From positions 617,001 through 681,000 of the forward strand of contig NZ_CP085167.1 in NCBI RefSeq assembly GCF_022788715.1: 64,000 bases of DNA. The letters run 5' to 3'. The DNA comes from Sulfitobacter sp. DSM 110093. Its GTDB lineage: Bacteria; Pseudomonadota; Alphaproteobacteria; Rhodobacterales; Rhodobacteraceae. Positions 1 to 64,000 of the stretch are shown here, in pieces; position 1 is the stretch's first letter, and each line of letters opens with the position of its first letter. A program made the position numbers and the translations under genes. The notes under the pieces are model-generated. The model made no database searches. It saw nothing but the letters and a program-made list of their open reading frames with translations, and was not told the origin of the DNA.

Positions 1-956
1 TGCCCTATGAGACCAACGAAACCCTCTTTGAGCTACGGGAGAAGCCGGAGCATTTGATCATCATCGGTGGCGGGCCTATCGGCATTGAAATGGCGCAGGC
101 CCATGTGCGGATGGGCTGCAAGGTTACGGTGATCGAAGGCAGTCGTGCGCTTGGCAAGGATGATCCAGAGCTGGCCGAAGTTGTTTTGCAAACCATGCGC
201 GACGAAGGTGTGGTCTTCGAAGAGGGCAGTGATGCCGCCAAAATCAGCGGCGCGGCGGGCGCGATCACGGTTGAAACCAAGGATGGCCGGGTGATCAATG
301 GCTCGCATCTGCTGATGGCCGTGGGCCGCAAGAGCAATATCGACCGGCTGGACCTCGATAAAGCGGGGGTGGAGACCACCAAGGCGGGCATCAAGGTGGA
401 CGACAGCCTGCGCAGCAGCAACCGCCGCGTCTATGCCATTGGCGACGTGGCGGGCGGTCTGCAATTCACCCATGTGGCAGGCTATCACGCCGGGGTGGTG
501 ATCCGCTCGATCCTGTTTGGCCTGCCGAGCAAGACCAAGCTGAATCATATCCCTTGGGTCACCTATGCCGCGCCGGAACTGGCACAGGTTGGGCTGACCG
601 AGGCGCAGGCGCATGGGGAACATGGGGATAAGCTGGAGGTTGTGCGTTTTCACTATAACCACAACGACCGCGCCATCGCCGAGCGTCAGACGAAAGGTTT
701 TATTAAGGTTATGGTGGTTAAAGGTCGCCCAGTTGGTGCCAGTATCGTGGGCCATCAAGCGGGTGAATTGATTTCTTTGTGGTCGCTGGCGCTGGTCAAT
801 AGCATGAAGATGAGCCAAATTGCGGCTATGGTCGCCCCTTACCCCACGATCTCGGAGATTAACAAACGCGCTGCGGGTGCCTATTTCAGCCCGCGCCTGT
901 TTGAAAGCGCGCTGGTCAAGACGGTCGTGCGGGCTGTGCAGCGCTTGCTGGCTTGA
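1..956 (+). CDS. FAD/NAD(P)-dependent disulfide oxidoreductase family protein (5' end outside window)
   Basis: The reading frame is open from the first bases of the window, so the N-terminal FAD-binding part is missing; an internal TTG at 54 is not a convincing start. Visible parts are the NAD(P)-binding Rossmann motif IIGGGPIGIEMAQ at the left edge, the second FAD motif YAIGDVAGG about 40% of the way in, and a C-terminal dimerisation domain. This is the layout of the dihydrolipoamide dehydrogenase / mercuric reductase family. The redox-active CxxxxC would lie in the missing part, so disulfide activity cannot be confirmed. It ends 8 bp before a sensor kinase on the same strand, suggesting one operon. 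Substrate unknown. Confidence 0.85.
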   Translation, partial: PYETNETLFELREKPEHLIIIGGGPIGIEMAQAHVRMGCKVTVIEGSRALGKDDPELAEVVLQTMRDEGVVFEEGSDAAKISGAAGAITVETKDGRVINGSHLLMAVGRKSNIDRLDLDKAGVETTKAGIKVDDSLRSSNRRVYAIGDVAGGLQFTHVAGYHAGVVIRSILFGLPSKTKLNHIPWVTYAAPELAQVGLTEAQAHGEHGDKLEVVRFHYNHNDRAIAERQTKGFIKVMVVKGRPVGASIVGHQAGELISLWSLALVNSMKMSQIAAMVAPYPTISEINKRAAGAYFSPRLFESALVKTVVRAVQRLLA

Positions 957-964
957 GATAGCTT

Positions 965-2350
965 ATGATCCACTCGCTTTCTGGCCGTCTGCTGATCCTC
1001 ACCACCATCTTTGTGATGCTGGCCGAAGTGCTGATCTTTGTTCCTTCGATCGCGCGATTCCGCGAGGAATATATGCTGACGCGGTTGGAAAGGGCGCAGA
1101 TTGCGTCATTGGCGCTGCTGGCTGACGACATGCTCGACCCGGAGCTGGAAGAGGAGCTGCTGCGCAACGCCGAAGTTTTCAACGTCGTCTTGCGCCGGGA
1201 TGAGGCGCGGCAGCTGATGTTGGCCTCTCCCATGCCGCGCACCGTGTCGCAAACCTATGACCTGCGTGATGCCACTGCGATGGTGCTGATCCGCGACGCG
1301 ATGCTGCGGCTGTTCCGGCCCGGCAATGAAGTTGTGCGGGTGATCGGTGCACCCGTGCGCGAGGCGGGGTTGTTGATCGAAGTAACGATGGAAACCGCGC
1401 CGATGCGTGTCGCCATGCTCGACTACGGGATTCGGATCCTGATGTTGTCGGCGGTGATCTCGGTTATTACGGCGGTGCTTTTGTTTTTTGCCATGCGTGC
1501 CTTGTTGCTAAAGCCGATCAAGCGGGTGGCGGGCCATATGCAGCGCTATGCCGCCGCGCCCGAAGATGCGCGCCGAATCTTTGAGCCATCCTCCAGCGTG
1601 ACCGAGCTGCGCGAGGCCGAAGAGGCGCTGAAAAAGCTGCAAACAGACCTGACGCAGGCGCTGAAACAGAAAGAGCGATTGGCCCAACTTGGCAGCGCGG
1701 TGAGCAAGATCAGCCATGACCTGCGCAATATCCTAACCTCGGCGCAGCTGTTCACCGACCGCATTGAGATGTCAGAAGACCCTACCGTCAAGCGCATGGC
1801 GCCAAAACTGGTTGGTTCGATCACCCGCGCGGTTCATCTGTGCGAATCGACGCTGGCTTTCGGCAAGGCCGAAGAGCCGGGGCCGACGCTGACCCTTATG
1901 GCGCTGGATGAACTGGTAGAAGAGGTGATTGATGGCGAACGCCTTGCCGATCCCGAAAGCGAGATCAGCTTTGCTGCCGACATTCCTGCCCATCTGACTG
2001 TGCGTGCGGACCCTGAACAGATGTACCGCGTGCTGGCTAACCTGATGCGCAACGCCCGTCAGGCGATCATAGCCACCGGCAAGCCGGGTGAGGTGCATCT
2101 GCGTGCCGAAGATGGGGCAGGGGCCTGGTGCATCACAGTCAGCGATACCGGCCCGGGCCTGCCGCCCAAAGCGCGCGAACATCTGTTTACGGCGTTTCAG
2201 GGCGGTGCGCGCAAGGGCGGATCGGGGCTGGGTTTGGTTATCGCGTCGGAACTGGTGCGCGGCCATGGCGGCACTTTGGCGCTGCGCAGCACTGGGCCCG
2301 AAGGCACGGTTTTTGACATTACCCTGCCCAAGGGCGACGGCACTTTATAA
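965..2350 (+). CDS. HAMP-domain sensor histidine kinase
   Basis: 461 aa. Two membrane helices (about residues 8-28 and 155-179) flank a periplasmic segment of roughly 125 residues. HAMP linker follows, then a coiled stretch, and an H-box with phosphoacceptor His251 in SKISHDLRNILTSA. The N-box (NLMRNARQAI) and glycine-rich boxes (DTGPGLPP, GGSGLGLVIA) of a GHKL ATPase complete the protein. It starts 8 bp after the oxidoreductase, so the two are probably co-transcribed. No response regulator adjoins it, so its partner is unknown. The SHDLRN form of the H-box differs from the common SHELRTPL. Confidence 0.9.
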   Translation: MIHSLSGRLLILTTIFVMLAEVLIFVPSIARFREEYMLTRLERAQIASLALLADDMLDPELEEELLRNAEVFNVVLRRDEARQLMLASPMPRTVSQTYDLRDATAMVLIRDAMLRLFRPGNEVVRVIGAPVREAGLLIEVTMETAPMRVAMLDYGIRILMLSAVISVITAVLLFFAMRALLLKPIKRVAGHMQRYAAAPEDARRIFEPSSSVTELREAEEALKKLQTDLTQALKQKERLAQLGSAVSKISHDLRNILTSAQLFTDRIEMSEDPTVKRMAPKLVGSITRAVHLCESTLAFGKAEEPGPTLTLMALDELVEEVIDGERLADPESEISFAADIPAHLTVRADPEQMYRVLANLMRNARQAIIATGKPGEVHLRAEDGAGAWCITVSDTGPGLPPKAREHLFTAFQGGARKGGSGLGLVIASELVRGHGGTLALRSTGPEGTVFDITLPKGDGTL

Positions 2351-2426
2351 ACTTTCGAAGAAAATTGCATTTCCTCAAAACGAGGGCTTGCAACTCTCCG
2401 GGGGTAAGACTAAACCCCCGCTTAGT

Positions 2427-2503
2427 GGACCGATAGCTCAGCTGGATAGAGTACCTGACTACGAATCAGGGGGTCGGGGGTTCGAATCCTCCTCGGTCCG
2501 CCA
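2427..2503 (+). tRNA. tRNA-Arg (anticodon ACG)
   Basis: 77 nt cloverleaf. Acceptor arm GGACCGA pairs with TCGGTCC, followed by an encoded G and terminal CCA. The anticodon stem CCTGA/TCAGG encloses loop CTACGAA, giving anticodon ACG at 2461-2463. The T arm contains GGTTCGAATCC. It should decode CGN arginine codons after A34 deamination. Its 3' end is duplicated at 17604-17625, marking it as an integration site. Confidence 0.97.
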
Positions 2504-2505
2504 CT
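2484..2505 (+). repeat. attL-like direct repeat (3' end of tRNA-Arg)
   Basis: The last 20 bases of the tRNA plus two following bases (begins GAATCCTCCTCGG, ends CGCCACT) recur at 17604-17625 with one mismatch (C2498 versus T17618). Same orientation, 15.1 kb apart. This is the typical product of tyrosine-recombinase integration into a tRNA gene, with the intact tRNA on the integrase side. Confidence 0.8.
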
Positions 2506-2637
2506 TCTCCAAAAGCCTTTCAGTAGGTGATTGATCTGGGACGGAAATAGTGAATAACGAGAGCCAGCGGCTTTTGATTGCATGACTATTTGCGTGACAT
2601 TCGGGTATAGTGGCTGCTCTTGCATATAGAAGCCGCC

Positions 2638-2799
2638 ATGCCCAAAGCCTTAAAGCTGACCCTGCGCGGCGAGACTTGGTATCTCATGCGGCGAATCCCG
2701 AAGCGGTATGAGCATGTTGAAACGCGCAGAAGAATCGTCTCTATTTCGCGCGAGACAGACTCTTACATCCTGACATGCCAAAAGGCTCTTACATCCTGA
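2638..2799 (+). pseudogene. Truncated integrase (tyrosine recombinase) N-terminus, remnant
   Basis: A 53-codon ORF starting MPKALKLTLRGETWYLMRRI resembles the N-terminal start of alphaproteobacterial phage/island integrases (short basic start, WYxxRRIPKRY). It lies 135 bp after the tRNA-Arg gene and points away from it, the usual place for an island integrase. It ends at a TGA inside a 26-bp tandem duplication, and no catalytic R..HxxR..Y domain follows. The assignment rests on a short stretch and on position, so it is moderate. Confidence 0.6.
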
Positions 2800-2812
2800 C
2801 ATGCCAGAAGGC
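2761..2812 (+). repeat. 26-bp tandem duplication in the integrase remnant
   Basis: 2761-2786 and 2787-2812 are the same 26-mer (begins TCTTACATCCTGACATGCCA) with one difference (A versus G). As 26 is not a multiple of three, the duplication shifts the frame of the integrase remnant and creates its stop. Removing one copy extends the frame only a little, so further decay occurred downstream. Confidence 0.9.
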
Positions 2813-2878
2813 GCCGCAGGATACAGTGCAAAACCGGCATTGTTAAAGGCTAAGATCGAGGCTCCCGCCAAGTGCCAC

Positions 2879-3559
2879 TTACTCAGCCGCCTCCAGACAC
2901 AAAGCCGATCGTACAGCACGGATAGCGTTCGTAAGCGGCATCTCATCCGCAGCGCTATCCAGAACTTCATTCAGCGCTCTGCGCGTCTTATTCCCTACGA
3001 AACCGTCTATCGGGCCCGGATCAGCCCCCGCTTCTACAAGCAACATCTGAAGTGTCATGCCTTCGGTTTCGCCCTGAATTTCCTCAGCACTGCAAGGGGA
3101 AGGGCTCTCGGCCTCCGGTTCCGGGTCGGTGTTGTCGATGGCGGGCGCGGCTTGTGGTGGTTCGGGCTCGGGCTCACTGACGGTTAGCACTTCGCCACGC
3201 AGGCAGGAGGTCAGGCGGTTGGTGATTGCGAAAGCCTCTGCTGGCGGGCTGCCATTGGTATTGGTCGCACACTCTTGGGCTTGGTCCGGGCAGGCAAAGG
3301 TGATCTCCCAGCCTGCGCGCTCCCTGCTGGGTTTCAAATAGCCTTCGCCGTTCGCATACATCGCATAGAGAAACCCCCTGATTGTACCTTCCTGCCAAAG
3401 GCCGGGAAACTGGGGGGAAGGGACATCGGCATGGCGGGTGACCACGTCGATGGCGCTGGGAAATGGCGTATCGAAGGTGGACGAGACGCAGGGCGCCGTA
3501 TCGGCCATGGCCGCCGGTGCGCAAAGCGCGAGCAGGAGGTGCAAGGCGGCCCTGTTCAC
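2879..3559 (-). CDS. Exported protein with C-terminal peptidoglycan-binding-like domain
   Basis: About 226 aa from a GTG start whose GTGA overlaps the stop of the upstream DUF3131 gene. A signal peptide (MNRAALHLLLALCAPAAMADT) is followed by a small Cys-containing domain, a Pro/Glu-rich linker (about residues 125-155), and a C-terminal module with MLLVEAGADPGPIDGFVGNK and TRRAL, the pattern of PG_binding_1 domains (xDPGxxDGxxGxxTRxA). The longer frame upstream of the GTG is antisense-like read-through of the preceding gene and lacks a signal peptide. Last gene of the glycan operon; it could anchor or localise the glycan machinery at the cell wall (inference). Confidence 0.75.
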   Translation of the reverse strand: MNRAALHLLLALCAPAAMADTAPCVSSTFDTPFPSAIDVVTRHADVPSPQFPGLWQEGTIRGFLYAMYANGEGYLKPSRERAGWEITFACPDQAQECATNTNGSPPAEAFAITNRLTSCLRGEVLTVSEPEPEPPQAAPAIDNTDPEPEAESPSPCSAEEIQGETEGMTLQMLLVEAGADPGPIDGFVGNKTRRALNEVLDSAADEMPLTNAIRAVRSALCLEAAE

Positions 3560-4908
3560 GGGGCCGCGTGGATCAGAGGGCCGTGAACCCGAAAGGCGAG
3601 GGCGGCGAGAATCGTCGCATTCGTATTCGTGGTGATCGATACGTTGGTCGAACCGTCTTCTTCGTAGATGCCTTCGGGCCAACCCCGTTCCATATCCGCG
3701 AGCGGCGCAATCGCGGCAATCAATTCGCGGGTGTAGTCCGTGCCAAACAGGGCATCCATCGCAAAGGATACCTTGGTGGTGATGGTGCGTTTGCTGTCCA
3801 GACGCTCCCCTTTGAAGGTCATCACCGCCCAAGGGGCGCCGCCGCCCCAGACCGAGGCGTAGGCGAAATAGGGCGCTTCGTCCAAATGCGACTCGCTCAC
3901 GGCGGTAAGTATGCCAGTCTCACGATAGCGGGCCTCCTGGGCCTTATAGATGGCGGTCGCGAACCGGTGCGAGCGGGCATCGAAGCCGAATTCCAAGCCG
4001 TCAAAGATATAGGGCTCGCTGACGGTGAAGGCGGGGGTGACGTTGCGATGCAGCCGCGTATCGACGGGGATGGGCTGGCCCAGCACGTCTTTCACCATCA
4101 AGTGATCTTCGGCACGGTAGGCATTTACCATATCATAACCGAAAAGCATCATGGCTTTCGCGGCATATTGTTCGTAGCCGACCCGCCCTTCCTGATCGCG
4201 GCGCAGGTTGTCATCGGCGATATTGCCTCCAATCAGCCGCCCGTCTTCGACCATTTGGGTAAGGTCCCATTTATCGAGCAAGGCGGTGACATCGGGTGCC
4301 AGTTCGGGATAGCGGTTTGCGACCTGCCCAAGCGCGCCGACCATGCGCGCGATGTCTAGGGCCGACCAACCCAGCCCCCGCTCGACCGGGCGATTGCCGT
4401 AGTCAACCAGTTCGGCAGTTTGGACGTTATAGGCCTTGTTGGGCAGGATATCGTCGAACAAACGCAAGGCGCTGAGGGTTTCTACAGCCAGTGATATGCG
4501 GGCTTCCGCTTCTTCAGGCTCAATCAAACCGAGCAGCTCGGCAGATATGACAGCGATGAAGTAAGACCCGGTTTCCCACATGGTCGTGGAGGGGTATTTA
4601 TCGGCAGAGTTCACCAACCCCGTCGTCTCGTGGGTGTTATTCTCAAAGTAGCGCCAAGCGATCCGGGCATATTCAAGGTCATCTTCGGTGGCCTCGCCAG
4701 TGATCGCTAGCGGTAATGGCTCAACGGTTTCGAAAGCGGCAAGGTGGGATTGATTTTTCACGGCAGAAGGCTCCGTTGGCTCTGTGCTGTCTGTCGCGCG
4801 CTTATCAATGGTATTTTCGAGGGTTACAACGAGCGCCAGCCCAAGGCCCAATGCCATGAGGAATGTAATATGGCTGCGAGCCTTTATCAGATTAGAACGA
4901 AAGCTCAT
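3556..4908 (-). CDS. Membrane-anchored DUF3131 domain protein (glycan operon)
   Basis: 450 aa. The start at 4908 is chosen because its ATG overlaps the glycosyltransferase stop (ATGA); an in-frame ATG 12 codons upstream is possible. One N-terminal membrane helix (about residues 11-31), a short low-complexity spacer, then a long helical domain recognised as DUF3131 by landmarks such as YARIAWRYFENN, GLVNSADKYPSTTMWETGSY, NKAYNVQTAELVDYG, GWSALDIARM and GYEQYAAKAMML. The function of DUF3131 is not established; it occurs beside beta-glucan or exopolysaccharide genes and is suspected to be glycosidase-like. Topology predicts a periplasmic domain held at the inner membrane. A second, soluble DUF3131 gene lies in the same operon. 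Confidence 0.85.
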   Translation of the reverse strand: MSFRSNLIKARSHITFLMALGLGLALVVTLENTIDKRATDSTEPTEPSAVKNQSHLAAFETVEPLPLAITGEATEDDLEYARIAWRYFENNTHETTGLVNSADKYPSTTMWETGSYFIAVISAELLGLIEPEEAEARISLAVETLSALRLFDDILPNKAYNVQTAELVDYGNRPVERGLGWSALDIARMVGALGQVANRYPELAPDVTALLDKWDLTQMVEDGRLIGGNIADDNLRRDQEGRVGYEQYAAKAMMLFGYDMVNAYRAEDHLMVKDVLGQPIPVDTRLHRNVTPAFTVSEPYIFDGLEFGFDARSHRFATAIYKAQEARYRETGILTAVSESHLDEAPYFAYASVWGGGAPWAVMTFKGERLDSKRTITTKVSFAMDALFGTDYTRELIAAIAPLADMERGWPEGIYEEDGSTNVSITTNTNATILAALAFRVHGPLIHAAP

Positions 4909-6731
4909 GCGTTCGGCTCCTCTTGGGTTTGTTCGGGTTGCCATAGGGCTGCGCGGATCATTCCGGCCATGGCCAAGCAGTTATTAAGACCCCAAAGAAT
5001 ATTCGCCACAACACCACCAGCAGAATGCCCAGTGCCGCCATAGATCAAGGCGCCGATGCCCCAAAGGGCACCAATGGCGGTAAAGATGATCACGGCCATT
5101 TGCGGGCGAACAAGCTCAAGAAAATTTCCTGTTTGTCGGGTTTTTGGGGTCACCTTGAAAGAGATTTTCTCTCCCTTGGCGACAGCCAGTAGCGCTTTCA
5201 TGCCCAGCGGAAAAAAGGCGAGGTAGCTGCTTTTGGCGGCATAACCCGCAATCCCCCAGGTGCCGACCATGATTGCGAGTTCTAGCGTGACGAGGAAGGG
5301 GATCAGGCGGAAAAAGAACTCGTCCGAGTAGGCAGAAACGGGCGAAGCACCGGTAAAGAGATACACGACTGGGGCAAAGAGAAAGACAATGTTCCACAAC
5401 GGCGCCAGATAGGAATAGAATGTGGTGCCATACATAAGCCGCTGGCCGATCGACAGGCCACGGCGAAACAGCGGATTGTCGTTCTTGAGAATATCCAAGC
5501 TGCCGCCCGCATATTTAAAGCGTTGCACGGTCCATGTCAGCAGGTCCTGGGGCGACAGCATCTTGCTTTCGACCATCGGATGCTGCTTTGACTTCCAGCC
5601 GCGTTCGCTATCCGAATGCAGGACAATCGACGTGTAGATGTCTTCGGAGACGTGGAACCGATAGGGCGTCAGAACCTCTGTTGCGGCGGATTCCGTGCGG
5701 ATGGCTGCCATCAAATCCTGGGCAATCTCGCGCTCCTTGCTGGAGACGGTGATATTCTCTTCGACTGCGAAAGACCGCTGTTCGACCTTGTCGCCGAAAC
5801 TGCGCAAGGCGGCCTCCATCACCGCCTCGCGGCGATGGATAGAACCGGCCCCGCAACAGAAGGCGGCATTCACCCAATTCCGACGCCGCAGGATGATGTC
5901 GTAAAACATCTTGGGGTCGTTGACGAAGGGATCCGCACCGTAAACCACAGGCCCAATCGCCCGCTCGACCGCGCGGCCGATCTTGTCGCCAAACCGACCG
6001 AAGCGGCGCTGCAGTTTGTCGGTCAGATGCTCTCCGGCGGGCAGGTCGTAGAACCACTGTGGCGTTTGAACCCAGGCCATTTTCTTGTCCCGGAAATAGC
6101 CCATCGTATGTTCGAGGAACGTCGGGAAAGGGCGGGTGTCCGCGTCGCAGATCACCATGAAATCGCCCGAGGTCTGTTCCATCGCGTTGCGGAGATTGCC
6201 AGCTTTGAAACCTTCGTTCGTGCTGCGGGTGATGTAGTTTGCCCCCTCCGCTTCGGTGACGACGCGCATTTCGGGGCGGCGGCCATCGTCAAGAATATGG
6301 ATGCGTATGTCGATCGGGTGGGGGTAGGTCATTTGCTTTGCATCAAGGATCCCGAGCCGCACCAGCTCGGGGTCTTCGTCATAGGTGGCAAACATCACAT
6401 CGACCGAGATTGGCCGGTCCCCTTCGGGATGGCCATCGACGACATCCGACAGAACTGCCGGGGGGCTTTCGATCTTGAGCGGATCGTCTTTCCAAAGATT
6501 GAAAACGAACAGCAACATGCCGAAATATGCACAGGTTTCGGCCAGCACCAAGGGCAGCGCAAACCACATGGCGTCGGGGTTCAGCGAATGGGCCCACCGC
6601 CACCAAATGTACCAGCCCCCGACAACCAGGGCGATTGTCGCAAGGAACTGCCAGAGCATTTCACGCAGTGGCGAATAGGGTAGCGGCGGCTCCGGCTGGC
6701 GGTCTTCAAACTTGAGGAAATAATCGTCCAT
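4905..6731 (-). CDS. Membrane family 2 glycosyltransferase (cellulose synthase / MdoH-like)
   Basis: 608 aa; start at 6731, one base after the acyltransferase stop; a longer frame exists but runs into that gene. Two N-terminal helices (about 25-45 and 55-80), a cytosolic GT-A domain, and C-terminal helices (about 440-595). Catalytic landmarks: D148-D149 (ILDDGRRPEM), DAD at 196-198, a TED-like SED at 362-364, and QRFKY at 403-407 in place of the usual QxxRW. This matches processive GT2 enzymes that polymerise and export beta-glucans. No PilZ domain is visible, so direct c-di-GMP activation as in BcsA is not indicated. Product unknown; neighbours suggest an acylated periplasmic or surface glucan. 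Confidence 0.9.
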   Translation of the reverse strand: MDDYFLKFEDRQPEPPLPYSPLREMLWQFLATIALVVGGWYIWWRWAHSLNPDAMWFALPLVLAETCAYFGMLLFVFNLWKDDPLKIESPPAVLSDVVDGHPEGDRPISVDVMFATYDEDPELVRLGILDAKQMTYPHPIDIRIHILDDGRRPEMRVVTEAEGANYITRSTNEGFKAGNLRNAMEQTSGDFMVICDADTRPFPTFLEHTMGYFRDKKMAWVQTPQWFYDLPAGEHLTDKLQRRFGRFGDKIGRAVERAIGPVVYGADPFVNDPKMFYDIILRRRNWVNAAFCCGAGSIHRREAVMEAALRSFGDKVEQRSFAVEENITVSSKEREIAQDLMAAIRTESAATEVLTPYRFHVSEDIYTSIVLHSDSERGWKSKQHPMVESKMLSPQDLLTWTVQRFKYAGGSLDILKNDNPLFRRGLSIGQRLMYGTTFYSYLAPLWNIVFLFAPVVYLFTGASPVSAYSDEFFFRLIPFLVTLELAIMVGTWGIAGYAAKSSYLAFFPLGMKALLAVAKGEKISFKVTPKTRQTGNFLELVRPQMAVIIFTAIGALWGIGALIYGGTGHSAGGVVANILWGLNNCLAMAGMIRAALWQPEQTQEEPNA

Positions 6732-6732
6732 T

Positions 6733-7884
6733 CTATGCACCAGCCAATGGCTTGGCCTTGCGCCGTTCCCAAGGCAGCGGGCCAAGGCCGATCGTCCATG
6801 CCACCATGGCCCCTTTGGAAAGCCCATAGGCCACCGCGAAAGACAGCGGCAGCGCCACCGTGTAGCGGGACAGGACAAGCAGCCAAGGTTGCATCATCTG
6901 GGACAGACCCGTTTTGAACACGAAGATATCAAAGAGGTCGATGACAAATGGATGCACAAGATACACCCCAAAACTGAACCTCGCGAAGAACGACCATTGC
7001 TTTGACCACGGCAGGAACTGCCCGCCAAGAAAGACAAAAAATACAAAGACAGGCATCAAGAAATGCCCGTAAAAGTCCCAGCCGCTTCTGATGCCCCAAC
7101 CGCCGGTTTCATAGGCGATGGCAAAAAAGGGCAGGGTCGCGATATAGGCCAAGCCCGCGAAATAGAACGCAGCGCGCCGGATCAGACGAGATTCGCCTCT
7201 GGGAATGCCGTCCTTCCACAGGCCATAGATCGCGAAGGCGGCCAACCCGTATCCGACATAGCCGAATATTTTCAGCGCACGAATGATGTAGTCGCGGAAA
7301 AAGGGATCAATCCCGGTGCCCCAGATAAACGCCTGCGCGCTGTTCATGACGCCTATGGTCACCAGCACCGCGAAGCCGAACATGGGATAACGCATTGCGA
7401 CCCGCATCACCGGATAGAACAAGAACAGGGCAAAGAGCGTAGGCAAAAAGTGCATGTGGTACTGGGACTTGCCCAAGATGAGATAGCCCGCCCAGTTCTT
7501 CAGATCGGTGATCTGATCCCAGATATAGGGCGTGTAGCCAAACGCCTCTGCCTTCGCCAAACGGAAGAACACATAGAAGAATGTCCAAAAGACGAAAGGC
7601 ACCAGCAGCCGTTTGGCTTGCTGCCCGATTGCCGTCCCGTAGCCCGGCATCTTTCTATCGACCCGCATTGCCATCAGGAAAAGCGAAAACATAAAGAACA
7701 TCTCGGAGCCCGAGAATTCGCCGATTGATCGCAGGAACACCGGAATAAGGCGCGCTGCGGGTTCTGCATCGGCAAATGGCTGCCCCGAAAAATCCGTGGA
7801 GGAGTGGATCAGCACAACGCCAATCGCCGCAAAAACCCGGTTTGCGTCAAACCACAACAGTCTTGTCTTGCTGCTTTGGCTCAT
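6733..7884 (-). CDS. Acyltransferase family 3 membrane protein (OpgC/Oac-like)
   Basis: 383 aa; ATG at 7884 overlaps the stop of the upstream DUF3131 gene (ATGA). About ten membrane helices. The first carries FDANRVFAAIGVVLIHSS, the Arg/His signature of acyltransferase family 3; other landmarks are SEMFFMFSLFLMAMR and FGVYLVHPFVID. Members move acyl groups such as succinyl or acetyl across the inner membrane onto glycans (OpgC on periplasmic glucans, OafA on O-antigen). One base separates its stop from the glycosyltransferase start, so it probably decorates that product. Acyl group not predictable. Confidence 0.88.
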   Translation of the reverse strand: MSQSSKTRLLWFDANRVFAAIGVVLIHSSTDFSGQPFADAEPAARLIPVFLRSIGEFSGSEMFFMFSLFLMAMRVDRKMPGYGTAIGQQAKRLLVPFVFWTFFYVFFRLAKAEAFGYTPYIWDQITDLKNWAGYLILGKSQYHMHFLPTLFALFLFYPVMRVAMRYPMFGFAVLVTIGVMNSAQAFIWGTGIDPFFRDYIIRALKIFGYVGYGLAAFAIYGLWKDGIPRGESRLIRRAAFYFAGLAYIATLPFFAIAYETGGWGIRSGWDFYGHFLMPVFVFFVFLGGQFLPWSKQWSFFARFSFGVYLVHPFVIDLFDIFVFKTGLSQMMQPWLLVLSRYTVALPLSFAVAYGLSKGAMVAWTIGLGPLPWERRKAKPLAGA

Positions 7885-9635
7885 GGGTTGGCAGCGGGGA
7901 TTGGGCATGATTTCGGCAGAACTTCACGCACTTTTGGCGGCAGCATCTTATGCTCGGTCGGTTGGCATTCGGTCGCTCCGATTTCGCCGCCTGTCAGGAC
8001 GGGGCGGCAATAGATGAATTCCTCTACAGGGATCACAGGATCGACGCGGTTGGGGTTCGCGCAGGCACAGCAGGGCACCTCTTTGATCATCTTGTTCGGG
8101 TGGCATTTGTTGTCTCGCAGGTCAGTCCCGTTATTCGCCATATCCCAGGTCTGCGTGTTGTTGTTCGCCTTCTTCAGGATCGGTCCTTGCACCTTGTACA
8201 AAAGAGCCGCGAGGATGATGCCGTTGTTGTTCGACGACTGAAGCGGGATATAGCCGTTGCCGTTTTCGTATAGCCCCTCGTAGAACCCAAGTTCGGGCTC
8301 CGAAAGATCGGCAACGCTTTCAAATAGAAGGTCGGTATATTCAGTTTCCCACAGTGCCCACATGCCAATTGCGGCTTTCGCGGCAATGGCGGCGCGGTCG
8401 GGTTGGTACTCCCCCGTAGGATCAAGCGTGTTCCAAGGGTAACCATCGGCGAAGATCGTGTCATACACGAAGTAGGGCTTGCCGTTGACCTGATGCTCCG
8501 AACGCGCGGTCACGATGCCCGTTTGCTCGAACCGGCGCTGTTGCACCAGATAGATGCGGTTGGCGAATTCCGCGCGCCAGCCGTGGCTTGCCGTTTCGCC
8601 GTCACCATCTGTGTCGGAAGGGATGTCCCACCCCAGTTCCAGACCGTCCAGAATATAGCCCTCGGTCAGGACGTAGTTCTGGTTCTTGAAAATACGGGGA
8701 TCGCGCCCGTCGAAGGGCACTTTGACATCATAGATGGTCGTATAGGACAGCGGCTCGGGTGACAGGGCGCGATCGACATCGAAACCCCAAAGCGCAAACC
8801 CTTTGGCAGCGTATTCTTCATAGCCCAAACGCCCCTCTTGGACATAACGGGTGGAACCATCACCGCGTTTGAATGACCCGAACATCCGGCCATCCTCGTT
8901 GATAAGATTGCAAAAATTCCACCGCATCGGAACGTTGTCGACACTGTTTGCCAGATGGGGGTGGCGCTCTTTCAAGATGCGCAGCCAGACCAACATACGG
9001 CCGATATCAAGCGCGGACATGCCCACTTCGCCCGCCTCATTCGCGTAGTTCACCTTCTCCCCGGTCTTGGCGTTGTAAACCTTGTTGGGGGCTTCCCCTT
9101 GGTACAGGTCAAGATTGCGCAGCGTATTGAGCAGTTTGGTTGCGCGGGTGTCAAAATCCCGTTTGTCGATGACGCAAAGCTCATACGCGGAGACCAAGGC
9201 GCTGATATAGGAGGCAGTGTCCCACAAGGTGGTGGACGGATAGGCCCCTACGGCGTTGACCAAACCCGTGTCAGGCTGGAAGCGCTTTTCGAAATATGAC
9301 CAAGCTGTCTGCGCCATTGCGTATTCGCGGTCGGTTAGCTGTCCATTGCGGCCAAAATGCGTTTCATCATCAAATCTTGCGCCGCGATTGCATTCTTTCC
9401 GCATATTCCCATCGCCATTGAAATCGATAATCAAGGGCGCGGAAGAGCGGATCGTCATACTGTCGTAGGGTGTGCCTTCGACGATTATATTGCCGATCGT
9501 AACCTTTTCGGCCCCTGCTTCTGCCTTGGGCGTGGCTTCTGGCGTGTCTTGGGCATGTACCAGCGGCGCAGTGGCCAAGGCGACAAAAGCTGCTGCAATG
9601 CAATTAACGAATTTAAATGACATGGGGTGCCTCAT
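7881..9635 (-). CDS. Secreted DUF3131 domain protein with Cys-rich tail
   Basis: 584 aa from ATG 9635, which overlaps the kinase stop (ATGA) and has GAAGGAG upstream. Cleavable signal peptide (to about residue 28, LVHAQD), an N-terminal extension of roughly 90 residues, then a DUF3131 domain with the same landmarks as the downstream paralogue (LVNAVGAYPSTTLWDTASY, NKVYNAKTG, MSALDIGRMLVWL, GYEEYAAKGFALWGFD). After the domain, about 90 residues hold eight cysteines (for example CHP, PCCACANP, YCRP, TECQP, SCPIP), suggesting disulfides in the periplasm. The paralogue lacks this tail. First glycan gene after the partner-switching trio. Confidence 0.82.
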   Translation of the reverse strand: MRHPMSFKFVNCIAAAFVALATAPLVHAQDTPEATPKAEAGAEKVTIGNIIVEGTPYDSMTIRSSAPLIIDFNGDGNMRKECNRGARFDDETHFGRNGQLTDREYAMAQTAWSYFEKRFQPDTGLVNAVGAYPSTTLWDTASYISALVSAYELCVIDKRDFDTRATKLLNTLRNLDLYQGEAPNKVYNAKTGEKVNYANEAGEVGMSALDIGRMLVWLRILKERHPHLANSVDNVPMRWNFCNLINEDGRMFGSFKRGDGSTRYVQEGRLGYEEYAAKGFALWGFDVDRALSPEPLSYTTIYDVKVPFDGRDPRIFKNQNYVLTEGYILDGLELGWDIPSDTDGDGETASHGWRAEFANRIYLVQQRRFEQTGIVTARSEHQVNGKPYFVYDTIFADGYPWNTLDPTGEYQPDRAAIAAKAAIGMWALWETEYTDLLFESVADLSEPELGFYEGLYENGNGYIPLQSSNNNGIILAALLYKVQGPILKKANNNTQTWDMANNGTDLRDNKCHPNKMIKEVPCCACANPNRVDPVIPVEEFIYCRPVLTGGEIGATECQPTEHKMLPPKVREVLPKSCPIPAANP

Positions 9636-10087
9636 TCGCACGCTCCTTCTGCGGGGGGCATGGTGGTATGATTGGGTTCAATATCCCAGAACTTTAACAG
9701 TAGGCTGTAGCCGAAATCAGATTGGCCGTATTCGACCTCATTCGCGAATTCCATGATCAGGCCAAGCCCGCGGCCGCCTTCGGCCATTTCGTCAACCTGC
9801 GCCAAGTCGGTGGCCTTTTCGCGCAGATCGAAAGGCTCTGCGCCAGCAGGGTCAAATATCTCTATCAGAATGGCAGCGGGCTTGACCCTTAGGTTAATAT
9901 TGATCTCAGCTGCGGATGCTTTTGGTCGGGCGTGGGCCACGAGGTTGTTCAGAGCCTCAGAGATGCAAAGCTCGAATTTGAACCGTGTCGGATCGGACAA
10001 TGACGGCTCGACCGCAGCGCTCAGGCGCTGGACCATCGGGTCCACCGCCTCTAGGGCGTTGGACATCGTGTAGCTTTGGCTGTTCAC
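9632..10087 (-). CDS. Anti-sigma-type serine kinase (RsbW/SpoIIAB-like HATPase)
   Basis: 151 aa single-domain GHKL ATPase. N-box ELCISEALNNLVAHA (about residues 39-53), Asp/Gly box FDPAGAEPF, and glycine box GGRGLGLI followed by a short C-terminal strand. In this family the kinase binds a target (a sigma factor or another protein) and phosphorylates its STAS antagonist on serine. Its ATG overlaps the STAS stop (ATGA), and its own stop overlaps the start of the first glycan gene. No sigma factor is encoded in the window, so its target is unknown. Confidence 0.85.
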   Translation of the reverse strand: MNSQSYTMSNALEAVDPMVQRLSAAVEPSLSDPTRFKFELCISEALNNLVAHARPKASAAEININLRVKPAAILIEIFDPAGAEPFDLREKATDLAQVDEMAEGGRGLGLIMEFANEVEYGQSDFGYSLLLKFWDIEPNHTTMPPAEGACE

Positions 10088-10428
10088 TGGCGCTCTCGCA
10101 GCGACTGGAGCGCTGCATCGACGTTTCGGTGAATGGGCAGCACCCGATCCATGCGGCAGATACGGAACATCTGCTCCACATCGCTGTTAAGATCCGCGAT
10201 CAGTAGGTCGCCGCGGTGCCCGATCTTTTTTAAGACACCGACCAGCGCGCCCAAACCGGAAGAATCCAGAAAAGATACCTGCGAAAAATCGACGATGATC
10301 TGGCTGTTGCCCTGATCGATCAGTTCGACGACCTCGTTCTTGAACCCGGTCGCATTCTGCGCTGTCAGGCGCTCTACGCCGGGGCGTACGACAGTGATGG
10401 AGTCGTCATGTTGGGTCGTATGGATCAT
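10084..10428 (-). CDS. STAS-domain anti-sigma-factor antagonist (RsbV/SpoIIAA-like)
   Basis: 114 aa, one STAS domain. The phosphorylation loop VSFLDSSGLGALVG (about residues 51-64, Ser56/Ser57) is intact. In partner switching, the unphosphorylated STAS protein captures the kinase and frees the kinase's target; a PP2C phosphatase resets it. It starts two bases after the phosphatase stop and overlaps the kinase start by 4 bp, so all three parts are encoded in stoichiometric order. Confidence 0.9.
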   Translation of the reverse strand: MIHTTQHDDSITVVRPGVERLTAQNATGFKNEVVELIDQGNSQIIVDFSQVSFLDSSGLGALVGVLKKIGHRGDLLIADLNSDVEQMFRICRMDRVLPIHRNVDAALQSLRERQ

Positions 10429-10430
10429 TC

Positions 10431-11606
10431 TCAGTTCCTCTTAAGGGCGACGACGGTCAGGTCATCTTCCAGTGTGTTCCCGCCGCGCCAATCGGTCAAT
10501 GATTGCACGATCGTCTCTGGCATTTGCTTTGCGCCGACATATGGCATTGTCCCAACCATTCGCTTGAGACGATTAAGCCCGAAGGGTGCGTTCTTCTCGT
10601 TCTCGGCCTCGGTGACCGCATCAGAGCACACCACCAATGTGCTACCTTGAGCGAGGTGAATTGAATTGTTTTCATAGGTCATGCTTGGCAGCAGCGCGAC
10701 GGGGAACCCCCCATCCCCCACCATGTCGACAGCGCCTTCATCATCGACGTAATAGGGCGAAGGGTAGGCAGCCTGGCAATAGGTCAAATCACCGCTTGCT
10801 GTATCAATAACGCCACAGAACATTGTGAAATATTCGTCGTTGTCAGAGCTGTAGAACCGGTCGTTAAGATTGGCGACCAAGGCTGCTGGGTCAAAGGGCT
10901 GCCCGTCTTGCAGAGCGAATGTTCGGAAAAACTCCGGCGTGATCAGATAACCCAGTGCGACGGACAACAGCGAGGCATGAACGCCATGCCCCGACACATC
11001 GATCATGTAAAACCCCAGCGTATCCTCGTTCAAAGGAAAGCAGCCAAACATATCGCCTGAAACGAAAGACGAGGGGACAAAGGCCGAAGAAATATCAAAG
11101 CCAGACATCTCTTCCTTAAAGTCGGGTAAAAGCTGTCGCTGGGCTGCTGCTGCGGCGCGCAGATCTTCTTGAATGCGGTCGTTGGTTTCTTTCAAAATCC
11201 GTGTTCGTTCCGCAAGTTCATCCGCGTGTTGGATCAACCGTGTCGCCGCACGAATACGGGCGTTCAGCATGACGGGGCTGCGCGTTTTGTTGAGAAAGTC
11301 GTCAACCCCGGCGTCAAGCGCCTCGGTGCGCAGCTCGTCATTCTCACTACCGGTGATCATGATGATGTAAACGTAATGGTCCAAATCAAGCGCGCGTACC
11401 GCTTTGGTCAGCTGTATCCCGTCCATATTGGGCATTTGATAGTCGCTGATAACGATTTGAATCCTTGATCTGCGCAGTTCTTGTATCGCTGCTTGACCAT
11501 CATCAACGGGGATCGCCTCGTACCCCAGACTTTCTATCAGTTTGGATAAGTATAGCCGTTGAACCAGATTATCTTCTGCGACGATGATCTTAAGCCGTTC
11601 TACCAT
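10431..11606 (-). CDS. Response regulator with PP2C/SpoIIE phosphatase output (RsbU-like)
   Basis: 391 aa; start at 11606 chosen for the GGAGGAAC site nearby (a longer in-frame ATG lies 15 codons upstream). N-terminal receiver with acidic pair E11-D12, phosphoacceptor Asp55 (VISDYQMPNMDG) and Lys107; a coiled linker (about 125-165); C-terminal PP2C domain with GDMFGCFPL, YMIDVSGHGVHASLLS, DAVTEAENE and EDDLTVVALKRN. Phosphorylation of the receiver should control dephosphorylation of the STAS partner. First gene of the operon, divergent from the H-NOX/HnoK pair, so HnoK is the obvious candidate donor (inference). Confidence 0.9.
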   Translation of the reverse strand: MVERLKIIVAEDNLVQRLYLSKLIESLGYEAIPVDDGQAAIQELRRSRIQIVISDYQMPNMDGIQLTKAVRALDLDHYVYIIMITGSENDELRTEALDAGVDDFLNKTRSPVMLNARIRAATRLIQHADELAERTRILKETNDRIQEDLRAAAAAQRQLLPDFKEEMSGFDISSAFVPSSFVSGDMFGCFPLNEDTLGFYMIDVSGHGVHASLLSVALGYLITPEFFRTFALQDGQPFDPAALVANLNDRFYSSDNDEYFTMFCGVIDTASGDLTYCQAAYPSPYYVDDEGAVDMVGDGGFPVALLPSMTYENNSIHLAQGSTLVVCSDAVTEAENEKNAPFGLNRLKRMVGTMPYVGAKQMPETIVQSLTDWRGGNTLEDDLTVVALKRN

Positions 11607-11780
11607 CGCGTGTCTGTTCCTCCAGCTTTTGGTTCTCGCACATTGATTCATATAGATAGCAGAACTTTGTCATTTAGTTGGCAGGAATCGCAGTAAATTG
11701 TGAAAAAAGCCTTATTTCGCTAACCTTTTAAGAGGTTTGGGAGGTAAAGAGATAGAATGCTTGCGATAATGCGCCGGAGT

Positions 11781-11822
11781 CCACAGACTGTGGGGGCCAC
11801 CCGCTGAGGTGGTAGGGGTGGC
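11781..11822. promoter_or_regulatory. Inverted repeats in the divergent phosphatase / H-NOX promoter region
   Basis: The 294-bp gap 11607-11900 separates the two divergent operons. It contains a 13-bp palindrome CCACAGACTGTGG at 11781-11793, followed by GCCACCC (11796-11802) and its complement GGGTGGC (11816-11822). These could be an operator serving both operons or an RNA hairpin. No regulator can be assigned. The flanks of the gap are AT-rich. Confidence 0.4.
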
Positions 11823-11900
11823 GGTTTGAGGAATGGTGGTGACACCGAAAACAATCGGCTGTGAGTGGTCGTAGCCAAGAGTGAAAGGGAGCGAGACGCG

Positions 11901-12443
11901 ATGAAGGGTACGATTTTCGTAGAACTGGTCAACATGGCCGAGGAGGCTTTCGGCGAGGATGTTGTCGATGAGGTTTTGGAAAGCGCCGACCTTGAGAATG
12001 GCGGCGCGTTTACGACCGTAGGAAATTACCCCTGCTCAGAGCTTATTAAGATCGTCGTCGCATTTAGTGAGCATTCGGGCATCAGCGCAGAGAAGCTTCA
12101 GCGCATGTTCGGTCACTGGATGATGAACCATTTTGTCGAAAATTACGCAGAGTTTTTTGAGGGTAAGAACGACAGTTTTTCACTGCTCGAAGCGGTGGAT
12201 GGCGAAATTCATGTTGAGGTTAAAAAACTATACCCAGATGCAGAGCTTCCCGAGTTTGCCACAGACCGTCTTAGCGATGATCGACTAAAGCTCACTTATT
12301 CTTCGCCACGACCATTGGTGGAATTTTGCCACGGTATGGTTGAGGCTTGCCTAGAGCGATACGATCAAAAAGCGCAGGTTGATCGTTGCCCTGTGCCGCA
12401 CCAAGAGAATGCGACAGATTTTGATATTCGTTTGGAAAAGTGA
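11901..12443 (+). CDS. hnoX: H-NOX haem nitric oxide sensor
   Basis: 180 aa, the normal H-NOX length. Start MKGTIFVELVNMAEEAFG is typical of the family and has AAAGGGAG upstream; an in-frame extension of 12 codons is less likely. Haem-ligand landmarks are present: proximal histidine His104 in GEIHVEVKKLYPDA and the YxSxR haem-propionate clamp at Y133-S135-R137 (LTYSSPRPLVEF). H-NOX proteins bind NO at ferrous haem and then change the activity of a partner kinase or cyclic-di-GMP enzyme. The partner here is the hybrid kinase that follows after 31 bp. Confidence 0.95.
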   Translation: MKGTIFVELVNMAEEAFGEDVVDEVLESADLENGGAFTTVGNYPCSELIKIVVAFSEHSGISAEKLQRMFGHWMMNHFVENYAEFFEGKNDSFSLLEAVDGEIHVEVKKLYPDAELPEFATDRLSDDRLKLTYSSPRPLVEFCHGMVEACLERYDQKAQVDRCPVPHQENATDFDIRLEK

Positions 12444-12474
12444 ATAAAGCGATCATTGAAGGTCTGATGTTAAA

Positions 12475-14211
12475 ATGCACGATGAAGCTTTACCCGCAAA
12501 AACTGAAGTATCCCGGCGTCGCTATCAGCGCGAACAAGCCGCCCGTGCCGAAGCGGAGAAATTGCTAGAGCAGAAAAGTCGTGAGCTTTATTTGGCAAAT
12601 GAAAGGCTTAGCGCCTATTCATCCGAATTGGAAAAAGCGGTACGGGTTCGCACCGAGGAGTTGGAGGAGGCGCTGAAACAGGCCGAGCTTGCGGGCCGGG
12701 CCAAGAGCCGTTTTCTGGCCACCATGAGCCATGAAATACGCACCCCCCTCGGCGGTATGTTGGGAATGATCGACCTGTTGGAGATGGACGAAACGGACCC
12801 TGACAAGAAAGAACTCCTTAAATTCGCGGCCACGGCGGGCACCAGTCTGGGGCGGATCGTGAATGACGTTCTTGATTTTTCGAAGATGGAAGCGGGTGTT
12901 TTCATACTAGAGAAAGAGAACGTCGATATTCGCGCATTGATTGAAAGTGTCTGCGCGTTGGCCGGTAGTAACGAAGCGACACGGCATCGCAACCTGAACA
13001 TCGAAGTGTCCCGCGACGTGCCACATATTTTTCTGGGCGATGCAACGCGTATCCGGCAAGTCATTTCAAACCTTGTGACCAATGCTTTACGCTATTCTAC
13101 CGACGGGCCGATCCATATCCGTGCTGCCGCTTCGCAACATCCGGTTGGCTGTCTGCTGAGGGTTGAGGTCGAAGATGTTGGCATTGGCATTTCCGAGGAT
13201 GGCAAAAAGGACTTGTTCAAGGACTTCTCGCAAGTTTCCAATTCCTTGACTGCCGCTGCGCAGGGTACGGGGCTTGGGCTTGCGATCTGCAAACGCATTA
13301 TCGAAAGTTCCGGCGGCGTGGTGGGTGTCGCAAGCGAGGTCGGCGTCGGCTCGACCTTCTGGTTTGAGGTTCCCGTCGAAACCGGTGGGCTTGCCAGTGC
13401 CGACGCTGAAGGGGGGAAACGGGATCAGCGCAACGGCAATATTCTAGATGGAAAGCGCGTGCTGATTGCCGAAGATAACATCATCAACCAGAAACTGCTT
13501 TTGACCTATGCCGATCGCCTAAACCTTGTTGCCGACCTCGCCGAGAATGGCCGTATCGCGGTTGAGATGTTCGACCCCAAGACATACGATCTGGTGCTGA
13601 TGGACGTTGCCATGCCAGAAATGGACGGGCTTGAGGCGACTCAACGCATTCGCCAAAAATGGGGTGCATTCACCTATCCGCCGATCATCGCCCTGACCGC
13701 CCATTTGATGGATGCCATCGAGGAAGAAGCGAGTGTCGTCGGGATTGATACGATCCTTTCCAAGCCGATCCCCTTTGCGGAACTCAAATTTGCGCTTGAG
13801 GTTGCTTTGTGCGGTCAAGCACCCAGTGCAGACGAAGCGGCGGGAGCGGCGCAAGACGCTGTTTCGGCAACCGAAGGGCAGGGCACCTCGATCCTTGATA
13901 GAATGTGCGATGCCACCCTAGGCGATATTCGTGAGCTTTTCTCAGAAGATAAATTGATCGAACTTGCGCATAAGTATGTGGATGATTGTTCCAAACGGTG
14001 CGAGCGTTTGGAAGCTCAATTCGACGCGGGCGATGCGGCTGCAGTGCGGGCCGAGGCGCATTCGATTAAAGGCTCTTCTTTGATGTTGGGTTTTAACAAT
14101 ATCGGCGAGTGGGCAGGCCTTCTTGAACAGACTCCTTTGGGCGATGGGGAGCCGAGGAGTTGGTTGAACCAAATCCGAAGCGAGTTGGCGGTTCTTCGGA
14201 CGTTCACATGA
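12475..14211 (+). CDS. hnoK: H-NOX-associated hybrid histidine kinase (HnoK) with receiver and HPt
   Basis: 578 aa, soluble, no membrane helix. N-terminal coiled coil (about residues 12-75), HisKA with His86 (FLATMSHEIRTPLGG), HATPase with N-box SNLVTNALRYS and G-box GTGLGLAICKRI, receiver with Asp377 (LVLMDVAMPEMDG), and a C-terminal HPt with His529 (AEAHSIKGSSLMLG). Known HnoK proteins are inhibited by NO-bound H-NOX and pass phosphate on through an HPt. The HPt here lets it act as a complete relay; the neighbouring receiver-phosphatase is the nearest possible acceptor. Confidence 0.93.
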   Translation: MHDEALPAKTEVSRRRYQREQAARAEAEKLLEQKSRELYLANERLSAYSSELEKAVRVRTEELEEALKQAELAGRAKSRFLATMSHEIRTPLGGMLGMIDLLEMDETDPDKKELLKFAATAGTSLGRIVNDVLDFSKMEAGVFILEKENVDIRALIESVCALAGSNEATRHRNLNIEVSRDVPHIFLGDATRIRQVISNLVTNALRYSTDGPIHIRAAASQHPVGCLLRVEVEDVGIGISEDGKKDLFKDFSQVSNSLTAAAQGTGLGLAICKRIIESSGGVVGVASEVGVGSTFWFEVPVETGGLASADAEGGKRDQRNGNILDGKRVLIAEDNIINQKLLLTYADRLNLVADLAENGRIAVEMFDPKTYDLVLMDVAMPEMDGLEATQRIRQKWGAFTYPPIIALTAHLMDAIEEEASVVGIDTILSKPIPFAELKFALEVALCGQAPSADEAAGAAQDAVSATEGQGTSILDRMCDATLGDIRELFSEDKLIELAHKYVDDCSKRCERLEAQFDAGDAAAVRAEAHSIKGSSLMLGFNNIGEWAGLLEQTPLGDGEPRSWLNQIRSELAVLRTFT

Positions 14212-14237
14212 GCATCTGATGCGCGACCCACGCTGCG

Positions 14238-15911
14238 TTAAAACTTGAATTTATAGGCAACCGATACCGTTCCGCCCCAAACGCCCTCGCCGGGGGTGCT
14301 GCTGGGATTCCAAAAGAAACGGTTGTTTCCGTAATTGCTGTAGGTGACGCTCCAATCATCGTTGATCTTGTAGCTTGCCGCATAGGAAAAGTCGGGGTCC
14401 CAGACGTCTTGTTTGCCGGGCAGATAGGCATAGGCCGTCCCGCTGATGCGTAAACGTTCGGTGAGGGCGTAGCTACAGAACAGGTTGAAAGAGCTATACT
14501 CAAGGTCAAGCAGATTGACGCTGGAAGAGCAGCCGATGGTCTTGTCATTCGGTAGTTCGATCTTTGGCAAACGATAGCTGGCCCGCAGCGCGCCGGATAT
14601 GAGGGAATCAAAAAACGACCCGTTGGCGCTGTCGAAACGGGCGGAGTAGTTTGAGTAGCTTAACGTGATCTTATCCGTGGCCTTGTAAGAAAGCGCATAG
14701 GTGAATTCGGCGTCAAAGGGCGATTTTTCGTTGTTATCGCCATAGCCAATCACGGAGGCTCGTAGCGTTAATTTTTCGGACAACTGCGCACCGCAGTTCA
14801 GGCTGGCCCGCGGTTTGCCAAAGCGTTTCGCACCCGTACTGTGGTGCTTGTAGCGCAGTGTCACGCTCCCGGTGATCGAGCATGCAAGCTTGATACGCTG
14901 AAAGAAGGTTTCCTTCTCAGGGGGCGTGGGTGCCGAAACCGGAATCTTCGCGACGTCAATGGCCTTTACAGTAGACGCCGTTCTTTTTGCTGGTGAAGCT
15001 GCTGTTTTGACCTGCTGTTTTGCGGTTTGAACCGCCTCGATGTTACTCAGTTTTTCAAGCTGCGGCTCGCTGCAATCCACGTCTGGATCTTCGATTGTGC
15101 AGGGCAAATGCGCTGGCTGTTCAACTGGCGCGGGCAGAATCTCTTCTACCTGCTGTGCCGCATCGACTGGCGTGACCTCTGTTTCAAACGCTGTAATCTC
15201 GGAACTGTCCGGCTCTTGCGGGGCTGCGGGTGTAGCCTCTGTGTCTGTGCTCAGGTCAGAGGGTTTGTTTTCGGGATCTGCAGGCTCGCTACCCTCTGCC
15301 CAATCGGGTACCGCATCATCTATCTGCGATGGGAGCGGCGGTGCAGGCTCTACAACCGGTGGCGTTCCTGTTCCGGCGAGGATCCATTCAGATAGATACC
15401 GTGCCAGCACTTTTCCCGAAGGAGCCGAGGGCATGTCGGGTTCCGGCGCGCCGACAGCGGGGATTAACGTGGTTTCGCCATCCTCACCATAGACGGTGCA
15501 AGCGACCCCCTTCTCGCAAGACAGACGGAACAGGGGACTGCGCAATTCGTTAGCCTGCATCACCGTGCCGGTCCCATCGGGGAATAGAACATAGCGCAGG
15601 CCATTGATTTCTCCGCGCTGGTGGCGCGACAGATGCAAGGCGCTTGGCAGGTCTTGAATGACCTCTTGTGCCGAAGGAATGGCCGGTTTTGCCGTGTTGA
15701 TCACGGTTGCATCTCCAGCAGGGATATCTGCCAATTCAGCGAGGCCGTCGTCGGTCACCGGCTGCGCCTGAACGGTCGTCGCCAGAGGCAAGTTGACCGA
15801 TGCCAGCAGGAGACACTGGATCAAAGCACCGGGGAAAGACGCCGGCCAAAACAGGCTGCAACGGCGCGGCGCGGCACCCTTCGTCACTGTTGTGGACTGA
15901 TCGATCGGCAT
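14238..15911 (-). CDS. Outer-membrane beta-barrel protein with long Pro/Glu linker
   Basis: 557 aa. N-terminal hydrophobic export signal ending near TTVQAQ, a first domain of about 130 residues, an acidic Pro/Ala-rich linker (about 190-330), then a barrel-like C-terminus ending in an aromatic residue (VSVAYKFKF), as outer-membrane proteins do. The barrel contains two similar segments (TYALSYKATDKITLSYSNY and SYAASYKINDDWSVTYSNYG), suggesting an internal duplication. It converges on hnoK and is divergent from the esterase. It may be the outer-membrane part of the island's glycan system; this is inference from location. No family recognised. Confidence 0.7.
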   Translation of the reverse strand: MPIDQSTTVTKGAAPRRCSLFWPASFPGALIQCLLLASVNLPLATTVQAQPVTDDGLAELADIPAGDATVINTAKPAIPSAQEVIQDLPSALHLSRHQRGEINGLRYVLFPDGTGTVMQANELRSPLFRLSCEKGVACTVYGEDGETTLIPAVGAPEPDMPSAPSGKVLARYLSEWILAGTGTPPVVEPAPPLPSQIDDAVPDWAEGSEPADPENKPSDLSTDTEATPAAPQEPDSSEITAFETEVTPVDAAQQVEEILPAPVEQPAHLPCTIEDPDVDCSEPQLEKLSNIEAVQTAKQQVKTAASPAKRTASTVKAIDVAKIPVSAPTPPEKETFFQRIKLACSITGSVTLRYKHHSTGAKRFGKPRASLNCGAQLSEKLTLRASVIGYGDNNEKSPFDAEFTYALSYKATDKITLSYSNYSARFDSANGSFFDSLISGALRASYRLPKIELPNDKTIGCSSSVNLLDLEYSSFNLFCSYALTERLRISGTAYAYLPGKQDVWDPDFSYAASYKINDDWSVTYSNYGNNRFFWNPSSTPGEGVWGGTVSVAYKFKF

Positions 15912-16211
15912 GTTGCTAATTAGCCCTTGGCTGAAGTCTTCAGGCTTTTCCCGATTGCACTGCTGCGGCCCCTGACGCCGATGTTGGGCGGGCGGCGCAG
16001 CCGCAAATTACCAAGAAACCAGAACCGCTCAAAGCCGTATTTGCCGGGAGTTCTCAGCTATAGCCAATAGATCACGGTGTCGGTGAGAGTGCGCTTCATG
16101 GTTGCGCCGGTAACAACATGCTGCCACTTTTCTATCCAATACTTCTACAGGCGAAGTGGCCGAAGTGATGTCGCCGCAGAGAATAGAATGACCTGATAGG
16201 ATGATGCGCGC
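15912..16211. other. 300-bp divergent intergenic region
   Basis: Lies between the starts of the outer-membrane protein (minus) and the esterase (plus), so it should hold both promoters. I see no convincing ORF, RNA or operator here. Confidence 0.6.
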
Positions 16212-17135
16212 ATGAATATACGAAATGCCTTTGGCTTGTTCTGCCAGACTATCATTTTCGCCTTGATGGGGGCGGTCGCGACCGCCGAGGTGAGGTTTGA
16301 AAGCGCGGTTGGCAGTGATACATTCGGGCGGCCTGTCAGCTATGCGCTTTATCTGCCCCCCGGATACGACACTGATAACCGTAGCTATCCGGTGCTTTAT
16401 CTTTTGCACGGCGGTGGCAGCGGCCAACCAAGCGATTGGTTCACGCTGGCGGGATTGGATCAACTGCTGGATCAGTTGATTTCAGACGGAACCATTCGCC
16501 CCTTCATCGCCGTGGCCCCTGACGGGCGCCGGGACAAAGCGAACAAGATTGCCACCTATTTCCTTGATGACCACGATGGCGCGCTGCGCTGGGAAACGAT
16601 GTTCTTCGAGGATTTCATCCCGGCGATAGAGACACGACACCGCGCTATCGGAAATGGAGAGGCCCGCGCGGTTCTCGGTATTTCCATGGGGGCCGTGGCG
16701 GCAACGCTGTATAACCTCAAAGAACCTACTGAATTCGCAGGTAGCGCGGCTTTGAGCATCGCATTCCGCACCGAGAGTCAGGTGCTCGCCCTTTCGCCCG
16801 AGGCTTACGAGAGCCGCTACGCAGGGCTTTTGGGGCCGGATTTAGAAGGCGAAGAGCGTTTCAATTCACATTGGCAGGCCATATCACCATCGACTGTCGT
16901 GTCGGCAGCGGACAAAAGTAACTTTGCCCGTATTCCACGCCTCTATTTCGATATGGGCGCTGATGATCCCTTTTTTCAGGGCGCGGCTGAGCTTCATATC
17001 ACGTTGCGAGATGCTGGGATAAAGCACAGATTTCTCGTGTCCGAAGGCAATCACGATTGGAACTTCTGGCGGCGATCTTTGGCGGAGGCGATCTTGCATA
17101 TCGACGCTGTCTTTACGCGTGGATATGGGGAGTAG
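16212..17135 (+). CDS. Secreted esterase of the esterase D / CE1-like alpha/beta-hydrolase family
   Basis: 307 aa with an N-terminal signal peptide (cleavage about residue 25, VATAEV). Oxyanion-hole HGGG at 66-69, nucleophile Ser158 in GISMG, candidate acid Asp251/252 (DMGADDPFF) and His281 (EGNHDWNFW) form a complete triad. The family cleaves acyl esters, including acetyl or feruloyl groups on polysaccharides. Inside an island that also encodes a glycan acyltransferase, it could remove acyl groups from the same glycan (inference). Divergent from the outer-membrane protein; ends the island cargo. Confidence 0.85.
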   Translation: MNIRNAFGLFCQTIIFALMGAVATAEVRFESAVGSDTFGRPVSYALYLPPGYDTDNRSYPVLYLLHGGGSGQPSDWFTLAGLDQLLDQLISDGTIRPFIAVAPDGRRDKANKIATYFLDDHDGALRWETMFFEDFIPAIETRHRAIGNGEARAVLGISMGAVAATLYNLKEPTEFAGSAALSIAFRTESQVLALSPEAYESRYAGLLGPDLEGEERFNSHWQAISPSTVVSAADKSNFARIPRLYFDMGADDPFFQGAAELHITLRDAGIKHRFLVSEGNHDWNFWRRSLAEAILHIDAVFTRGYGE

Positions 17136-17949
17136 CCTGCGTTCCGAACTGAAGTTTTTCTAAGGGGTCAATTTGACTAGGGTTCGGATTCCTAGTTCGA
17201 AGAAAGAGGCGTGCTTCATTAACTAAAAGGTGAGTTCGCACAGCCGAAGACGCCCAACTATGGCAAAGGTCAACTCTGTGGCTGCAATTGCAGCAGTGTT
17301 GGGTGACAGCCAAGTGCAGTTTTGGGCCGTTCGCAACAGTCTGCATGAAGGACCGCTAGGGTTGATCTTGCCTTTTGTGGGAAGAGGGCGAGAAATTAGC
17401 GTTCAATCCGGGCCTCACTCAACCCTCTGAAACAGTGCCCAAATCGAGAACCCGCAACCAACACAATCTACTAACATGCTCCATGGGATGCTTTCATGCT
17501 CCAAGTTGGGCGATATGAACTCTACGACCTGCATGACAATTTTATTGACGTGAATATATAATTTTATACTCCAACTAGTCGCAAAAATTCCTTCGAGGAT
17601 TAAGAATCCTCCTCGGTTCGCCACTACCCAGAATTTAATATACGTAGGAGTTTAGCACCTTGTCATGCTGTGTTTTTGTAGCTTTGGGTGAAAGCTCGTT
17701 GTCATGATTTTACGCGAGCAATGAATGACCTTGAGTGTGTCAAGCAAAGCAGCGCGGCGATAGTGGATATCGACCTGGGCCAACTTACGGCGCGGCTGGT
17801 AATATGGCGCAATCTAAAAGAACGAGTCACTGCCTGTAGATCTGTTCATCAGCGCAGCCCCGCAAAAGATCCTTCCGCGGCGTCGGAAATTCCCGCCATT
17901 ATCGGTGATTCTGTAAACGGATTGAGATACAGCGCGGCAAATAAAGAGG
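17136..17949. other. Non-coding right end of the island and junction
   Basis: About 810 bp without a recognisable gene. Short ORFs exist (for example one at 17688-18011 plus) but have no recognised motif, no convincing ribosome site and composition like random sequence. The stretch 17500-17660 is AT-rich. It contains the right tRNA-derived repeat at 17604-17625, preceded by GAGGATT (17595-17601), which is complementary to AATCCTC inside the repeat. Confidence 0.6.
17604..17625 (+). repeat. attR-like direct repeat of the tRNA-Arg 3' end
   Basis: Copy of 2484-2505 with 21 of 22 identical bases, starting GAATCCTCCTCGG and ending CGCCACT, in the same orientation. There is no cloverleaf upstream of it, so it is a fragment and not a second tRNA. 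Confidence 0.8.
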
Positions 17950-17980
17950 GCCAAAGCAGAGAAAATGCTGGCGCTTTGGC
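17950..17980 (-). terminator. Possible terminator after the muramidase gene
   Basis: GCCAAAGC (17950-17957) and GCTTTGGC (17973-17980) form a perfect 8-bp stem with a 15-nt loop, 28 bp past the muramidase stop on the minus strand, followed by a CCTCTTTATTT tract. Confidence 0.45.
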
Positions 17981-18007
17981 TTGGAGGGAGAGAGAGGTGC
18001 CGCGCGG

Positions 18008-18742
18008 TTAGGAGGTGCCGCGCAGGCTGCTGTCAAAGATGCTTTTCATATGGCTGTCGAACTCATTCCAAGTGATGACGGCCCGGTTGCCCGCATGGCC
18101 GTGATAATATGAGCGGCCCGTCGATGTCGGTAACCCAGCCCAAATGCGGGCGAGATTCTCCATAAAACGATGGCGGCTGATCTTTCCTTGCATGAAGGGG
18201 GTGAACCCCGCATCTTCAAGCAGGAAATCAGCAAGCAGGTCCTGAACCTGCGGCGTAAAGACATCATTCCTATTCAGTCCTGCTTCGGCGACCAGAGTTT
18301 TCAATGTGTTGGGAATGAATTGATAGCGCCCGATCGCATGCTGCTGACCAGGCGTGGCGGCGATCCAGCGATAAATTTCACCAATGGTCATACCGGTGGG
18401 GCGTTTCGGCGGCTTGATCCGCGCGCCATGTTGAACCGCATCATAGCCTTTGCCACCGGCCTCTGCCGTGGCGATCACATGGCGCACGGCCGCTGATGGC
18501 CCACCGCTGGTGGGGATCGTAAGCCTGCGCGCCGAAGGTTTTGACGGTGTCGCTATCATGCTGCGATTCAAATGAATGCGACTTTCCGAGGAGGAGGGCG
18601 AGAGCGCAAAGTTCAACCCGGTCACGGCAATCTTTCTACTATCGAAGCGGGCGAGTTCATTCGCACTGGCCGCGCCGGAAAGGGCTGCGGCGATTAGACA
18701 AAAGGCAGAGCTGGCGGCGAGCTTTTTCATCGGGTTTCCCAT
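18008..18742 (-). CDS. Secreted muramidase / lysozyme-like peptidoglycan hydrolase
   Basis: 244 aa (or 240 from the second ATG at 18730, which gives a classic MKKLAASSAF signal peptide). After the signal and an unstructured spacer, the domain has VIATAEAGGKGYDAV with the probable catalytic Glu, then HAIGRYQFIPNTLKTL, DLLADFLLEDAG and IWAGLPTSTGRSYYHG, a pattern like GH24/GH104-type lysozymes. The signal peptide and absence of holin or phage genes argue for a housekeeping or surface-assembly role. The CTATCC element shared with the surface genes lies 76 bp upstream. Confidence 0.75.
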   Translation of the reverse strand: MGNPMKKLAASSAFCLIAAALSGAASANELARFDSRKIAVTGLNFALSPSSSESRIHLNRSMIATPSKPSARRLTIPTSGGPSAAVRHVIATAEAGGKGYDAVQHGARIKPPKRPTGMTIGEIYRWIAATPGQQHAIGRYQFIPNTLKTLVAEAGLNRNDVFTPQVQDLLADFLLEDAGFTPFMQGKISRHRFMENLARIWAGLPTSTGRSYYHGHAGNRAVITWNEFDSHMKSIFDSSLRGTS

Positions 18743-18817
18743 CTGAGCTTCGTGTTGCGTTGACCCAGATGATGCCCGCTGAAAATCGATATTTCATTAA
18801 TGCGGGCAGGTAGTTAG

Positions 18818-18833
18818 CTTCTCAAAAGGATAG
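18818..18833 (-). promoter_or_regulatory. CTATCC element, copy E (upstream of muramidase)
   Basis: Minus strand reads CTATCC-TTTT-GAGAAG. The left half matches the other four copies exactly; the right half is the weakest match to GGATAG. It ends 76 bp before the muramidase start. Confidence 0.5.
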
Positions 18834-18896
18834 CTGGACTGGTGCATAGGGTAGTTAGGTAAGCTTTGGGGCGAAATGGCGCGTGTGAAACGAGTC

Positions 18897-18930
18897 GAGC
18901 CACGTTCCAGATGCGCTTGGAACGTGGCTC
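18897..18930 (-). terminator. Strong hairpin terminator after the DUF11 operon
   Basis: Perfect 13-bp stem (GAGCCACGTTCCA / TGGAACGTGGCTC) with an 8-nt loop, 23 bp past the stop of the 1913-aa gene. No long T run follows on the minus strand, but position and stability fit termination or 3' end protection. Confidence 0.65.
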
Positions 18931-18953
18931 TCCCTCGTGGCTGAGTCTCCCGA

Positions 18954-21900
18954 TCAGCTTCCGAGGAACTGGTCGAACTGGGTCCAGAGCGAGTTGTCCA
19001 ACAATAGGTTGAACCGGAAATAGAACCCTTCGTCATAGAGGCTGCTTTGGCCGGCGACCCGTCCGCGTGCTTTGTTGTAGCCGAGCGCCAGCAAGACACC
19101 TTCGCGCGGGGTGAAGCCGAACTCGGCACCGATCCCGTTGGAGGAGTTGCCCTCACTGTCCCATAGATGCGTGGCGTTAAGCCCAAGCTGAAAGCGGTCA
19201 TTGCCAAACTCGTAGTTCAGACCGCCTTGGACCAGTTGGGTGGTGGCATTGGGCGACGCGCCCGCCGCGGTGCCAACCTTCTGGTACTGGCCAGCGTATT
19301 TGCCGTTGATCCGCAGGTCCGCATCCAGTTCATAGTTGGCATCGATCGACCACAAATGTGTCTCGGTGCTGCTGTGCTTTTCCTCAAGCCGGTGTTCGTA
19401 CCACGCCAGCACATCGAGGCGGGCGTTGTCCTTGGGCCGATAGGCCGCCCCGATACGGGTGCGCATCTGGCGGGAATTCTCGCCATTGCGCCGATCAAGT
19501 GCCGCGCGGCTTCGCGCCAGAACTGTCAGGTCAGGGGTGACGTTGCCCGCAATGCCGATGCTGGCGTAATGCGTTTTGCCCACATCCTCCCAAGTGGTTT
19601 CCAACTCGGCATCGCCAACCCAATCGCCATCAGCCGACTCCCAGCTGGTGCCGATCGCAAAGGATGTCAGTTCGCCTTCTTCGGTGTCGAGGTTGCGCGC
19701 ATGTTCCAGATCGGCGCGCAGGTTGGTGCTTTGATTGAGGTCCCAATCAACCGACAGCCCCTGCACCATGTTGGTATCGCTGGTACCGCTGGCTTTGGTC
19801 ATCTCGGTCCGTCCGGTCACCCATTCGTTTAGCGTGTAGGTGAAGCCGTAAGCCGCCCGGGTGACCAACTCATCGCTGCCGAACTGAAGCTCGATCTCGT
19901 TATAGACGCGCCAGCCGTTCTTGGGTTCGTCGTAAAGACCCAAGATCAGCTCAGTTGGGGTGTCCCCATTGAGCGGTGCGCGCAGCTTGGCTTCGATCAC
20001 GGTGCCGGGGCGGGCCGCTGGGGTCCAATGGGCGCCGAGGATCAAGGCCGTATCACTTTCATTGGTGCCATCGTTGCGGTCATAGCGGTATTCAAGGCCG
20101 ATCCCGCCGCGCAGGGTCTTGCTCAGGCGGCGCGAATAGATCGCATCAACGGTCAGTTGTTCGCGGTTGTTGATCCGATCACGGGTATATTCCGCACCAA
20201 AAGCAATGTCGCTGCGTTGGTCGATCTCTGCACCATAGCTTAGACGAACCTGGCTGGTGCCTGCGCGTGCTAGCCCCCCCTGCGCATAAAAGTCGCGCCC
20301 GGTGTGGATTGCCTCGAAAGCAAAGTGGCGAGTCTCGGTCTTGAGTTCATAAGATAGGCGCGCAGCGGTGTCTTTTTCGCCCATGGCATTTTCTGAGCGG
20401 GCCACTTCGGCCTCCCAAACGCCGCCCTGACGGTCTTCGTGTTGCAGGTAGGCAGAGTGCATCCGCTGGCGGGCTGTGTTGCCAAGCGGTGCATCTGCAT
20501 GAACCGCGCGGGCACCGATTGAGGTTCGCTCGGACAGGGCGTAGTTCACCTCGCCGCCATAGAGCCAGTATGCCTCGGCGCCTTCGGCCTCAACCTCATA
20601 GGTCACACGGATCGACACGGGGTTACCATCAAGGTCGAACTGGCGCACGGGGCTGTCGAAGGTGATCGTGTTGCGGAAGAAATCGAGCAGGTAGTCGGTG
20701 CCGCGCAGCAGTGGCGTGGCCGACAGGATATCGCCGCCATCTTCGTCCCGCACCAGGATTTCCACGCGCTCAGAGCCTTGCACATAGCCCCCGAGATCAA
20801 GGTCATAGGGGCCAGAGACGCCACGACCACGGATTTCCTGTACTTGCTGCTCTTGTGATGTCCGGGCTGCGAACACGGTAACCGAGACGCGGTCGTTCTC
20901 CCAGTGCCCCTTGGCCCCGGTGGCGACACGTTGCAGACCGCCGAGTTTCAGTGCGCTGGCTTCCGGCTCAATGGCGATGTCGCCGTAAAGCACATAGGAG
21001 CGGCCTTTTTCCACCTTCACAAAGAGGTTGGAGGAGGACTGCGCATCGGCACCGCGTTCGGAATTGTCGCCGTAGACGGGATAGTATTCTTCGCCCCGGA
21101 TGTCGCGGAACAGGCGGTCTTCGGTGTCACGATCCGAGCTGTAGCGCAGGGTGAGCAGGGCATCGCCCCGGATCACACCCTTGAGGTAAAGCTCACCTCG
21201 CACACCGGTGGTGGTGTCTTCGAAAGAGCTGAAGCGATCCTGTTCAAGCACATTGCCTGCATCACCGCTCAGCGATACCGCGCCTTCGATCACGCCGATC
21301 AGCACGCGTTCGTTCAGGTCGGGGGTGAAGGTCAGCGTCGCCTCAGCCTCCCCAAAAGAAGAGCGCACGGTGATCAAGTCGGGGCCAGAGGCCTGCGGCG
21401 GGATCAGGTTAAAGGTGGCTTCGCCATTGTCGAGGTAGGCTTGCACGCCGGGCGTACTGCTGCGGATATCGGTCACATCCCACAGCGAACGGCGGGCCGA
21501 AAGGGTCACCGTGCCAGAGGCTGGCACTGGGCGGCCACCGGCATCAAGAACGCGGACGACCACGGGCACCACAGAGGCCGGGTTGGCCGCTGCCGTGTCG
21601 GGCAACAAAATCTCGATCCGGGCTGGCTTGCCGGGGGCGGTGAGGCGCAGTTCCTTGCGGACACGCTCGATGCCAAATCCGTCACGGCCCACCAGTGTCA
21701 GAACGTTTTCGCCCGATCCCAGTTTGACTGCGACATATTCCAGTGCCTGAACGTTGTTTTTTTCCCAATTTGTGCGTTCGCCCACGCGATCTTGGCCGAG
21801 TTCGCGGCCATTGACCAACAGCGCAAGCGTCAGGTCTGCTTTGCCTTTAACCCGAATGTTCTGGGTGGCGCGGGATACGCTGGTGTGTTCTGCAAAGTCG

Positions 21901-24695
21901 ACAAAGCCGGGGGCGCTATCAAGGTTGCGGATCATGCTATCGAGTGACTGGCGCTGGGCCGACGCGCGGGCGGACTGGGCCACAGAGGCGGCATTCGCGC
22001 CGGCCTCTTCGCTCTGGGCGGCGATCATGCCGGGAGTCAGCTGTGTCGTGGTCGCGATACCCGCTTCGCTGCGCACGGAACGGGTGCTGCTGCGTTGGCC
22101 ATCAATCGGCAGGTCGATCGCATTCATGCCGGGGGACTGACGTTTCCCATCAAAGTGGTCGCGACGTTTGCTGACCTCATCAAGCGCTTCGGGGGTACAT
22201 TGGGCCACCGCAAAGTTCTCGGTCCGCAGTTCGCCTTTCTTCAGCGGCACCAGTCGAGAGCCACCGCGCCGCAGATCGTTGGTGCGGGTCACCTGCACTT
22301 CGGTTCCGGCGGGGAGGGTCTCTGGCTGCACGAGGAAGGCGTGTGTCACCGGGCGCATGCCATTCAGCGAATAGGCACCATCAATGTCGGTCACAACAAA
22401 GAGGCCTTCTTGGGTCACGATGCGCACGCCGGGAATGCCGGGTTCATCCGATGCACGGTCGCGCAGGCCGTTGCCGTTGCAATCCATGAACACAGCGCCG
22501 AGCACTGTGCCCTGCCGGGCAAAGACGCCGCCCGAGTTGTCGAGGCGTACCATGGCGCGGGAAGTCTGCGACTGGCGCAGTGTTCCGGTCCCCGCTTGGC
22601 GGCCCGACAGGATTGCGGCGTTTTCGTTGCGGCCTTCACGGGCGGCGGCAGAGAAGAGCATCACATAGGACAGTTCATGGCGAGACAGCGGTTCAAGCAT
22701 GCCAACATCAAAGCGCAGATCGCCATTGCCAATTTGCTGCGGATCGTCCAGCGGTGCGCCGTTCAGCGTAACCGAGCCGGGAACGATGCTTACACCATAG
22801 GCAGGGCGGTCAAGGATTTCGCCAGCGATCAAGGCTTGGTGCATGTTGTTGGTAAAGCTGAGTGTATAGGTAACGAATTCGCCATGCCCAACGCTGTCGA
22901 GATTTGTCGTCTTATCCAGCGCTAGCGGTGTGCCGTAATGCGGATCGACCGGAATGTCAGAGACAAAAAGTGCCCCGCCCGCATGGCTGAACTCTTCGCC
23001 ATAGCCTGCATCGATCACATTGCGGCCCATACCGACAAAGTCCGTTCGCGCCGATGGGAAAATCCACGCTGGCGCATCCATCACGGCATAGCGGTATTCG
23101 CCCTCAGGAATGTCGAAAAAGGTGAAAAAGCCGCGCTGGTCTGTTTGGGTGCGCGCCACTTCCGCGCCAGAGCGCGCATCGACAATAGCGATGACCACAT
23201 CGTCGATCGGAGCGTTGGTGACTGAGTTGAACAAAAAGTTGCCGGGGTTGATCAACAGATCGTCTTCAAGCACCTCGTTGTCGCAAAGCGCCGTGGCGAT
23301 AAAAGTATCGCCAAAGTCTGTCGCCATGACTTGGTCACCAGCCACGGCTGGGGACATCTGCGCCATAGGCAGAGCGGGGGTGAGGAATACGCCAGTGTTC
23401 GCTCCGGTCTCGGTCGCGATGAGCGTCTCGACATCATTGGTCAGTACGCTGCGGACGGTTACCGGAGTACTGTCGATTTCGGTGGTGCCGTTGCACATGC
23501 CAGCAGTGACGCGCAGGCGCGTATCGCTACCCGGTGTGCCGTAGGGTTGGTCTGCACCGGTTTCGGGGTGTTCGAATACAAGCGTTCCGGGGGTATCCGT
23601 CTCGCGCTCATAGACCACGGTGTTCGAGTCTAACAACAAGGTATTTTCTTGGTTGTTGTAAAAGGCAGAAGCGGTGTTGTGCACTTCGACCGCGCCCAAA
23701 GCCATTGGCACGCGCACCGAAAAGCTGGGGGCAGAGGCGTGGCCGACAGCAAAGTCGCCCTCGTGGAAAAAGGCCACTGCATCAACGTCGTTGGCAAGAC
23801 CCGCAGGAACGGCGCTGCGGTAGGTATGGACAGGCGCGCCCCGCATATGGACCAGCGCCGTCATGCCGCCTGCGTTTTGTATTGCATCGAAGGTCGTGTT
23901 CAGCGGGATCGCATCGCGCAGCAAAACCCCCGTCTGGGGTGCGCCATCAATCAGGATGGGCTGGCCGTTGATCTCAGGGTAGCCAAAAGCGTCGCGCTCA
24001 GAGTCGTTGCGCATGCGCAGGGTGTAGGTGATGATCGCGCCTTCTTCGTTTTCGGAGATGACCTGCCCTTTGGCTATCTCAAGCCCGCCTTCTTCGACGC
24101 GCGAGATACCCATCGCCTGACCTGTCAGGCTCTGACCATCGTCGGCAACGCCAACCGCCGTCAATATGCTGGAGAACTGGGTGCTCACCGGGGTTTCGGC
24201 GGAAATGCGGAAGTCATAGATCAGCTGGAGCCGCTCGCCCACGGCCAGCAGTAACGGGGCTGACATGTCTGCTGCTATGTCCTCCCCATCGATCTGGCCG
24301 TTGCCATTAAGATCGGGGTAAAGCGTTTGGTGCGACATCAGCGGGGATTGGTTCTCTTCGTCGATGCTGAGCGATGTGAAAAGGCGCACGTTGCCGCTGT
24401 TGACCACGTCAAAGTGATAGCGGCCAAACGCACCACGGGTCAGCAAAAGGTCAGAGTAGCCTGTCACTTCGAGCCCAGGAACCGGGGCGACTTCGACTTG
24501 TACCGGGTTAGAGAAGACGCGCTCCATGATGCCGAGCGACGTGTTGAAATAGCTTACTTCTGCCACGTTGCGGATAAAGGTTCCGGCGTTTGCCGCGTCA
24601 GCTGCGGTGGATTGGGGCAGAAGGCTGAGACCCAATGCGGAGGCGCTGATCAGGGCCAGAGCCGAGCGGGCTGTAGACATAAGGAAACTGCGCAT
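18954..24695 (-). CDS. Giant DUF11-type surface protein with predicted C-terminal outer-membrane barrel
   Basis: 1913 aa from ATG 24695 (AGGAG 8 bp upstream; the longer frame upstream has no signal peptide). Signal peptide to about residue 35. N-terminal half: DUF11-like repeats (FIRNVAEVSYFNT; FVTYTLSFTNNMHQALIAGE) and an SdrD-B-like module (GAVFMDCNGNGLRDRASDEP). Middle: an Ig-like region (about 1000-1150). The last 700 or so residues alternate short amphipathic strands (LYLKGVIRGDALLTLRYSSD, YEFGNDRFQLGLNATHLW), as in a large beta-barrel. It may be an outer-membrane platform that displays or exports the smaller DUF11 proteins of this operon. Last gene of the operon. Confidence 0.8.
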   Translation of the reverse strand: MRSFLMSTARSALALISASALGLSLLPQSTAADAANAGTFIRNVAEVSYFNTSLGIMERVFSNPVQVEVAPVPGLEVTGYSDLLLTRGAFGRYHFDVVNSGNVRLFTSLSIDEENQSPLMSHQTLYPDLNGNGQIDGEDIAADMSAPLLLAVGERLQLIYDFRISAETPVSTQFSSILTAVGVADDGQSLTGQAMGISRVEEGGLEIAKGQVISENEEGAIITYTLRMRNDSERDAFGYPEINGQPILIDGAPQTGVLLRDAIPLNTTFDAIQNAGGMTALVHMRGAPVHTYRSAVPAGLANDVDAVAFFHEGDFAVGHASAPSFSVRVPMALGAVEVHNTASAFYNNQENTLLLDSNTVVYERETDTPGTLVFEHPETGADQPYGTPGSDTRLRVTAGMCNGTTEIDSTPVTVRSVLTNDVETLIATETGANTGVFLTPALPMAQMSPAVAGDQVMATDFGDTFIATALCDNEVLEDDLLINPGNFLFNSVTNAPIDDVVIAIVDARSGAEVARTQTDQRGFFTFFDIPEGEYRYAVMDAPAWIFPSARTDFVGMGRNVIDAGYGEEFSHAGGALFVSDIPVDPHYGTPLALDKTTNLDSVGHGEFVTYTLSFTNNMHQALIAGEILDRPAYGVSIVPGSVTLNGAPLDDPQQIGNGDLRFDVGMLEPLSRHELSYVMLFSAAAREGRNENAAILSGRQAGTGTLRQSQTSRAMVRLDNSGGVFARQGTVLGAVFMDCNGNGLRDRASDEPGIPGVRIVTQEGLFVVTDIDGAYSLNGMRPVTHAFLVQPETLPAGTEVQVTRTNDLRRGGSRLVPLKKGELRTENFAVAQCTPEALDEVSKRRDHFDGKRQSPGMNAIDLPIDGQRSSTRSVRSEAGIATTTQLTPGMIAAQSEEAGANAASVAQSARASAQRQSLDSMIRNLDSAPGFVDFAEHTSVSRATQNIRVKGKADLTLALLVNGRELGQDRVGERTNWEKNNVQALEYVAVKLGSGENVLTLVGRDGFGIERVRKELRLTAPGKPARIEILLPDTAAANPASVVPVVVRVLDAGGRPVPASGTVTLSARRSLWDVTDIRSSTPGVQAYLDNGEATFNLIPPQASGPDLITVRSSFGEAEATLTFTPDLNERVLIGVIEGAVSLSGDAGNVLEQDRFSSFEDTTTGVRGELYLKGVIRGDALLTLRYSSDRDTEDRLFRDIRGEEYYPVYGDNSERGADAQSSSNLFVKVEKGRSYVLYGDIAIEPEASALKLGGLQRVATGAKGHWENDRVSVTVFAARTSQEQQVQEIRGRGVSGPYDLDLGGYVQGSERVEILVRDEDGGDILSATPLLRGTDYLLDFFRNTITFDSPVRQFDLDGNPVSIRVTYEVEAEGAEAYWLYGGEVNYALSERTSIGARAVHADAPLGNTARQRMHSAYLQHEDRQGGVWEAEVARSENAMGEKDTAARLSYELKTETRHFAFEAIHTGRDFYAQGGLARAGTSQVRLSYGAEIDQRSDIAFGAEYTRDRINNREQLTVDAIYSRRLSKTLRGGIGLEYRYDRNDGTNESDTALILGAHWTPAARPGTVIEAKLRAPLNGDTPTELILGLYDEPKNGWRVYNEIELQFGSDELVTRAAYGFTYTLNEWVTGRTEMTKASGTSDTNMVQGLSVDWDLNQSTNLRADLEHARNLDTEEGELTSFAIGTSWESADGDWVGDAELETTWEDVGKTHYASIGIAGNVTPDLTVLARSRAALDRRNGENSRQMRTRIGAAYRPKDNARLDVLAWYEHRLEEKHSSTETHLWSIDANYELDADLRINGKYAGQYQKVGTAAGASPNATTQLVQGGLNYEFGNDRFQLGLNATHLWDSEGNSSNGIGAEFGFTPREGVLLALGYNKARGRVAGQSSLYDEGFYFRFNLLLDNSLWTQFDQFLGS

Positions 24696-24769
24696 CAGTT
24701 TGCTCCTGTTGCGATCCCTGCGAAGGGCGTGAATAGAATGGGGAGACGAAAACGGGGGAGGAGGTGGCA

Positions 24770-24797
24770 CCCCCGGTGAGCATGGCTCAGCCGGGGG
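24770..24797 (-). promoter_or_regulatory. Intercistronic hairpin between two DUF11 genes
   Basis: CCCCCGGTGAGC (24770-24781), loop ATG, then GCTCA and, after one bulged G, CCGGGGG (to 24797). It starts 15 bp past the 869-aa gene stop and about 75 bp before the giant gene. No T run follows, so partial termination or RNA stabilisation that lowers expression of the giant gene is likely. Confidence 0.55.
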
Positions 24798-24812
24798 CAC
24801 CGAGGAGGTCGA

Positions 24813-27422
24813 TTAGTTGTCGACCCTTACGGTGAACTCTACCCGGGCAAAGCCGCCGGGAAGGATCGTACCATGCGCGCTCGACACGTTTGTCGAGGTG
24901 ATGGTTGCCGTGCTGGCCACCGGGAATAGGCTTTCAGAGCAGGCGCCGCCACAGTCAGTTACTGTAGTATAGGCAGGGGCCGCATCCGAGATGTTCACGT
25001 CGTCCGCCGGAGAAGCCCCGGTGTTTTCGGCTTCGACCATGTAGCGGATGCACTGGCCGGGCTCGACATCAAGGCGCGTCTTGGTGAAGGTGCCCGCGGT
25101 TCCGTCGCATTGAGCGTCGATATACTGGTACTTGCTCAGCGTGACATCGCCCGAGATGATGACCACGCGGTCTTCGACGGCGTTGTTGGTCAGGTCAATG
25201 TCGGTCCCGTTCAGCGTGTCTCCGATGGTGATCGTACCGATCTCGGACACACCTTGGGTTGCTGTAGATGGGGTCTGCACACGGTAGATCAGCGAAATGC
25301 TATCACCGGGGGCCAGCCCACCTACACCCAGATCATCGAAGTCATCGATGACCGGCTCGTTTGGATCAATAACGCCATTGCCGTCTTGGTCCCAGAAGAT
25401 CGCGCCGGAGAAGTTCGTCAGGCCCCCTGCAGTGATCGTCCCTTCGGTGATGGCCACGTTACCTTCGTTCGAGATCGTGTGAAGGATGTCCACAATACCA
25501 CCGGGCGAAGCCTGCGCGCTTTGATCGTCGATGATCTTTACATCGTAGATTTCGTTGACCGACACTTGGTTAACGATGCGGTCACCCTGTCCCGAGACAG
25601 AAGAGACAACCGCGATGTCGATTAAGGTGTCGCCGGGCAGGGCATCATCTGTCGGCGTGATCACCGCGCGGATGGACTGCGAAGCCCCTGCCGGGATGGT
25701 GCCAGTGTTGGACACAACCGAGCCATCGGGCAGTTGGAACTCAACGGTCCAGCCTGGGGGCAATGCTTGGTCCAGCGATAGGTTGAAGCTGTCCGAGACG
25801 GGGCCGTTGTTTTCGACCAGCATCTCAAAGATGACGGGTTCGCCGGGGTCTGTCGCTTCTGTCACCCACGGGTTGCCACCGTTTGTCGGCGCGGCTCCGT
25901 CACCTTCGGAACCAGCAACGTCGTTTTCAAGGTCGACCGAAGCGGCGAGCACCGCACCTGAGAATTCAGCTGTCGACACGTCAGAGACGCCCGAGTTGTC
26001 CGAAGTGGTGGTGATCGTCGCGGTGTAGTTGGTGGTGGCGGTTGCTGTGACATTTGTTGGCAATGTGGCGATCAACGTCACTTTGGCACTGTCACCAATG
26101 CCGAGCGGACCGACAGAGCTTACCACAGGTGTGACACCGTCAGCCCCGACAAAGCGGAAGGTGGTGCCTTGCGGGAAGTCCACATTGGCCACATCAAGCT
26201 GCAGGCTGTCCGGGCTGTTGGAAAGGTTGGTCAGCACAAATTCCTGGCGGATCACGCCGCCCTGAAAGACATCGCCGGTTTCGGTGACAACATCGTTGTT
26301 GGCCGCGTCATCATCGGTTGCCGATGCGATCGCCGCGTTCGCAGTACCGTTGGCGTTAATCGCCGTGTCGGCGATCGCCACCGCATATTGGTTGTCCACG
26401 ATGATAGAGGCGGTGTTCGACGGCGGAAAGGCTGTGCCGTCTACGTCTTGGGTTGCCACGTTGGTAATGAGACCCGCATTCGCGGTGTCGGCGATCACGG
26501 CGCGGAATGTCACCTCGCCCGAACGGCCAGAGCCTACCGAAGAGATCAAGAAGTTGACGTTCTGGCCATCATCATAGTCCCAAGCCATCGTCTCACCAGA
26601 GCCGTTCGTGGCATCGACGACGGTGGAGCCGTTGTCATCGTTCAGGGGCACTGCAGAGTCAGACCAGCGGGCCGAGCCGGGCACATAGGTCAAGCGACCA
26701 TCAAGAACATCCTGCACGGAGTAGCTGTTGGCTGCGGCCAGACCGGTGCTGGAATAGGTTAAGGTGATGGTCACTTCGTCGCCAGCGTCGATGATGTTGG
26801 GGTTCCCGCCCGAGGCCGGGTCCGCCGTCATAGATTTAACAAGTTCGACGATTGCGTCGTTGGAGATTGTCAGCGTGTCTGTGTTGGTGATGAGCACTGT
26901 GCCATCGAGATTGGAAGTCGCTGTGACGGTGATCGTGTCAGAGCCGGAAGCCGTAGATGGGGCCGTGGCTTCGATCACGACGCCGAACTGCTCGCCCGGG
27001 GCCAGGGTCGGTGTTTCAGACAGCGGAGTGGCGCTATCTGCCACGCCGTCCATGTTGGCGTCTGGGTAGAAGACCAACGGTTGCAAATTGAGCGTACCAC
27101 TGTTGTTTTCCGCCGCTTCCAGCAAGAACGCATCTGCGCCGTTACCATCGTTAGTGATGATGTGAGGCAAGAAAGCCTTACCGCCGGGGGCGATGGTTTC
27201 AGTGTTGTCGGAGGTCATAGACACGCCAGCAACCTGCTGAACGATCGTCTCAACTGTGTTGGAGGTTACCGTGATCGTATCGCCAGCACCATTGGTATAG
27301 GTCGCGACAGCTTGGTTGCCGATCACCGAGCCCGCTTCGGGGGCCGCGAAAACAACGGTGCCAATCACAGAAGTCAATGCGATAGCGCTGACAGAGCGCA
27401 AGAAGGTTGTTTGGTATTTCAC
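24813..27422 (-). CDS. Exported DUF11-repeat surface protein
   Basis: 869 aa with signal peptide (cleavage near VVFAAPEAG). The rest is beta-rich, Asp/Thr/Asn-rich and Cys-poor, with repeated DUF11/CARDB-like units: NQAVATYTNGAGDTITVTSN, LVKSMTADPASGGNPNIIDAGDEVTITLTYSSTG-type openings, FEMLVENNGPVSDSFNLSL and YMVEAENTGASPADDVNISD. DNA- and glycan-independent adhesin or surface-layer-type proteins have this design; no catalytic motif is seen. No anchor is visible, so it may attach to the giant barrel protein encoded next. Second gene of a three-gene operon. Confidence 0.82.
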   Translation of the reverse strand: MKYQTTFLRSVSAIALTSVIGTVVFAAPEAGSVIGNQAVATYTNGAGDTITVTSNTVETIVQQVAGVSMTSDNTETIAPGGKAFLPHIITNDGNGADAFLLEAAENNSGTLNLQPLVFYPDANMDGVADSATPLSETPTLAPGEQFGVVIEATAPSTASGSDTITVTATSNLDGTVLITNTDTLTISNDAIVELVKSMTADPASGGNPNIIDAGDEVTITLTYSSTGLAAANSYSVQDVLDGRLTYVPGSARWSDSAVPLNDDNGSTVVDATNGSGETMAWDYDDGQNVNFLISSVGSGRSGEVTFRAVIADTANAGLITNVATQDVDGTAFPPSNTASIIVDNQYAVAIADTAINANGTANAAIASATDDDAANNDVVTETGDVFQGGVIRQEFVLTNLSNSPDSLQLDVANVDFPQGTTFRFVGADGVTPVVSSVGPLGIGDSAKVTLIATLPTNVTATATTNYTATITTTSDNSGVSDVSTAEFSGAVLAASVDLENDVAGSEGDGAAPTNGGNPWVTEATDPGEPVIFEMLVENNGPVSDSFNLSLDQALPPGWTVEFQLPDGSVVSNTGTIPAGASQSIRAVITPTDDALPGDTLIDIAVVSSVSGQGDRIVNQVSVNEIYDVKIIDDQSAQASPGGIVDILHTISNEGNVAITEGTITAGGLTNFSGAIFWDQDGNGVIDPNEPVIDDFDDLGVGGLAPGDSISLIYRVQTPSTATQGVSEIGTITIGDTLNGTDIDLTNNAVEDRVVIISGDVTLSKYQYIDAQCDGTAGTFTKTRLDVEPGQCIRYMVEAENTGASPADDVNISDAAPAYTTVTDCGGACSESLFPVASTATITSTNVSSAHGTILPGGFARVEFTVRVDN

Positions 27423-27468
27423 GTTAATATTCCTAGTTCTATGGAGGTTGGAGAGAGAGGCGCCGGGG

Positions 27469-27981
27469 TTAGTTCAGGCGCACGCGGTAGCTGTTGAAGG
27501 CAGAGCCGCCTGCTTCGAGCGGTTCCGACAGGGTCCAGCGCACAGCGGCGACGGCTTCTTCGGGGAGCGGCTCTTCGGTCATGTTGCCTTCGGCATCGAC
27601 GACCTTGCGGGTGGCGGGAACGGTCGACCATTCCAGCCCTTCCTGCTCTGGATCCATCTCGGCCTGGACTTCAAACACGGCGGCGACCGAGGTCACTTCG
27701 GACCCGAGCGCGAGAGAGACGCCATCTGGGACCGGTGCGGCAATGACGAGACCTTCCATCGCGCCGTCGGTCATGTTCTCGTGACGCAGCTCATAGGAGA
27801 TCACTTCGCCCGGGCGGATGGTTTCGCGCTCAACGAGAACCTCTTCACCCTCGGCGTTGGTTTCTACCACGCGGAAGGAAAATTCGCTCGACAGTGCGTC
27901 CGCGGCGGCGGCGAAGCCAACGATGGACAAGGCCGTACTGGCAATGAGTGTTTTGGATAGCTGGGAGATTTGGATACGCAT
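27469..27981 (-). CDS. Small exported DUF11-like protein
   Basis: 170 aa with signal peptide (cleavage near FAAAADA). A single DUF11-like unit: FRVVETNAEGEEVLVERET, IRPGEVISYELRHENMTDGA and APVPDGVSLALGSEV, ending AFNSYRVRLN. First gene of the operon, 46 bp before the 869-aa gene. It may be a subunit of the same surface structure. The CTATCC element lies 147 bp upstream of its start. Confidence 0.8.
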   Translation of the reverse strand: MRIQISQLSKTLIASTALSIVGFAAAADALSSEFSFRVVETNAEGEEVLVERETIRPGEVISYELRHENMTDGAMEGLVIAAPVPDGVSLALGSEVTSVAAVFEVQAEMDPEQEGLEWSTVPATRKVVDAEGNMTEEPLPEEAVAAVRWTLSEPLEAGGSAFNSYRVRLN

Positions 27982-28127
27982 CTAATAGTTCCCTTGTTGA
28001 CCGGTGAAGCGCCGGCAGTTGCAATGAACGGACACGCCCATTGCGTTGTCCTGTTCTGATCTTCGGGGAAACGGATACCGAGATCATCTGAGCGAACGGT
28101 TAATGCGCTGAGCCTGCGGTCAGGCGT

Positions 28128-28143
28128 TTATTCGAAAGGATAG
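28128..28143 (-). promoter_or_regulatory. CTATCC element, copy D (upstream of DUF11 operon)
   Basis: Minus strand reads CTATCC-TTTC-GAATAA, 147 bp before the 170-aa gene. On the plus strand GATAGG (28140-28145) is followed by an inverted CCTATC, so a second half-site overlaps. Confidence 0.55.
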
Positions 28144-28272
28144 GAGGGCCTATCAAGTCGCGCTGCGGGCTATCAATTGGCGCGGTGATGAGGCACGAAG
28201 ATGGTTAATTTCGAAGGGAAAAATGGCGCCCGCGAATCTTTAATTCGCTGGCCAGGGCCATAAAGCTAACGC

Positions 28273-28296
28273 AAAAACGCCCGCGCAAGGCGGGCG
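28273..28296 (-). terminator. Rho-independent terminator of the response regulator gene
   Basis: Minus strand: CGCCCGC, loop CTTGC, GCGGGCG, then TTTTT. Perfect 7-bp GC stem about 93 bp after the response regulator stop. Confidence 0.85.
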
Positions 28297-28388
28297 ATCA
28301 AGGTTTACAAAGGCGGCGTAGACTGAGGCGGGTTACGCCACGCTTTCGCTACAAACGCAGAGGGGGGGGCAAGCGTGAAAACGCAGCT

Positions 28389-29009
28389 TCAGACGAAGCC
28401 AGCGTCACGTGCAAGAATCGCAGCATCCGTGCGATTCTTTGCATCCAATTTGCGACAAAGTGTTTTGACATGCAGTTTTATCGTTACTTCCTGCAGATCG
28501 AGGTCGCGCGCGATCTCTTTGTTAGACTGGGCAGTCATCAATCCGCGCAGCACTTGGCGCTCGCGTTCTGACAGGGCTTTCTCAAAATCGGTCTCTTCGG
28601 GGTTATCTTTGCCCGACATGAATGAGACCGGGGCATAGGTTTCCCCCGCGGCCATAAAGCGAACCGCGTTGACCAGTGATTTCGCGGGTAATGTTTTTGG
28701 CAGGAAGCCAATAGCCCCCATTTCCAGTGCTTGTTCTGCAATTAGTCTGGTCGCCGTGCCAGAGATCAGCCCGACGGGGCGGCCTTCATTTATATCAAGT
28801 ACGGTCTGCAGACCTTGCAGGCCTTTCATGCCGGGCATAGTATAATCAAGCAGCACCAAATCGTAGGGTGGTTGGGTTTTGATCTTGTCCAGTGCGCCTG
28901 CCAGAACGCTTGCCGCTTCGGTGACGGTTGCACCATCTGCATCAAGAAACATAGCGATGGTCTCTCGGACCATGTCGTGATCATCGGCAATTAAAATACG
29001 CAAAGACAT
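28389..29009 (-). CDS. NarL/FixJ-family response regulator
   Basis: 206 aa. Receiver with acidic pair D9-D10, phosphoacceptor Asp55 (LVLLDYTMPGMKG) and the conserved Lys in FLPKTL. C-terminal LuxR-type HTH (about 143-200): LSERERQVLRGLM, SNKEIARDL and TIKLHVKTLCRKL. Monocistronic, with its own terminator, and divergent from the molybdopterin-domain/hybrid-kinase pair. It is a natural partner for that kinase and a candidate binder of the CTATCC element, since NarL-type regulators bind short inverted repeats (inference). Confidence 0.92.
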   Translation of the reverse strand: MSLRILIADDHDMVRETIAMFLDADGATVTEAASVLAGALDKIKTQPPYDLVLLDYTMPGMKGLQGLQTVLDINEGRPVGLISGTATRLIAEQALEMGAIGFLPKTLPAKSLVNAVRFMAAGETYAPVSFMSGKDNPEETDFEKALSERERQVLRGLMTAQSNKEIARDLDLQEVTIKLHVKTLCRKLDAKNRTDAAILARDAGFV

Positions 29010-29119
29010 AATAGTTCTCCTGAAGCCTAACGTGGCCGGGGTACTCCTATTGGTAGAGGGTGCCTCTTTGGAAAGAAAGATAAAAGCCCGGAGTGAAAAG
29101 GTCGCAAAGGCACGTGTAC

Positions 29120-29135
29120 CTATCCTTTGGTATAG
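29120..29135 (+). promoter_or_regulatory. CTATCC element, copy A (response regulator / kinase intergenic region)
   Basis: CTATCC-TTTG-GTATAG, preceded by TGTAC. It lies in the 206-bp gap between the divergent response regulator and the periplasmic protein gene, 80 bp before the latter, so it could act on both. Confidence 0.55.
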
Positions 29136-29215
29136 TAGGGATGCACTCTTGCGCCTTCGCGCCTTCCTTTCGGGCAGGGTATGTCAGGTCATAACGCTAG
29201 ATAAGGAAACTAGAC

Positions 29216-29698
29216 ATGATCGTTCAAACTCTCGCCAAGACCATCGCCGCTGCCGCACTCACAATCGGCCTTGCCTCTGCGGTGGTCGCCCAAAACGAAG
29301 AAGCAGTGCTTAATGTGACGTTGGCCGAAGAAACCCACAGCTTTACGCTATCAGACCTTAAGTCGATGCCGGTCTCTCGCTTTGAGACGACAACCATCTG
29401 GACCGATGGCGCGCAGGCGTTTGAAGGCGTCTCTCTTAAACACCTGTTTGAGACCTTGAACGTCGATGAGGGAACGATCACCGCAACGGCTATCAATGAC
29501 TACGCCGTGGAAATCCCGATGTCCGACGCCGTCGAGGATGGCCCGATCATCGCCTACCACACCAACGGTGAAGAAATGTCGCGCCGTGATAAAGGGCCGC
29601 TCTGGGTTGTTTACCCTTATGACAACGACATCGCCTACCAGACTGAACTGGTCTACAGCCGATCGATCTGGCAGCTTGATCGAATTAGTGTCGAGTAG
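29216..29698 (+). CDS. Periplasmic molybdopterin-domain-like protein (COG3915-type)
   Basis: 160 aa with signal peptide (cleavage near AVVAQNE). The mature part resembles the small version of the oxidoreductase molybdopterin-binding fold: LSDLKSMPVSRFETTTIW, FEGVSLKHLFETL, VEIPMSDAVEDGPIIAYH, MSRRDKGPLWVVYPYD and WQLDRISVE. It lacks the conserved Cys that ligates Mo in sulfite oxidase-type enzymes, so a sensing or ligand-binding role is more likely than catalysis. It ends 6 bp before a hybrid kinase with a periplasmic sensor region, so it may be that kinase's periplasmic accessory protein. Confidence 0.75.
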   Translation: MIVQTLAKTIAAAALTIGLASAVVAQNEEAVLNVTLAEETHSFTLSDLKSMPVSRFETTTIWTDGAQAFEGVSLKHLFETLNVDEGTITATAINDYAVEIPMSDAVEDGPIIAYHTNGEEMSRRDKGPLWVVYPYDNDIAYQTELVYSRSIWQLDRISVE

Positions 29699-29704
29699 CT
29701 GAAA

Positions 29705-32311
29705 ATGGTTCAGAGGGCCCAGATGAACGACGCAGGAAGAGTTGGGCCAACAGGCGCCAGAAGCCGGCAGGTTCTGATGCTCATCCTTGTTGTAGGGATG
29801 AGTATCGCCGCCTATCTGGCCTATAACATCTGGGATCGGATTCGGGCTCTCGATAGTGCGCAGCAGGATCACGCCGAATGGGTTTTTACCCAAATTGAGA
29901 TTGAGTTTCTCAAGACAGACCGTGCTTTGGCCGAGGCACAATCCGCCACGCCCGAAGCGCTGGATGAGCTTCGCAAACGGTTCGACATCTTCTACAGCCG
30001 CGTTCTTTTGGCCGAGCGGGTACGCAACAATGCCGAGGCCAAGCCGCAGATCCGCGAGTTGCGGGTTCTACTCGATAGTTTCTTGCCGACGATTGATGGC
30101 ACGGATGCCGAACTGGCCGCCGCGCTGGGCGATATTGACGGGATGCTGCGCGCAGTAGAAGATATCCCGCGCGAAATCGCTTTGGCTTCCATCGCGATCG
30201 CCAGTGAAATATCCCAAAACGAACGCCATGAAATTGTGCGCCTGATCGAAGTGATGGCGGCGATTGTATTGATCGTTACCTTGGCATTGGTCGGCGCTGT
30301 TTATCGCCTGTCGCGGCAGGCCAGCCGATTAAACAGCACGTCGCAGATGGTCGAAGAAAACCACCTCCGCCTTGCCACGACACTCCAAGCCTCTCTGGAT
30401 GCTATCGTGGTCATCAACGCGCAGGGAGAGATCGAAGATTTCAATGGGTCAGCTGAAGAGATATTTGGGATCACCCATGAGGCGGCGAAGGGCAGTGACT
30501 ATATCAGCCTGCTGATTCCCCCTGCTGACCGCATGGCGCACCGCGAACGTCTTATGAAATTCCACCAAACCGGTGAAACAGAGGTGGCCGATAAGGGCCG
30601 ACGCGAATTCGAGATGATCGACCAAGAGGGTCGCATTTTCCCGGTAGAGATGTCCGTCTCGCAATCGCCGTCGGCGCAGGGGTCGCTTTTCATCGCTTAT
30701 ATCCGTGACATCACCGAAAAGCGCCTGCGCGAAGCCGAAATCATCGCCGCACGTGATGAGGCCTTGGACGCCTATCAAGAAAAATCACGTTTCTTCGCCA
30801 TGATGAGCCATGAGATGCGCACCCCGCTCAATGGTGTGATCTCTGCTTTGCAATTGTTGCTGGATGATAGGCTCGATGATGAGCAGAAACGCTATCTTGA
30901 TGCAGCAATGACCTCGGGGGAAATTCTGCTGGGGCATATTAATGACGTGCTAGCGATTGAGCGCAGCGAGGCGGGGACTTATGAACAGGTGCGGCAGGCC
31001 TGCGATATGACCGCGCTGATGACGGGGATCATCAACACGATGGAGCCTCTGGCCGAAGCTGGTGGCACCCAACTGCATCTTGATCTGACACAGTTGGACG
31101 ACAAATCCATCGTTACCGATCCTCGGGCGATCCAGCAGGTGCTGGTCAATCTATTAAGCAACGCGATCAAGTTCAGCCCCGGCGGCGATGTGACCCTTAG
31201 AGGCTGGTTTGCCAAAGCAGATGCGGGGGAGGAGTTTCACCTGCAGGTCGCAGATAACGGTTCTGGCATTCCGGCCAGTGATATTGACCGTATCTTCGAA
31301 GATTTCGTTTCGCTCGACAGCCGGTATGAGCGCCGAACCGGGGGCACCGGGTTGGGGCTTGGGATCGTGCGCCGTTTGGTCAAACGGCTGGGCGGCGAGA
31401 TCACCTGCGAGTCCACGGTGGGGGAGGGGACAAGCTTCACGCTGCGCCTGCCGGTGGAACTCGCTGTGATGATAGAGACCTGCTGTGATGAGACGCCTGA
31501 TGTGCATAACAAACGTGTTGAGCAGACCCCAGCACAACGGCTGAACCTGTTGTTGGTGGATGATAATGAGATCAACCGCGAGCTTATCAAAGCGATGCTT
31601 GAGCGGATCGGCCATGATGTCACCCTTGCGACCGGGGGGCGCGAAGCGATTGATATCGCGGAAGGCGCAACTTTCGACGCGATTTTGATGGATATCTCCA
31701 TGCCAGAGGTGAATGGTATTCAGGCGACAAAGGCAATTCTATCCGGCAGTGGCCCTAACCATGCGACGCCGATTATTGCCGTAACGGCCCATGCCATGCC
31801 CAAAGAGCGCGAGGAGTTTAGTGCAGTCGGCATGTCGGGTTTCTTGCAAAAACCCTTGGATATGAAAGTATTGCGCGCTGAATTGCGAGAGGTTCAGGTG
31901 CGCACGGCTTTGCCTGAAGAGGCGTTGCGAAAACAGGCGGAAAATGCGCCGACACCGGTTCAGGGAAAACCCGCGAAACGTCCTTTGTTGAACGACCAAC
32001 AGATGTTGGATTTGATCGACCTGCTGGGCGAAGAGAAACTGCGCGAACGTGTTCAAAAACTGTCCGATCAGGTCGCGGATGATCTGCCAGCCCTGATGGC
32101 GGCCGACGCCTTGCCTAATCTACAGGCGCGTGCCCACGCCATGGCCGGGATGTGCGGCATGCTCGGGGCGGATCGGCTGCATGGGTTGCTCAAAGAGATC
32201 GAGACCGCATGCAAAACCGACAGGCACGAAGAGGCACGCGGCCTATGCAATGCTTTGCCGGATACGTGGAACGCCACGAAGGCGGCGATGCAGGCGCGGG
32301 TTGGCTTCTGA
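29705..32311 (+). CDS. Membrane hybrid histidine kinase with PAS, receiver and HPt
   Basis: 868 aa (alternative ATG at 29723). Two membrane helices (about 20-40 and 185-205) flank a helical periplasmic domain. Then a PAS domain (about 220-345; DAIVVINAQGEIEDFNGSAE), HisKA with His369 (FFAMMSHEMRTPLNG), HATPase (NLLSNAIKFS, GTGLGLGIVRRL), receiver with Asp663 (DAILMDISMPEVNG) and HPt with His811 (ARAHAMAGMCGMLG). A BarA/TorS-like phosphorelay that would need an external receiver; the divergent NarL-type regulator is the nearest. Translationally close to the upstream periplasmic protein. Confidence 0.93.
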   Translation: MVQRAQMNDAGRVGPTGARSRQVLMLILVVGMSIAAYLAYNIWDRIRALDSAQQDHAEWVFTQIEIEFLKTDRALAEAQSATPEALDELRKRFDIFYSRVLLAERVRNNAEAKPQIRELRVLLDSFLPTIDGTDAELAAALGDIDGMLRAVEDIPREIALASIAIASEISQNERHEIVRLIEVMAAIVLIVTLALVGAVYRLSRQASRLNSTSQMVEENHLRLATTLQASLDAIVVINAQGEIEDFNGSAEEIFGITHEAAKGSDYISLLIPPADRMAHRERLMKFHQTGETEVADKGRREFEMIDQEGRIFPVEMSVSQSPSAQGSLFIAYIRDITEKRLREAEIIAARDEALDAYQEKSRFFAMMSHEMRTPLNGVISALQLLLDDRLDDEQKRYLDAAMTSGEILLGHINDVLAIERSEAGTYEQVRQACDMTALMTGIINTMEPLAEAGGTQLHLDLTQLDDKSIVTDPRAIQQVLVNLLSNAIKFSPGGDVTLRGWFAKADAGEEFHLQVADNGSGIPASDIDRIFEDFVSLDSRYERRTGGTGLGLGIVRRLVKRLGGEITCESTVGEGTSFTLRLPVELAVMIETCCDETPDVHNKRVEQTPAQRLNLLLVDDNEINRELIKAMLERIGHDVTLATGGREAIDIAEGATFDAILMDISMPEVNGIQATKAILSGSGPNHATPIIAVTAHAMPKEREEFSAVGMSGFLQKPLDMKVLRAELREVQVRTALPEEALRKQAENAPTPVQGKPAKRPLLNDQQMLDLIDLLGEEKLRERVQKLSDQVADDLPALMAADALPNLQARAHAMAGMCGMLGADRLHGLLKEIETACKTDRHEEARGLCNALPDTWNATKAAMQARVGF

Positions 32312-32341
32312 GAACGGGAAGCAGTCCAAGAGGATTGTAAC

Positions 32342-32357
32342 CTATCCTTAAGGCTAG
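32342..32357 (+). promoter_or_regulatory. CTATCC element, copy B (best palindrome)
   Basis: CTATCC-TTAA-GGCTAG, one base short of a perfect 16-bp inverted repeat, preceded by GTAAC. It is 31 bp after the hybrid kinase stop and upstream of the candidate small RNA, not directly before a protein gene. Confidence 0.55.
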
Positions 32358-32364
32358 CCCGATT

Positions 32365-32495
32365 ATACCCCCGCTGAGATGCAACAGCGCGCGGCACGGA
32401 TTATGTTGAAATGTACCCGCCAATCGATGGGTCTGCATGAAGGCATCGTTGACCCGTTCAATGACCGCTCCCCCAAGCTGACAGTCGGCTTTTTT
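32365..32495 (+). ncRNA. Candidate small RNA between regulatory element and terminator
   Basis: Element B is followed, about 130 bp later, by a rho-independent terminator at 32475-32495, with no convincing ORF between. That layout (regulated promoter, short non-coding body, terminator) suits a small RNA of roughly 110-130 nt. The 5' end given is an estimate. Alternatively the hairpin simply ends the hybrid-kinase transcript. Confidence 0.35.
32475..32495 (+). terminator. Rho-independent terminator
   Basis: AAGCTGA, loop CAG, TCGGCTT, then TTTT. Seven-pair stem (one G-T pair). Ends either the kinase operon or the candidate small RNA. Confidence 0.7.
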
Positions 32496-32679
32496 CGACC
32501 GATCTGTCTGAAAAATGCTTCGGCGCGCGGGCCTTCTCAGGAGCTGCTACCCGTTCCCCTACCCCAGGGAGCGGCTCCTTGATTGTCTTGCAGCGATGCG
32601 CCCCTCCGGCTTTCTCCATCCCTCCCCTTGGGGGAAGGCCGGGGGGCGCATTCGACGGGGGTTTGTCAGGGATCTTCAC

Positions 32680-32695
32680 CTATCCTCAAGTATAT
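32680..32695 (+). promoter_or_regulatory. CTATCC element, copy C (upstream of the 1701-aa gene)
   Basis: CTATCC-TCAA-GTATAT, preceded by TTCAC; a further CTATCC half-site lies 20 bp on at 32700-32705. It is 149 bp before the chosen start of the surface protein gene. Confidence 0.55.
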
Positions 32696-32843
32696 CGCGC
32701 TATCCACTGGGCCGTTGGGTTTGATCGAATGGACCTTCGCCTCGGGGGCGAAACTTCGCGATAAAGGTAGGGAAAATTAAGCTCGTAACATCGTTTGGGT
32801 GCCTGTTTCTGCGGATTCAATGGCCGGGACCGAAAGGTATATT

Positions 32844-35800
32844 GTGAAACATCTTCATTGTCGAAAAATGCTGTGCGGCGTTTCCTTATCCGTTTGCGCC
32901 ACAGTCGCCATGACAGCCGCGGAAGCCGGGGATTTCTCTATCGATTGGTCGACATTCGATTGGCCCGCAGGATTTGCCGGGCCCCTGGTGCGAACCTTAG
33001 ATGATCAATACGGCTTTGAGATTGATGCGACCGTAGAGATGACAGGGCTGCTGCGCTCCTATAGCACTGATGCGCAGGGCAACCCGATTTTTAGCCCGGA
33101 TGACGTAGACATTTTCGGCGGCGGTGTGGAATCATTGGTTGTCATCGGCGATGCCGCGCTGAACGCGGGGCGGCGCGGGGATGACAGGATCACCGCAAGC
33201 GTATCGGCAAGCTCTGGCGGAGTGGCGTTTCAAGTCGACAACCTATCGGTCGATATCCTCGACTTGGATCCCACAGATGCGCACAGCACGGGCGATCGGT
33301 GCGACTTTGTCACTGCCTTTGGTGACAACGGCAACCCGAGCATTAGCACGCTAGGCTCCGCGCCCACCGTGGTTGTTGGCCCCGGTCTGGGCTCTGGCGA
33401 TACGGGACTGCTGAATGCAAACGAGGCGCAGTGTTTGTTCATCGAAGGGAGCGCCGTTCTTTCTCCTACATCCGACAACGATCCGAACGGGTCGATCCGG
33501 CTTACCTATCCCGACGCAACCTCGCGGATCGAGATTTGGTACGATGAAAGCATCGGTGAGGTGCGCAGCTACTACAACCCTGTGACGCTGCCTTACGACG
33601 CGGGCGCGCGGGGGATTGGCATTTTTGCAGAGGTGAATTTCACCACGGATCAGACCATCGACCTTACGCGTTTCACCAGCCCGCTGTCCGCGCTCCAAGG
33701 CAATACGATTACCTTTATCTATGAGGTGACGAACACAGGCGAGCTGCCCTTTAATCCGAACCAAGATGTGGTGATCCAAGACAGCCTTGTAGACACGGTC
33801 ACTTGCCCCGCGATCACCGCACCCGTGGCACCCGGTGGCACGGTAACCTGTACGGCGGAATATACTGTTACGGCCGCTGATGCGCTGTCGGGCGCGGTCG
33901 ATAGCACGGCAACTGCAGGGATCGGTGCAATCGGCACGCCTTTCGTATCCCGCCTGCAATCCAACCCAGAGAATGCCAGCATCGTCGCCAATGTTCTGTC
34001 GACCGATACGGGGCCGCAAACCTGTACGCCGCAATCTGTCTTTGGGCAGCCGCGCACCCAATTGGCAGGTGCGGGGAGCGCCTTCGCGCTGACCACCTCA
34101 GACATCTTCGTTTATGACAATGTCACCACAGACATTAACGGTAACGATTTGGATGTCGTGTTTCAGGCGACACAAATTAGTAACGCCATAAACGTCAATA
34201 TTGACGGGACGCTCGAAGCGCGAATGACGCCGACTGACAATGGTTTTGTCACCTACCGGCTACGTCTTGTCCAAGACGGCAGTGCGACCCCGTCCAACCC
34301 CCAAGGGACGCCGGTCGAGCAAAGCCGCATGAACGGTGTGATCATTCAGCAGACCGATGTGGACAGCCGCGACACAACGGATGACAGTTCTGACGTTGTC
34401 GGCCCTTTGCTTGCACCCGATGGAATTTCATATTTTCACACCGCACCGCTTGCCTCATTCCCCGCTAATGGGCAGGCCGTCACGATGGACCCCGCCAAGT
34501 CTGGCGATCCGACCAATTGGATTGATGAGCCGAATGAGAGCAGTTTCGACAACTATGTGACCTACGAATACAGCACCTTTACGGAAGGTGAATTCATTCA
34601 CGGCTATACCGGAACTTCGCAAAATGATGCGGCGCGCGGTTCTTCGATCCGGCTCTGCGCGGTGACGAATACCTCGGCCAGCGTGGTGGCGGGCGACGAT
34701 GACTATACGGCGACCCCCCTTAACAGCTTGCTGGGTGGCACCGCCGGAGAGGTCATGACCAACGACACGATCAACGGCCTGCCAGCCGCCTTCCCAACCG
34801 CAACGCTGGATGTCCTAACCGAGGCCGTGCCACAAAACACCGGCGACCCGGTGCCCGTACTTGAGACACAAGGCGCAGATGCGGGTCGGGTGATTGTTCC
34901 GCCCGGCGTGCCTTCTGGCACCTATGAGATCGAGTATGAGCTTTGCGACAGCCTAGACCCCACGCAATGTGACCGGGCGCGTGTAATCATCGCTGTCTTT
35001 GATGGGTTGGGCGTCGATTTTGGCGATGCGCCGATTTCATATCTGACGGCATCCCATGGGGTGAGCGATACGCCCCTCATCTACCTTGGAAACGTCCCGC
35101 CCGATATTGAACTTGTGGCACAATCTGACGCTTCGGCCACGGCGGATGACTTGCTGGATACTGATGACGAAGACGCGGTGGTTTTCCCATTAATGACCCA
35201 AGGTGTGATTAGCACGCTCAATGTTCCGGTCACGGGTGTGGGCTACCTTCAGACGTGGATCGACTTTAATGGCGATGGGGTTTTCGAAGGCTCTTTTGGC
35301 GAAAACATCGCAAGCGATCTGCGCGACGATGGCACCGGGTTCGATGACGTGGCGGGCGATGGCGTGATCCAGATCGACGTGAGCGTGCCCAGCGATGCCA
35401 CGACCTCTACTACTTTCGCGCGCTTCCGCTATTCTTCCGAGGCTGGGTTGCCTGTCGCCAGTTTTGCCGTCGACGGCGAGGTCGAGGATTACTCGCTTGT
35501 GATCGCGGCTGCCGATCTGGTGGACCGGGGTGATGCACCTGCAAGCTATGGCGAACCGCGTCACATCATTGTGCCGGACATCTATCTTGGCGGTGGGTTG
35601 CCCGATTCCGAGACTGAGACCATGTATAGTTCTAACGCGGATGGGGACGATCTTGATGGGATTGACGATGAGGATTCCATCGCCGTCTTTCCGGTGCTTG
35701 AAGCAGGTACGATCGTGCCGCTGACCATTCAAACCCATGAGACGTTAAGTGTGCAGCTTGCCCTTGGCATACCTGTGATCGAAGGTATCACAAACCTCCA

Positions 35801-37949
35801 AGTGTGGATCGACTTCAACCAGAACAATGTCTTTGACCCGACCGAGCAGGTCGCCGTCAACTTCCGCGATGGTGGTCTTGGCGATACTGATGGCAGCTTC
35901 AACAACCAGATCACCCTGAATATCCCGGTGCCCGCCGACATCGGCAATGGCACCAGCTTTGCGCGCGTCCGTTGGTCGACGTCGAGCGCGCTGACCCAAG
36001 ACCCGTTCAGCGGTTTGAACTTCGATGGGGAGGTCGAGGATTACCTTGTGACCCTCGTCAATCTGCTTCCGCAAGGCGCAATAGAGGGCACACTTTACGA
36101 AGACGCCGACAGTTCTGGCAGCCGCGATGGGGCGGAAACCACATTGCCTGCGGGCATTGGCGTGACGCTTTTCGATGATGCCGGCACCCCGGTTGACCCT
36201 GCGGATGACACGGTTGTCGGGACAACCGAAACCGATGCGGCGGGGGCCTATCTGTTCAGCAACCTTGACACGGCACGCGGCTATCTGGTGGAGGTGGATG
36301 AGACAGATCCCGAGATTCCTGCGGGGCTGGTTCTGACCACTGGCAACCCGATCGCAAGCCTTGCCGTTGATATCGGAAGCGGCAGCGCCGTCAGCTATGA
36401 CTTTGGGTTTGAAAATGCGCCGACACAGGCCGATCTGGCGCTCGCTCAGACCATCCTGCACGCCGGGGACGGTACGCCCGCGACCGAGGCAGCGGCGGGG
36501 GATGCGTTGGATATTGTGTTGACCCTATCGAACAGTGGCCCCGGCAGCCCGTCAGATGTTCGCGTGCTTGATCTGATCCCTGATGGCTTTGCTTATGTCT
36601 CTGATGATGCGGCGGCGCAGGGCGATAGTTATGACCCCGCGACCGGGGTGTGGTTGCTCGGCGATCTTCTTGCGGGCAGCAGCCATAGTCTGACGATCCG
36701 CGTGACAATGCAGAGCGACGGGACATATGAAAATCAGGCAGAGATCATCGGCAGCTCGCTGATCGACCCAGACAGTGATCCCGACACCGGCGCGCTGGTG
36801 GATGATCTGGGCGACGGGTTGGTAGACGATGATGAGGCACGCGCCAGCGTGACCCTTAGCACAACCGGACCCGTCCTTTCCGGTACAGTCTTTTTTGACA
36901 TCGGTGCCAGCGGCGCGGCCTATGACGGAACGCAGCAGAGCGGTGAACAGGGAACAGATCGCGCCAAAGTGCAGATATTTGATGCGGGTGGCGTGTTGCT
37001 TGCTACGCCCGCCGTGGCGGCGGATGGCATATGGCGCGCGACTTTGCCTGATGGGTATAGCGGTGCGGTCACTGTCACAGCATTGCCCGGCACTGGCCTG
37101 TTGAACGTGTCAGAGAGCGGCGCCGCACTGCCGGGGCTGGTCAACAGTGACCCGTATGATGGCAGCATCACCTTCACACCTGCGGCGGCCACGTCCTATG
37201 CTACGCTCGATTTCGGCATGGTCGAAGCGGCCCGGTTGAACCAGTCGCAAGAGAGAACTATCCGAGCCGGGCAGGTCTTGGCGCTGCGGCATGAATATAT
37301 CGCCGCCGCACCGGGCAGCGTATCGTTCAGCATCGCGGGCGAAGCCTCTACCCCCGACGGGGCATTCTCAACCGCGCTTTACGAAGACACAGATTGCGAC
37401 GGCACAGCCGATCAAACGATCACTGGACCGCTGTCAACCGATGCGGGCACGCTGATTTGCGTGCTGGCAAGGGTCACTGCCTCAGGTGCCGCGACGCAGG
37501 GATCGACCTATCGTTTCGACCTTTTGGCCGATACCAGCTATGGTGCCAGCGGGTTGAGCCAGCAAAACGACAACACGGATCGATTGGTGGTAGAGGCGGC
37601 CCAAGGCACGCTGCAACTGACCAAAACCGTCCGCAATGTGACCCAAGGCAGCCCCGAAGGGGTCAGCAACGGTGCCTCTGCCGGGGATTTGCTGGAATAC
37701 CGCATCTATGTCGAAACCGTCGGCACCGTGCCCGCGCGTGATATCGTCGTCTACGACAGAACGCCGCCCTATACTGCGCTGTCATCTGCGGTGCCCAGCC
37801 CGATTACATTGGCCGATGGGGTGGAGTGCACGCTGGATGAACCGCTGGCAAATGCACCGGGCTATGATGGTGCATTGCGCTGGTCCTGCACGGGGGTGCT
37901 GCAACCGGGCGCGCAGGGATTTGTTGCCTTCGAAGTCAGCATTCAATAG
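32844..37949 (+). CDS. Giant exported protein with DUF11, GEVED and SdrD-B-like modules
   Basis: 1701 aa from GTG 32844 (GAAAGG 7 bp upstream); in-frame GTG at 32799 and ATG at 32820 are alternatives. N-terminal signal near MLCGVSLSVCATVAMTAAEA. Modules by residue: DUF11-like (about 270-360), two GEVED domains (about 720-890 and 890-1070; DFGDAPISYL, WIDFNGDGVFEGSFGEN, VDGEVEDYSLVI), SdrD-B-like (1075-1190; GTLYEDADSSGSRDGAETTL), DUF11 (1190-1340), a second SdrD-B-like unit (1340-1460) and a final DUF11 (1585-1700). Such proteins are large secreted adhesins or matrix proteins. No anchor motif or RTX repeat is visible. Same regulatory element as the other surface genes. Confidence 0.82.
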   Translation: MKHLHCRKMLCGVSLSVCATVAMTAAEAGDFSIDWSTFDWPAGFAGPLVRTLDDQYGFEIDATVEMTGLLRSYSTDAQGNPIFSPDDVDIFGGGVESLVVIGDAALNAGRRGDDRITASVSASSGGVAFQVDNLSVDILDLDPTDAHSTGDRCDFVTAFGDNGNPSISTLGSAPTVVVGPGLGSGDTGLLNANEAQCLFIEGSAVLSPTSDNDPNGSIRLTYPDATSRIEIWYDESIGEVRSYYNPVTLPYDAGARGIGIFAEVNFTTDQTIDLTRFTSPLSALQGNTITFIYEVTNTGELPFNPNQDVVIQDSLVDTVTCPAITAPVAPGGTVTCTAEYTVTAADALSGAVDSTATAGIGAIGTPFVSRLQSNPENASIVANVLSTDTGPQTCTPQSVFGQPRTQLAGAGSAFALTTSDIFVYDNVTTDINGNDLDVVFQATQISNAINVNIDGTLEARMTPTDNGFVTYRLRLVQDGSATPSNPQGTPVEQSRMNGVIIQQTDVDSRDTTDDSSDVVGPLLAPDGISYFHTAPLASFPANGQAVTMDPAKSGDPTNWIDEPNESSFDNYVTYEYSTFTEGEFIHGYTGTSQNDAARGSSIRLCAVTNTSASVVAGDDDYTATPLNSLLGGTAGEVMTNDTINGLPAAFPTATLDVLTEAVPQNTGDPVPVLETQGADAGRVIVPPGVPSGTYEIEYELCDSLDPTQCDRARVIIAVFDGLGVDFGDAPISYLTASHGVSDTPLIYLGNVPPDIELVAQSDASATADDLLDTDDEDAVVFPLMTQGVISTLNVPVTGVGYLQTWIDFNGDGVFEGSFGENIASDLRDDGTGFDDVAGDGVIQIDVSVPSDATTSTTFARFRYSSEAGLPVASFAVDGEVEDYSLVIAAADLVDRGDAPASYGEPRHIIVPDIYLGGGLPDSETETMYSSNADGDDLDGIDDEDSIAVFPVLEAGTIVPLTIQTHETLSVQLALGIPVIEGITNLQVWIDFNQNNVFDPTEQVAVNFRDGGLGDTDGSFNNQITLNIPVPADIGNGTSFARVRWSTSSALTQDPFSGLNFDGEVEDYLVTLVNLLPQGAIEGTLYEDADSSGSRDGAETTLPAGIGVTLFDDAGTPVDPADDTVVGTTETDAAGAYLFSNLDTARGYLVEVDETDPEIPAGLVLTTGNPIASLAVDIGSGSAVSYDFGFENAPTQADLALAQTILHAGDGTPATEAAAGDALDIVLTLSNSGPGSPSDVRVLDLIPDGFAYVSDDAAAQGDSYDPATGVWLLGDLLAGSSHSLTIRVTMQSDGTYENQAEIIGSSLIDPDSDPDTGALVDDLGDGLVDDDEARASVTLSTTGPVLSGTVFFDIGASGAAYDGTQQSGEQGTDRAKVQIFDAGGVLLATPAVAADGIWRATLPDGYSGAVTVTALPGTGLLNVSESGAALPGLVNSDPYDGSITFTPAAATSYATLDFGMVEAARLNQSQERTIRAGQVLALRHEYIAAAPGSVSFSIAGEASTPDGAFSTALYEDTDCDGTADQTITGPLSTDAGTLICVLARVTASGAATQGSTYRFDLLADTSYGASGLSQQNDNTDRLVVEAAQGTLQLTKTVRNVTQGSPEGVSNGASAGDLLEYRIYVETVGTVPARDIVVYDRTPPYTALSSAVPSPITLADGVECTLDEPLANAPGYDGALRWSCTGVLQPGAQGFVAFEVSIQ

Positions 37950-38054
37950 CCAAAACACGGGTCGCTTTTGCAGGCGGCCCTGCACCCTCCTAATCCCTGA
38001 TCCGACGATGTGCCCTGTTGCATCCCCGCGCACCGCGGCTTAACACGCAATAGT

Positions 38055-38073
38055 TTACTAAAAGAATCGGATT
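38055..38073 (+). promoter_or_regulatory. Candidate iron-responsive operator before the siderophore ABC operon
   Basis: TTACTAAAAGAATCGGATT, 14 bp before the GTG start of the binding-protein gene. A 19-mer at 41913-41931, before the receptor gene, matches it at 16 of 19 positions (TTACTAAA, then TC and GATT). Shared sites before functionally linked iron genes suggest one repressor (Fur, RirA or Irr type); which one is unknown. Confidence 0.5.
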
Positions 38074-38086
38074 AAAGGGGGCCAAA

Positions 38087-39055
38087 GTGCTCAGAACTTT
38101 GTCAATCATTTGTGTGGCTTTGGGCGCGACTGCCGCCATGGCCCAGGACTTTCCCGTCACCGTTGAACACGCCTTTGGCGAAACGGTTGTCGCAGAGCGC
38201 CCCGAGCGGGTGGTTTCGGTTGGTTGGGCCAACCACGAAGTGCCCTTGGCCCTCGGCATTGTCCCGGTCGGTTTCGCACGCGCCTCCTGGGGTGATGACG
38301 ATGGCGATGGGTTGCTGCCATGGGTGACCGAAGCGCTCGACGAATTGGGCGCTGAGGTGCCAACGCTTTTCGATGAGGGCGACGGGATTGACTTCGAAGC
38401 CGTGGCCAGCACCCAACCTGATGTGATCCTCGCCGCATATTCCGGCCTGTCGCAGTCCGACTATGAAACGCTAAGCCGTATCGCACCGGTTATCGCCTAT
38501 CCCGAAGCGGCGTGGACAACCACATGGCGCGAGATGATCCGCCAGAATGCTGCCGGCCTTGGCATGGCCGAGGAGGGCGACGCGATGGTCGCCGAAATCG
38601 AAACACGCATCGAAACCGCCCGCGCAGAGCATCCTGAACTGGCAGGCAAAACCGGCATGTTCGTAACTCACCTTGATCCGCGTGACCTCAGTACCATCGG
38701 TTTTTATGCTGCCGCCGACCAGCGCGTGCAATTCCTGACCGATATTGGCATGGCGACACCCCAAGCGGTGCGTGACGCCAGTGAGGCAGGAAAATACTCA
38801 GGCCGCGTCAGTGCAGAACGGATCGACCTATTTGAAGACGTGGACGTGGTGGTCACCTATGGCAATCAGGCACGGTTGGATGAGTTGACGAAAAACCCGT
38901 TGATCGCACGGTTCCCGGCGGTTGCCCGTGGGTCGGTTGTGCTGCTCGCGAATGATCCAATGGGCACCGCTGCTAACCCGACGCCGCTGTCGATTGACTA
39001 TGTGCTCGACGATTACCTCGCGCGCCTGAGCGCCGCAGCCACGCGCGCCGAATAA
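38087..39055 (+). CDS. Iron-siderophore ABC transporter substrate-binding protein
   Basis: 322 aa from GTG with a signal peptide (cleavage near AAMAQDF). FepB/FhuD-like periplasmic binding protein: ERPERVVSVGWANHEVPLAL, TQPDVILAAYSGLSQSDYETL and RIAPVIAYPE are family landmarks. It delivers a ferric siderophore to the membrane permeases that follow. Its TAA shares its last base with the ATG of the first permease (TAATG), so the genes are translationally coupled. Siderophore type not predictable. Confidence 0.9.
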   Translation: MLRTLSIICVALGATAAMAQDFPVTVEHAFGETVVAERPERVVSVGWANHEVPLALGIVPVGFARASWGDDDGDGLLPWVTEALDELGAEVPTLFDEGDGIDFEAVASTQPDVILAAYSGLSQSDYETLSRIAPVIAYPEAAWTTTWREMIRQNAAGLGMAEEGDAMVAEIETRIETARAEHPELAGKTGMFVTHLDPRDLSTIGFYAAADQRVQFLTDIGMATPQAVRDASEAGKYSGRVSAERIDLFEDVDVVVTYGNQARLDELTKNPLIARFPAVARGSVVLLANDPMGTAANPTPLSIDYVLDDYLARLSAAATRAE

Positions 39056-40056
39056 TGCAGGTGCAGCGCCCCCAGCGGTTGGCAGGCTTTGCGCTTTTGC
39101 TCGGTTTGTTGGCTCTGATGACGGGCCTGTCGCTGACCGTGGGCGCGCGTTCTGTCCCATGGGACGAGATCTGGGCGGGGATAACCGGCCAGATCGAAAC
39201 CATCGGGGCTGCGGCGGTTGCAGTGCGGATGCCGCGCACGGCGCTGGCCATATTGGCGGGTGCCGCGCTTGGTCTTGCGGGGGCGGTGATGCAGGGCATC
39301 AGCCGCAACCCGCTGGCCGATCCGGGCATCTTGGGTGTCAACGCGGGGGCGGCGCTGTTTGTCGTTGTGGGCATCGCTTGGTTCGACATCAACGGTGCGC
39401 ATAGTTATCTGTGGCTCGGGATCGCCGGGGCGGGGGTGACGGCGGTCTTCGTCTATCTGATCGGCTCAGCCGGTCAGGGCGGGGCGACGCCGCTGAAACT
39501 CACCCTTGCGGGCACGGCGACCTCGGTCGCGGTATCGGCCTTTATCATCGCGGTGGTGCTACCGCGCAACGATATCGCGGGCTCTGTGCAATCTTGGCAG
39601 GTCGGCGGTGTTGGCGGTGCAAGTTTCGAGACACTTTTGCCTGCAGTGCCCTTTGCCTTGGTCGGCTTGCTATTAAGCCTTGCATCGGCCCGCGTTCTGA
39701 ATGCGTTGGCTCTGGGCGAAGAGCTTGCCACTGGCCTTGGTCAAAGCGTCGCCTTGGGGCGCCTCATGGCTGCGGCGGGGGCGGTGATCCTATGTGGCAC
39801 GGCGACGGCGCTTTGCGGGCCGATTGGTTTTGTCGGGCTGGTGGTGCCGCATCTGTGTCGGATGATTGCCGGGGTGGATTACAAGCTCGTGCTGCCGCTG
39901 TCGGCGCTGGCAGGCGCCTCGATGTTGGGGCTGTCGGATGTGCTGGGCCGTATCGTCGCGCGGCCGAATGAATTGGACGTTGGTATTGTTACCGCCTTTG
40001 TCGGCGCGCCCTTCTTTATCTGGACGGTGCGCAATCACAGGATGCGCGGGTTATGA
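39055..40056 (+). CDS. FecCD-family iron-siderophore ABC permease (first)
   Basis: 333 aa with about nine or ten membrane helices. Family landmarks: VRMPRTALAILAGAALGLAG, GAVMQGISRNPLADPGILGV, and the cytoplasmic loop GFVGLVVPHLCRMIAG that contacts the ATPase. It forms a heterodimer with the second permease. Overlaps it by ATGA at 40053. Confidence 0.93.
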   Translation: MQVQRPQRLAGFALLLGLLALMTGLSLTVGARSVPWDEIWAGITGQIETIGAAAVAVRMPRTALAILAGAALGLAGAVMQGISRNPLADPGILGVNAGAALFVVVGIAWFDINGAHSYLWLGIAGAGVTAVFVYLIGSAGQGGATPLKLTLAGTATSVAVSAFIIAVVLPRNDIAGSVQSWQVGGVGGASFETLLPAVPFALVGLLLSLASARVLNALALGEELATGLGQSVALGRLMAAAGAVILCGTATALCGPIGFVGLVVPHLCRMIAGVDYKLVLPLSALAGASMLGLSDVLGRIVARPNELDVGIVTAFVGAPFFIWTVRNHRMRGL

Positions 40057-41084
40057 GTGATATGAGCCTTGCCGCCCCTCTGGCGCCCCGCAAAGCAGGC
40101 ACGCGTCGCCTGCAGGTATTGGTGTTTCTGGCAGCGCTGGTGTTAGGCCTTGTCTTGCTGACACTCAGCTGCGGGCGCGGCTGTCTGGCACCGGGCGATG
40201 TTGTGGCCGCGCTGACCGGTGCGCCGGGGGCCAATGCATCTTTCGTGGTGTCCGAGCTGCGGTTGCCCCGTGCGGTGATGGGGTTGCTGGCAGGGTTCAG
40301 TTTTGGCTTGGGCGGGGTGGCGTTTCAGATCATGCTGCGCAACCCGCTAGCCAGCCCCGACATCATTGGCATCAGCGCCAGCGCGGGCGCGGCGGCGGTC
40401 TTTGCCATTGTTATTCTGGCCTTCGATGGCTGGCTTGTGTCGCTTGTCGCGGTGCTGGCAGGATTGGGTGTGGCCGCCATGATTTGGGCTCTGTCGTCGC
40501 GCCGGGGTGCTGCTGGTGCACGGTTGATTCTGATCGGGATCGGCGTCTCGGCCATGCTCGACAGTGTGACGGCCTATGTCCTGCTAGAGGCCCCTGCGTG
40601 GGACCGTGCCGAGGCGATGCGCTGGCTGACCGGCAGCCTGAATGGCATGCAACTGGTGCAGGCCTTGCCCGTGGCCGGGGCGCTGCTGGTGTTTGGCGGG
40701 CTTTTGGCCTGCACCGCCCGTGATCTGGAGGTGCTGCGTCTTGGCGATGACACCGCCGAAGCGCTTGGTGTCCGGTCGGATGTCACGCGGCTAAGGGTTA
40801 CGCTTGCGGCTGTGGGGCTTGTGGCCATCGCCACGTCGGCCACCGGGCCAATCGCATTCGTTGCCTTTCTGTCTGGCCCCATCGCAGCACGGCTTTTGCC
40901 GGGCTCGCGCGGCTTGCTTTTGGGGGCCGGACTGGTGGGCGCTGTGCTCGTCATCGCTGGGGATTACGCAGGGCAGTTCCTATTGCCCGCGCGCCTGCCT
41001 GTGGGTGTCATCACTGGCGCGATCGGCGCGCCGTTCCTTTTATATCTCATCGTTCGCGCCAATAGAAATGGGGGCACATTATGA
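40053..41084 (+). CDS. FecCD-family iron-siderophore ABC permease (second)
   Basis: 343 aa, same family: LRLPRAVMGLLAGFSFGLGG, FQIMLRNPLASPDIIGIS and GPIAFVAFLSGPIAARLLPG. Partner of the preceding permease in the inner-membrane channel. Overlaps the ATPase start by ATGA at 41081. Confidence 0.93.
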   Translation: MSDMSLAAPLAPRKAGTRRLQVLVFLAALVLGLVLLTLSCGRGCLAPGDVVAALTGAPGANASFVVSELRLPRAVMGLLAGFSFGLGGVAFQIMLRNPLASPDIIGISASAGAAAVFAIVILAFDGWLVSLVAVLAGLGVAAMIWALSSRRGAAGARLILIGIGVSAMLDSVTAYVLLEAPAWDRAEAMRWLTGSLNGMQLVQALPVAGALLVFGGLLACTARDLEVLRLGDDTAEALGVRSDVTRLRVTLAAVGLVAIATSATGPIAFVAFLSGPIAARLLPGSRGLLLGAGLVGAVLVIAGDYAGQFLLPARLPVGVITGAIGAPFLLYLIVRANRNGGTL

Positions 41085-41905
41085 CCCACGATCACCGTCT
41101 CGAAACGCGCAATCTGGGCGCGGGTTATGAAAAGCGTGTTATTCTGGAGGATGTCTCCCTTACCGTGCCAGCGGGTAAGATCACAGCGATCGTGGGGGGC
41201 AATGCGTCGGGCAAGTCGACGCTCTTGCGGACGCTGGCGCGTATTTTACAGCCGAAATCCGGTGCGGTGCTGCTTGATGGGCAGTCGGTTCACCGCATGA
41301 AATCACGTAAGTTGGCGCAAGTCATGGGGTTGCTGCCGCAATCGCCCATCGCGCCTGAGGGCATTGCCGTGGCTGATCTGGTCGGGCGCGGGCGGCATCC
41401 GCATCAGGGGTTGTTTTCGCGCTGGTCGGCAGAAGATGACAGCGCCGTGGCCCGCGCGCTGTCCGCGACCGGGACCGAAGAGTTGGCTGAGCGAGACCTT
41501 GATACGCTTTCAGGCGGGCAACGTCAGCGGGTCTGGATCGCCATGGCGCTGGCCCAAGAGACCGATCTGCTGCTGTTGGATGAGCCGACCACCTTCTTGG
41601 ACGTGGCGCATCAGATCGAAGTTCTGGACCTTTTGGTCGACCTTAACACCGCGCAGGGCACAACAATCATCATGGTGCTGCACGATCTCAACCTTGCTGC
41701 TCGCTATGCCGACCACCTGATCGCCGTGGGCGATGGCGGCATCCGTGCCGAGGGGCCGCCCGCTGACGTTCTGACAGAAGAGATGGTGAAAACCGTCTTC
41801 GGCCTTTCGTGCCGTATCGTCAGCGACCCCGTCTCGCAGACCCCCTGCATGGTGCCGATTGGGCGCCATAAAACTGTGCACTCCCACAAAGAGGCCGCAG
41901 CCTGA
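41081..41905 (+). CDS. Iron-siderophore ABC transporter ATPase (FepC-like)
   Basis: 274 aa. Walker A IVGGNASGKSTLLRTLA, Q-loop GLLPQSPIAPEG, signature LSGGQRQRVWIAMAL, Walker B LLLLDEPTTFLD and switch His in VLHDLNLAARYADH. Energises the FecCD permeases. Last gene of the four-gene operon. Confidence 0.95.
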   Translation: MTHDHRLETRNLGAGYEKRVILEDVSLTVPAGKITAIVGGNASGKSTLLRTLARILQPKSGAVLLDGQSVHRMKSRKLAQVMGLLPQSPIAPEGIAVADLVGRGRHPHQGLFSRWSAEDDSAVARALSATGTEELAERDLDTLSGGQRQRVWIAMALAQETDLLLLDEPTTFLDVAHQIEVLDLLVDLNTAQGTTIIMVLHDLNLAARYADHLIAVGDGGIRAEGPPADVLTEEMVKTVFGLSCRIVSDPVSQTPCMVPIGRHKTVHSHKEAAA

Positions 41906-41912
41906 GAATAAC

Positions 41913-41931
41913 TTACTAAATTAGTCAGATT
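41913..41931 (+). promoter_or_regulatory. Candidate iron-responsive operator before the receptor gene
   Basis: TTACTAAATTAGTCAGATT, matching 38055-38073 at most positions, 72 bp before the receptor start. Its first 15 bases are close to palindromic (TTACTAAATTAGTCA). Confidence 0.5.
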
Positions 41932-42003
41932 GACTCTGGCGCTCTCCGTATCATAGGCGTAAGGGAATCCCGACTGATTAACTAGGTTATTACGGAGACC
42001 GCC

Positions 42004-44100
42004 ATGTCCTCTTCAAAACTCACTCATCTTCAACTGGGGCGCGGCTCTATCAAAACGGCGCTTTTGTGCTGCACGGCACTGGTGCCCGGGGCGCTATCCG
42101 CGCAAGAGACGTACCAATTGGATGATGTGATCCTTGAGGCAAGCGCGCAGAACTCGGGCGCGGCGGATGCGGAAACGGTTGTCGCCAACGAATTGAGCAG
42201 CGGCGGCAAGCTTTCGGGTGAGATCATCAACATCCCGGCCAGCGTCTCAGTCATCACCAGCCGCGAGATCGAAGCCCGCGGCGCGGACAGCGTGGAGCAG
42301 GTGTTGAACTACACCGCCGGTGCCACCACGGACAGCTATGGCGCGGATGACCGGTTTGACTATTTCATCCTGCGCGGGTTCGAGGCCTATACCTACCGTG
42401 ACGGCCTGACGCTGGGTGCAAACTTTGGTGCCGTCCGCGAAGAGCCTTTTGCCTTTGAACGTGTTGAAGTCATCAAGGGCGCGTCTTCCTCGACCTTTGG
42501 TCTGTCGGACCCCGGCGGCTCGGTTAACTATGTCACCAAAAGGCCGCGCGCCGAACGTTTCGGCACCGTCTACACATCGGTGGATTCTTACGGCAGCTTG
42601 GAAACCGGCGTAGATTTCGGCGACACATTGGATGAAGAGGGCACGCTTAGCTATCGCTTCACCGGCCTTCTGCGCAACGGTGAACTGGAATATCCCTATT
42701 CCGAGAATGATGAGTTGTTCGCGATGGGTGGCCTGACATGGCGGCCCTCCGATGCGTCAGAATTGACCGTGATCGTCGACCATCTTGACCGCGATTCAGT
42801 ACCGGGCAGCGGTGGCTTCCCAGCGGGCGGCGATTTTGACCGCGGCGACGTGTTCTATGGCGAACCTGACTACAACTATCGCGGCACCGACCGGACGACC
42901 GTCTCTGTGTTGGGCACGCATGACTTTGGCAATGGGCTGAGTTTTGGCGGCACCCTGCGCTATAGCGACAGTGAAGACGACTTTGGCTATGCCTATGTCA
43001 GCGACGGCACCCCGGATGATGACACCGTAGATCGCGCGTTCTTTGCCAGCGATGGCACCAGCGAGAACATGATCTCTGACTTGCATTTGACCTACGAAGG
43101 GTTCTTTGGCGGGGCGGCCAGCACCACCACTGCGGGGGTCGAATTCTCTTGGTCCGATGACACAGACAAACGCTATTACGGCGCGGCACCTTCGGTTGAT
43201 CTAGACAATCCAACCTACACTGGTCGCCCAACTGACGTTCCGATTTTTGCCGACCTCGACACCGAAACAGAAGGCAAGGCGCTTTATGTCCAGCAAGAGC
43301 TGAACTGGAACGAGCGTTTCATCGCTTCTTTCGGCCTGCGCCATGACTGGATCGACGTAACCGAGACGAACAACCTTGCGGGTACGGTCCAGACAAACGA
43401 CATCAGCGAAACGACAGGCCGGGCGGGCCTGACCTATAAGATCAAACCGAATATTGCGGTCTTTGGGAACTACGCGCAGTCGGTCGTGCCTGCAGGCTTT
43501 GGCGTTGAGCCGGAAGAGGGCGAGCAGTTCGAACTGGGCACCAAATGGCAACCGGCGGGCACCAATGCACTGTTGACGGCCTCGGTCTATGACCTGTCGA
43601 AAAGCAACATCACCCGCACCAACCCGGCGACCAACCTGCCGGAAACCATCGGTGAAATCGGCGTGCGCGGTATTGATCTGGAAGCCAAGGCCGAGGTCGG
43701 TGCCTATACCCTCACCGCCGCCTACAGCTATCTGGATGCCGAGATCAAAGAGAACGGCACATCCGGCAACGTGGGCAATCGCCCCGGTCTGGTGCCTGAA
43801 AACGTCGCTTCGATCTGGGCCAGCCGGACGTGGGAAAACCTTGGCCGCGGTGATCTGACCGTTGGTCTGGGCGCGCGGTTCAACAGCGGCTATTACTATA
43901 GCGACAGCAACACCGCAGGCGACACAGGTAGCTTTGTCGTGGTGGATGCCGCAGTGACCTATGACCTGTCCGAGCAGACATCGCTTTCGGCCAATGTCAC
44001 CAACCTGTTTGACGAAAAGCACACCTCCTACGGCGGTTTCTACGCTGACTTCTACAGCCCCGGCCGTGAAGTCACCGTGAAGCTGGCCCACAGCTGGTGA
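42004..44100 (+). CDS. TonB-dependent siderophore receptor
   Basis: 698 aa with signal peptide (cleavage near ALSAQETY). Plug domain: PASVSVITSREIEARGADSV, LRGFEAYTYRDGL, ERVEVIKGASSSTFGLSDPG, GSVNYVTKRP. The rest is a 22-strand-type barrel ending in aromatic Trp (VKLAHSW), with FGNYAQSVVPAGFGVEPEEG and TNLFDEKHTSYGGFY typical of siderophore receptors. It imports the ferric siderophore across the outer membrane for the ABC system upstream, using TonB. Own promoter with a shared operator-like site. Confidence 0.95.
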   Translation: MSSSKLTHLQLGRGSIKTALLCCTALVPGALSAQETYQLDDVILEASAQNSGAADAETVVANELSSGGKLSGEIINIPASVSVITSREIEARGADSVEQVLNYTAGATTDSYGADDRFDYFILRGFEAYTYRDGLTLGANFGAVREEPFAFERVEVIKGASSSTFGLSDPGGSVNYVTKRPRAERFGTVYTSVDSYGSLETGVDFGDTLDEEGTLSYRFTGLLRNGELEYPYSENDELFAMGGLTWRPSDASELTVIVDHLDRDSVPGSGGFPAGGDFDRGDVFYGEPDYNYRGTDRTTVSVLGTHDFGNGLSFGGTLRYSDSEDDFGYAYVSDGTPDDDTVDRAFFASDGTSENMISDLHLTYEGFFGGAASTTTAGVEFSWSDDTDKRYYGAAPSVDLDNPTYTGRPTDVPIFADLDTETEGKALYVQQELNWNERFIASFGLRHDWIDVTETNNLAGTVQTNDISETTGRAGLTYKIKPNIAVFGNYAQSVVPAGFGVEPEEGEQFELGTKWQPAGTNALLTASVYDLSKSNITRTNPATNLPETIGEIGVRGIDLEAKAEVGAYTLTAAYSYLDAEIKENGTSGNVGNRPGLVPENVASIWASRTWENLGRGDLTVGLGARFNSGYYYSDSNTAGDTGSFVVVDAAVTYDLSEQTSLSANVTNLFDEKHTSYGGFYADFYSPGREVTVKLAHSW

Positions 44101-44108
44101 GCCTCAAG

Positions 44109-44141
44109 CGCGGCACCACCCTCGTGTGCCGCGTTTTTTTT
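44109..44141 (+). terminator. Terminator/attenuator between receptor and reductase genes
   Basis: CGCGGCAC, 9-nt loop, GTGCCGCG, then eight Ts. A full rho-independent terminator only 8 bp after the receptor stop and about 20 bp before the next start, so the downstream reductase is probably expressed by read-through at a lower level. Confidence 0.85.
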
Positions 44142-44159
44142 GACCGGGAGGAGCCTCAG

Positions 44160-45203
44160 ATGACCATCGCCAAAGCCAAGACCACAATCCCCCTCGACGC
44201 CCCTCAGGAGATGCTCTCGCAGATCCTGTCGCATCTCGTCGATGATCACGGCATGGTTTTCCGCGCCAAAGGTGCAACCGGCCATGTGTTTGAACAAGAC
44301 GGCTACCGCGTGGAATTTGACCTTCGCCCGCGCGGGTTGGAAGTGAACCTCCAAGCGCCCGGTGAAAACGCCATGCAATTCTCGAAAGAGGGCATGGTGC
44401 ATCATGTTGCAGAATTTGATCCGTTGCTGGCCGAGCGTATCCGCTGGCAGGGGATATCTCAGGAGGCGGGTGTTGCGCCGCAGAACTTCCGGCTGCTGAC
44501 TGTTTTGAACAGCGATATCCTGTTCGAGGGGATGCAGCGCGTTACCCTGCATTACCCTGACATTGCTACGCTTGCTGCGCAGGGGCTGCATCTGCGGTTG
44601 ATCCTACCGCGCGATCCCAGCCGCACGCCGATTTGGCCCGTGATGGGCGCAAATGGCGCGCCGGTCTGGCCCAAAGGCGCGGATGAGCTGCACGCGCGCT
44701 ATGTCACGCTCAAGAACATCCGCCCGGAGTGCGAAGAGGTCGACATCGACGTGGTGCGCCATGGCTCTGGTCTGATCTCGCAATGGGCGCAGAACGCGAT
44801 TGCGGGCCAAAAGATTGGCGCTATGGGCCCGGTGGGGATCAGCGCCTTGCCCCAAGCGTCATCGTATTTTCTAGCCGCAGATGGCACGGGCCTGCCCGCC
44901 GTTGCGCAGCTTTTGGCGCGTCTGCCAGAGGGTGCCGTGGGCGATGTGGTGGCCGCCCTGCCGCGCGGTGTGTCCTATCGAGACTACCTGCCAAAGACCA
45001 AGTTGCGGGTTCACGCCCTCCCACCAGCAGAATTCGAAACTGCCGTTCTTGGTCACGCGCAGGCGCTGACCGATGACGGTTTGGGCTATGCCTTTTTTGC
45101 CGGAGAGTTTCAGAACGCCCAGCAGTTGCGCGGCCATTTCAAAACTACGCTCGGCATGGATAAGACCCGGCAGATTTGCACAGCTTACTGGCGGCGAACC
45201 TAA
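44160..45203 (+). CDS. Siderophore-interacting protein (ferric reductase) with DUF2218 N-terminus
   Basis: 347 aa from ATG 44160 (GGGAGGAG 8 bp upstream). N-terminal DUF2218 region (about 1-90), then a ViuB-type FAD-binding reductase: RLLTVLNSDILFEGMQRVTL, LHLRLILPRD, RYVTLKNIRPECEEVDIDVV and SSYFLAADGTGLPAVAQLL. Ends QICTAYWRRT, typical of the family. Releases iron from imported siderophore by reduction in the cytoplasm. Lies behind the receptor terminator. Confidence 0.92.
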   Translation: MTIAKAKTTIPLDAPQEMLSQILSHLVDDHGMVFRAKGATGHVFEQDGYRVEFDLRPRGLEVNLQAPGENAMQFSKEGMVHHVAEFDPLLAERIRWQGISQEAGVAPQNFRLLTVLNSDILFEGMQRVTLHYPDIATLAAQGLHLRLILPRDPSRTPIWPVMGANGAPVWPKGADELHARYVTLKNIRPECEEVDIDVVRHGSGLISQWAQNAIAGQKIGAMGPVGISALPQASSYFLAADGTGLPAVAQLLARLPEGAVGDVVAALPRGVSYRDYLPKTKLRVHALPPAEFETAVLGHAQALTDDGLGYAFFAGEFQNAQQLRGHFKTTLGMDKTRQICTAYWRRT

Positions 45204-45210
45204 GGGCTGA

Positions 45211-46137
45211 TTAGCTCCACGGCCCGGCGTCACCCCGTCTGCCGATTTTGGGAATCCGGCTGCGGGTTGTTGTAGGCTTGGGCTGCTGCACTTCTACGGA
45301 GCTGCCGCCGGGCGTCATCGCCCGCAGGGCAGCGATGCGATTTTCGGTCGCCGGGTGGGTCGCGAACAGGCTGTCATGCTTATGCGCGTGCAGGGGGTTG
45401 ATGATGAACATATGTGCCGTGGCGGGATTACGCTCGGCGGCATGATTGTCGATCCGCGCGGCGCCCATTGCGATCTTCTCAAGCGCAGAGGCAAGCCACT
45501 GCGGATTGCCACAAATCTCGGCCCCGGCCTTGTCGGCGGCGTACTCGCGGGTCCGGCTAATCGCCATTTGCACCAGCGCTGCGGCCATGGGCGCCAGGAA
45601 CATCATCATCAACGTGCCGATGATCCCCATCCGCTCCCGCGCGCCGCCAAAGAACAGTGCGAAGTTCGCCAGCATCGAAATCGCACCGGCGAAGGTGGCC
45701 GTCACGGTCATGATCGCGGTATCATGGTTGCGAATATGGGCCAACTCATGCGCGATCACGCCAGCCAGTTCTTCCCGGCTGAGGCTTTGCATCAGCCCTT
45801 TAGTCACCGCCACGGCAGCATTGGCCGGGTTGCGCCCGGTGGCAAAGGCGTTGGGCTGCGGCGTGTCGATCAGATAGACTTTGGGTTGAGGCAGCCCGGC
45901 GTTGCGGGCGAGCTCAGCCGTCATGGCATAAAGCCCATTTCGATCATTGGGAGAGACAGGCTGCGCGTTGTGCATCTTCAGCACTAAGCGGTCGGAGTTC
46001 CACCACGTAAAAACGTTCATCCCCGCCGCCACGACCAGCGCGATCAGCGCACCGCCCGATCCGCCAATCAGGTAGCCGACCCCCATGAAAAGCGCGGTCA
46101 TCGCCGCCATCAGCATTGCTGTCTTTACATAGCCCAT
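45211..46137 (-). CDS. htpX: HtpX-type zinc metalloprotease
   Basis: 308 aa, M48 family. Two N-terminal helices (about 5-45), zinc site [10 protein letters not shown] at 130-139 (HExxH), two further helices (about 140-190), and the third ligand region [10 protein letters not shown]. HtpX degrades misfolded inner-membrane proteins. The C-terminal tail (about 275-308) is basic and poorly conserved. Convergent with the siderophore reductase, 7 bp between stops. Confidence 0.95.
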
Positions 46138-46218
46138 CTTGGTCTCTCGCGGTTGTCTGTTGTAAAGGAAATATGGGTCGATTTACGCAGGGTGCAAGGC
46201 AGGCGGCGGCAGAGGAGG

Positions 46219-46458
46219 CTAGTTGTCGAGATCACCGTCATCGGGTGTCGTGTGTAGGTAGATATGGCCGATCCTGCGGATCAGCGGAATGTTCACAAAG
46301 GCAACGATGGCTGCGGCAATCCCAAGACGGCTGAGGACGCTCAGCGGCATGGGGTCGTCTCCTTTGGCATAAATCAGCACCACGAAGGTCACCACCAGAA
46401 ACCAAATGGCGAGGCTTATCAGCATGCGGCGCAGGGGGTGTTTTGGTGTTTCGGTCAT
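46219..46458 (-). CDS. Small membrane protein, unknown function
   Basis: 79 aa from ATG 46458 (MTETPKHPLRRML); an ATG six codons upstream is possible. Two membrane helices (about 12-30 and 44-60). The long upstream extension of the frame overlaps the neighbouring gene and is not believed. No family recognised with certainty. About 80 bp upstream of htpX on the same strand. Confidence 0.65.
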   Translation of the reverse strand: MTETPKHPLRRMLISLAIWFLVVTFVVLIYAKGDDPMPLSVLSRLGIAAAIVAFVNIPLIRRIGHIYLHTTPDDGDLDN

Positions 46459-46529
46459 GGCCGCCTCAGATTGCATGCTCAGTGGCACTATTCCGAGGGG
46501 GTGGGTGATCTTCAAGGGCGATCTATAAA

Positions 46530-46558
46530 GCGGCCCCGGATGAAAACCCGTGGGCCGC
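46530..46558 (-). terminator. Possible terminator after the DUF6552-like gene
   Basis: GCGGCCC and GGGCCGC form a 7-bp GC stem with a 15-nt loop just past the 82-aa gene stop on the minus strand, followed by TTTATAG. Confidence 0.4.
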
Positions 46559-46565
46559 CTGCGTA

Positions 46566-46814
46566 TCACTGGCTCGCCATCCCCGCCAGCATCGCGGCCA
46601 TGGCGACAAGGTGCACCAGCGTAATCGCCCGATCTTTCCAAAGAACACCGACGATCAGCCAGCCCAGAACCCCCACCACAAAGAGGTAGAGGTTCCATGG
46701 CGTCCAGCCAAAGCCGGTGGCGGCATAGCCGAGGATCTGGATCACCGAAGCCACCCATTTGACCCAGAACGCCAGTTGCGCCGGGGCTGCGCGCGCGATT
46801 GCCTCAGACGCCAC
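46566..46814 (-). CDS. Small membrane protein (DUF6552-like)
   Basis: 82 aa with two or three membrane helices: WVKWVASVIQILGYAATGFG, YLFVVGVLGWLIVGVLW and LVHLVAMAAMLAGM. The pattern is like the DUF6552 proteins found in Rhodobacterales; function unknown. Its start overlaps the SDR stop by 11 bp, so the two are probably co-transcribed. Confidence 0.7.
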   Translation of the reverse strand: MASEAIARAAPAQLAFWVKWVASVIQILGYAATGFGWTPWNLYLFVVGVLGWLIVGVLWKDRAITLVHLVAMAAMLAGMASQ

Positions 46815-47508
46815 GGGTCAGCCCACCATCAATGCGCCAGTTCTGCCCGGTGACATAGGCTCCGCCTTCGGAAGCGAGCCAGCCGATCAGCGAAGACACT
46901 TCGGCCTCGGTTCCGTAGCGCCCCATGGGAATGCGCGCCCGGCGGTCTTCGGTCTCGGGCAGACTGTCGATAAAGCCCGGCAGGACGTTGTTCATGCGAA
47001 TGTTCTGGCCCGCGTATTGATCTGCGTAGAGCTTGGTGAAACCCGCGAGACCGGCGCGGAAAACGCCGGAGGTGGGGAAGAGCGGATCCGGCTCAAAGGT
47101 GGCAAATGTTGAGATATTGATAATCGCGCCGCCGCCCTGCGCCGCCATGATCGGTGTCACCAGGCGGGTGGGGCGGATCACGTTCATCAGGTAGACATCC
47201 AGTCCGCCGTGCCAGTCTTCATCGGTTATTTCTAGAATGTCGCCCTTTGGCCCGTGCCCGGCAGAGTTTACCAACACGTCAACGCGGCCCCAGCGGTCCA
47301 TCGCGCCGTCCACCAATTGGGCCAGAGCCTCCTGCGACTGGTTCGAGCCGGTGATGCCAAAGCCACCCAATTCTGTGCCGAGCGCCTCTCCCTTGCCGGA
47401 GGAGGAAAGCACGCCGACCTTGAAGCCATCAGCGGCCAGTTTGCGGGCCGCTCCAGCGCCCATGCCGCTGCCGCCTGCGGTGATAAGTGCTACTTTTTCT
47501 GCTGTCAT
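46804..47508 (-). CDS. SDR-family oxidoreductase with atypical active site
   Basis: 234 aa. Cofactor motif TAGGSGMGAGAARKLA, NSAGHGPKGD, and the C-terminal VTGQNWRIDGGLTRGV of classical SDRs. In place of the catalytic YxxxK, the aligned region reads FPTSGVFRAGLAGFTKLYAD, giving SxxxR. The fold should bind NAD(P), but normal SDR catalysis is doubtful. Divergent from a LysR regulator, which probably controls it. Confidence 0.85.
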   Translation of the reverse strand: MTAEKVALITAGGSGMGAGAARKLAADGFKVGVLSSSGKGEALGTELGGFGITGSNQSQEALAQLVDGAMDRWGRVDVLVNSAGHGPKGDILEITDEDWHGGLDVYLMNVIRPTRLVTPIMAAQGGGAIINISTFATFEPDPLFPTSGVFRAGLAGFTKLYADQYAGQNIRMNNVLPGFIDSLPETEDRRARIPMGRYGTEAEVSSLIGWLASEGGAYVTGQNWRIDGGLTRGV

Positions 47509-47625
47509 CGGATATACTCCATAAAATGTGCAGCGGTTGTGCTGTCTGTGCTAGCTCTGTATTTAAGTCTGACACCCTGATGCGGCCAGCCAGATGCGCT
47601 GTCGCGTGAGTGTAGGAAATCTATT

Positions 47626-48513
47626 GTGTCTAGTGAGACTTCTCTGCCGCCGCTAAATGGGCTGCGCGCCTTTGCAGCGGCGGGCCGTCATATGAATTTC
47701 CGCGCCGCCGCGGAGGAGTTGGGCGTGACCCAAGGGGCCGTGGCGCAGCAGGTGCGCGGATTGGAAGATCACCTTGGCCTGCGCTTGTTCCTGCGTGAGC
47801 CGCGCGGCCTTGCCTTTACCGAAGAGGGGCGCGCCTTTCATGCCTCTGTGTCGCGCGCTTTCGAGCAGTTGCTCGAGGCAACGGATGCCCTACGCATTGC
47901 GCCCGCGCGGGTGACCGTCAGCGTGACGCCGACTTTTGCCTCAAAATGGTTAATCCCCCGTCTGTCAGACTTTACCGACGCGCATCCCGGCATTGACCTG
48001 CGGATCACTGCGACAGACCGGGTCGCCAGCTTTCATGCAGACGGGATCGACCTTGCCGTGCGCCAAGCCCGCCCGCCGTTCGGGGCAAGCCTGCGCGCAG
48101 ATTTGCTGTTCGCGCAGGAGGTCGTGGCGGTTTGTTCGCCCAACCTTCAGGCCAGTGGTGACCCACTAAAGGCAGCGGATGTGTCGTGCCTGACCTTGCT
48201 GCACGACACGCATGACCTATGGCCCCGTTTCACGCAGGAGGCTTTTGGTCACACCGCCAAACCGGCGCGGGCTCTGCGATTCAATCAAACGACGCTAAGC
48301 CTTGATGCGGCTTTGGCAGGGCAGGGGGTGGCGCTGGCGAGCCGCTTTTTGGTGCAGCGCGATCTTGATGCCGGGCGTTTGGTCTGCCCGTTTGCGCATG
48401 TGCTGGAAGGTGGGTTGGATTTCTACCTGCTCACCCCGCGGCAAGGTGTCTCAAGCGCTGCGATTATCGTGCGTGATTGGCTTTGCGCCGTCGCAGAACG
48501 TGAGGCGGTCTAG
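47626..48513 (+). CDS. LysR-family transcriptional regulator (GcvA-like)
   Basis: 295 aa from GTG. N-terminal winged HTH: LNGLRAFAAAGRHMNFRAAA, ELGVTQGAVAQQVRGLEDHL, FLREPRGLAFTEEGRAFH. C-terminal substrate-binding domain with VSVTPTFASKWLIPRLSDF, typical of GcvA/AmpR-type members. Divergent from the SDR gene with a 117-bp shared gap, the usual arrangement of a regulator and its target. Ends overlapping the GntR gene stop by 4 bp. Confidence 0.92.
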   Translation: MSSETSLPPLNGLRAFAAAGRHMNFRAAAEELGVTQGAVAQQVRGLEDHLGLRLFLREPRGLAFTEEGRAFHASVSRAFEQLLEATDALRIAPARVTVSVTPTFASKWLIPRLSDFTDAHPGIDLRITATDRVASFHADGIDLAVRQARPPFGASLRADLLFAQEVVAVCSPNLQASGDPLKAADVSCLTLLHDTHDLWPRFTQEAFGHTAKPARALRFNQTTLSLDAALAGQGVALASRFLVQRDLDAGRLVCPFAHVLEGGLDFYLLTPRQGVSSAAIIVRDWLCAVAEREAV

Positions 48514-49166
48514 CCCTTTTCGTTTGCCTTAAGCCGCAGAAAGCTATCTTCCCCGGCAAGCACATAGCGCAGCAACAAAAGTTCGACCTTGGCCGCGTCC
48601 CGTTCGACAAAGGCGCGCAGCATGTCGCGTTGCAGATCGACGAGCGTTTCATGCGCGGTGGCATCACGGAGCGTGGCCATGCGAACCGCCTGAATCTGCG
48701 CCATATAGCGTAGGATGGTGTCGCGCAGTTCGATATTTGGCACCGCCATAATCCAAGTGCGGCGGATGTCTTCGGAGGCGGCGTAAAGGTTTTCGATCTC
48801 GCCGGTCTCTAACGTACGTTCGGCTTGCTCCACCGCACGGGTGAGGGTCGCTAGGTCGTCTCCGGTCAGTTGATTGGTCGCCAGTGCTGCGGCGCGGGGC
48901 TCTAACAGGCGTCGGAGTTCGAAAATCTCGCAAATTTGCCGCATCGAGAGGTTCGGCAAAGTGAAGCCGCGTGTTGTACTATCAAGGTAACCTTCGTGAG
49001 AGAGGCGCATCAGCGCGTCACGCACCGGCATGCGCGAGACGTTGAACTCTTCCGCAACAGCCGTGTCGACAAAGCGTTCGCCGTGGCCAATCTCCCCCCG
49101 CTGGATGCGCCCAAGGAAGATGTCGTAGATCTGATCTTTCATATGGCGTTTGGCTGGGCGAGACAT
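48510..49166 (-). CDS. GntR-family regulator (FCD subfamily)
   Basis: 218 aa. Winged HTH (about 5-70) with GERFVDTAVAEEFNVSRMPV and RDALMRLSHEGYLDSTTRG, then a helical FCD ligand domain (EIFELRRLLEPRAAALA). FCD ligands are usually small carboxylates bound with a metal, but the usual His ligands are not all obvious. Divergent from the ABC binding-protein gene, with palindromes in the shared gap. Confidence 0.92.
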   Translation of the reverse strand: MSRPAKRHMKDQIYDIFLGRIQRGEIGHGERFVDTAVAEEFNVSRMPVRDALMRLSHEGYLDSTTRGFTLPNLSMRQICEIFELRRLLEPRAAALATNQLTGDDLATLTRAVEQAERTLETGEIENLYAASEDIRRTWIMAVPNIELRDTILRYMAQIQAVRMATLRDATAHETLVDLQRDMLRAFVERDAAKVELLLLRYVLAGEDSFLRLKANEKG

Positions 49167-49208
49167 CCGTACCCCCTGAAAAAAGTATTCAATTTAATGT
49201 CGATCATG

Positions 49209-49278
49209 CGTAAATAATACGCTTATAGCTAGGTACAATTTTGCAAACAGCGAAAATTTAATTGTATTCGTATACGAA
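49209..49278. promoter_or_regulatory. Candidate GntR operators
   Basis: GCGTA-AATAA-TACGC (49209-49223), and a perfect 12-bp palindrome TTCGTATACGAA at 49267-49278. Both lie in the AT-rich gap between gntR and the binding-protein gene, as expected for operators controlling both. Confidence 0.5.
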
Positions 49279-49339
49279 AGCTGGCAGCCATATGGCGAAA
49301 CTTGCCGCACTGCGCGGGGATGTTCACAGGGAGAAAAAC

Positions 49340-50149
49340 ATGAATCTGAAGAAAAATCTGATCGTTGGCCTCACCGTTGCGGCCCTCACGACATTGACTG
49401 GCGTTTCTGCGATGGCGCAGGATGTGCTGCAAATCGGCTCTTACCCGGCGAACCCGCCGTGGGAATTCAAGAACGAAGCTGGTGAATTTGAAGGCTTTGA
49501 GGTCGATATCATCAACGAAGTCGCCGCCCGCCTTGGCACGACGACTGAGATCAAGGGCCTCGACTTTCGCGCGCTGTTTGTCGCCACGGCATCGGGCCGG
49601 GTGGATGCGGTTATTTCATCGCTGACCATTACCAACGAGCGGCTAGAGGCGCAGTCCTTTACGCAACCCTATTTCTCGGGCGCGCTTGGGGTGGGTACTA
49701 AGGCCGACGCGGGGATCGCTGATCTTGATGGGCTGGAAGGCAAGCGTGTTGGTTCCATCGCGACCTCCTTTCCCGAAAACTGGTTGAAGGAACGTGAGGC
49801 CGAGTTGGGTTATAAATCTTATTCCAGCTATGACACCACGGCCAACATGCTGACCGATCTGCGCAGCGGCCGTATTGATGCCGCCGTGAACGATATCGTC
49901 AGCCTGCGCTATGCCTTTGCCCAGCCAACGATGCAGGGTCTTCAAGTGTCGGTCGAAATTCCTACAGGCGATAAATTTGCGATCATGCTGCCAAAAGGAT
50001 CTGAGCATCTGGAGCCGATCAACAATGCGATCTCTTCGATGAAAGAAGACGGCACCATGGCCACGCTTTATGAAAAATGGCTTGGCGTGGCCCCGGCCGA
50101 GGGTAGCCTTGCGGTGACGCCGTTGCCGGTGCCGACCTCTGCTGACTGA
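49340..50149 (+). CDS. Amino-acid-type ABC transporter substrate-binding protein
   Basis: 269 aa from ATG 49340 (GGGAG upstream; the longer frame from 49262 lacks an immediate signal peptide). Signal peptide to about residue 26 (VSAMAQDV). SBP family 3: YPANPPWEFKNEAGEFEGFE, DIINEVAARLG, AVISSLTITNERLEAQSFTQ and GKRVGSIATSF. Binds a polar amino acid or related compound. Upstream palindromes suggest GntR control; a hairpin separates it from the permease. Confidence 0.92.
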   Translation: MNLKKNLIVGLTVAALTTLTGVSAMAQDVLQIGSYPANPPWEFKNEAGEFEGFEVDIINEVAARLGTTTEIKGLDFRALFVATASGRVDAVISSLTITNERLEAQSFTQPYFSGALGVGTKADAGIADLDGLEGKRVGSIATSFPENWLKEREAELGYKSYSSYDTTANMLTDLRSGRIDAAVNDIVSLRYAFAQPTMQGLQVSVEIPTGDKFAIMLPKGSEHLEPINNAISSMKEDGTMATLYEKWLGVAPAEGSLAVTPLPVPTSAD

Positions 50150-50160
50150 CAAAACCAAAG

Positions 50161-50189
50161 CCGCAAACCGGGTAGTACCCGGTTTGCGG
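50161..50189 (+). promoter_or_regulatory. Intercistronic hairpin between binding protein and permease
   Basis: Perfect 13-bp stem CCGCAAACCGGGT / ACCCGGTTTGCGG with loop AGT, 11 bp after the binding-protein stop. No T run. Such hairpins usually protect the upstream message and keep the binding protein in excess of the permease. Confidence 0.75.
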
Positions 50190-50236
50190 TCCTGTGGCTG
50201 GCCCGGCCTCCTGCGATCAAACTGACGGAATGCGCT

Positions 50237-50908
50237 ATGGAAATCCTCGATATCTTTTTCAATCTCGACGTGATGCGCCGTGCTTTCCCCATTCTGATGC
50301 GTGGGCTGGTGAACACCATTCTGCTGGGTTTTTCGGCCATTTTCTTTGGTGGCATTCTTGGTGTGCTGGTCTGTCTGGTGCGGCTCTATGCGGCCAAACC
50401 GTTCCGGCTGCTTGCGGTTCTGTATACGGATATCTTCCGTGCCATTCCGGTGTTGGTGGTGCTGATCCTCGTCTATTACGCTCTGCCTTTTGCCGGGATC
50501 GTCTTTTCCTCATTCGTGGCGGCGACCATTGCGCTGGCGCTGGTGCTTGCAGCCTATACGGCCGAGGTCGTGCGCGCCGGGATCGAAGCGGTGCCGCGCG
50601 GCCAGTTCGAGGCCTGCGATGCGCTTGGCCTGTCCTTTGTTACCACCATGCGCAAGGTAATCCTGCCGCAGGCGTTTCGTATGATGATCCCGCCGCTGGC
50701 GTCCTATGCCGTGGCGATCATGAAAGACACCTCGCTTGCGTCAGTCGTGGCGATGGATGATTTGCTAAAGCAAGCCACCGATGCGCAGGCGCTTTTTGCG
50801 AACCCCACGCCGCTGCTGTTGGCCGCGCTGATCTATATCGCGATCCTTTGGCCGATGGTGCGTTTCACCGGTTGGCTAGAGCAGCATTACAAGCGCGGCT
50901 TTCGCTGA
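50237..50908 (+). CDS. Amino-acid ABC transporter permease (HisM/GlnP-like)
   Basis: 223 aa with five or six helices. RGLVNTILLGFSAIFFGGIL, YTDIFRAIPVLVVLILVYYA, and the EAA loop EACDALGLSFVTTMRKVILP typical of polar amino-acid permeases. No ATP-binding subunit follows in this cluster, so it must share one encoded elsewhere. Followed after 72 bp by the aminotransferase gene. Confidence 0.92.
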   Translation: MEILDIFFNLDVMRRAFPILMRGLVNTILLGFSAIFFGGILGVLVCLVRLYAAKPFRLLAVLYTDIFRAIPVLVVLILVYYALPFAGIVFSSFVAATIALALVLAAYTAEVVRAGIEAVPRGQFEACDALGLSFVTTMRKVILPQAFRMMIPPLASYAVAIMKDTSLASVVAMDDLLKQATDAQALFANPTPLLLAALIYIAILWPMVRFTGWLEQHYKRGFR

Positions 50909-50980
50909 CGCCTTCGCCCAAATTTTCAATAATTCTAGTGCCCCGCGCCCCTGCGCGGCCCACACCCTACGGAGATTACA

Positions 50981-52120
50981 ATGTCCACAGAAACAGGAAC
51001 GGGCGACGCCTATCTCCTTTATCACTCCATTGGCCAATACCCCGGCAAACACGCGGATATGCTGGCCGGGCTCACTGATTTTAGCGATGCTTGGGCTGCG
51101 CCGAATGGCGACCAATGGGCGGATGTGCTGCCCAAACGGCAGCAGTTCATCGATCTCTGGGCCGAACTGATCGGCGCGCCAAAGGGCACCGTCACCACGA
51201 CAGAGAGCGTCACCACCGGGCTAATGGCCGTCATCGGTGCGCTGCCCGAAGGCACCCTGCGCGGCAAGAAAGTCTTGGTGGCCGAGGATGGCTTTCCCTC
51301 TTTGCATTTCCTGCTCACCGGCCTGTCGAAGCGCTTTGGTTTCACGTTGAACACTGTGCCGATCCGCCAAGGTGGGCATTGGGTCGAAGCCGAAGATCTC
51401 ATTGCCGATTGGGACGAAGACGTGGCGCTGGCGCTGCTGACATGGGTCAGTTCAACCACCTCGCACCGTTTGGACATACCGCAACTGGTGGCGCATGGGC
51501 GCAGGATGGGCTCGCTCATTGGGGTTGATATGACCCAAGCGGTCGGCTTGCTGCCCTATGACGTGACCGCGCCCAAAGTGGATTTCGCGCTGTCGACCAG
51601 CCTTAAATGGATGTGTGGCACACCGGGGGCGGGGATCGTCTATATGGATGCTGATCTGATCCCACAATGCGCGCCAGAGATGCGCGGCTGGTTCTCGCAA
51701 GGCAATCCGTTCTCTTGGGATTTGGACGCTTTCGAATTTGCGCCCGACATTCGGCGGCTTGACAGTGGCACGCCGTCGACGGTGCCAGCGGTGGCCAGCC
51801 TGCCAGCGATGAAATGGCGTATGGGGCAGGATACAGAGACACTGTCAGCGCATAACCGCAAATTAACGGGCCAGTTACAGAAGGGGCTGGAAGGGATGGG
51901 TCTGAACCTTGCAAGCCCCATTGATCCCGACCAGCGCGGCGGTAGTCTGATGGTGGTCTTGCCAGATCACATTGACGCCTCTGATGTGGTGGCGCAATTG
52001 GCCGCCTTGGACATTTACGTCGACAATCGCAGCCAGATCTTGCGCATGTCACCGGGGGTGCTGACCACTGCCGCAGGGATCGAACGGACACTGCAAGCCC
52101 TACGCGCCTTCTTGGCTTAA
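50981..52120 (+). CDS. Class V aminotransferase / kynureninase-like PLP enzyme
   Basis: 379 aa fold-type I PLP enzyme. N-terminal AELIGAPKGTVTTTESVTTG, cofactor Asp in GVDMTQAVGLLPYD, and PLP lysine in STSLKWMCGTPGAGIVYMD. Resembles kynureninase and isopenicillin-N-epimerase-like members. With the upstream binding protein, permease and GntR regulator, it probably degrades the imported amino compound. Substrate unknown. Confidence 0.88.
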   Translation: MSTETGTGDAYLLYHSIGQYPGKHADMLAGLTDFSDAWAAPNGDQWADVLPKRQQFIDLWAELIGAPKGTVTTTESVTTGLMAVIGALPEGTLRGKKVLVAEDGFPSLHFLLTGLSKRFGFTLNTVPIRQGGHWVEAEDLIADWDEDVALALLTWVSSTTSHRLDIPQLVAHGRRMGSLIGVDMTQAVGLLPYDVTAPKVDFALSTSLKWMCGTPGAGIVYMDADLIPQCAPEMRGWFSQGNPFSWDLDAFEFAPDIRRLDSGTPSTVPAVASLPAMKWRMGQDTETLSAHNRKLTGQLQKGLEGMGLNLASPIDPDQRGGSLMVVLPDHIDASDVVAQLAALDIYVDNRSQILRMSPGVLTTAAGIERTLQALRAFLA

Positions 52121-52146
52121 CGCTTGGTGCAGCCCGCGATGCGCCG

Positions 52147-53736
52147 TCAACTGGCGGCCATGGCGTTCGCCTGAGGTTCAAGCGCCGGAAAATCGACGAA
52201 AAAGGTCGTGCCCTTGCCCTCGGCAGTTTCAAACTTGATGCTGCCGAGGTGTTGGTCGACGATGGCCTTTACGATGCTCATGCCCAGATCGTGGCCCTCT
52301 TCGACGCGGTAGCTGGACCCACGGGAAAACCGTTCAAACAGGACCGGCTGAAGATCAAGCGGCAGGCCACTGCCCTGGTCACGCACCCAAAACCCCATGC
52401 CGCTTTCAGAAACGCCCAGCTTGACTGTGCCGCCTTCGTCAGACGCTTTGATCGCGTTGGAAAGCAGGTTAGACAACAGCCGCATCAGCCGTCCTTCGTG
52501 TAGGCGCAGTAGGGTCGCGGGGGCCGCTGTCGGATGTATCTCTAGGCGAACACCGCGATCTTTCGCATAGGGGATCAGTGTCTCGGACGCCTGCGTTAGC
52601 AAGGGCGCCAATGGTCGCTCGGCAAAACCAGATTGGTCTGGCCTGCGCAGGGTTTCCACATCTAGAATATCCGCGACCATCTGATCAATTGCCCGCGCAT
52701 TGCGCAGGGCGAGCCGTAGAAGCTTTTGTTTCTGCGGGGGCAGGTCGTCTTGCCCCACTTCAAGGAGGCGCAACGCCCCGCTGAGCGACGTCAGCGGCGT
52801 TTTCATCTCGTGGCTAACAGTGGCGATCAACTGATCCTTGGCGCGCTCAAACTCGCGCTGCTCACTCACATCGCGCACGACACCCAGAAATCCCAAATGC
52901 TCGCCTCGATCCGTTTCGACCTTGGCGGTTGATACTTGGCCTTCGAATGTTGTTCCGTCAGCGCGGCGGCAGGCAATCGAAAGCGCACCCGGCGCAGCCG
53001 AGGCCTGCGCGTTAAACTGCTCTTCGCCCGCGCGTTCATACCCACCGAGCGTTTCATAAAGAACAGCTGTTTGCCGCCCCAATAGCTGTTCGGGCTCATA
53101 GCCAAAAAGCGTCTTAACCGCAGGGTTTACAAGAGCCACACGGCGGTTCGGGTCTGCCATGATGATCGCTTCGGGCACGGCATCCACCATGGCGCTAAGC
53201 AGCCCGCGCTGTTCACGCAACTCACGGCGTTCAGATTGAAGGGTCAACTCACTGCCGAGCCAGCGTGCAAGGAACTGTACGAATTGCACCTGCGCCTTGC
53301 TGAACGGCCCAGAGCGGGGCGCGCTGCCTGAAAAGTTGATTGTGCCAAACAGTTCGCCACCGCATTTCAGGGGCGCCCCGATATAGCTTTCCAGTCCGAA
53401 GGTTTCATAACACGGATGGGTCGAAATCTCTTGCTGCCCGGCGTGGTGAAAAGAGGTCACATCGGCATTGGAAAGCGTTTGCAGACAATAGGTGCCATTG
53501 ATGTCGAAAATGGTGCCGGGCGCAGGGGCCCAATCCGGTCCATATACGTACAGACATTCGTAAACCGGCTGATCGACGCGACTGACAATACCCAGTTCAA
53601 GCTCAAGCGCCTCGGTGCCCAGTCGGAGGAGTTTGGCAATTTTGTCTTCGACCGTAAGATCAGGTTCGACAGCAAGCATATAGAGTTGCCGCAGCGGATC
53701 ATCGAAATCCGCCAAAGCGTCGTAAAAATCGTTCAT
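52147..53736 (-). CDS. Soluble GAF-PAS sensor histidine kinase
   Basis: 529 aa, no membrane helix. GAF domain (about 25-170; LESYIGAPLKCGGELFGTIN), PAS (about 180-300; AVPEAIIMADPNRRVALVNP), HisKA (LIATVSHEMKTPLTSLSG) and HATPase (SNLLSNAIKASD). The G2 box reads EEGHDLGMSIVKA, less glycine-rich than usual GxGLGL. Orphan: no response regulator adjoins. Convergent with the aminotransferase gene. Confidence 0.92.
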   Translation of the reverse strand: MNDFYDALADFDDPLRQLYMLAVEPDLTVEDKIAKLLRLGTEALELELGIVSRVDQPVYECLYVYGPDWAPAPGTIFDINGTYCLQTLSNADVTSFHHAGQQEISTHPCYETFGLESYIGAPLKCGGELFGTINFSGSAPRSGPFSKAQVQFVQFLARWLGSELTLQSERRELREQRGLLSAMVDAVPEAIIMADPNRRVALVNPAVKTLFGYEPEQLLGRQTAVLYETLGGYERAGEEQFNAQASAAPGALSIACRRADGTTFEGQVSTAKVETDRGEHLGFLGVVRDVSEQREFERAKDQLIATVSHEMKTPLTSLSGALRLLEVGQDDLPPQKQKLLRLALRNARAIDQMVADILDVETLRRPDQSGFAERPLAPLLTQASETLIPYAKDRGVRLEIHPTAAPATLLRLHEGRLMRLLSNLLSNAIKASDEGGTVKLGVSESGMGFWVRDQGSGLPLDLQPVLFERFSRGSSYRVEEGHDLGMSIVKAIVDQHLGSIKFETAEGKGTTFFVDFPALEPQANAMAAS

Positions 53737-54086
53737 ATGGGCCTCTGCTTGCTCGCGCTTTTCTCATCTGGGCTCGTTTGGCAGGCAGATGTTTGCCCTA
53801 GGTATCCCCGCGAAGCATCGCTGCCAATGCCGCAGGGGTGAATTAGGGCGGCATTTGGGCATTTCATCCCCCAAAAACGAAACTGGGGCCGGGGATGTGG
53901 GGGCTTGCTCAAGAGTGGCTAACCAATTGTCGCGGGGCAGTTTATTTGAAATTAAGTAAACTCAACGCGGCCATTGTCCCGTTATATGTCTCAACTGAGC
54001 AGTTCAGTCTTATCACACTTCGGGCCAATGGCGGGGGTCTATGCACGAAGGGGCTGGTCAGAATGAAGCACAGCCCTGCCGATACA
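53737..54086. other. 350-bp intergenic region
   Basis: Between the GAF-PAS kinase start (minus) and the fadJ stop (minus). It should hold the kinase promoter. I see no RNA gene, strong terminator or operator; a 204-codon frame in plus overlaps fadJ antisense and is not believed. Confidence 0.6.
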
Positions 54087-56159
54087 TTAGCTGAAGTTTT
54101 GCCATCCTTCATCGGGGGCAAATCGCGGGCCATGCGCCTTGGCCAATGTGCGCAGCCGGTCGGCCACTTCGCGCGGACCGCGCGTGCGTGCATAGTGCAA
54201 CGGCCCGCCCCGGAAAGGAGCCCAGCCGGTGGCAAAGATCATTGCGGCGTCGATCTGATCGGCATCCTCTGCCATGTTTTCGCGCAGCACTTCGACGGCG
54301 GCGTTCAGCATCGGCAGGATCAGGCGATCGGTCAAATCCGCGGGGCCGGGTTCTTCGGTTTCAGGATGCGGCGTGCCATCGGCCCAGTCATAAAAGCCGC
54401 TCCCGGTTTTGCGACCCAGATCACCCTGTTCGACGCGCTCTTGCAGCATGTCGGTAATCTCAGCCATAGACGTGTCCAGCCTATCACGCAGGCTTTCGGC
54501 AACATGTAACCCGATATCAAGCCCGACCTGATCGGCCAGCGTCACCGGGCCCATCGGCATGCCAAAGCGCAGGGCGGCGCTGTCGATCACCTCTTTCGGC
54601 ACACCTTCGTCCATCAGCACCATCGCCTCCATCAGATAGGGGGTGAGGATACGGTTCACGACAAAGCCGGGATAGTCACCAACGCGCGCGGGCAGTTTGC
54701 CAATGGCCCCGCAGAATGCGGCCAAACGGCGCGCCGTCTGTGCTGCTGTGTCTGCTCCAACGACAACCTCGACAAGTGGAATTTTCGAGACGGGGTTAAA
54801 GAAATGCAGCCCTGCAAAATGTGCTTTTTTGGGGGCGTGGGCGCTTAGGGCATCTATCGCGAGGCTAGAGGTGTTGGAGGCAAGGATCGCGCCGTCCTTC
54901 ATTTCGGTCTTCAACTCTGCATAAACTTTCTCTTTGACCTCCATCCGCTCGGGGGCGGCTTCAATCACCAGATCAGCGCGGGCCGCGCCATATCCATGAG
55001 GGTCGGGCATCAGACGGTCGAGTGCATCGCGCGTTTCTGCGCCGGTCAGATGTTTGTCAGCACAAAGTTTTGCCGCCAGTTTGATGGCGCGGCCAAGGGC
55101 GGCGCTGTCAAGATCGCTCAGGGTGACGCGCTTGCCCCGGATCGCGGCCATGGCTGCAATCTCAGCCCCCATGGCACCTGCGCCGATCACATGGACATGG
55201 GCGATGTCGTCGTCACCCCGCGCGGCTTCTTTGAGTTTCTGCCGCAGGAAGAACACCCGGCGTAGGTTTTTGGAACTAGGCGTTTTCAACAGGTTGGCGA
55301 AAGACCGGATTTCACCGCGCTGCATGGTTGCCCGGTCGGTGCCGTGTTCCTCCCACAGTTCGATCAGCGCATGGGGGGCTGGATAATGGTCTGCTGGCGC
55401 ACGCTCTTCAGTGCGGTTGCGCATTTGACGGGCCAGCAAGGTTCGGGCCTGTTCCAACCCAAGCGCACGGGTCTTAAGGCCCGGCTCCGCCCGCTCAACC
55501 CCGGTTTCGGCCAATGCTCGAACGGCGGCGGCGATGTGGCGTTCTTCGGCTACTTCATCAATGATCCCCAGCGTTTTGGCGCGCTTGGTATGCGCGGTTT
55601 TTCCGCTCAGCATCATGGTCATCGCTTCGGTCGGGTCGATCAAAGCGGGCAGGCGGAAAGTGCCGCCAAGACCGGGATGCAGGCCAAGCTGTACCTCAGG
55701 AAAGGCGAAAGAGGCCCCCGGCACTGCGATGCGGATGTCACAGGCAAGCGCCAGTTCAAATCCCGCGCCAAGTGCTGCGCCGTGCACCACGCAGATCGTC
55801 GGGCAGGAGAGTTGTTCAAGCCGGTCCAGCACCGCATGGCCTTGGGTCAGAAGCTCAGCCGCGCCCTCATCGCTCATCTTTGCAAAGCTTGATATATCGG
55901 CCCCAGCAGCAAAGCCGCCCGGTTTGGCGGAGCGGATTACGAGGGCATGAGGCGGGTCGTTTTCGGCGGCGGTGACGTGATGTTCCAACTCACGCAGCAC
56001 GTCGCCAGAAATCGTATTGGTGCTGCTGTCAGCCTTATCAAGCGCCAGCCAAAAGATGCCGTTGGCATCACGTCCCGCGCGCCAGTTGCCTTTGCGTGCG
56101 TTTTCGGTGCCGAGTTCGAGTTTGCTCTCGCCCAAATGCTTTAAAACATGTCCCGTCAT
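54087..56159 (-). CDS. fadJ: Fatty-acid oxidation multifunctional enzyme (FadJ/FadB alpha subunit)
   Basis: 690 aa from ATG 56159 (TGATG with the thiolase stop). N-terminal enoyl-CoA hydratase (about 15-195) with KPGGFAAGADISSFAK, VVHGAALGAGFELALACDIR and FPEVQLGLHPGLGGTFRLPA; C-terminal 3-hydroxyacyl-CoA dehydrogenase with NAD motif VHVIGAGAMGAEIAAMAAIR and active-site region HFFNPVSKIPLVEVV. Catalyses two steps of beta-oxidation. Last gene of the fadE-fadI-fadJ operon. FadB versus FadJ naming is by operon layout only. Confidence 0.92.
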   Translation of the reverse strand: MTGHVLKHLGESKLELGTENARKGNWRAGRDANGIFWLALDKADSSTNTISGDVLRELEHHVTAAENDPPHALVIRSAKPGGFAAGADISSFAKMSDEGAAELLTQGHAVLDRLEQLSCPTICVVHGAALGAGFELALACDIRIAVPGASFAFPEVQLGLHPGLGGTFRLPALIDPTEAMTMMLSGKTAHTKRAKTLGIIDEVAEERHIAAAVRALAETGVERAEPGLKTRALGLEQARTLLARQMRNRTEERAPADHYPAPHALIELWEEHGTDRATMQRGEIRSFANLLKTPSSKNLRRVFFLRQKLKEAARGDDDIAHVHVIGAGAMGAEIAAMAAIRGKRVTLSDLDSAALGRAIKLAAKLCADKHLTGAETRDALDRLMPDPHGYGAARADLVIEAAPERMEVKEKVYAELKTEMKDGAILASNTSSLAIDALSAHAPKKAHFAGLHFFNPVSKIPLVEVVVGADTAAQTARRLAAFCGAIGKLPARVGDYPGFVVNRILTPYLMEAMVLMDEGVPKEVIDSAALRFGMPMGPVTLADQVGLDIGLHVAESLRDRLDTSMAEITDMLQERVEQGDLGRKTGSGFYDWADGTPHPETEEPGPADLTDRLILPMLNAAVEVLRENMAEDADQIDAAMIFATGWAPFRGGPLHYARTRGPREVADRLRTLAKAHGPRFAPDEGWQNFS

Positions 56160-57454
56160 CACACCGCCTCCAGCATCATCGCGCCACCCAAGCCGCCGCC
56201 AATACATTCCGTGGCGATGCCCCGTTTCGCACCGCGCGCTTTCATTGCATTGGCCAGATGCAAGACAATCCGATTGCCGCTGGTGCCGACCGGGTGGCCC
56301 AGGGATATTGCACCGCCGTCGACATTCAGCCTGTCCCGGTCGATCCGGCCAAAGGCAGCGTCATAGCCCAGCACGTTGCGGCAGAAGTCTTCGTCGTTCC
56401 AAGCGGCCACGCAGGAAAGCACCTGTGCGGCAAAGGCCTCGTTCAATTCCCACAGGTCAATGTCGTCCACTTCAAGCCCATGGCGTTGTGCGATGGGGGT
56501 GGCGGAAAGTACCGGACCCAGCCCCATGATCGACGGATCAAGTGCCGCCCATTCGCTGTCGGTAATCTCGGCCAGCGGGGTCAGCCCATGCGCCTCAACA
56601 GCGCGTTCAGAAGCAACGATGACCCAGCTTGCGCCGTCGGTGATCTGGCTGGAATTGCCTGCAGTGACTTTGCCGTGGGGTTTTTCAAACACCGGGTTCA
56701 GCTTAGCAAGGCCCTCCATATTACTGTCAGGACGCACGCCATCGTCGTGATCATAAACAGTGCCGTCTTTGTCAAAGGCGGGCATGACTTCATTCGCAAG
56801 CCGCCCGTCCTTTTGCGCTGCGGCAAGCCGGTGGTGGCTTTGCATTGCATAGGTATCTGCCGTGGCGCGGTCGATCCCGAACCGATGCGCCAAAACTTCG
56901 GCGGTTTGGCCCATGTTCAGTTCAGTGATCGGGTCGGTCAGACCGCGTTCCAGCCCAATGACGGGTTTGAAAAACTCTGGTCTGAGGCCCGTCATGGCGC
57001 GAGCCGTATCAATCGGGCCCTTGGCGGCATTCATCCGACCGAACCATTCCACCGCTGATTGGCGCAGCACGAGAGGGGCGTGGCTGAGCGCCTCGGCCCC
57101 ACCGGCAAGGATCATTTGGTGGCTGCCGTCGCGGACATAGCGATAGGCGGTGTCGATGCTCTGCATGCCCGAGCCACAGTTAATTTGCACGGTAAAAGCG
57201 ACCGTTTGTTCACCCAAGCCCAGCCGCAATGCCGCGACGCGGGCGGGGTTCATCTCATCCGCGATCACATTGACGCAACCGAGGATAACCAGATCAAATG
57301 CCGCACGGTCAAAGCTCTGTCGCGCCAGCAGGGGCCGCCCGGCCTGCACGGCCAAATCGACCGGGGTAAAGGGGCCGGGGCCTTGTCGTGCCTTCAAAAA
57401 TGGAGTGCGGGCCCCATCCACAAGAAAGACGCGCTGCGCTTTGGGGTGGGTCAT
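56159..57454 (-). CDS. fadI: Acetyl-CoA acyltransferase (thiolase, FadI-like)
   Basis: 431 aa. Acylation Cys in VQINCGSGMQSIDTAYR, GGAEALSHAPLVL, GGAISLGHPVGTSGNR with the catalytic His, and the second Cys in CIGGGLGGAMML. Length fits the FadI branch (about 430 aa). Performs the thiolytic step. Overlaps the acyl-CoA dehydrogenase stop by ATGA and shares TGATG with fadJ. Confidence 0.94.
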   Translation of the reverse strand: MTHPKAQRVFLVDGARTPFLKARQGPGPFTPVDLAVQAGRPLLARQSFDRAAFDLVILGCVNVIADEMNPARVAALRLGLGEQTVAFTVQINCGSGMQSIDTAYRYVRDGSHQMILAGGAEALSHAPLVLRQSAVEWFGRMNAAKGPIDTARAMTGLRPEFFKPVIGLERGLTDPITELNMGQTAEVLAHRFGIDRATADTYAMQSHHRLAAAQKDGRLANEVMPAFDKDGTVYDHDDGVRPDSNMEGLAKLNPVFEKPHGKVTAGNSSQITDGASWVIVASERAVEAHGLTPLAEITDSEWAALDPSIMGLGPVLSATPIAQRHGLEVDDIDLWELNEAFAAQVLSCVAAWNDEDFCRNVLGYDAAFGRIDRDRLNVDGGAISLGHPVGTSGNRIVLHLANAMKARGAKRGIATECIGGGLGGAMMLEAV

Positions 57455-59718
57455 TCGGCGGCCTCTCTAGGGTTGGGGGTTTCGTCGAGATTTTTCTGCG
57501 GGACATCTAAGTCAGGGAAGTAACGGGCCAGCGCGGTAGGCCTGTAGTCATCGACGGCGATGACTTTGGATACCAGTTCGTTCATCGCGGTCAGGGCTGC
57601 CATTTCGCTGTCGCTTAGGATGCCCGCCTGTTGTGCCTCTGTGGGGGTCTTCTTGGCGTCGCGCAGGCGTTTCATGACCGGCTCCATATCGATCACTTTG
57701 GCATAGCAGCGGTTCAACAGGTCGATCCCGTCGCCAGCGCTGCCCTCGAATAACCGCCCAGTGATCCGGTCGCGGGTGGCAGACGGGGCATAAATCAAAG
57801 CACTGCATTCTGTGGTGAGCGTGTCATCCGGACCGCGGCGGCCCAGCCCCGGCAAGGTAATGGCGCGTAGCAGCCACGCCGCCCAGCGGGCAGGCAGGTT
57901 GGCGATGACCCCATCAAGCGCGGTTTGAATGCGCGAAAAGGCATCGGCAGCGGCGAATTTGAGGAGCGGCAGATCGGCCTCTTGACGGCCTTCGTCCTCC
58001 CAACGTTTGAGTGTGGCAGAGAGGATATACATTTCAGACAAGATATCGCCCATCCGACCTGAGATCATCTCTTCACGTTTCAGTGCTCCGCCGAGGGTGA
58101 GAAATAGAAAATCCGCCGTGAGTGCATAAGCAGCCGACCAGCGCGAAAGCTCGCGGTAGATTGGCGTTGCGGCACCTGCATCAGGGGTAGGAGCAAACCG
58201 GCCGCCCGTCAGGGCGCGACCCCACGCGCGGAACAGGGTTTTCGTGGTATGCCCCACATGCGCCCAGAGGGATTTGTCGAAAGCGGCGAGAGACTTGGCC
58301 TCATCCTCCTTCTGCAAAGCCAGCATGTTATCAAGCATATGGGGGTGCGCCCGGATCGACCCTTGGCCAAAGATGATCAAGCTGCGGGTGACGATATTTG
58401 CTCCTTCCACGGTGATGCCAATCGGCACGGCGCGGTAGAGTGGCAGCAGATAGTTCAGCGGCCCGTCGATCACGGCTTTGCCCGAATGCACATCCATCGC
58501 ATCGTTCAGCGCCTCGCGCATTTTGAAGGTCGCATGGGCCTTCATGATCGCCGAAATCACGGAAAGCGCCCGGCCCTCATCAAGCCCGGCGCAGGTCAGA
58601 TGGCGGGCAGCGTCCATCGCATAGGCATCCGCCGCCAGCCGCCCCATCCGCGCCTGAACGCCGCCGAATTTGCCTATCGGTAGATTGAACTGCTGGCGGA
58701 TGCGGGCATAGGCGCCAGTGGTATGGGCCGAAAATGCGATGGCGGCGCAGCCCATCGACGGCAGGGAGATGCCGCGCCCAGCGGCGAGCGCGGACATCAG
58801 CATCATCCAGCCTTTGCCTGCGTATTCCGCCCCGCCGATGATATGATCAAGGGGAATAAAAACGTCTGTGCCAGTGGTTGGCCCATTCATAAACATCGTC
58901 GAAGACGGCAGGTGTCGCCGCCCGGTTTCCACTCCGGGCAAATCGGTGGGCACCAGCGCGCAGGTAATGCCGATGTCAGGCGTGTTGCCCAGCAGGCCAT
59001 CAGGATCGCGCAATTGAAAGGCCAGCCCAAGGACCGTGCAAACCGGGGCAAGGGTGATATAGCGTTTGGCCCAGTTGAGGCGGATGCCCAAAACCTCCTC
59101 CCCCTCCCACGTACCTTTTTCAATCACGCCCTCATCGACCATCGCTGAGGCGTCAGAACCCGCCTCGGCGCTGGTAAGGCCAAAGGCAGGCAGCTCACGC
59201 CCATCGGCAAGGCGCGGGAGCCAGTGATCCTTTTGCGCATCGGTGCCAAATTGGTGCAGCAATTCGCCGGGGCCGAGTGAGTTGGGCACCATCACCGTCA
59301 CCGCTGCTGCGACGGAGCGCGTGGAGATATAGCGGACCACCTCGGAATGAGCGAAGGCGGAAAAGCCCAACCCCCCATGAGATTTCGGGATGATCATGCC
59401 AAAGAATTTTTTGTCTCGTAGAAAGGTCCATGCCTCTGGCGGCAGATCGGCGGCCTCATGGTTGATCTTCCAATCGTCAATCATGGTGCAAAATTCTTGC
59501 ACGGGACCGTCGAAAAAGGCCTGTTCCTCTGGGCTTAGCTGGGGTGCCTTGACCGCTTGCAACTTTGACCAGTCGGGGTTGCCCGAGAAAAGTTCGGCTT
59601 CCCACCAGACTTCGCCAGCGGTCAGGGCTTCGCTTTCGGTTTGGGATAGGGCGGGCAGGGCTTTCTTGGCCCAGCGGTATATCGGTTTGGTAAGCAGGTC
59701 AGCGCGCAGGTTATTCAT
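57451..59718 (-). CDS. fadE: Long-chain acyl-CoA dehydrogenase (FadE-like, with DUF1974)
   Basis: 755 aa from ATG 59718 (GGGGG upstream; the longer frame is unlikely). Acyl-CoA dehydrogenase core: FGMIIPKSHGGLGFSAFAHS, LTSAEAGSDASAMVDEG, PSMGCAAIAFSAHTTGAYAR, VEGANIVTRSLIIFGQGSIR, then a C-terminal DUF1974-type extension as in E. coli FadE (about 800 aa). First step of beta-oxidation. First gene of the operon; no FadR-type site was identified. Confidence 0.93.
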   Translation of the reverse strand: MNNLRADLLTKPIYRWAKKALPALSQTESEALTAGEVWWEAELFSGNPDWSKLQAVKAPQLSPEEQAFFDGPVQEFCTMIDDWKINHEAADLPPEAWTFLRDKKFFGMIIPKSHGGLGFSAFAHSEVVRYISTRSVAAAVTVMVPNSLGPGELLHQFGTDAQKDHWLPRLADGRELPAFGLTSAEAGSDASAMVDEGVIEKGTWEGEEVLGIRLNWAKRYITLAPVCTVLGLAFQLRDPDGLLGNTPDIGITCALVPTDLPGVETGRRHLPSSTMFMNGPTTGTDVFIPLDHIIGGAEYAGKGWMMLMSALAAGRGISLPSMGCAAIAFSAHTTGAYARIRQQFNLPIGKFGGVQARMGRLAADAYAMDAARHLTCAGLDEGRALSVISAIMKAHATFKMREALNDAMDVHSGKAVIDGPLNYLLPLYRAVPIGITVEGANIVTRSLIIFGQGSIRAHPHMLDNMLALQKEDEAKSLAAFDKSLWAHVGHTTKTLFRAWGRALTGGRFAPTPDAGAATPIYRELSRWSAAYALTADFLFLTLGGALKREEMISGRMGDILSEMYILSATLKRWEDEGRQEADLPLLKFAAADAFSRIQTALDGVIANLPARWAAWLLRAITLPGLGRRGPDDTLTTECSALIYAPSATRDRITGRLFEGSAGDGIDLLNRCYAKVIDMEPVMKRLRDAKKTPTEAQQAGILSDSEMAALTAMNELVSKVIAVDDYRPTALARYFPDLDVPQKNLDETPNPREAAE

Positions 59719-59877
59719 GGGAACCCCCTTCGACGAACCAACGCCGCTCGCGTATCGTCGGTTCCTCAGCCGTAGAGCAAGCGTCCGTCTTAACGACCCC
59801 CGTTGCAAAGCTGTGGCCAGCGCCGTGTCATTGGGTATGGTGCCACCATCGACGGTTGAAAAAGGGAGAAAAAGACC

Positions 59878-60732
59878 ATGCGATTGATGCGATACGGAAC
59901 GCGCGACGGGGCGAAAACGCCAGTGGTGCTGGATGCCGCGGGGCAGGCGCGAGATGTTTCAAGCCTTGTTGGTGATTTCACACCCGAGACGATCCCGGCG
60001 ATCCGCAATACGCTGGAGGGTGTCGATCTGGAGGGGCTGCCGCTGTTTGAAACCCAAGGAAAACGCGTCGCCCCGCCTGTGAGCCAACCCCGCAACATCT
60101 GGGGGATCGGGTTGAATTATTCCGACCACGCAGCGGAATCGGGGATGCCCGTTCCCACCGAGCCTATCCTCTTTAATAAGGCCAGCCGGACCTATTGCGG
60201 GCCGAACGATCCGCTTTTGTATGCCAAAGGGATGAGCCAGCTTGATTGGGAGGTCGAGCTGGGCGTGGTGATTGGGCGCGAAGCACTGAACGTAAGCCGC
60301 GCAGACGCGCTTGATTATGTGCTGGGCTATTGCGTGGTTCATGACGTGTCCGAACGTGCTTGGCAGACCGAGCGGGGCGGCCAGTGGGTCAAAGGCAAGA
60401 GCTTTCCCAATTTCTGCCCCACAGGGCCGGTTCTGGTGACAGGGGATGAATTGGGCGATCCCGGGAAATTGGCGCTTTGGGCCGAGATAAACGGCGACCG
60501 TCTGCAAGACGGCACCACCGAGAGGATGATCTTCGACGTGGCGACGATCATCGCCTACATGTCTGAATTCATTCAGCTAGAGCCGGGCGATCTGATCTGC
60601 ACTGGCACCCCTCCGGGCGTGGGAATGGGCCTCAAACCACCGCGCTACCTCAGCCCGGGTGACCGGGTTCGACTGGGGGTCGAAGGTCTGGGCGAGCAAG
60701 AGCAGGTGGTCGAGCGATTGGCGGATCGCTAA
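59878..60732 (+). CDS. Fumarylacetoacetate hydrolase family protein
   Basis: 284 aa. FAH core: NIWGIGLNYSDHAAESG, PILFNKASRTYCGPNDPLLY, the metal-ligand region DWEVELGVVIGREA, VHDVSERAWQTERGGQWVKG and LICTGTPPGVGMG. Family members hydrolyse or decarboxylate 2-oxo acids in aromatic or sugar catabolism; substrate not predictable. Divergent from fadE and convergent with a sensor kinase, stops overlapping by 4 bp. Confidence 0.92.
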   Translation: MRLMRYGTRDGAKTPVVLDAAGQARDVSSLVGDFTPETIPAIRNTLEGVDLEGLPLFETQGKRVAPPVSQPRNIWGIGLNYSDHAAESGMPVPTEPILFNKASRTYCGPNDPLLYAKGMSQLDWEVELGVVIGREALNVSRADALDYVLGYCVVHDVSERAWQTERGGQWVKGKSFPNFCPTGPVLVTGDELGDPGKLALWAEINGDRLQDGTTERMIFDVATIIAYMSEFIQLEPGDLICTGTPPGVGMGLKPPRYLSPGDRVRLGVEGLGEQEQVVERLADR

Positions 60733-62810
60733 GCGTCCTCAACCTCGCGCGTTTCGGTGGCGGCCGCTGCAACGGCAATGGCGGGGCGCAGGGGCAGGGT
60801 CAGCAGGAAACTGCTGCCCTTGCCCATGACGCTGGTGGCCACAAGACTGCCACCATGGGCGGTGGCAATATCGCGCGAGATCGCAAGGCCCAGCCCAGTG
60901 CCGCCAAAACGGCGGGTGGCGGTGGAATCGACCTGATGGAACGGCTCAAAAACGCGCTCCAGCTCATTTTCGGGGATGCCGATGCCAGAATCCGTGACGC
61001 GGAATTCTACCACTTCCCCCCGGATGCGACATGTGAGCGAGATCGTGCCCTGGTCCGAGAATTTCGTGGCGTTGCTGAGTAGGTTTATCAACACTTGCTG
61101 AATACGTTTGCCATCGGCCAGCATCACGCCGGACGCTGATTTCACCTTCAACTCCAGCCCTTTGTCTTCGATCATCGGGCGTAGTTGATCGGCGGTCGGT
61201 GCTACGATGTCGTCGATTTTCACCGGTTCCATCGTGATTGACAGGCTACCCGCGTCAATCTTGGCAAAGTCGAGCACTTCGTTAATCAAGGTGAGCAGAT
61301 GATTGCCCGAACGTTCCACGGTTTGCATGATGTCGCCCAGCTTGGAGAGGGTAGCGGCAAACTTGGGCGCAAGCGTTTCACGGGTTTGCGGTTCAGCATC
61401 AATGGCGGCGCCAAGATCGCGCGCCGCCGGGGTGCGATCAAAATGCCGTGCCAGCCGAACATGGCCCAAGATAACGGTCAGCGGGGTGCGCAACTCATGG
61501 CTCAGCACGCCCATAAAATCGGTCTTGGCTTTGTTGGCATCCTCGGCTGTCAGCAGCGCCCTTTTCAAATCGGTCACGTCAATCCTTAGACCTACAACGC
61601 TGCCGTCCTCCATGCGCCGATCTGAGGTGCGGATGATACGGCCGTCCGGCATTCGCTGTTCGGTTTCAAACGCGCCGTTTTCACGCTTTTCCAGCCAGAC
61701 GCGGATCCATTCCTCTTCCTTGCCGATGGCATCGGGCACCAGCCCCCGGCGGATGCTGTCGCGCACGATTTTTTCGTAGGTTGATCCGGGTTTTACCACT
61801 TCGCTATAGTCGTGGATTTCGCGGTATTTCTCATTGCACAGCACCAATATGCCCTTGGGATCGTACATTACAAAACCATGGTCCAGCGCTTCGACACCTG
61901 TGCGGAGACGTTCTTCGGCCAGTTTGCGGTTGTCGGTTAAGCGCATAATATACCACGCAAAAATAACAACGCCTGCCGTGCCTTGAAGGCGGAGCAGCCA
62001 GTGCAACCAAAAATCGGGTCGGTGATCGGGCCAGCCTCCCTTGGCCGTGGCGGCCATTTCCCAAACGCCAAAGGCGAAGTTGAAATCGAGAGATATGGGG
62101 TCAGTCGCAGTGAAATCAAAATCACCGACGATGGTCTGCTCAACCTCGCCATCTGCGGTCATCTCGCGAATGGCCAGATCGTAGTTTTCTGCAAGCTCGG
62201 GAATGTTCAGGCGCGTGAGGAAGGCGTTATAGTCGATAACCATCGACAAAAGCCCCCAAGGTCGGGCGCCAACACCTTGAGTAGTGTCATTCGCGTAAAA
62301 GACCGGGTGGCGCAAAATCAGCCCGCGTCCCCCCTGAACGAGGTCCACCGGCCCGGTCACCAAACCTTCGCCGCTCTGCATGGCCTGTTCTACCTTGGGA
62401 AGCTGTGCTGGGTTCTTGCGGTAATCCAGCCCCAAAACGCTTTGGTTGGCTTCGTAAGGATGAACGATGCTGACCACGAGGTTGGGTGCGGCAGCAAGGT
62501 TGATGACATCGGGGTTTTTGGCCATGAACTCAGTCGCGCGTGCGCTGAACTCTGCTTGGTTAATGTCAGGGTTTTCACTGATGACGGTGGCCAATTCACG
62601 CAGCTTAAGAATTTGGTCAAAGATATCAGTGCGAATCCGTTCGCGCACTTCAATCAATTCCAGCGTGGTCTCAAGTTCGAGATCCTGCATGTAGGTTTGA
62701 TAGGAAAGCGTCTCTATTCGGTGGCCAAAGCCAAGGACAACGCCTGCCAATATCAGCAGAACGCATATTCTTTTTGCACGCTGTGACAGCGTATTCCTGA
62801 TCATTTTCAT
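60729..62810 (-). CDS. CHASE- and PAS-containing sensor histidine kinase
   Basis: 693 aa from ATG 62810 (TTG 62825 and ATG 62804 are alternatives). First helix about 13-31, periplasmic CHASE domain with SVLGLDYRKNPAQLPKV, SGEGLVTGPVDLVQGGRGLI, a second helix about 280, PAS (LDHGFVMYDPKGILVLCNEK), HisKA (FMGVLSHELRTPLTVILGHV) with an unusual long insert between the two HisKA helices, and HATPase (NLLSNATKFSDQ, GTGLGLAISRDI). No receiver domain. Partner unknown. Confidence 0.9.
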   Translation of the reverse strand: MKMIRNTLSQRAKRICVLLILAGVVLGFGHRIETLSYQTYMQDLELETTLELIEVRERIRTDIFDQILKLRELATVISENPDINQAEFSARATEFMAKNPDVINLAAAPNLVVSIVHPYEANQSVLGLDYRKNPAQLPKVEQAMQSGEGLVTGPVDLVQGGRGLILRHPVFYANDTTQGVGARPWGLLSMVIDYNAFLTRLNIPELAENYDLAIREMTADGEVEQTIVGDFDFTATDPISLDFNFAFGVWEMAATAKGGWPDHRPDFWLHWLLRLQGTAGVVIFAWYIMRLTDNRKLAEERLRTGVEALDHGFVMYDPKGILVLCNEKYREIHDYSEVVKPGSTYEKIVRDSIRRGLVPDAIGKEEEWIRVWLEKRENGAFETEQRMPDGRIIRTSDRRMEDGSVVGLRIDVTDLKRALLTAEDANKAKTDFMGVLSHELRTPLTVILGHVRLARHFDRTPAARDLGAAIDAEPQTRETLAPKFAATLSKLGDIMQTVERSGNHLLTLINEVLDFAKIDAGSLSITMEPVKIDDIVAPTADQLRPMIEDKGLELKVKSASGVMLADGKRIQQVLINLLSNATKFSDQGTISLTCRIRGEVVEFRVTDSGIGIPENELERVFEPFHQVDSTATRRFGGTGLGLAISRDIATAHGGSLVATSVMGKGSSFLLTLPLRPAIAVAAAATETREVEDA

Positions 62811-62990
62811 GCCGAGTTTGCCCAAACCTGCCGTATCCTCCGCGTCCCTGCCTTCTACGGGCCGGGTCCGCCCCCCTATTGCTTAATAGACTGTACTGCC
62901 GGTTGCGGGTGCAAAAAAAATGGCGAAACGTTGGCAAAAGCTGTAACAGCGTCAATTTTGCAAAAGGTAGGGACAGCAGCGCGCGTCAGT

Positions 62991-63839
62991 CTAACCCAGC
63001 GTTTCGAGGAGAATACCGCGCAGCAGGGAGATATCCGCGGGGTTGGACATATTTGGCGCATGACCGCAATCGGGAAACTCGGTCACGTCGGGGCGCGGGC
63101 CGCTTTGGGTCATGCGCTTGGCGGCCTCAGGCAGCAACAGATCGGATTGCGCGCCGCGCAGCAGATGTGTTGGCGTGGTGATCCGTGCCCAGCGGTCCCA
63201 AGTAGAAAGCTCATGTGCAGACGCGGTGAATTGCACGGTGATCCGAGGGTCATAATGAAGCGTCAGCCGCCCGTCGCCACGGCGCCGCAACGACGACCGC
63301 GCCATGCGCTGCCAAAAGGCATCCGCAGCCGGGCCAAAGGGCGCGTAGGTTTGGCGCAGCCAAGCCTCTCCTTCGGCAAAACTGCTAAAATCCGGCAGGC
63401 TGCCGACATAGGACAAGATCCGATCAACCGCCGCGGCGGGCAGTTCGGGGCTGATGTCGTTCACCACCAAGGCGCTGATCCGGTCAGAGTCATGCCCAGA
63501 GGCGATGTGCATCCCGATCATACCGCCAAGCGAGGTCCCAAACCACGCCGCGCGGTCAATCTGGTAGTGATCCATCACATCAGTCGTGATGCCCGCGTAG
63601 TATTCGACCGCGTATTCAGCTTCGGGGTTGCGCGACCAACTCGACATGCCCCGCCCGATCATATCGGGGCAAAGCACATAGAAATCATCCGATAGCGCGG
63701 CTGCGACTTCATCAAAGTCGCGCCCGGTGCGCGCCAGCCCGTGCAGCATCATCAGCGCAGGTTTGCTGGGATCGCCCCATTCGGTGACGTGAATTTCGTG
63801 GTCCATTACAGAGACAAAGCGGAAACGGGGGGAGGTCAT
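62991..63839 (-). CDS. Alpha/beta hydrolase
   Basis: 282 aa. Oxyanion region MLHGLARTGRDF, nucleophile Ser in GTSLGGMIGMHIA, acid Asp in RGAQSDLLLPEAA and His in FPDCGHAPNMSNP. No signal peptide. It shares TGATG with the stop of a branched-chain amino-acid permease gene, so it is probably co-transcribed with an ABC uptake operon to the right. Substrate unknown. Confidence 0.9.
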   Translation of the reverse strand: MTSPRFRFVSVMDHEIHVTEWGDPSKPALMMLHGLARTGRDFDEVAAALSDDFYVLCPDMIGRGMSSWSRNPEAEYAVEYYAGITTDVMDHYQIDRAAWFGTSLGGMIGMHIASGHDSDRISALVVNDISPELPAAAVDRILSYVGSLPDFSSFAEGEAWLRQTYAPFGPAADAFWQRMARSSLRRRGDGRLTLHYDPRITVQFTASAHELSTWDRWARITTPTHLLRGAQSDLLLPEAAKRMTQSGPRPDVTEFPDCGHAPNMSNPADISLLRGILLETLG

Positions 63840-64000
63840 CAGCGCGCACCCTTTTGCATGATGGTGCCAGTGATCCCCCGAGGGAAGAAATAGACCAGCA
63901 AGATAAATATAATGCCAAGCCAGAAGAGCCAGCGGTCGGGGTCGAGCAAATCGGGCAGCAATGGAATGTTGGCGGTGGCCTCTGCGGCAGCGCCCATGAG
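63839..64000 (-). CDS. livM: Branched-chain amino acid ABC permease, C-terminus (LivM-like, continues beyond window)
   Basis: The last 53 codons of a gene entering from the right edge. The end WLFWLGIIFILLVYFFPRGI, then a short basic tail, is the usual C-terminal helix of LivM-type permeases. Its TGA overlaps the hydrolase ATG. Confidence 0.75.
   Translation of the reverse strand, partial: LMGAAAEATANIPLLPDLLDPDRWLFWLGIIFILLVYFFPRGITGTIMQKGAR

Follow-up and report, generated by a model that had tools for sequence, protein, structure and literature searches.

Nitric oxide (NO) is a widespread cue for the build-up or dispersal of biofilms. In a 64,000-nucleotide stretch of Sulfitobacter sp. 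DSM 110093 (hereafter the window), genes for a predicted NO sensor and its kinase lie beside those for a partner switch and for glycan synthesis. Do they form one system? As far as the available text of the cited literature goes, H-NOX routes lead to c-di-GMP, to quorum sensing or to the syp cluster (PMC7232146, PMC12369376). Our analysis leans towards a single signalling-to-surface module, in which NO and H-NOX probably set glucan output via HnoK and the partner switch; the sign of the NO effect, the target of the switch and the product are what we infer on top of this. If true, NO sensing would be joined, within one locus and via serine phosphorylation, to a surface or periplasmic glucan.

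Architecture of the locus

All named locus genes are open frames with clear matches in a Pfam profile search (HNOB; HisKA/HATPase_c/Response_reg/Hpt; Response_reg plus SpoIIE; STAS; HATPase_c_2; two DUF3131; Acyl_transf_3; Glycos_transf_2), bearing out the gene and domain calls of an earlier note on this DNA. The genes for H-NOX and a HisKA-HATPase-REC-HPt kinase diverge from those for REC-PP2C, STAS and RsbW-type kinase proteins, and the latter are followed by genes for a DUF3131 protein, an acyltransferase, a cellulose-synthase-like GT2, a second DUF3131 protein and a small protein. Measured from the start codon closest to the stop before it, neighbouring genes on the minus strand either overlap by 4 nt in the GTGA/ATGA manner (STAS/HATPase, HATPase/DUF3131, DUF3131/acyltransferase, GT2/DUF3131 and DUF3131/small gene) or stand 1–2 nt apart (PP2C/STAS and acyltransferase/GT2). 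The switch genes thus run straight into the glycan genes, as had been noticed earlier. A search of the divergent region between REC-PP2C and H-NOX (11607..11900) for a promoter consensus found none.

The unit reaches past the end first given to it (14211), to a gene for an outer-membrane beta-barrel protein (14238..15911, minus strand) that was recognized from a structural model (pLDDT 65 overall, 12 strands at the C-terminal end) and fold matches. The best 80 of 354 GT2 loci include 10 Rhodobacterales loci with H-NOX, and in 8 of these the gene adjoins HnoK; it is also carried by plasmid p202. Its product is a probable export or surface partner. The unit perhaps extends further, to an esterase gene (16212..17135, plus strand; PF00756). 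The esterase, a possible companion of the acyltransferase, is the weakest member of the set: it has relatives in 15 of the same 80 loci, none of these with H-NOX adjoining, and none was seen on p202.

The H-NOX sensor and its kinase

The predicted NO sensor (11901..12443, plus strand) matches PF07700 (HNOB) with 137 bits against a cut-off of 25.5, and its nearest solved chain is 6ocv (E 1.6e-38). ATG 11901 is a more likely start than GTG 11865. His104 occupies the proximal ligand position and YSSPR spans residues 133–137, fitting the proximal His plus YxSxR haem motif of H-NOX proteins. By analogy, the protein would bind NO and, once bound, lower HnoK activity. A second H-NOX pair, with GGDEF, lies elsewhere in the genome (C1:1065676); its H-NOX scores 83 bits versus 137 for that of the locus.

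The HnoK gene (12475..14211, plus strand) follows directly after a 31-bp gap. By Pfam matches and residue positions it encodes a hybrid kinase with HisKA (His86), HATPase, REC (Asp377) and HPt (His529). HisKA begins at residue 76 with no other N-terminal Pfam domain, leaving the kinase without a sensor domain of its own. An HPt ends all 14 HnoKs scanned in the window's clade, but was found in one of six other Rhodobacteraceae H-NOX kinases scanned and in none of eight gamma-type HnoKs scanned; the relay in the gamma types is therefore not identical.

The partner switch

The phosphatase (10431..11606, minus strand; PF00072 and PF07228) joins a receiver to a SpoIIE-type PP2C domain. Its receiver residue is Asp55 if translation starts at ATG 11606, the longest frame opening 15 codons earlier; given that start, Asp55 lies where the earlier note had placed it, and so does HnoK His529. 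Next come a STAS protein of the anti-sigma-antagonist type (10084..10428, minus strand; PF01740) with Ser56/Ser57 and an RsbW-type HATPase/serine kinase (9632..10087, minus strand; PF13581), whose gene opens with a GTG in a 4-nt overlap with the STAS stop. The window proteins have all the hallmarks of an RsbU/V/W-type switch, namely PP2C residues, a phosphorylatable STAS serine and the HATPase N-box. Consistently, among loci from the best 80 of 354, the window included, Asp55 and the PP2C metal ligands are invariant in 69 of 69 aligned sequences, Ser56 is kept in 78 of 78, and Glu44 and Asn48 (N-box) occur in 66 of 66. Among the family genomes, the locus REC-PP2C belongs to a class scoring at least 360 bits, versus at most 219 for the common family-wide REC-PP2C class.

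Such a switch might act on transcription, in the way known from Rsb and suggested for Rba. The HATPase would then be the anti-sigma factor of a sigma factor whose gene lies outside the locus, STAS would lift the inhibition, and the glycan genes would be simply co-transcribed or be one target of that sigma factor. We regard this as unlikely, though it deserves weight. The STAS protein exceeds the cut-off of the anti-sigma-antagonist superfamily model, and the HATPase matches RsbW/SpoIIAB models, albeit below their cut-offs. In the available text on related systems, RbaVW, from the same order Rhodobacterales, influences gene expression, no sigma partner having come to light (PMC3999984), and HsbR binds RpoS (PMC11784011, PMC6482189). 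Speaking against it, a scan of 12 genes of the window locus turned up no sigma factor domain; a sigma factor encoded outside the locus is possible.

The glycan genes

The two DUF3131 proteins match their Pfam family with 412 and 396 bits. The latter (7881..9635, minus strand; PF11329) has, by eye, a signal-peptide-like N terminus, and its gene begins with ATG 9635, in overlap with the stop of the HATPase gene. The other (3556..4908, minus strand) is membrane-anchored and has the fold of the cyclisation domain of cyclic beta-1,2-glucan synthase (CGS). Over the DUF3131 catalytic domain the fold is that of the CGS cyclisation domain and beta-1,2-glucanases, suggesting a likely role in beta-glucan processing for a Pfam family of unknown function. 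Read from fold alone, the glucan linkage would be of the beta-1,2 type.

Between the two lie genes for a membrane acyltransferase (Acyl_transf_3; 6733..7884, minus strand; PF01757; start ATG 7884) and the cellulose-synthase-like GT2 (4905..6731, minus strand; PF00535). Processive GT2 synthases of the CESA-like kind carry D, DxD, ED and Q(R/Q)xRW motifs. In the locus enzyme D173/D174, D221/D223 and E388/D389 are invariant across six sequences, and the last motif reads QRxKY versus QxxRW. All six of its PDB matches are cellulose synthase subunits. We nevertheless rejected its assignment as a UDP-forming cellulose synthase (BcsA/CelA): it reaches 222.5 bits against the NCBIfam CelA equivalog cut-off of 699.1, and no PilZ domain was matched at E 0.001. 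The last gene (2879..3559, minus strand), whose GTG start overlaps the DUF3131 stop, encodes a small protein that matches a peptidoglycan-binding-like domain weakly, below the Pfam cut-off; relatives occur in 44 of the best 80 of 354 GT2 loci.

Conservation of the two units

Among the best 80 of 354 GT2 loci, STAS lies near GT2 in 77, REC-PP2C in 69 and H-NOX in 20, and in 10 alpha- and gammaproteobacterial loci the HATPase frame ends 8–86 bp before GT2. GT2 as constant neighbour of the switch further argues against a switch directed at transcription. The 20 H-NOX-bearing loci come from Rhodobacterales and gammaproteobacteria, and in 17 H-NOX stands head-to-head with REC-PP2C, 118–615 bp separating the longest frames.

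The whole set recurs in three other genera of the family in two arrangements, in named Rhodobacterales and on P. algae plasmid p202, a recurrence that places the arrangement beyond chance. The units are divergent in G000, G007 and G097 and co-directional in G127, where the association is kept. Of 198 family genomes, 6 have the HnoK subclass (at least 49% identity to the window's; subclass and class cut-offs were chosen after the scores were known), and each of them belongs to the 7 that have the locus REC-PP2C class. Collectively, these comparisons give good support to an evolutionary link between the H-NOX/HnoK unit and the partner-switch/glucan operon; the suggestion that the two units belong together and are conserved elsewhere thus held up, with gene order varying.

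The units could still be mere neighbours, H-NOX/HnoK signalling elsewhere (to a c-di-GMP enzyme or REC-GerE), another HPt phosphorylating REC-PP2C, and the linkage reflecting hitch-hiking. A strong H-NOX (at least 101 bits) was seen in 18 family genomes, and 12 of them indeed lack the locus-class partner switch and GT2, so HnoK-type kinases have other targets. With H-NOX also beside no more than 20 of the 80 glycan loci, separation of the halves in most genomes, which the earlier note had named as counting against its reading, does hold at family level. H-NOX/HnoK lies about a megabase from REC-PP2C in G123, where GT2 is gone, and outside the stretch around the locus in the locus-bearing L115, L127 and L154; in L115 no kinase was seen beside REC-PP2C in that stretch. 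In G007 a REC-GerE regulator gene sits just past HnoK. We consider mere neighbourhood improbable all the same: adjacency is repeated despite changed gene order, the units are jointly present on p202, HPt is mostly confined to the linked HnoK clade, and other hybrid kinases replace H-NOX/HnoK.

Alternative kinases at the glycan loci

PAS hybrid kinases stand in for H-NOX/HnoK at many other GT2 loci among the best 80 of 354. Of the 40 alphaproteobacterial loci in that sample that lack H-NOX, 29 have a different hybrid kinase within the stretch, which favours coupling with exchangeable sensors over a lack of coupling. Ten genomes with a divergent PAS kinase were examined: six lack any H-NOX and three have a weak HNOB match only. 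Twelve alternative PAS kinases were scanned, and an HPt was found in all but one, four of the 11 matches lying below the Pfam cut-off. Within about 10 kb, a hybrid kinase accompanies 49 of 69 REC-PP2C phosphatases versus none of four REC-less membrane-sensor phosphatases (best 80 of 354). The 20 of 69 REC-PP2C loci with no hybrid kinase in the stretch include all Ferrimonas and all Vibrionaceae but one. In L150 and L156, conversely, a PAS kinase and STAS are present, with no REC-PP2C seen in the stretch around the locus.

With STAS and REC-PP2C near GT2 at most loci, H-NOX or PAS kinases differing between loci and the whole set also on a plasmid, the output module appears constant and the sensor exchangeable. 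These patterns of gene content suggest a switch of standard build to which different sensors can be attached, H-NOX/HnoK being one of several inputs; the earlier casting of HnoK as the defining input was overstated. What emerges from the comparison is a widespread module of partner switch and glucan synthase that takes exchangeable sensors.

Proposed mechanism

In the favoured reading, HnoK would autophosphorylate and pass phosphate from His86 via Asp377 and His529 to Asp55 of the phosphatase. The phosphorylated phosphatase would strip phosphate from STAS Ser56, and the HATPase would restore it. Unphosphorylated STAS would let GT2 make glucan, and the simplest ways would be for it to bind the synthase complex or to pull the HATPase away from that complex; action at the complex is suggested because the locus encodes no sigma factor and GT2 has no PilZ domain. 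The DUF3131 proteins might process the chain in the periplasm by cyclisation or transglycosylation of the beta-1,2-glucan type, the acyltransferase might decorate it and the barrel protein may export it. Precedents appear in the available accounts of P. aeruginosa, where HptB signals to the HsbR receiver and phosphorylated HsbR acts as a phosphatase (PMC11784011, PMC6482189), and of V. fischeri, where HnoX inhibits HahK and SypE controls SypA (PMC12369376).

NO on H-NOX would lower HnoK activity and would therefore turn glucan production down, a direction taken from analogues. The sense may be the opposite, NO lowering phosphatase phosphorylation and so leaving STAS phosphorylated, while phosphorylated, HsbA-like STAS promotes glucan, which NO would raise as a protective coat. 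We think this rather unlikely. The P. aeruginosa reports, as far as their available text goes, speak for it, with phosphorylated HsbA promoting biofilm, and the phosphorylated phosphatase turning it down by dephosphorylating HsbA (PMC11784011, PMC6482189), whereas in those on V. fischeri unphosphorylated SypA promotes biofilm and NO/HnoX inhibits it (PMC12369376, PMC8256260).

More tentatively, all parts may be read jointly: the switch would bind and control GT2/DUF3131 directly, replacing PilZ independently of c-di-GMP; any hybrid kinase could plug in via REC; and a mobile cassette would yield a glucan of beta-1,2 type that is acylated and possibly cyclic. The NO-sensing H-NOX/HnoK would then be the plug in some Rhodobacterales and Thiotrichaceae.

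Comparison with known systems

The locus looks analogous to chains already known in Vibrio fischeri and Pseudomonas, of which it may be a variant, tempering the earlier remark that no described system has exactly this set. The syp locus is a many-gene cluster, as against the GT2/DUF3131 glucan operon in the window. In the available descriptions, the V. fischeri chain HnoX-HahK-SypF-SypE/SypA-syp likewise places a hybrid kinase under an NO sensor, relays phosphate onto the response regulator SypE, which determines how far the STAS protein SypA is phosphorylated, and has a polysaccharide output; unlike in the window, hnoX-hahK and syp are separate and joined through SypF, and SypE is serine kinase and phosphatase in one (PMC12369376, PMC8256260). 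The window phosphatase is REC-PP2C only, and we rejected it as a SypE since the kinase is encoded by a separate gene. The P. aeruginosa chain NosP-NahK-HptB-HsbR-HsbA, as far as its reports are available, shares an NO sensor, kinase, HPt, PP2C-phosphatase receiver, STAS and biofilm outcome, but has NosP for H-NOX, a stand-alone HPt, a kinase domain also in HsbR, and RpoS, FlgM and a diguanylate cyclase as outputs (PMC11784011, PMC6482189).

Closer in lineage, RbaY/RbaV/RbaW of R. capsulatus combines a Rhodobacterales REC-PP2C, STAS with S56/S57 and a separate HATPase, with overlapping STAS and HATPase genes as in the window; rbaY, however, is unlinked to rbaVW, the system is tied to the gene transfer agent, viability and colony form, and the available part of its description names neither H-NOX nor glycan genes (PMC3999984). 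In Bacillus cereus, the accessible accounts have the hybrid kinase RsbK phosphorylating and activating RsbY, which acts on RsbV/RsbW, but without an NO sensor and ending in sigma B (PMC9912610, PMC3999984). HNOX-Dgc1 of Dinoroseobacter shibae, in the text available, shares a Rhodobacterales H-NOX, here of a weaker-scoring class and inhibiting a diguanylate cyclase (PMC7232146). Compared with Cgs/NdvB and beta-1,2-glucanases, finally, the window has stand-alone DUF3131 proteins beside a cellulose-synthase-like GT2, whereas Cgs/NdvB is one giant fused synthase.

Organization of the locus

The window (C1:617001-681000) lies in a genome of 4.34 Mb, and the gene set described in the earlier note was confirmed in it. 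On the plus strand, H-NOX is followed by the hybrid kinase HnoK. The minus-strand unit encodes, in transcription order, a receiver-PP2C phosphatase (REC-PP2C), a STAS protein, an RsbW-type HATPase, a DUF3131 protein, an acyltransferase (Acyl_transf_3), a cellulose-synthase-like GT2, a second DUF3131 protein and a small protein. Because each minus-strand junction can be read as a 4-nt overlap or a 1–2-nt gap, the switch is probably coupled in translation to the glycan genes. The receiver Asp55 and HPt His529 named in the earlier note were correctly placed, and H-NOX His104 and STAS Ser56/57 also stand at the expected positions. HisKA of HnoK begins at residue 76 with no further Pfam domain before it, fitting the expectation for a kinase governed by H-NOX. 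Promoter and terminator scans gave no excess over shuffles (5 vs 7.1 expected; 17 vs 15.6), and the divergent region between REC-PP2C and H-NOX showed no conservation across 8 aligned sequences; a shared promoter is therefore not claimed.

A single DUF3131 sequence had no significant match among solved structures, unlike the DUF3131 profile and predicted model. By profile and model, the fold of this family (PF11329, function unknown) is tied to domains of β-1,2-glucan cyclisation and hydrolysis.

The host genome carries a second H-NOX (C1:1065676, 83 bits) followed by a GGDEF protein gene, an arrangement like that of HNOX-Dgc1 of Dinoroseobacter shibae (PMC7232146); the window's H-NOX belongs to a stronger-scoring class. 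No second REC-PP2C was seen in this genome. Its only other SpoIIE-type match, a HATPase-SpoIIE protein (C1:1382757, L213), sits in a small cluster of STAS-like and HATPase-like frames.

Conservation within the family

H-NOX of any strength was found in 138 of the 198 Rhodobacteraceae genomes, with a best match of at least 101 bits in 18. We mapped the window proteins onto the surroundings, 20 kb at most, of the other 17 strong H-NOX genes (contigs were shorter in G155, G139 and G056). The whole set recurred divergently in G007 and G097, and in G127 with H-NOX/HnoK downstream and co-oriented; G155 has the two halves on short contigs. In G123, H-NOX/HnoK lies ~1 Mb from the phosphatase, and GT2 and the acyltransferase are missing. 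The remaining 12 strong-H-NOX genomes lacked the switch and a GT2 of the window's class, G057 and G086 carrying a more distant GT2. In G123 the reduced locus (L100) still has the phosphatase, the HATPase and DUF3131 frames of shortened length; a PAS hybrid kinase and a LuxR-type autoinducer receptor are encoded next to it. In G155 (L101, C340), tandem REC-PP2C-like frames precede STAS, the second being shorter.

With cut-offs chosen after the scores were seen and at most 9 REC-PP2C candidates scored per genome, the GT2 class (>1000 bits) occurred in 6/198 genomes and the REC-PP2C class (at least 360 bits) in 7/198. The HnoK subclass (at least 49% identity) was present in 6/198, all within the 7 REC-PP2C genomes (hypergeometric p 9e-11, descriptive given the post-hoc cut-offs and non-independent genomes).

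G015 has the locus set with no H-NOX match in its genome. Where H-NOX/HnoK would stand, it encodes a REC-GerE regulator, a nucleotidyl transferase, a small molybdopterin-oxidoreductase-like protein and a PAS hybrid kinase with terminal HPt. Relatives of the two genes left of the window's locus lie near the G015 locus, but on its opposite side.

More distant GT2-DUF3131 pairs (52–55% identity) are divergent from a common-type REC-PP2C gene in G120 (L102) and G057 (L103), hinting at how the link arose. In G055 (L087:963-1388), a lone divergent HPt gene flanks a common-type REC-PP2C gene, possibly another HPt-to-REC-PP2C pair.

GT2 loci beyond the family

A scan with one genome per species yielded 354 GT2 relatives, of which we analysed the best-scoring 80, a sample therefore biased to close relatives. 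L113, L114 and L116 in it are strains of a single species, and it overlaps the family sample (L121 = G015, L130 = G155, L157 = G097); its rows are not independent, and P values are descriptive. STAS was found in 77/80 loci, the contig ending just upstream in the other 3. REC-PP2C, cut at 390 bits at a score gap, was found in 69/80; this count and the co-occurrence counts include the contig-cut L174 (312 bits), which was left out of the residue alignment. Among the other 11, three are cut by a contig end (L126, L175, L176), a membrane-sensor (CHASE3 or HAMP) PP2C replaces the REC type in L170, L177, L180 and L183, and none was seen within the stretch in L150, L156, L159 and the contig-cut L178. 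Catalytic residues were kept throughout, the window included: Asp55 and the PP2C aspartates in 69/69, STAS Ser56 in 78/78, and HATPase Glu44 and Asn48 in 66/66. As the HATPase profile is contaminated by overlapping frames, HATPase counts were limited to short ORFs with a score below 62 (residue alignment) or below 100 bits (layout).

H-NOX accompanied 20/80 loci, 10 from Rhodobacterales and 10 from Gammaproteobacteria (9 labelled Thiotrichaceae), and in 17 of these 20 it stood head to head with the phosphatase, 118–615 bp apart. Celeribacter halophilus and Pacificibacter marinus are culturable carriers. On an H-NOX tree of 36 rows (L042, which duplicates L157, and the much longer-branched L032 having been excluded beforehand), holding the H-NOX of the Rhodobacterales and gammaproteobacterial loci together was rejected (AU p 0.0007), as independent recruitment in the gammaproteobacteria would predict; the same grouping was not rejected once three long-branched rows were dropped (p 0.16). 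The head-to-head layout, common to both groups, rather favours one origin or transfer.

Exchangeable sensors

Another hybrid kinase, divergent or within the operon, occupied the stretch in 29 of the 40 alphaproteobacterial loci without H-NOX. When 12 PAS hybrid kinases were scanned (one from G123, which is not among the 80 loci), 11 had an HPt match, 4 of them below Pfam's cut-off. A hybrid kinase lay within the stretch in 49/69 REC-PP2C loci vs 0/4 membrane-sensor phosphatase loci (p 0.0098, the four being two pairs of relatives); kinases were identified through motif and profile matches, with L155 and L186 entered manually on the strength of Pfam scans. Among the REC-PP2C loci, the 20 that lack a nearby kinase include all Ferrimonas and all Vibrionaceae except one, so the kinase there, if any, is encoded elsewhere. 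On the 86-row GT2 tree, sensor type requires 8 changes over the 53 rows whose sensor is known, most PAS labels being assigned by likeness to scanned kinases.

Whole-genome searches detected no H-NOX in 6 of 10 genomes with a divergent PAS kinase (L120, L121, L124, L128, L129, L140), only a weak HNOB match (20.6–41.1 bits) in L133, L150 and L156, and a strong one elsewhere in the genome in L127. Among 49 locus-bearing genomes searched, H-NOX/HnoK of the window's kind lay outside the fetched stretch in L115, L127 and L154.

HPt was present in 14/14 HnoKs scanned from the window's clade, with His529 invariant, vs 1/6 scanned from the 12 remaining family genomes with strong H-NOX. Where the divergent upstream neighbour was scanned in these 12 (6 cases), it proved to be an FMN-dependent dehydrogenase in 5. 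H-NOX/HnoK pairs that stand beside this lactate-type enzyme and lack the glycan locus span five genera (L038, L043, L044, L045, L047; genomes G053, G038, G025, G099, G002), and the kinases of L038, L043, L045 and L047 are short (453–461 aa) with no HPt match. In G134 (L035), H-NOX lies between the gene of a FIST-domain protein and a frame of 1359 aa that weakly matches HnoK. No HPt was detected in the 8 gammaproteobacterial HnoKs scanned (of 10), which would therefore need a separate HPt or direct transfer.

Three plasmids, examined among the matches listed (15 of 497 records with a GT2 match), agree with a constant switch and GT2 and a variable sensor. Pseudooceanicola algae p202 carries barrel (an outer-membrane-barrel gene beside HnoK), HnoK, H-NOX, phosphatase, STAS, ATPase, DUF3131, acyltransferase, GT2, DUF3131 and small gene in a single block; on a Pantoea plasmid the switch is accompanied by OpgC, GT2, three DUF3131 and an HPt-bearing PAS hybrid kinase, and on a Sphingobium plasmid by GT2, GH16, a CHASE3 kinase, one stand-alone REC and one stand-alone HPt. 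Judged from gene content, the constant part is the switch with the putative glucan synthase, and the variable part is whatever would feed the phosphatase receiver, as expected if adjacent kinases phosphorylate that receiver.

Proposed signalling route and comparison with known systems

The earlier proposal that NO acts through H-NOX/HnoK on Asp55, and so on STAS phosphorylation and glycan output, is partly supported: sensor exchange and HPt in 14/14 indicate that H-NOX/HnoK is coupled with the switch, while the relay would differ for the HPt-less gammaproteobacterial HnoKs, and H-NOX accompanies only 20/80 loci. HptB-HsbR provides HPt-to-receiver transfer onto a PP2C phosphatase, activating it (PMC6482189), NosP lowers NahK, which feeds HptB (PMC11784011), and HnoX inhibits HahK while SypE determines SypA phosphorylation (PMC12369376). 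From these precedents we infer a chain in which NO acting on H-NOX would lower HnoK phosphate, the phosphatase would become less active, STAS would be more phosphorylated and glucan would fall. By analogy with HsbA, where the last step has the opposite sign, phosphorylated STAS may instead raise glucan.

We favour the glucan machine as the target of the switch. The main rival is a sigma-factor route, but no sigma factor gene was found among the 12 locus genes scanned. The glucan machine is further favoured because, in 10 loci of alpha- and gammaproteobacteria, 8–86 bp separate the HATPase and GT2 frames, because the window's GT2 has no PilZ, and because Anabaena all4160 is reported to join STAS and glycosyltransferase in one protein (PMC8256260).

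The view that no described system has this set applies to the coupling and not to its components. The parts and their logic were known already; a single locus joining H-NOX to partner switch and glucan synthase, how widely it has spread and how its sensors are exchanged did not turn up in the open-licence papers searched.
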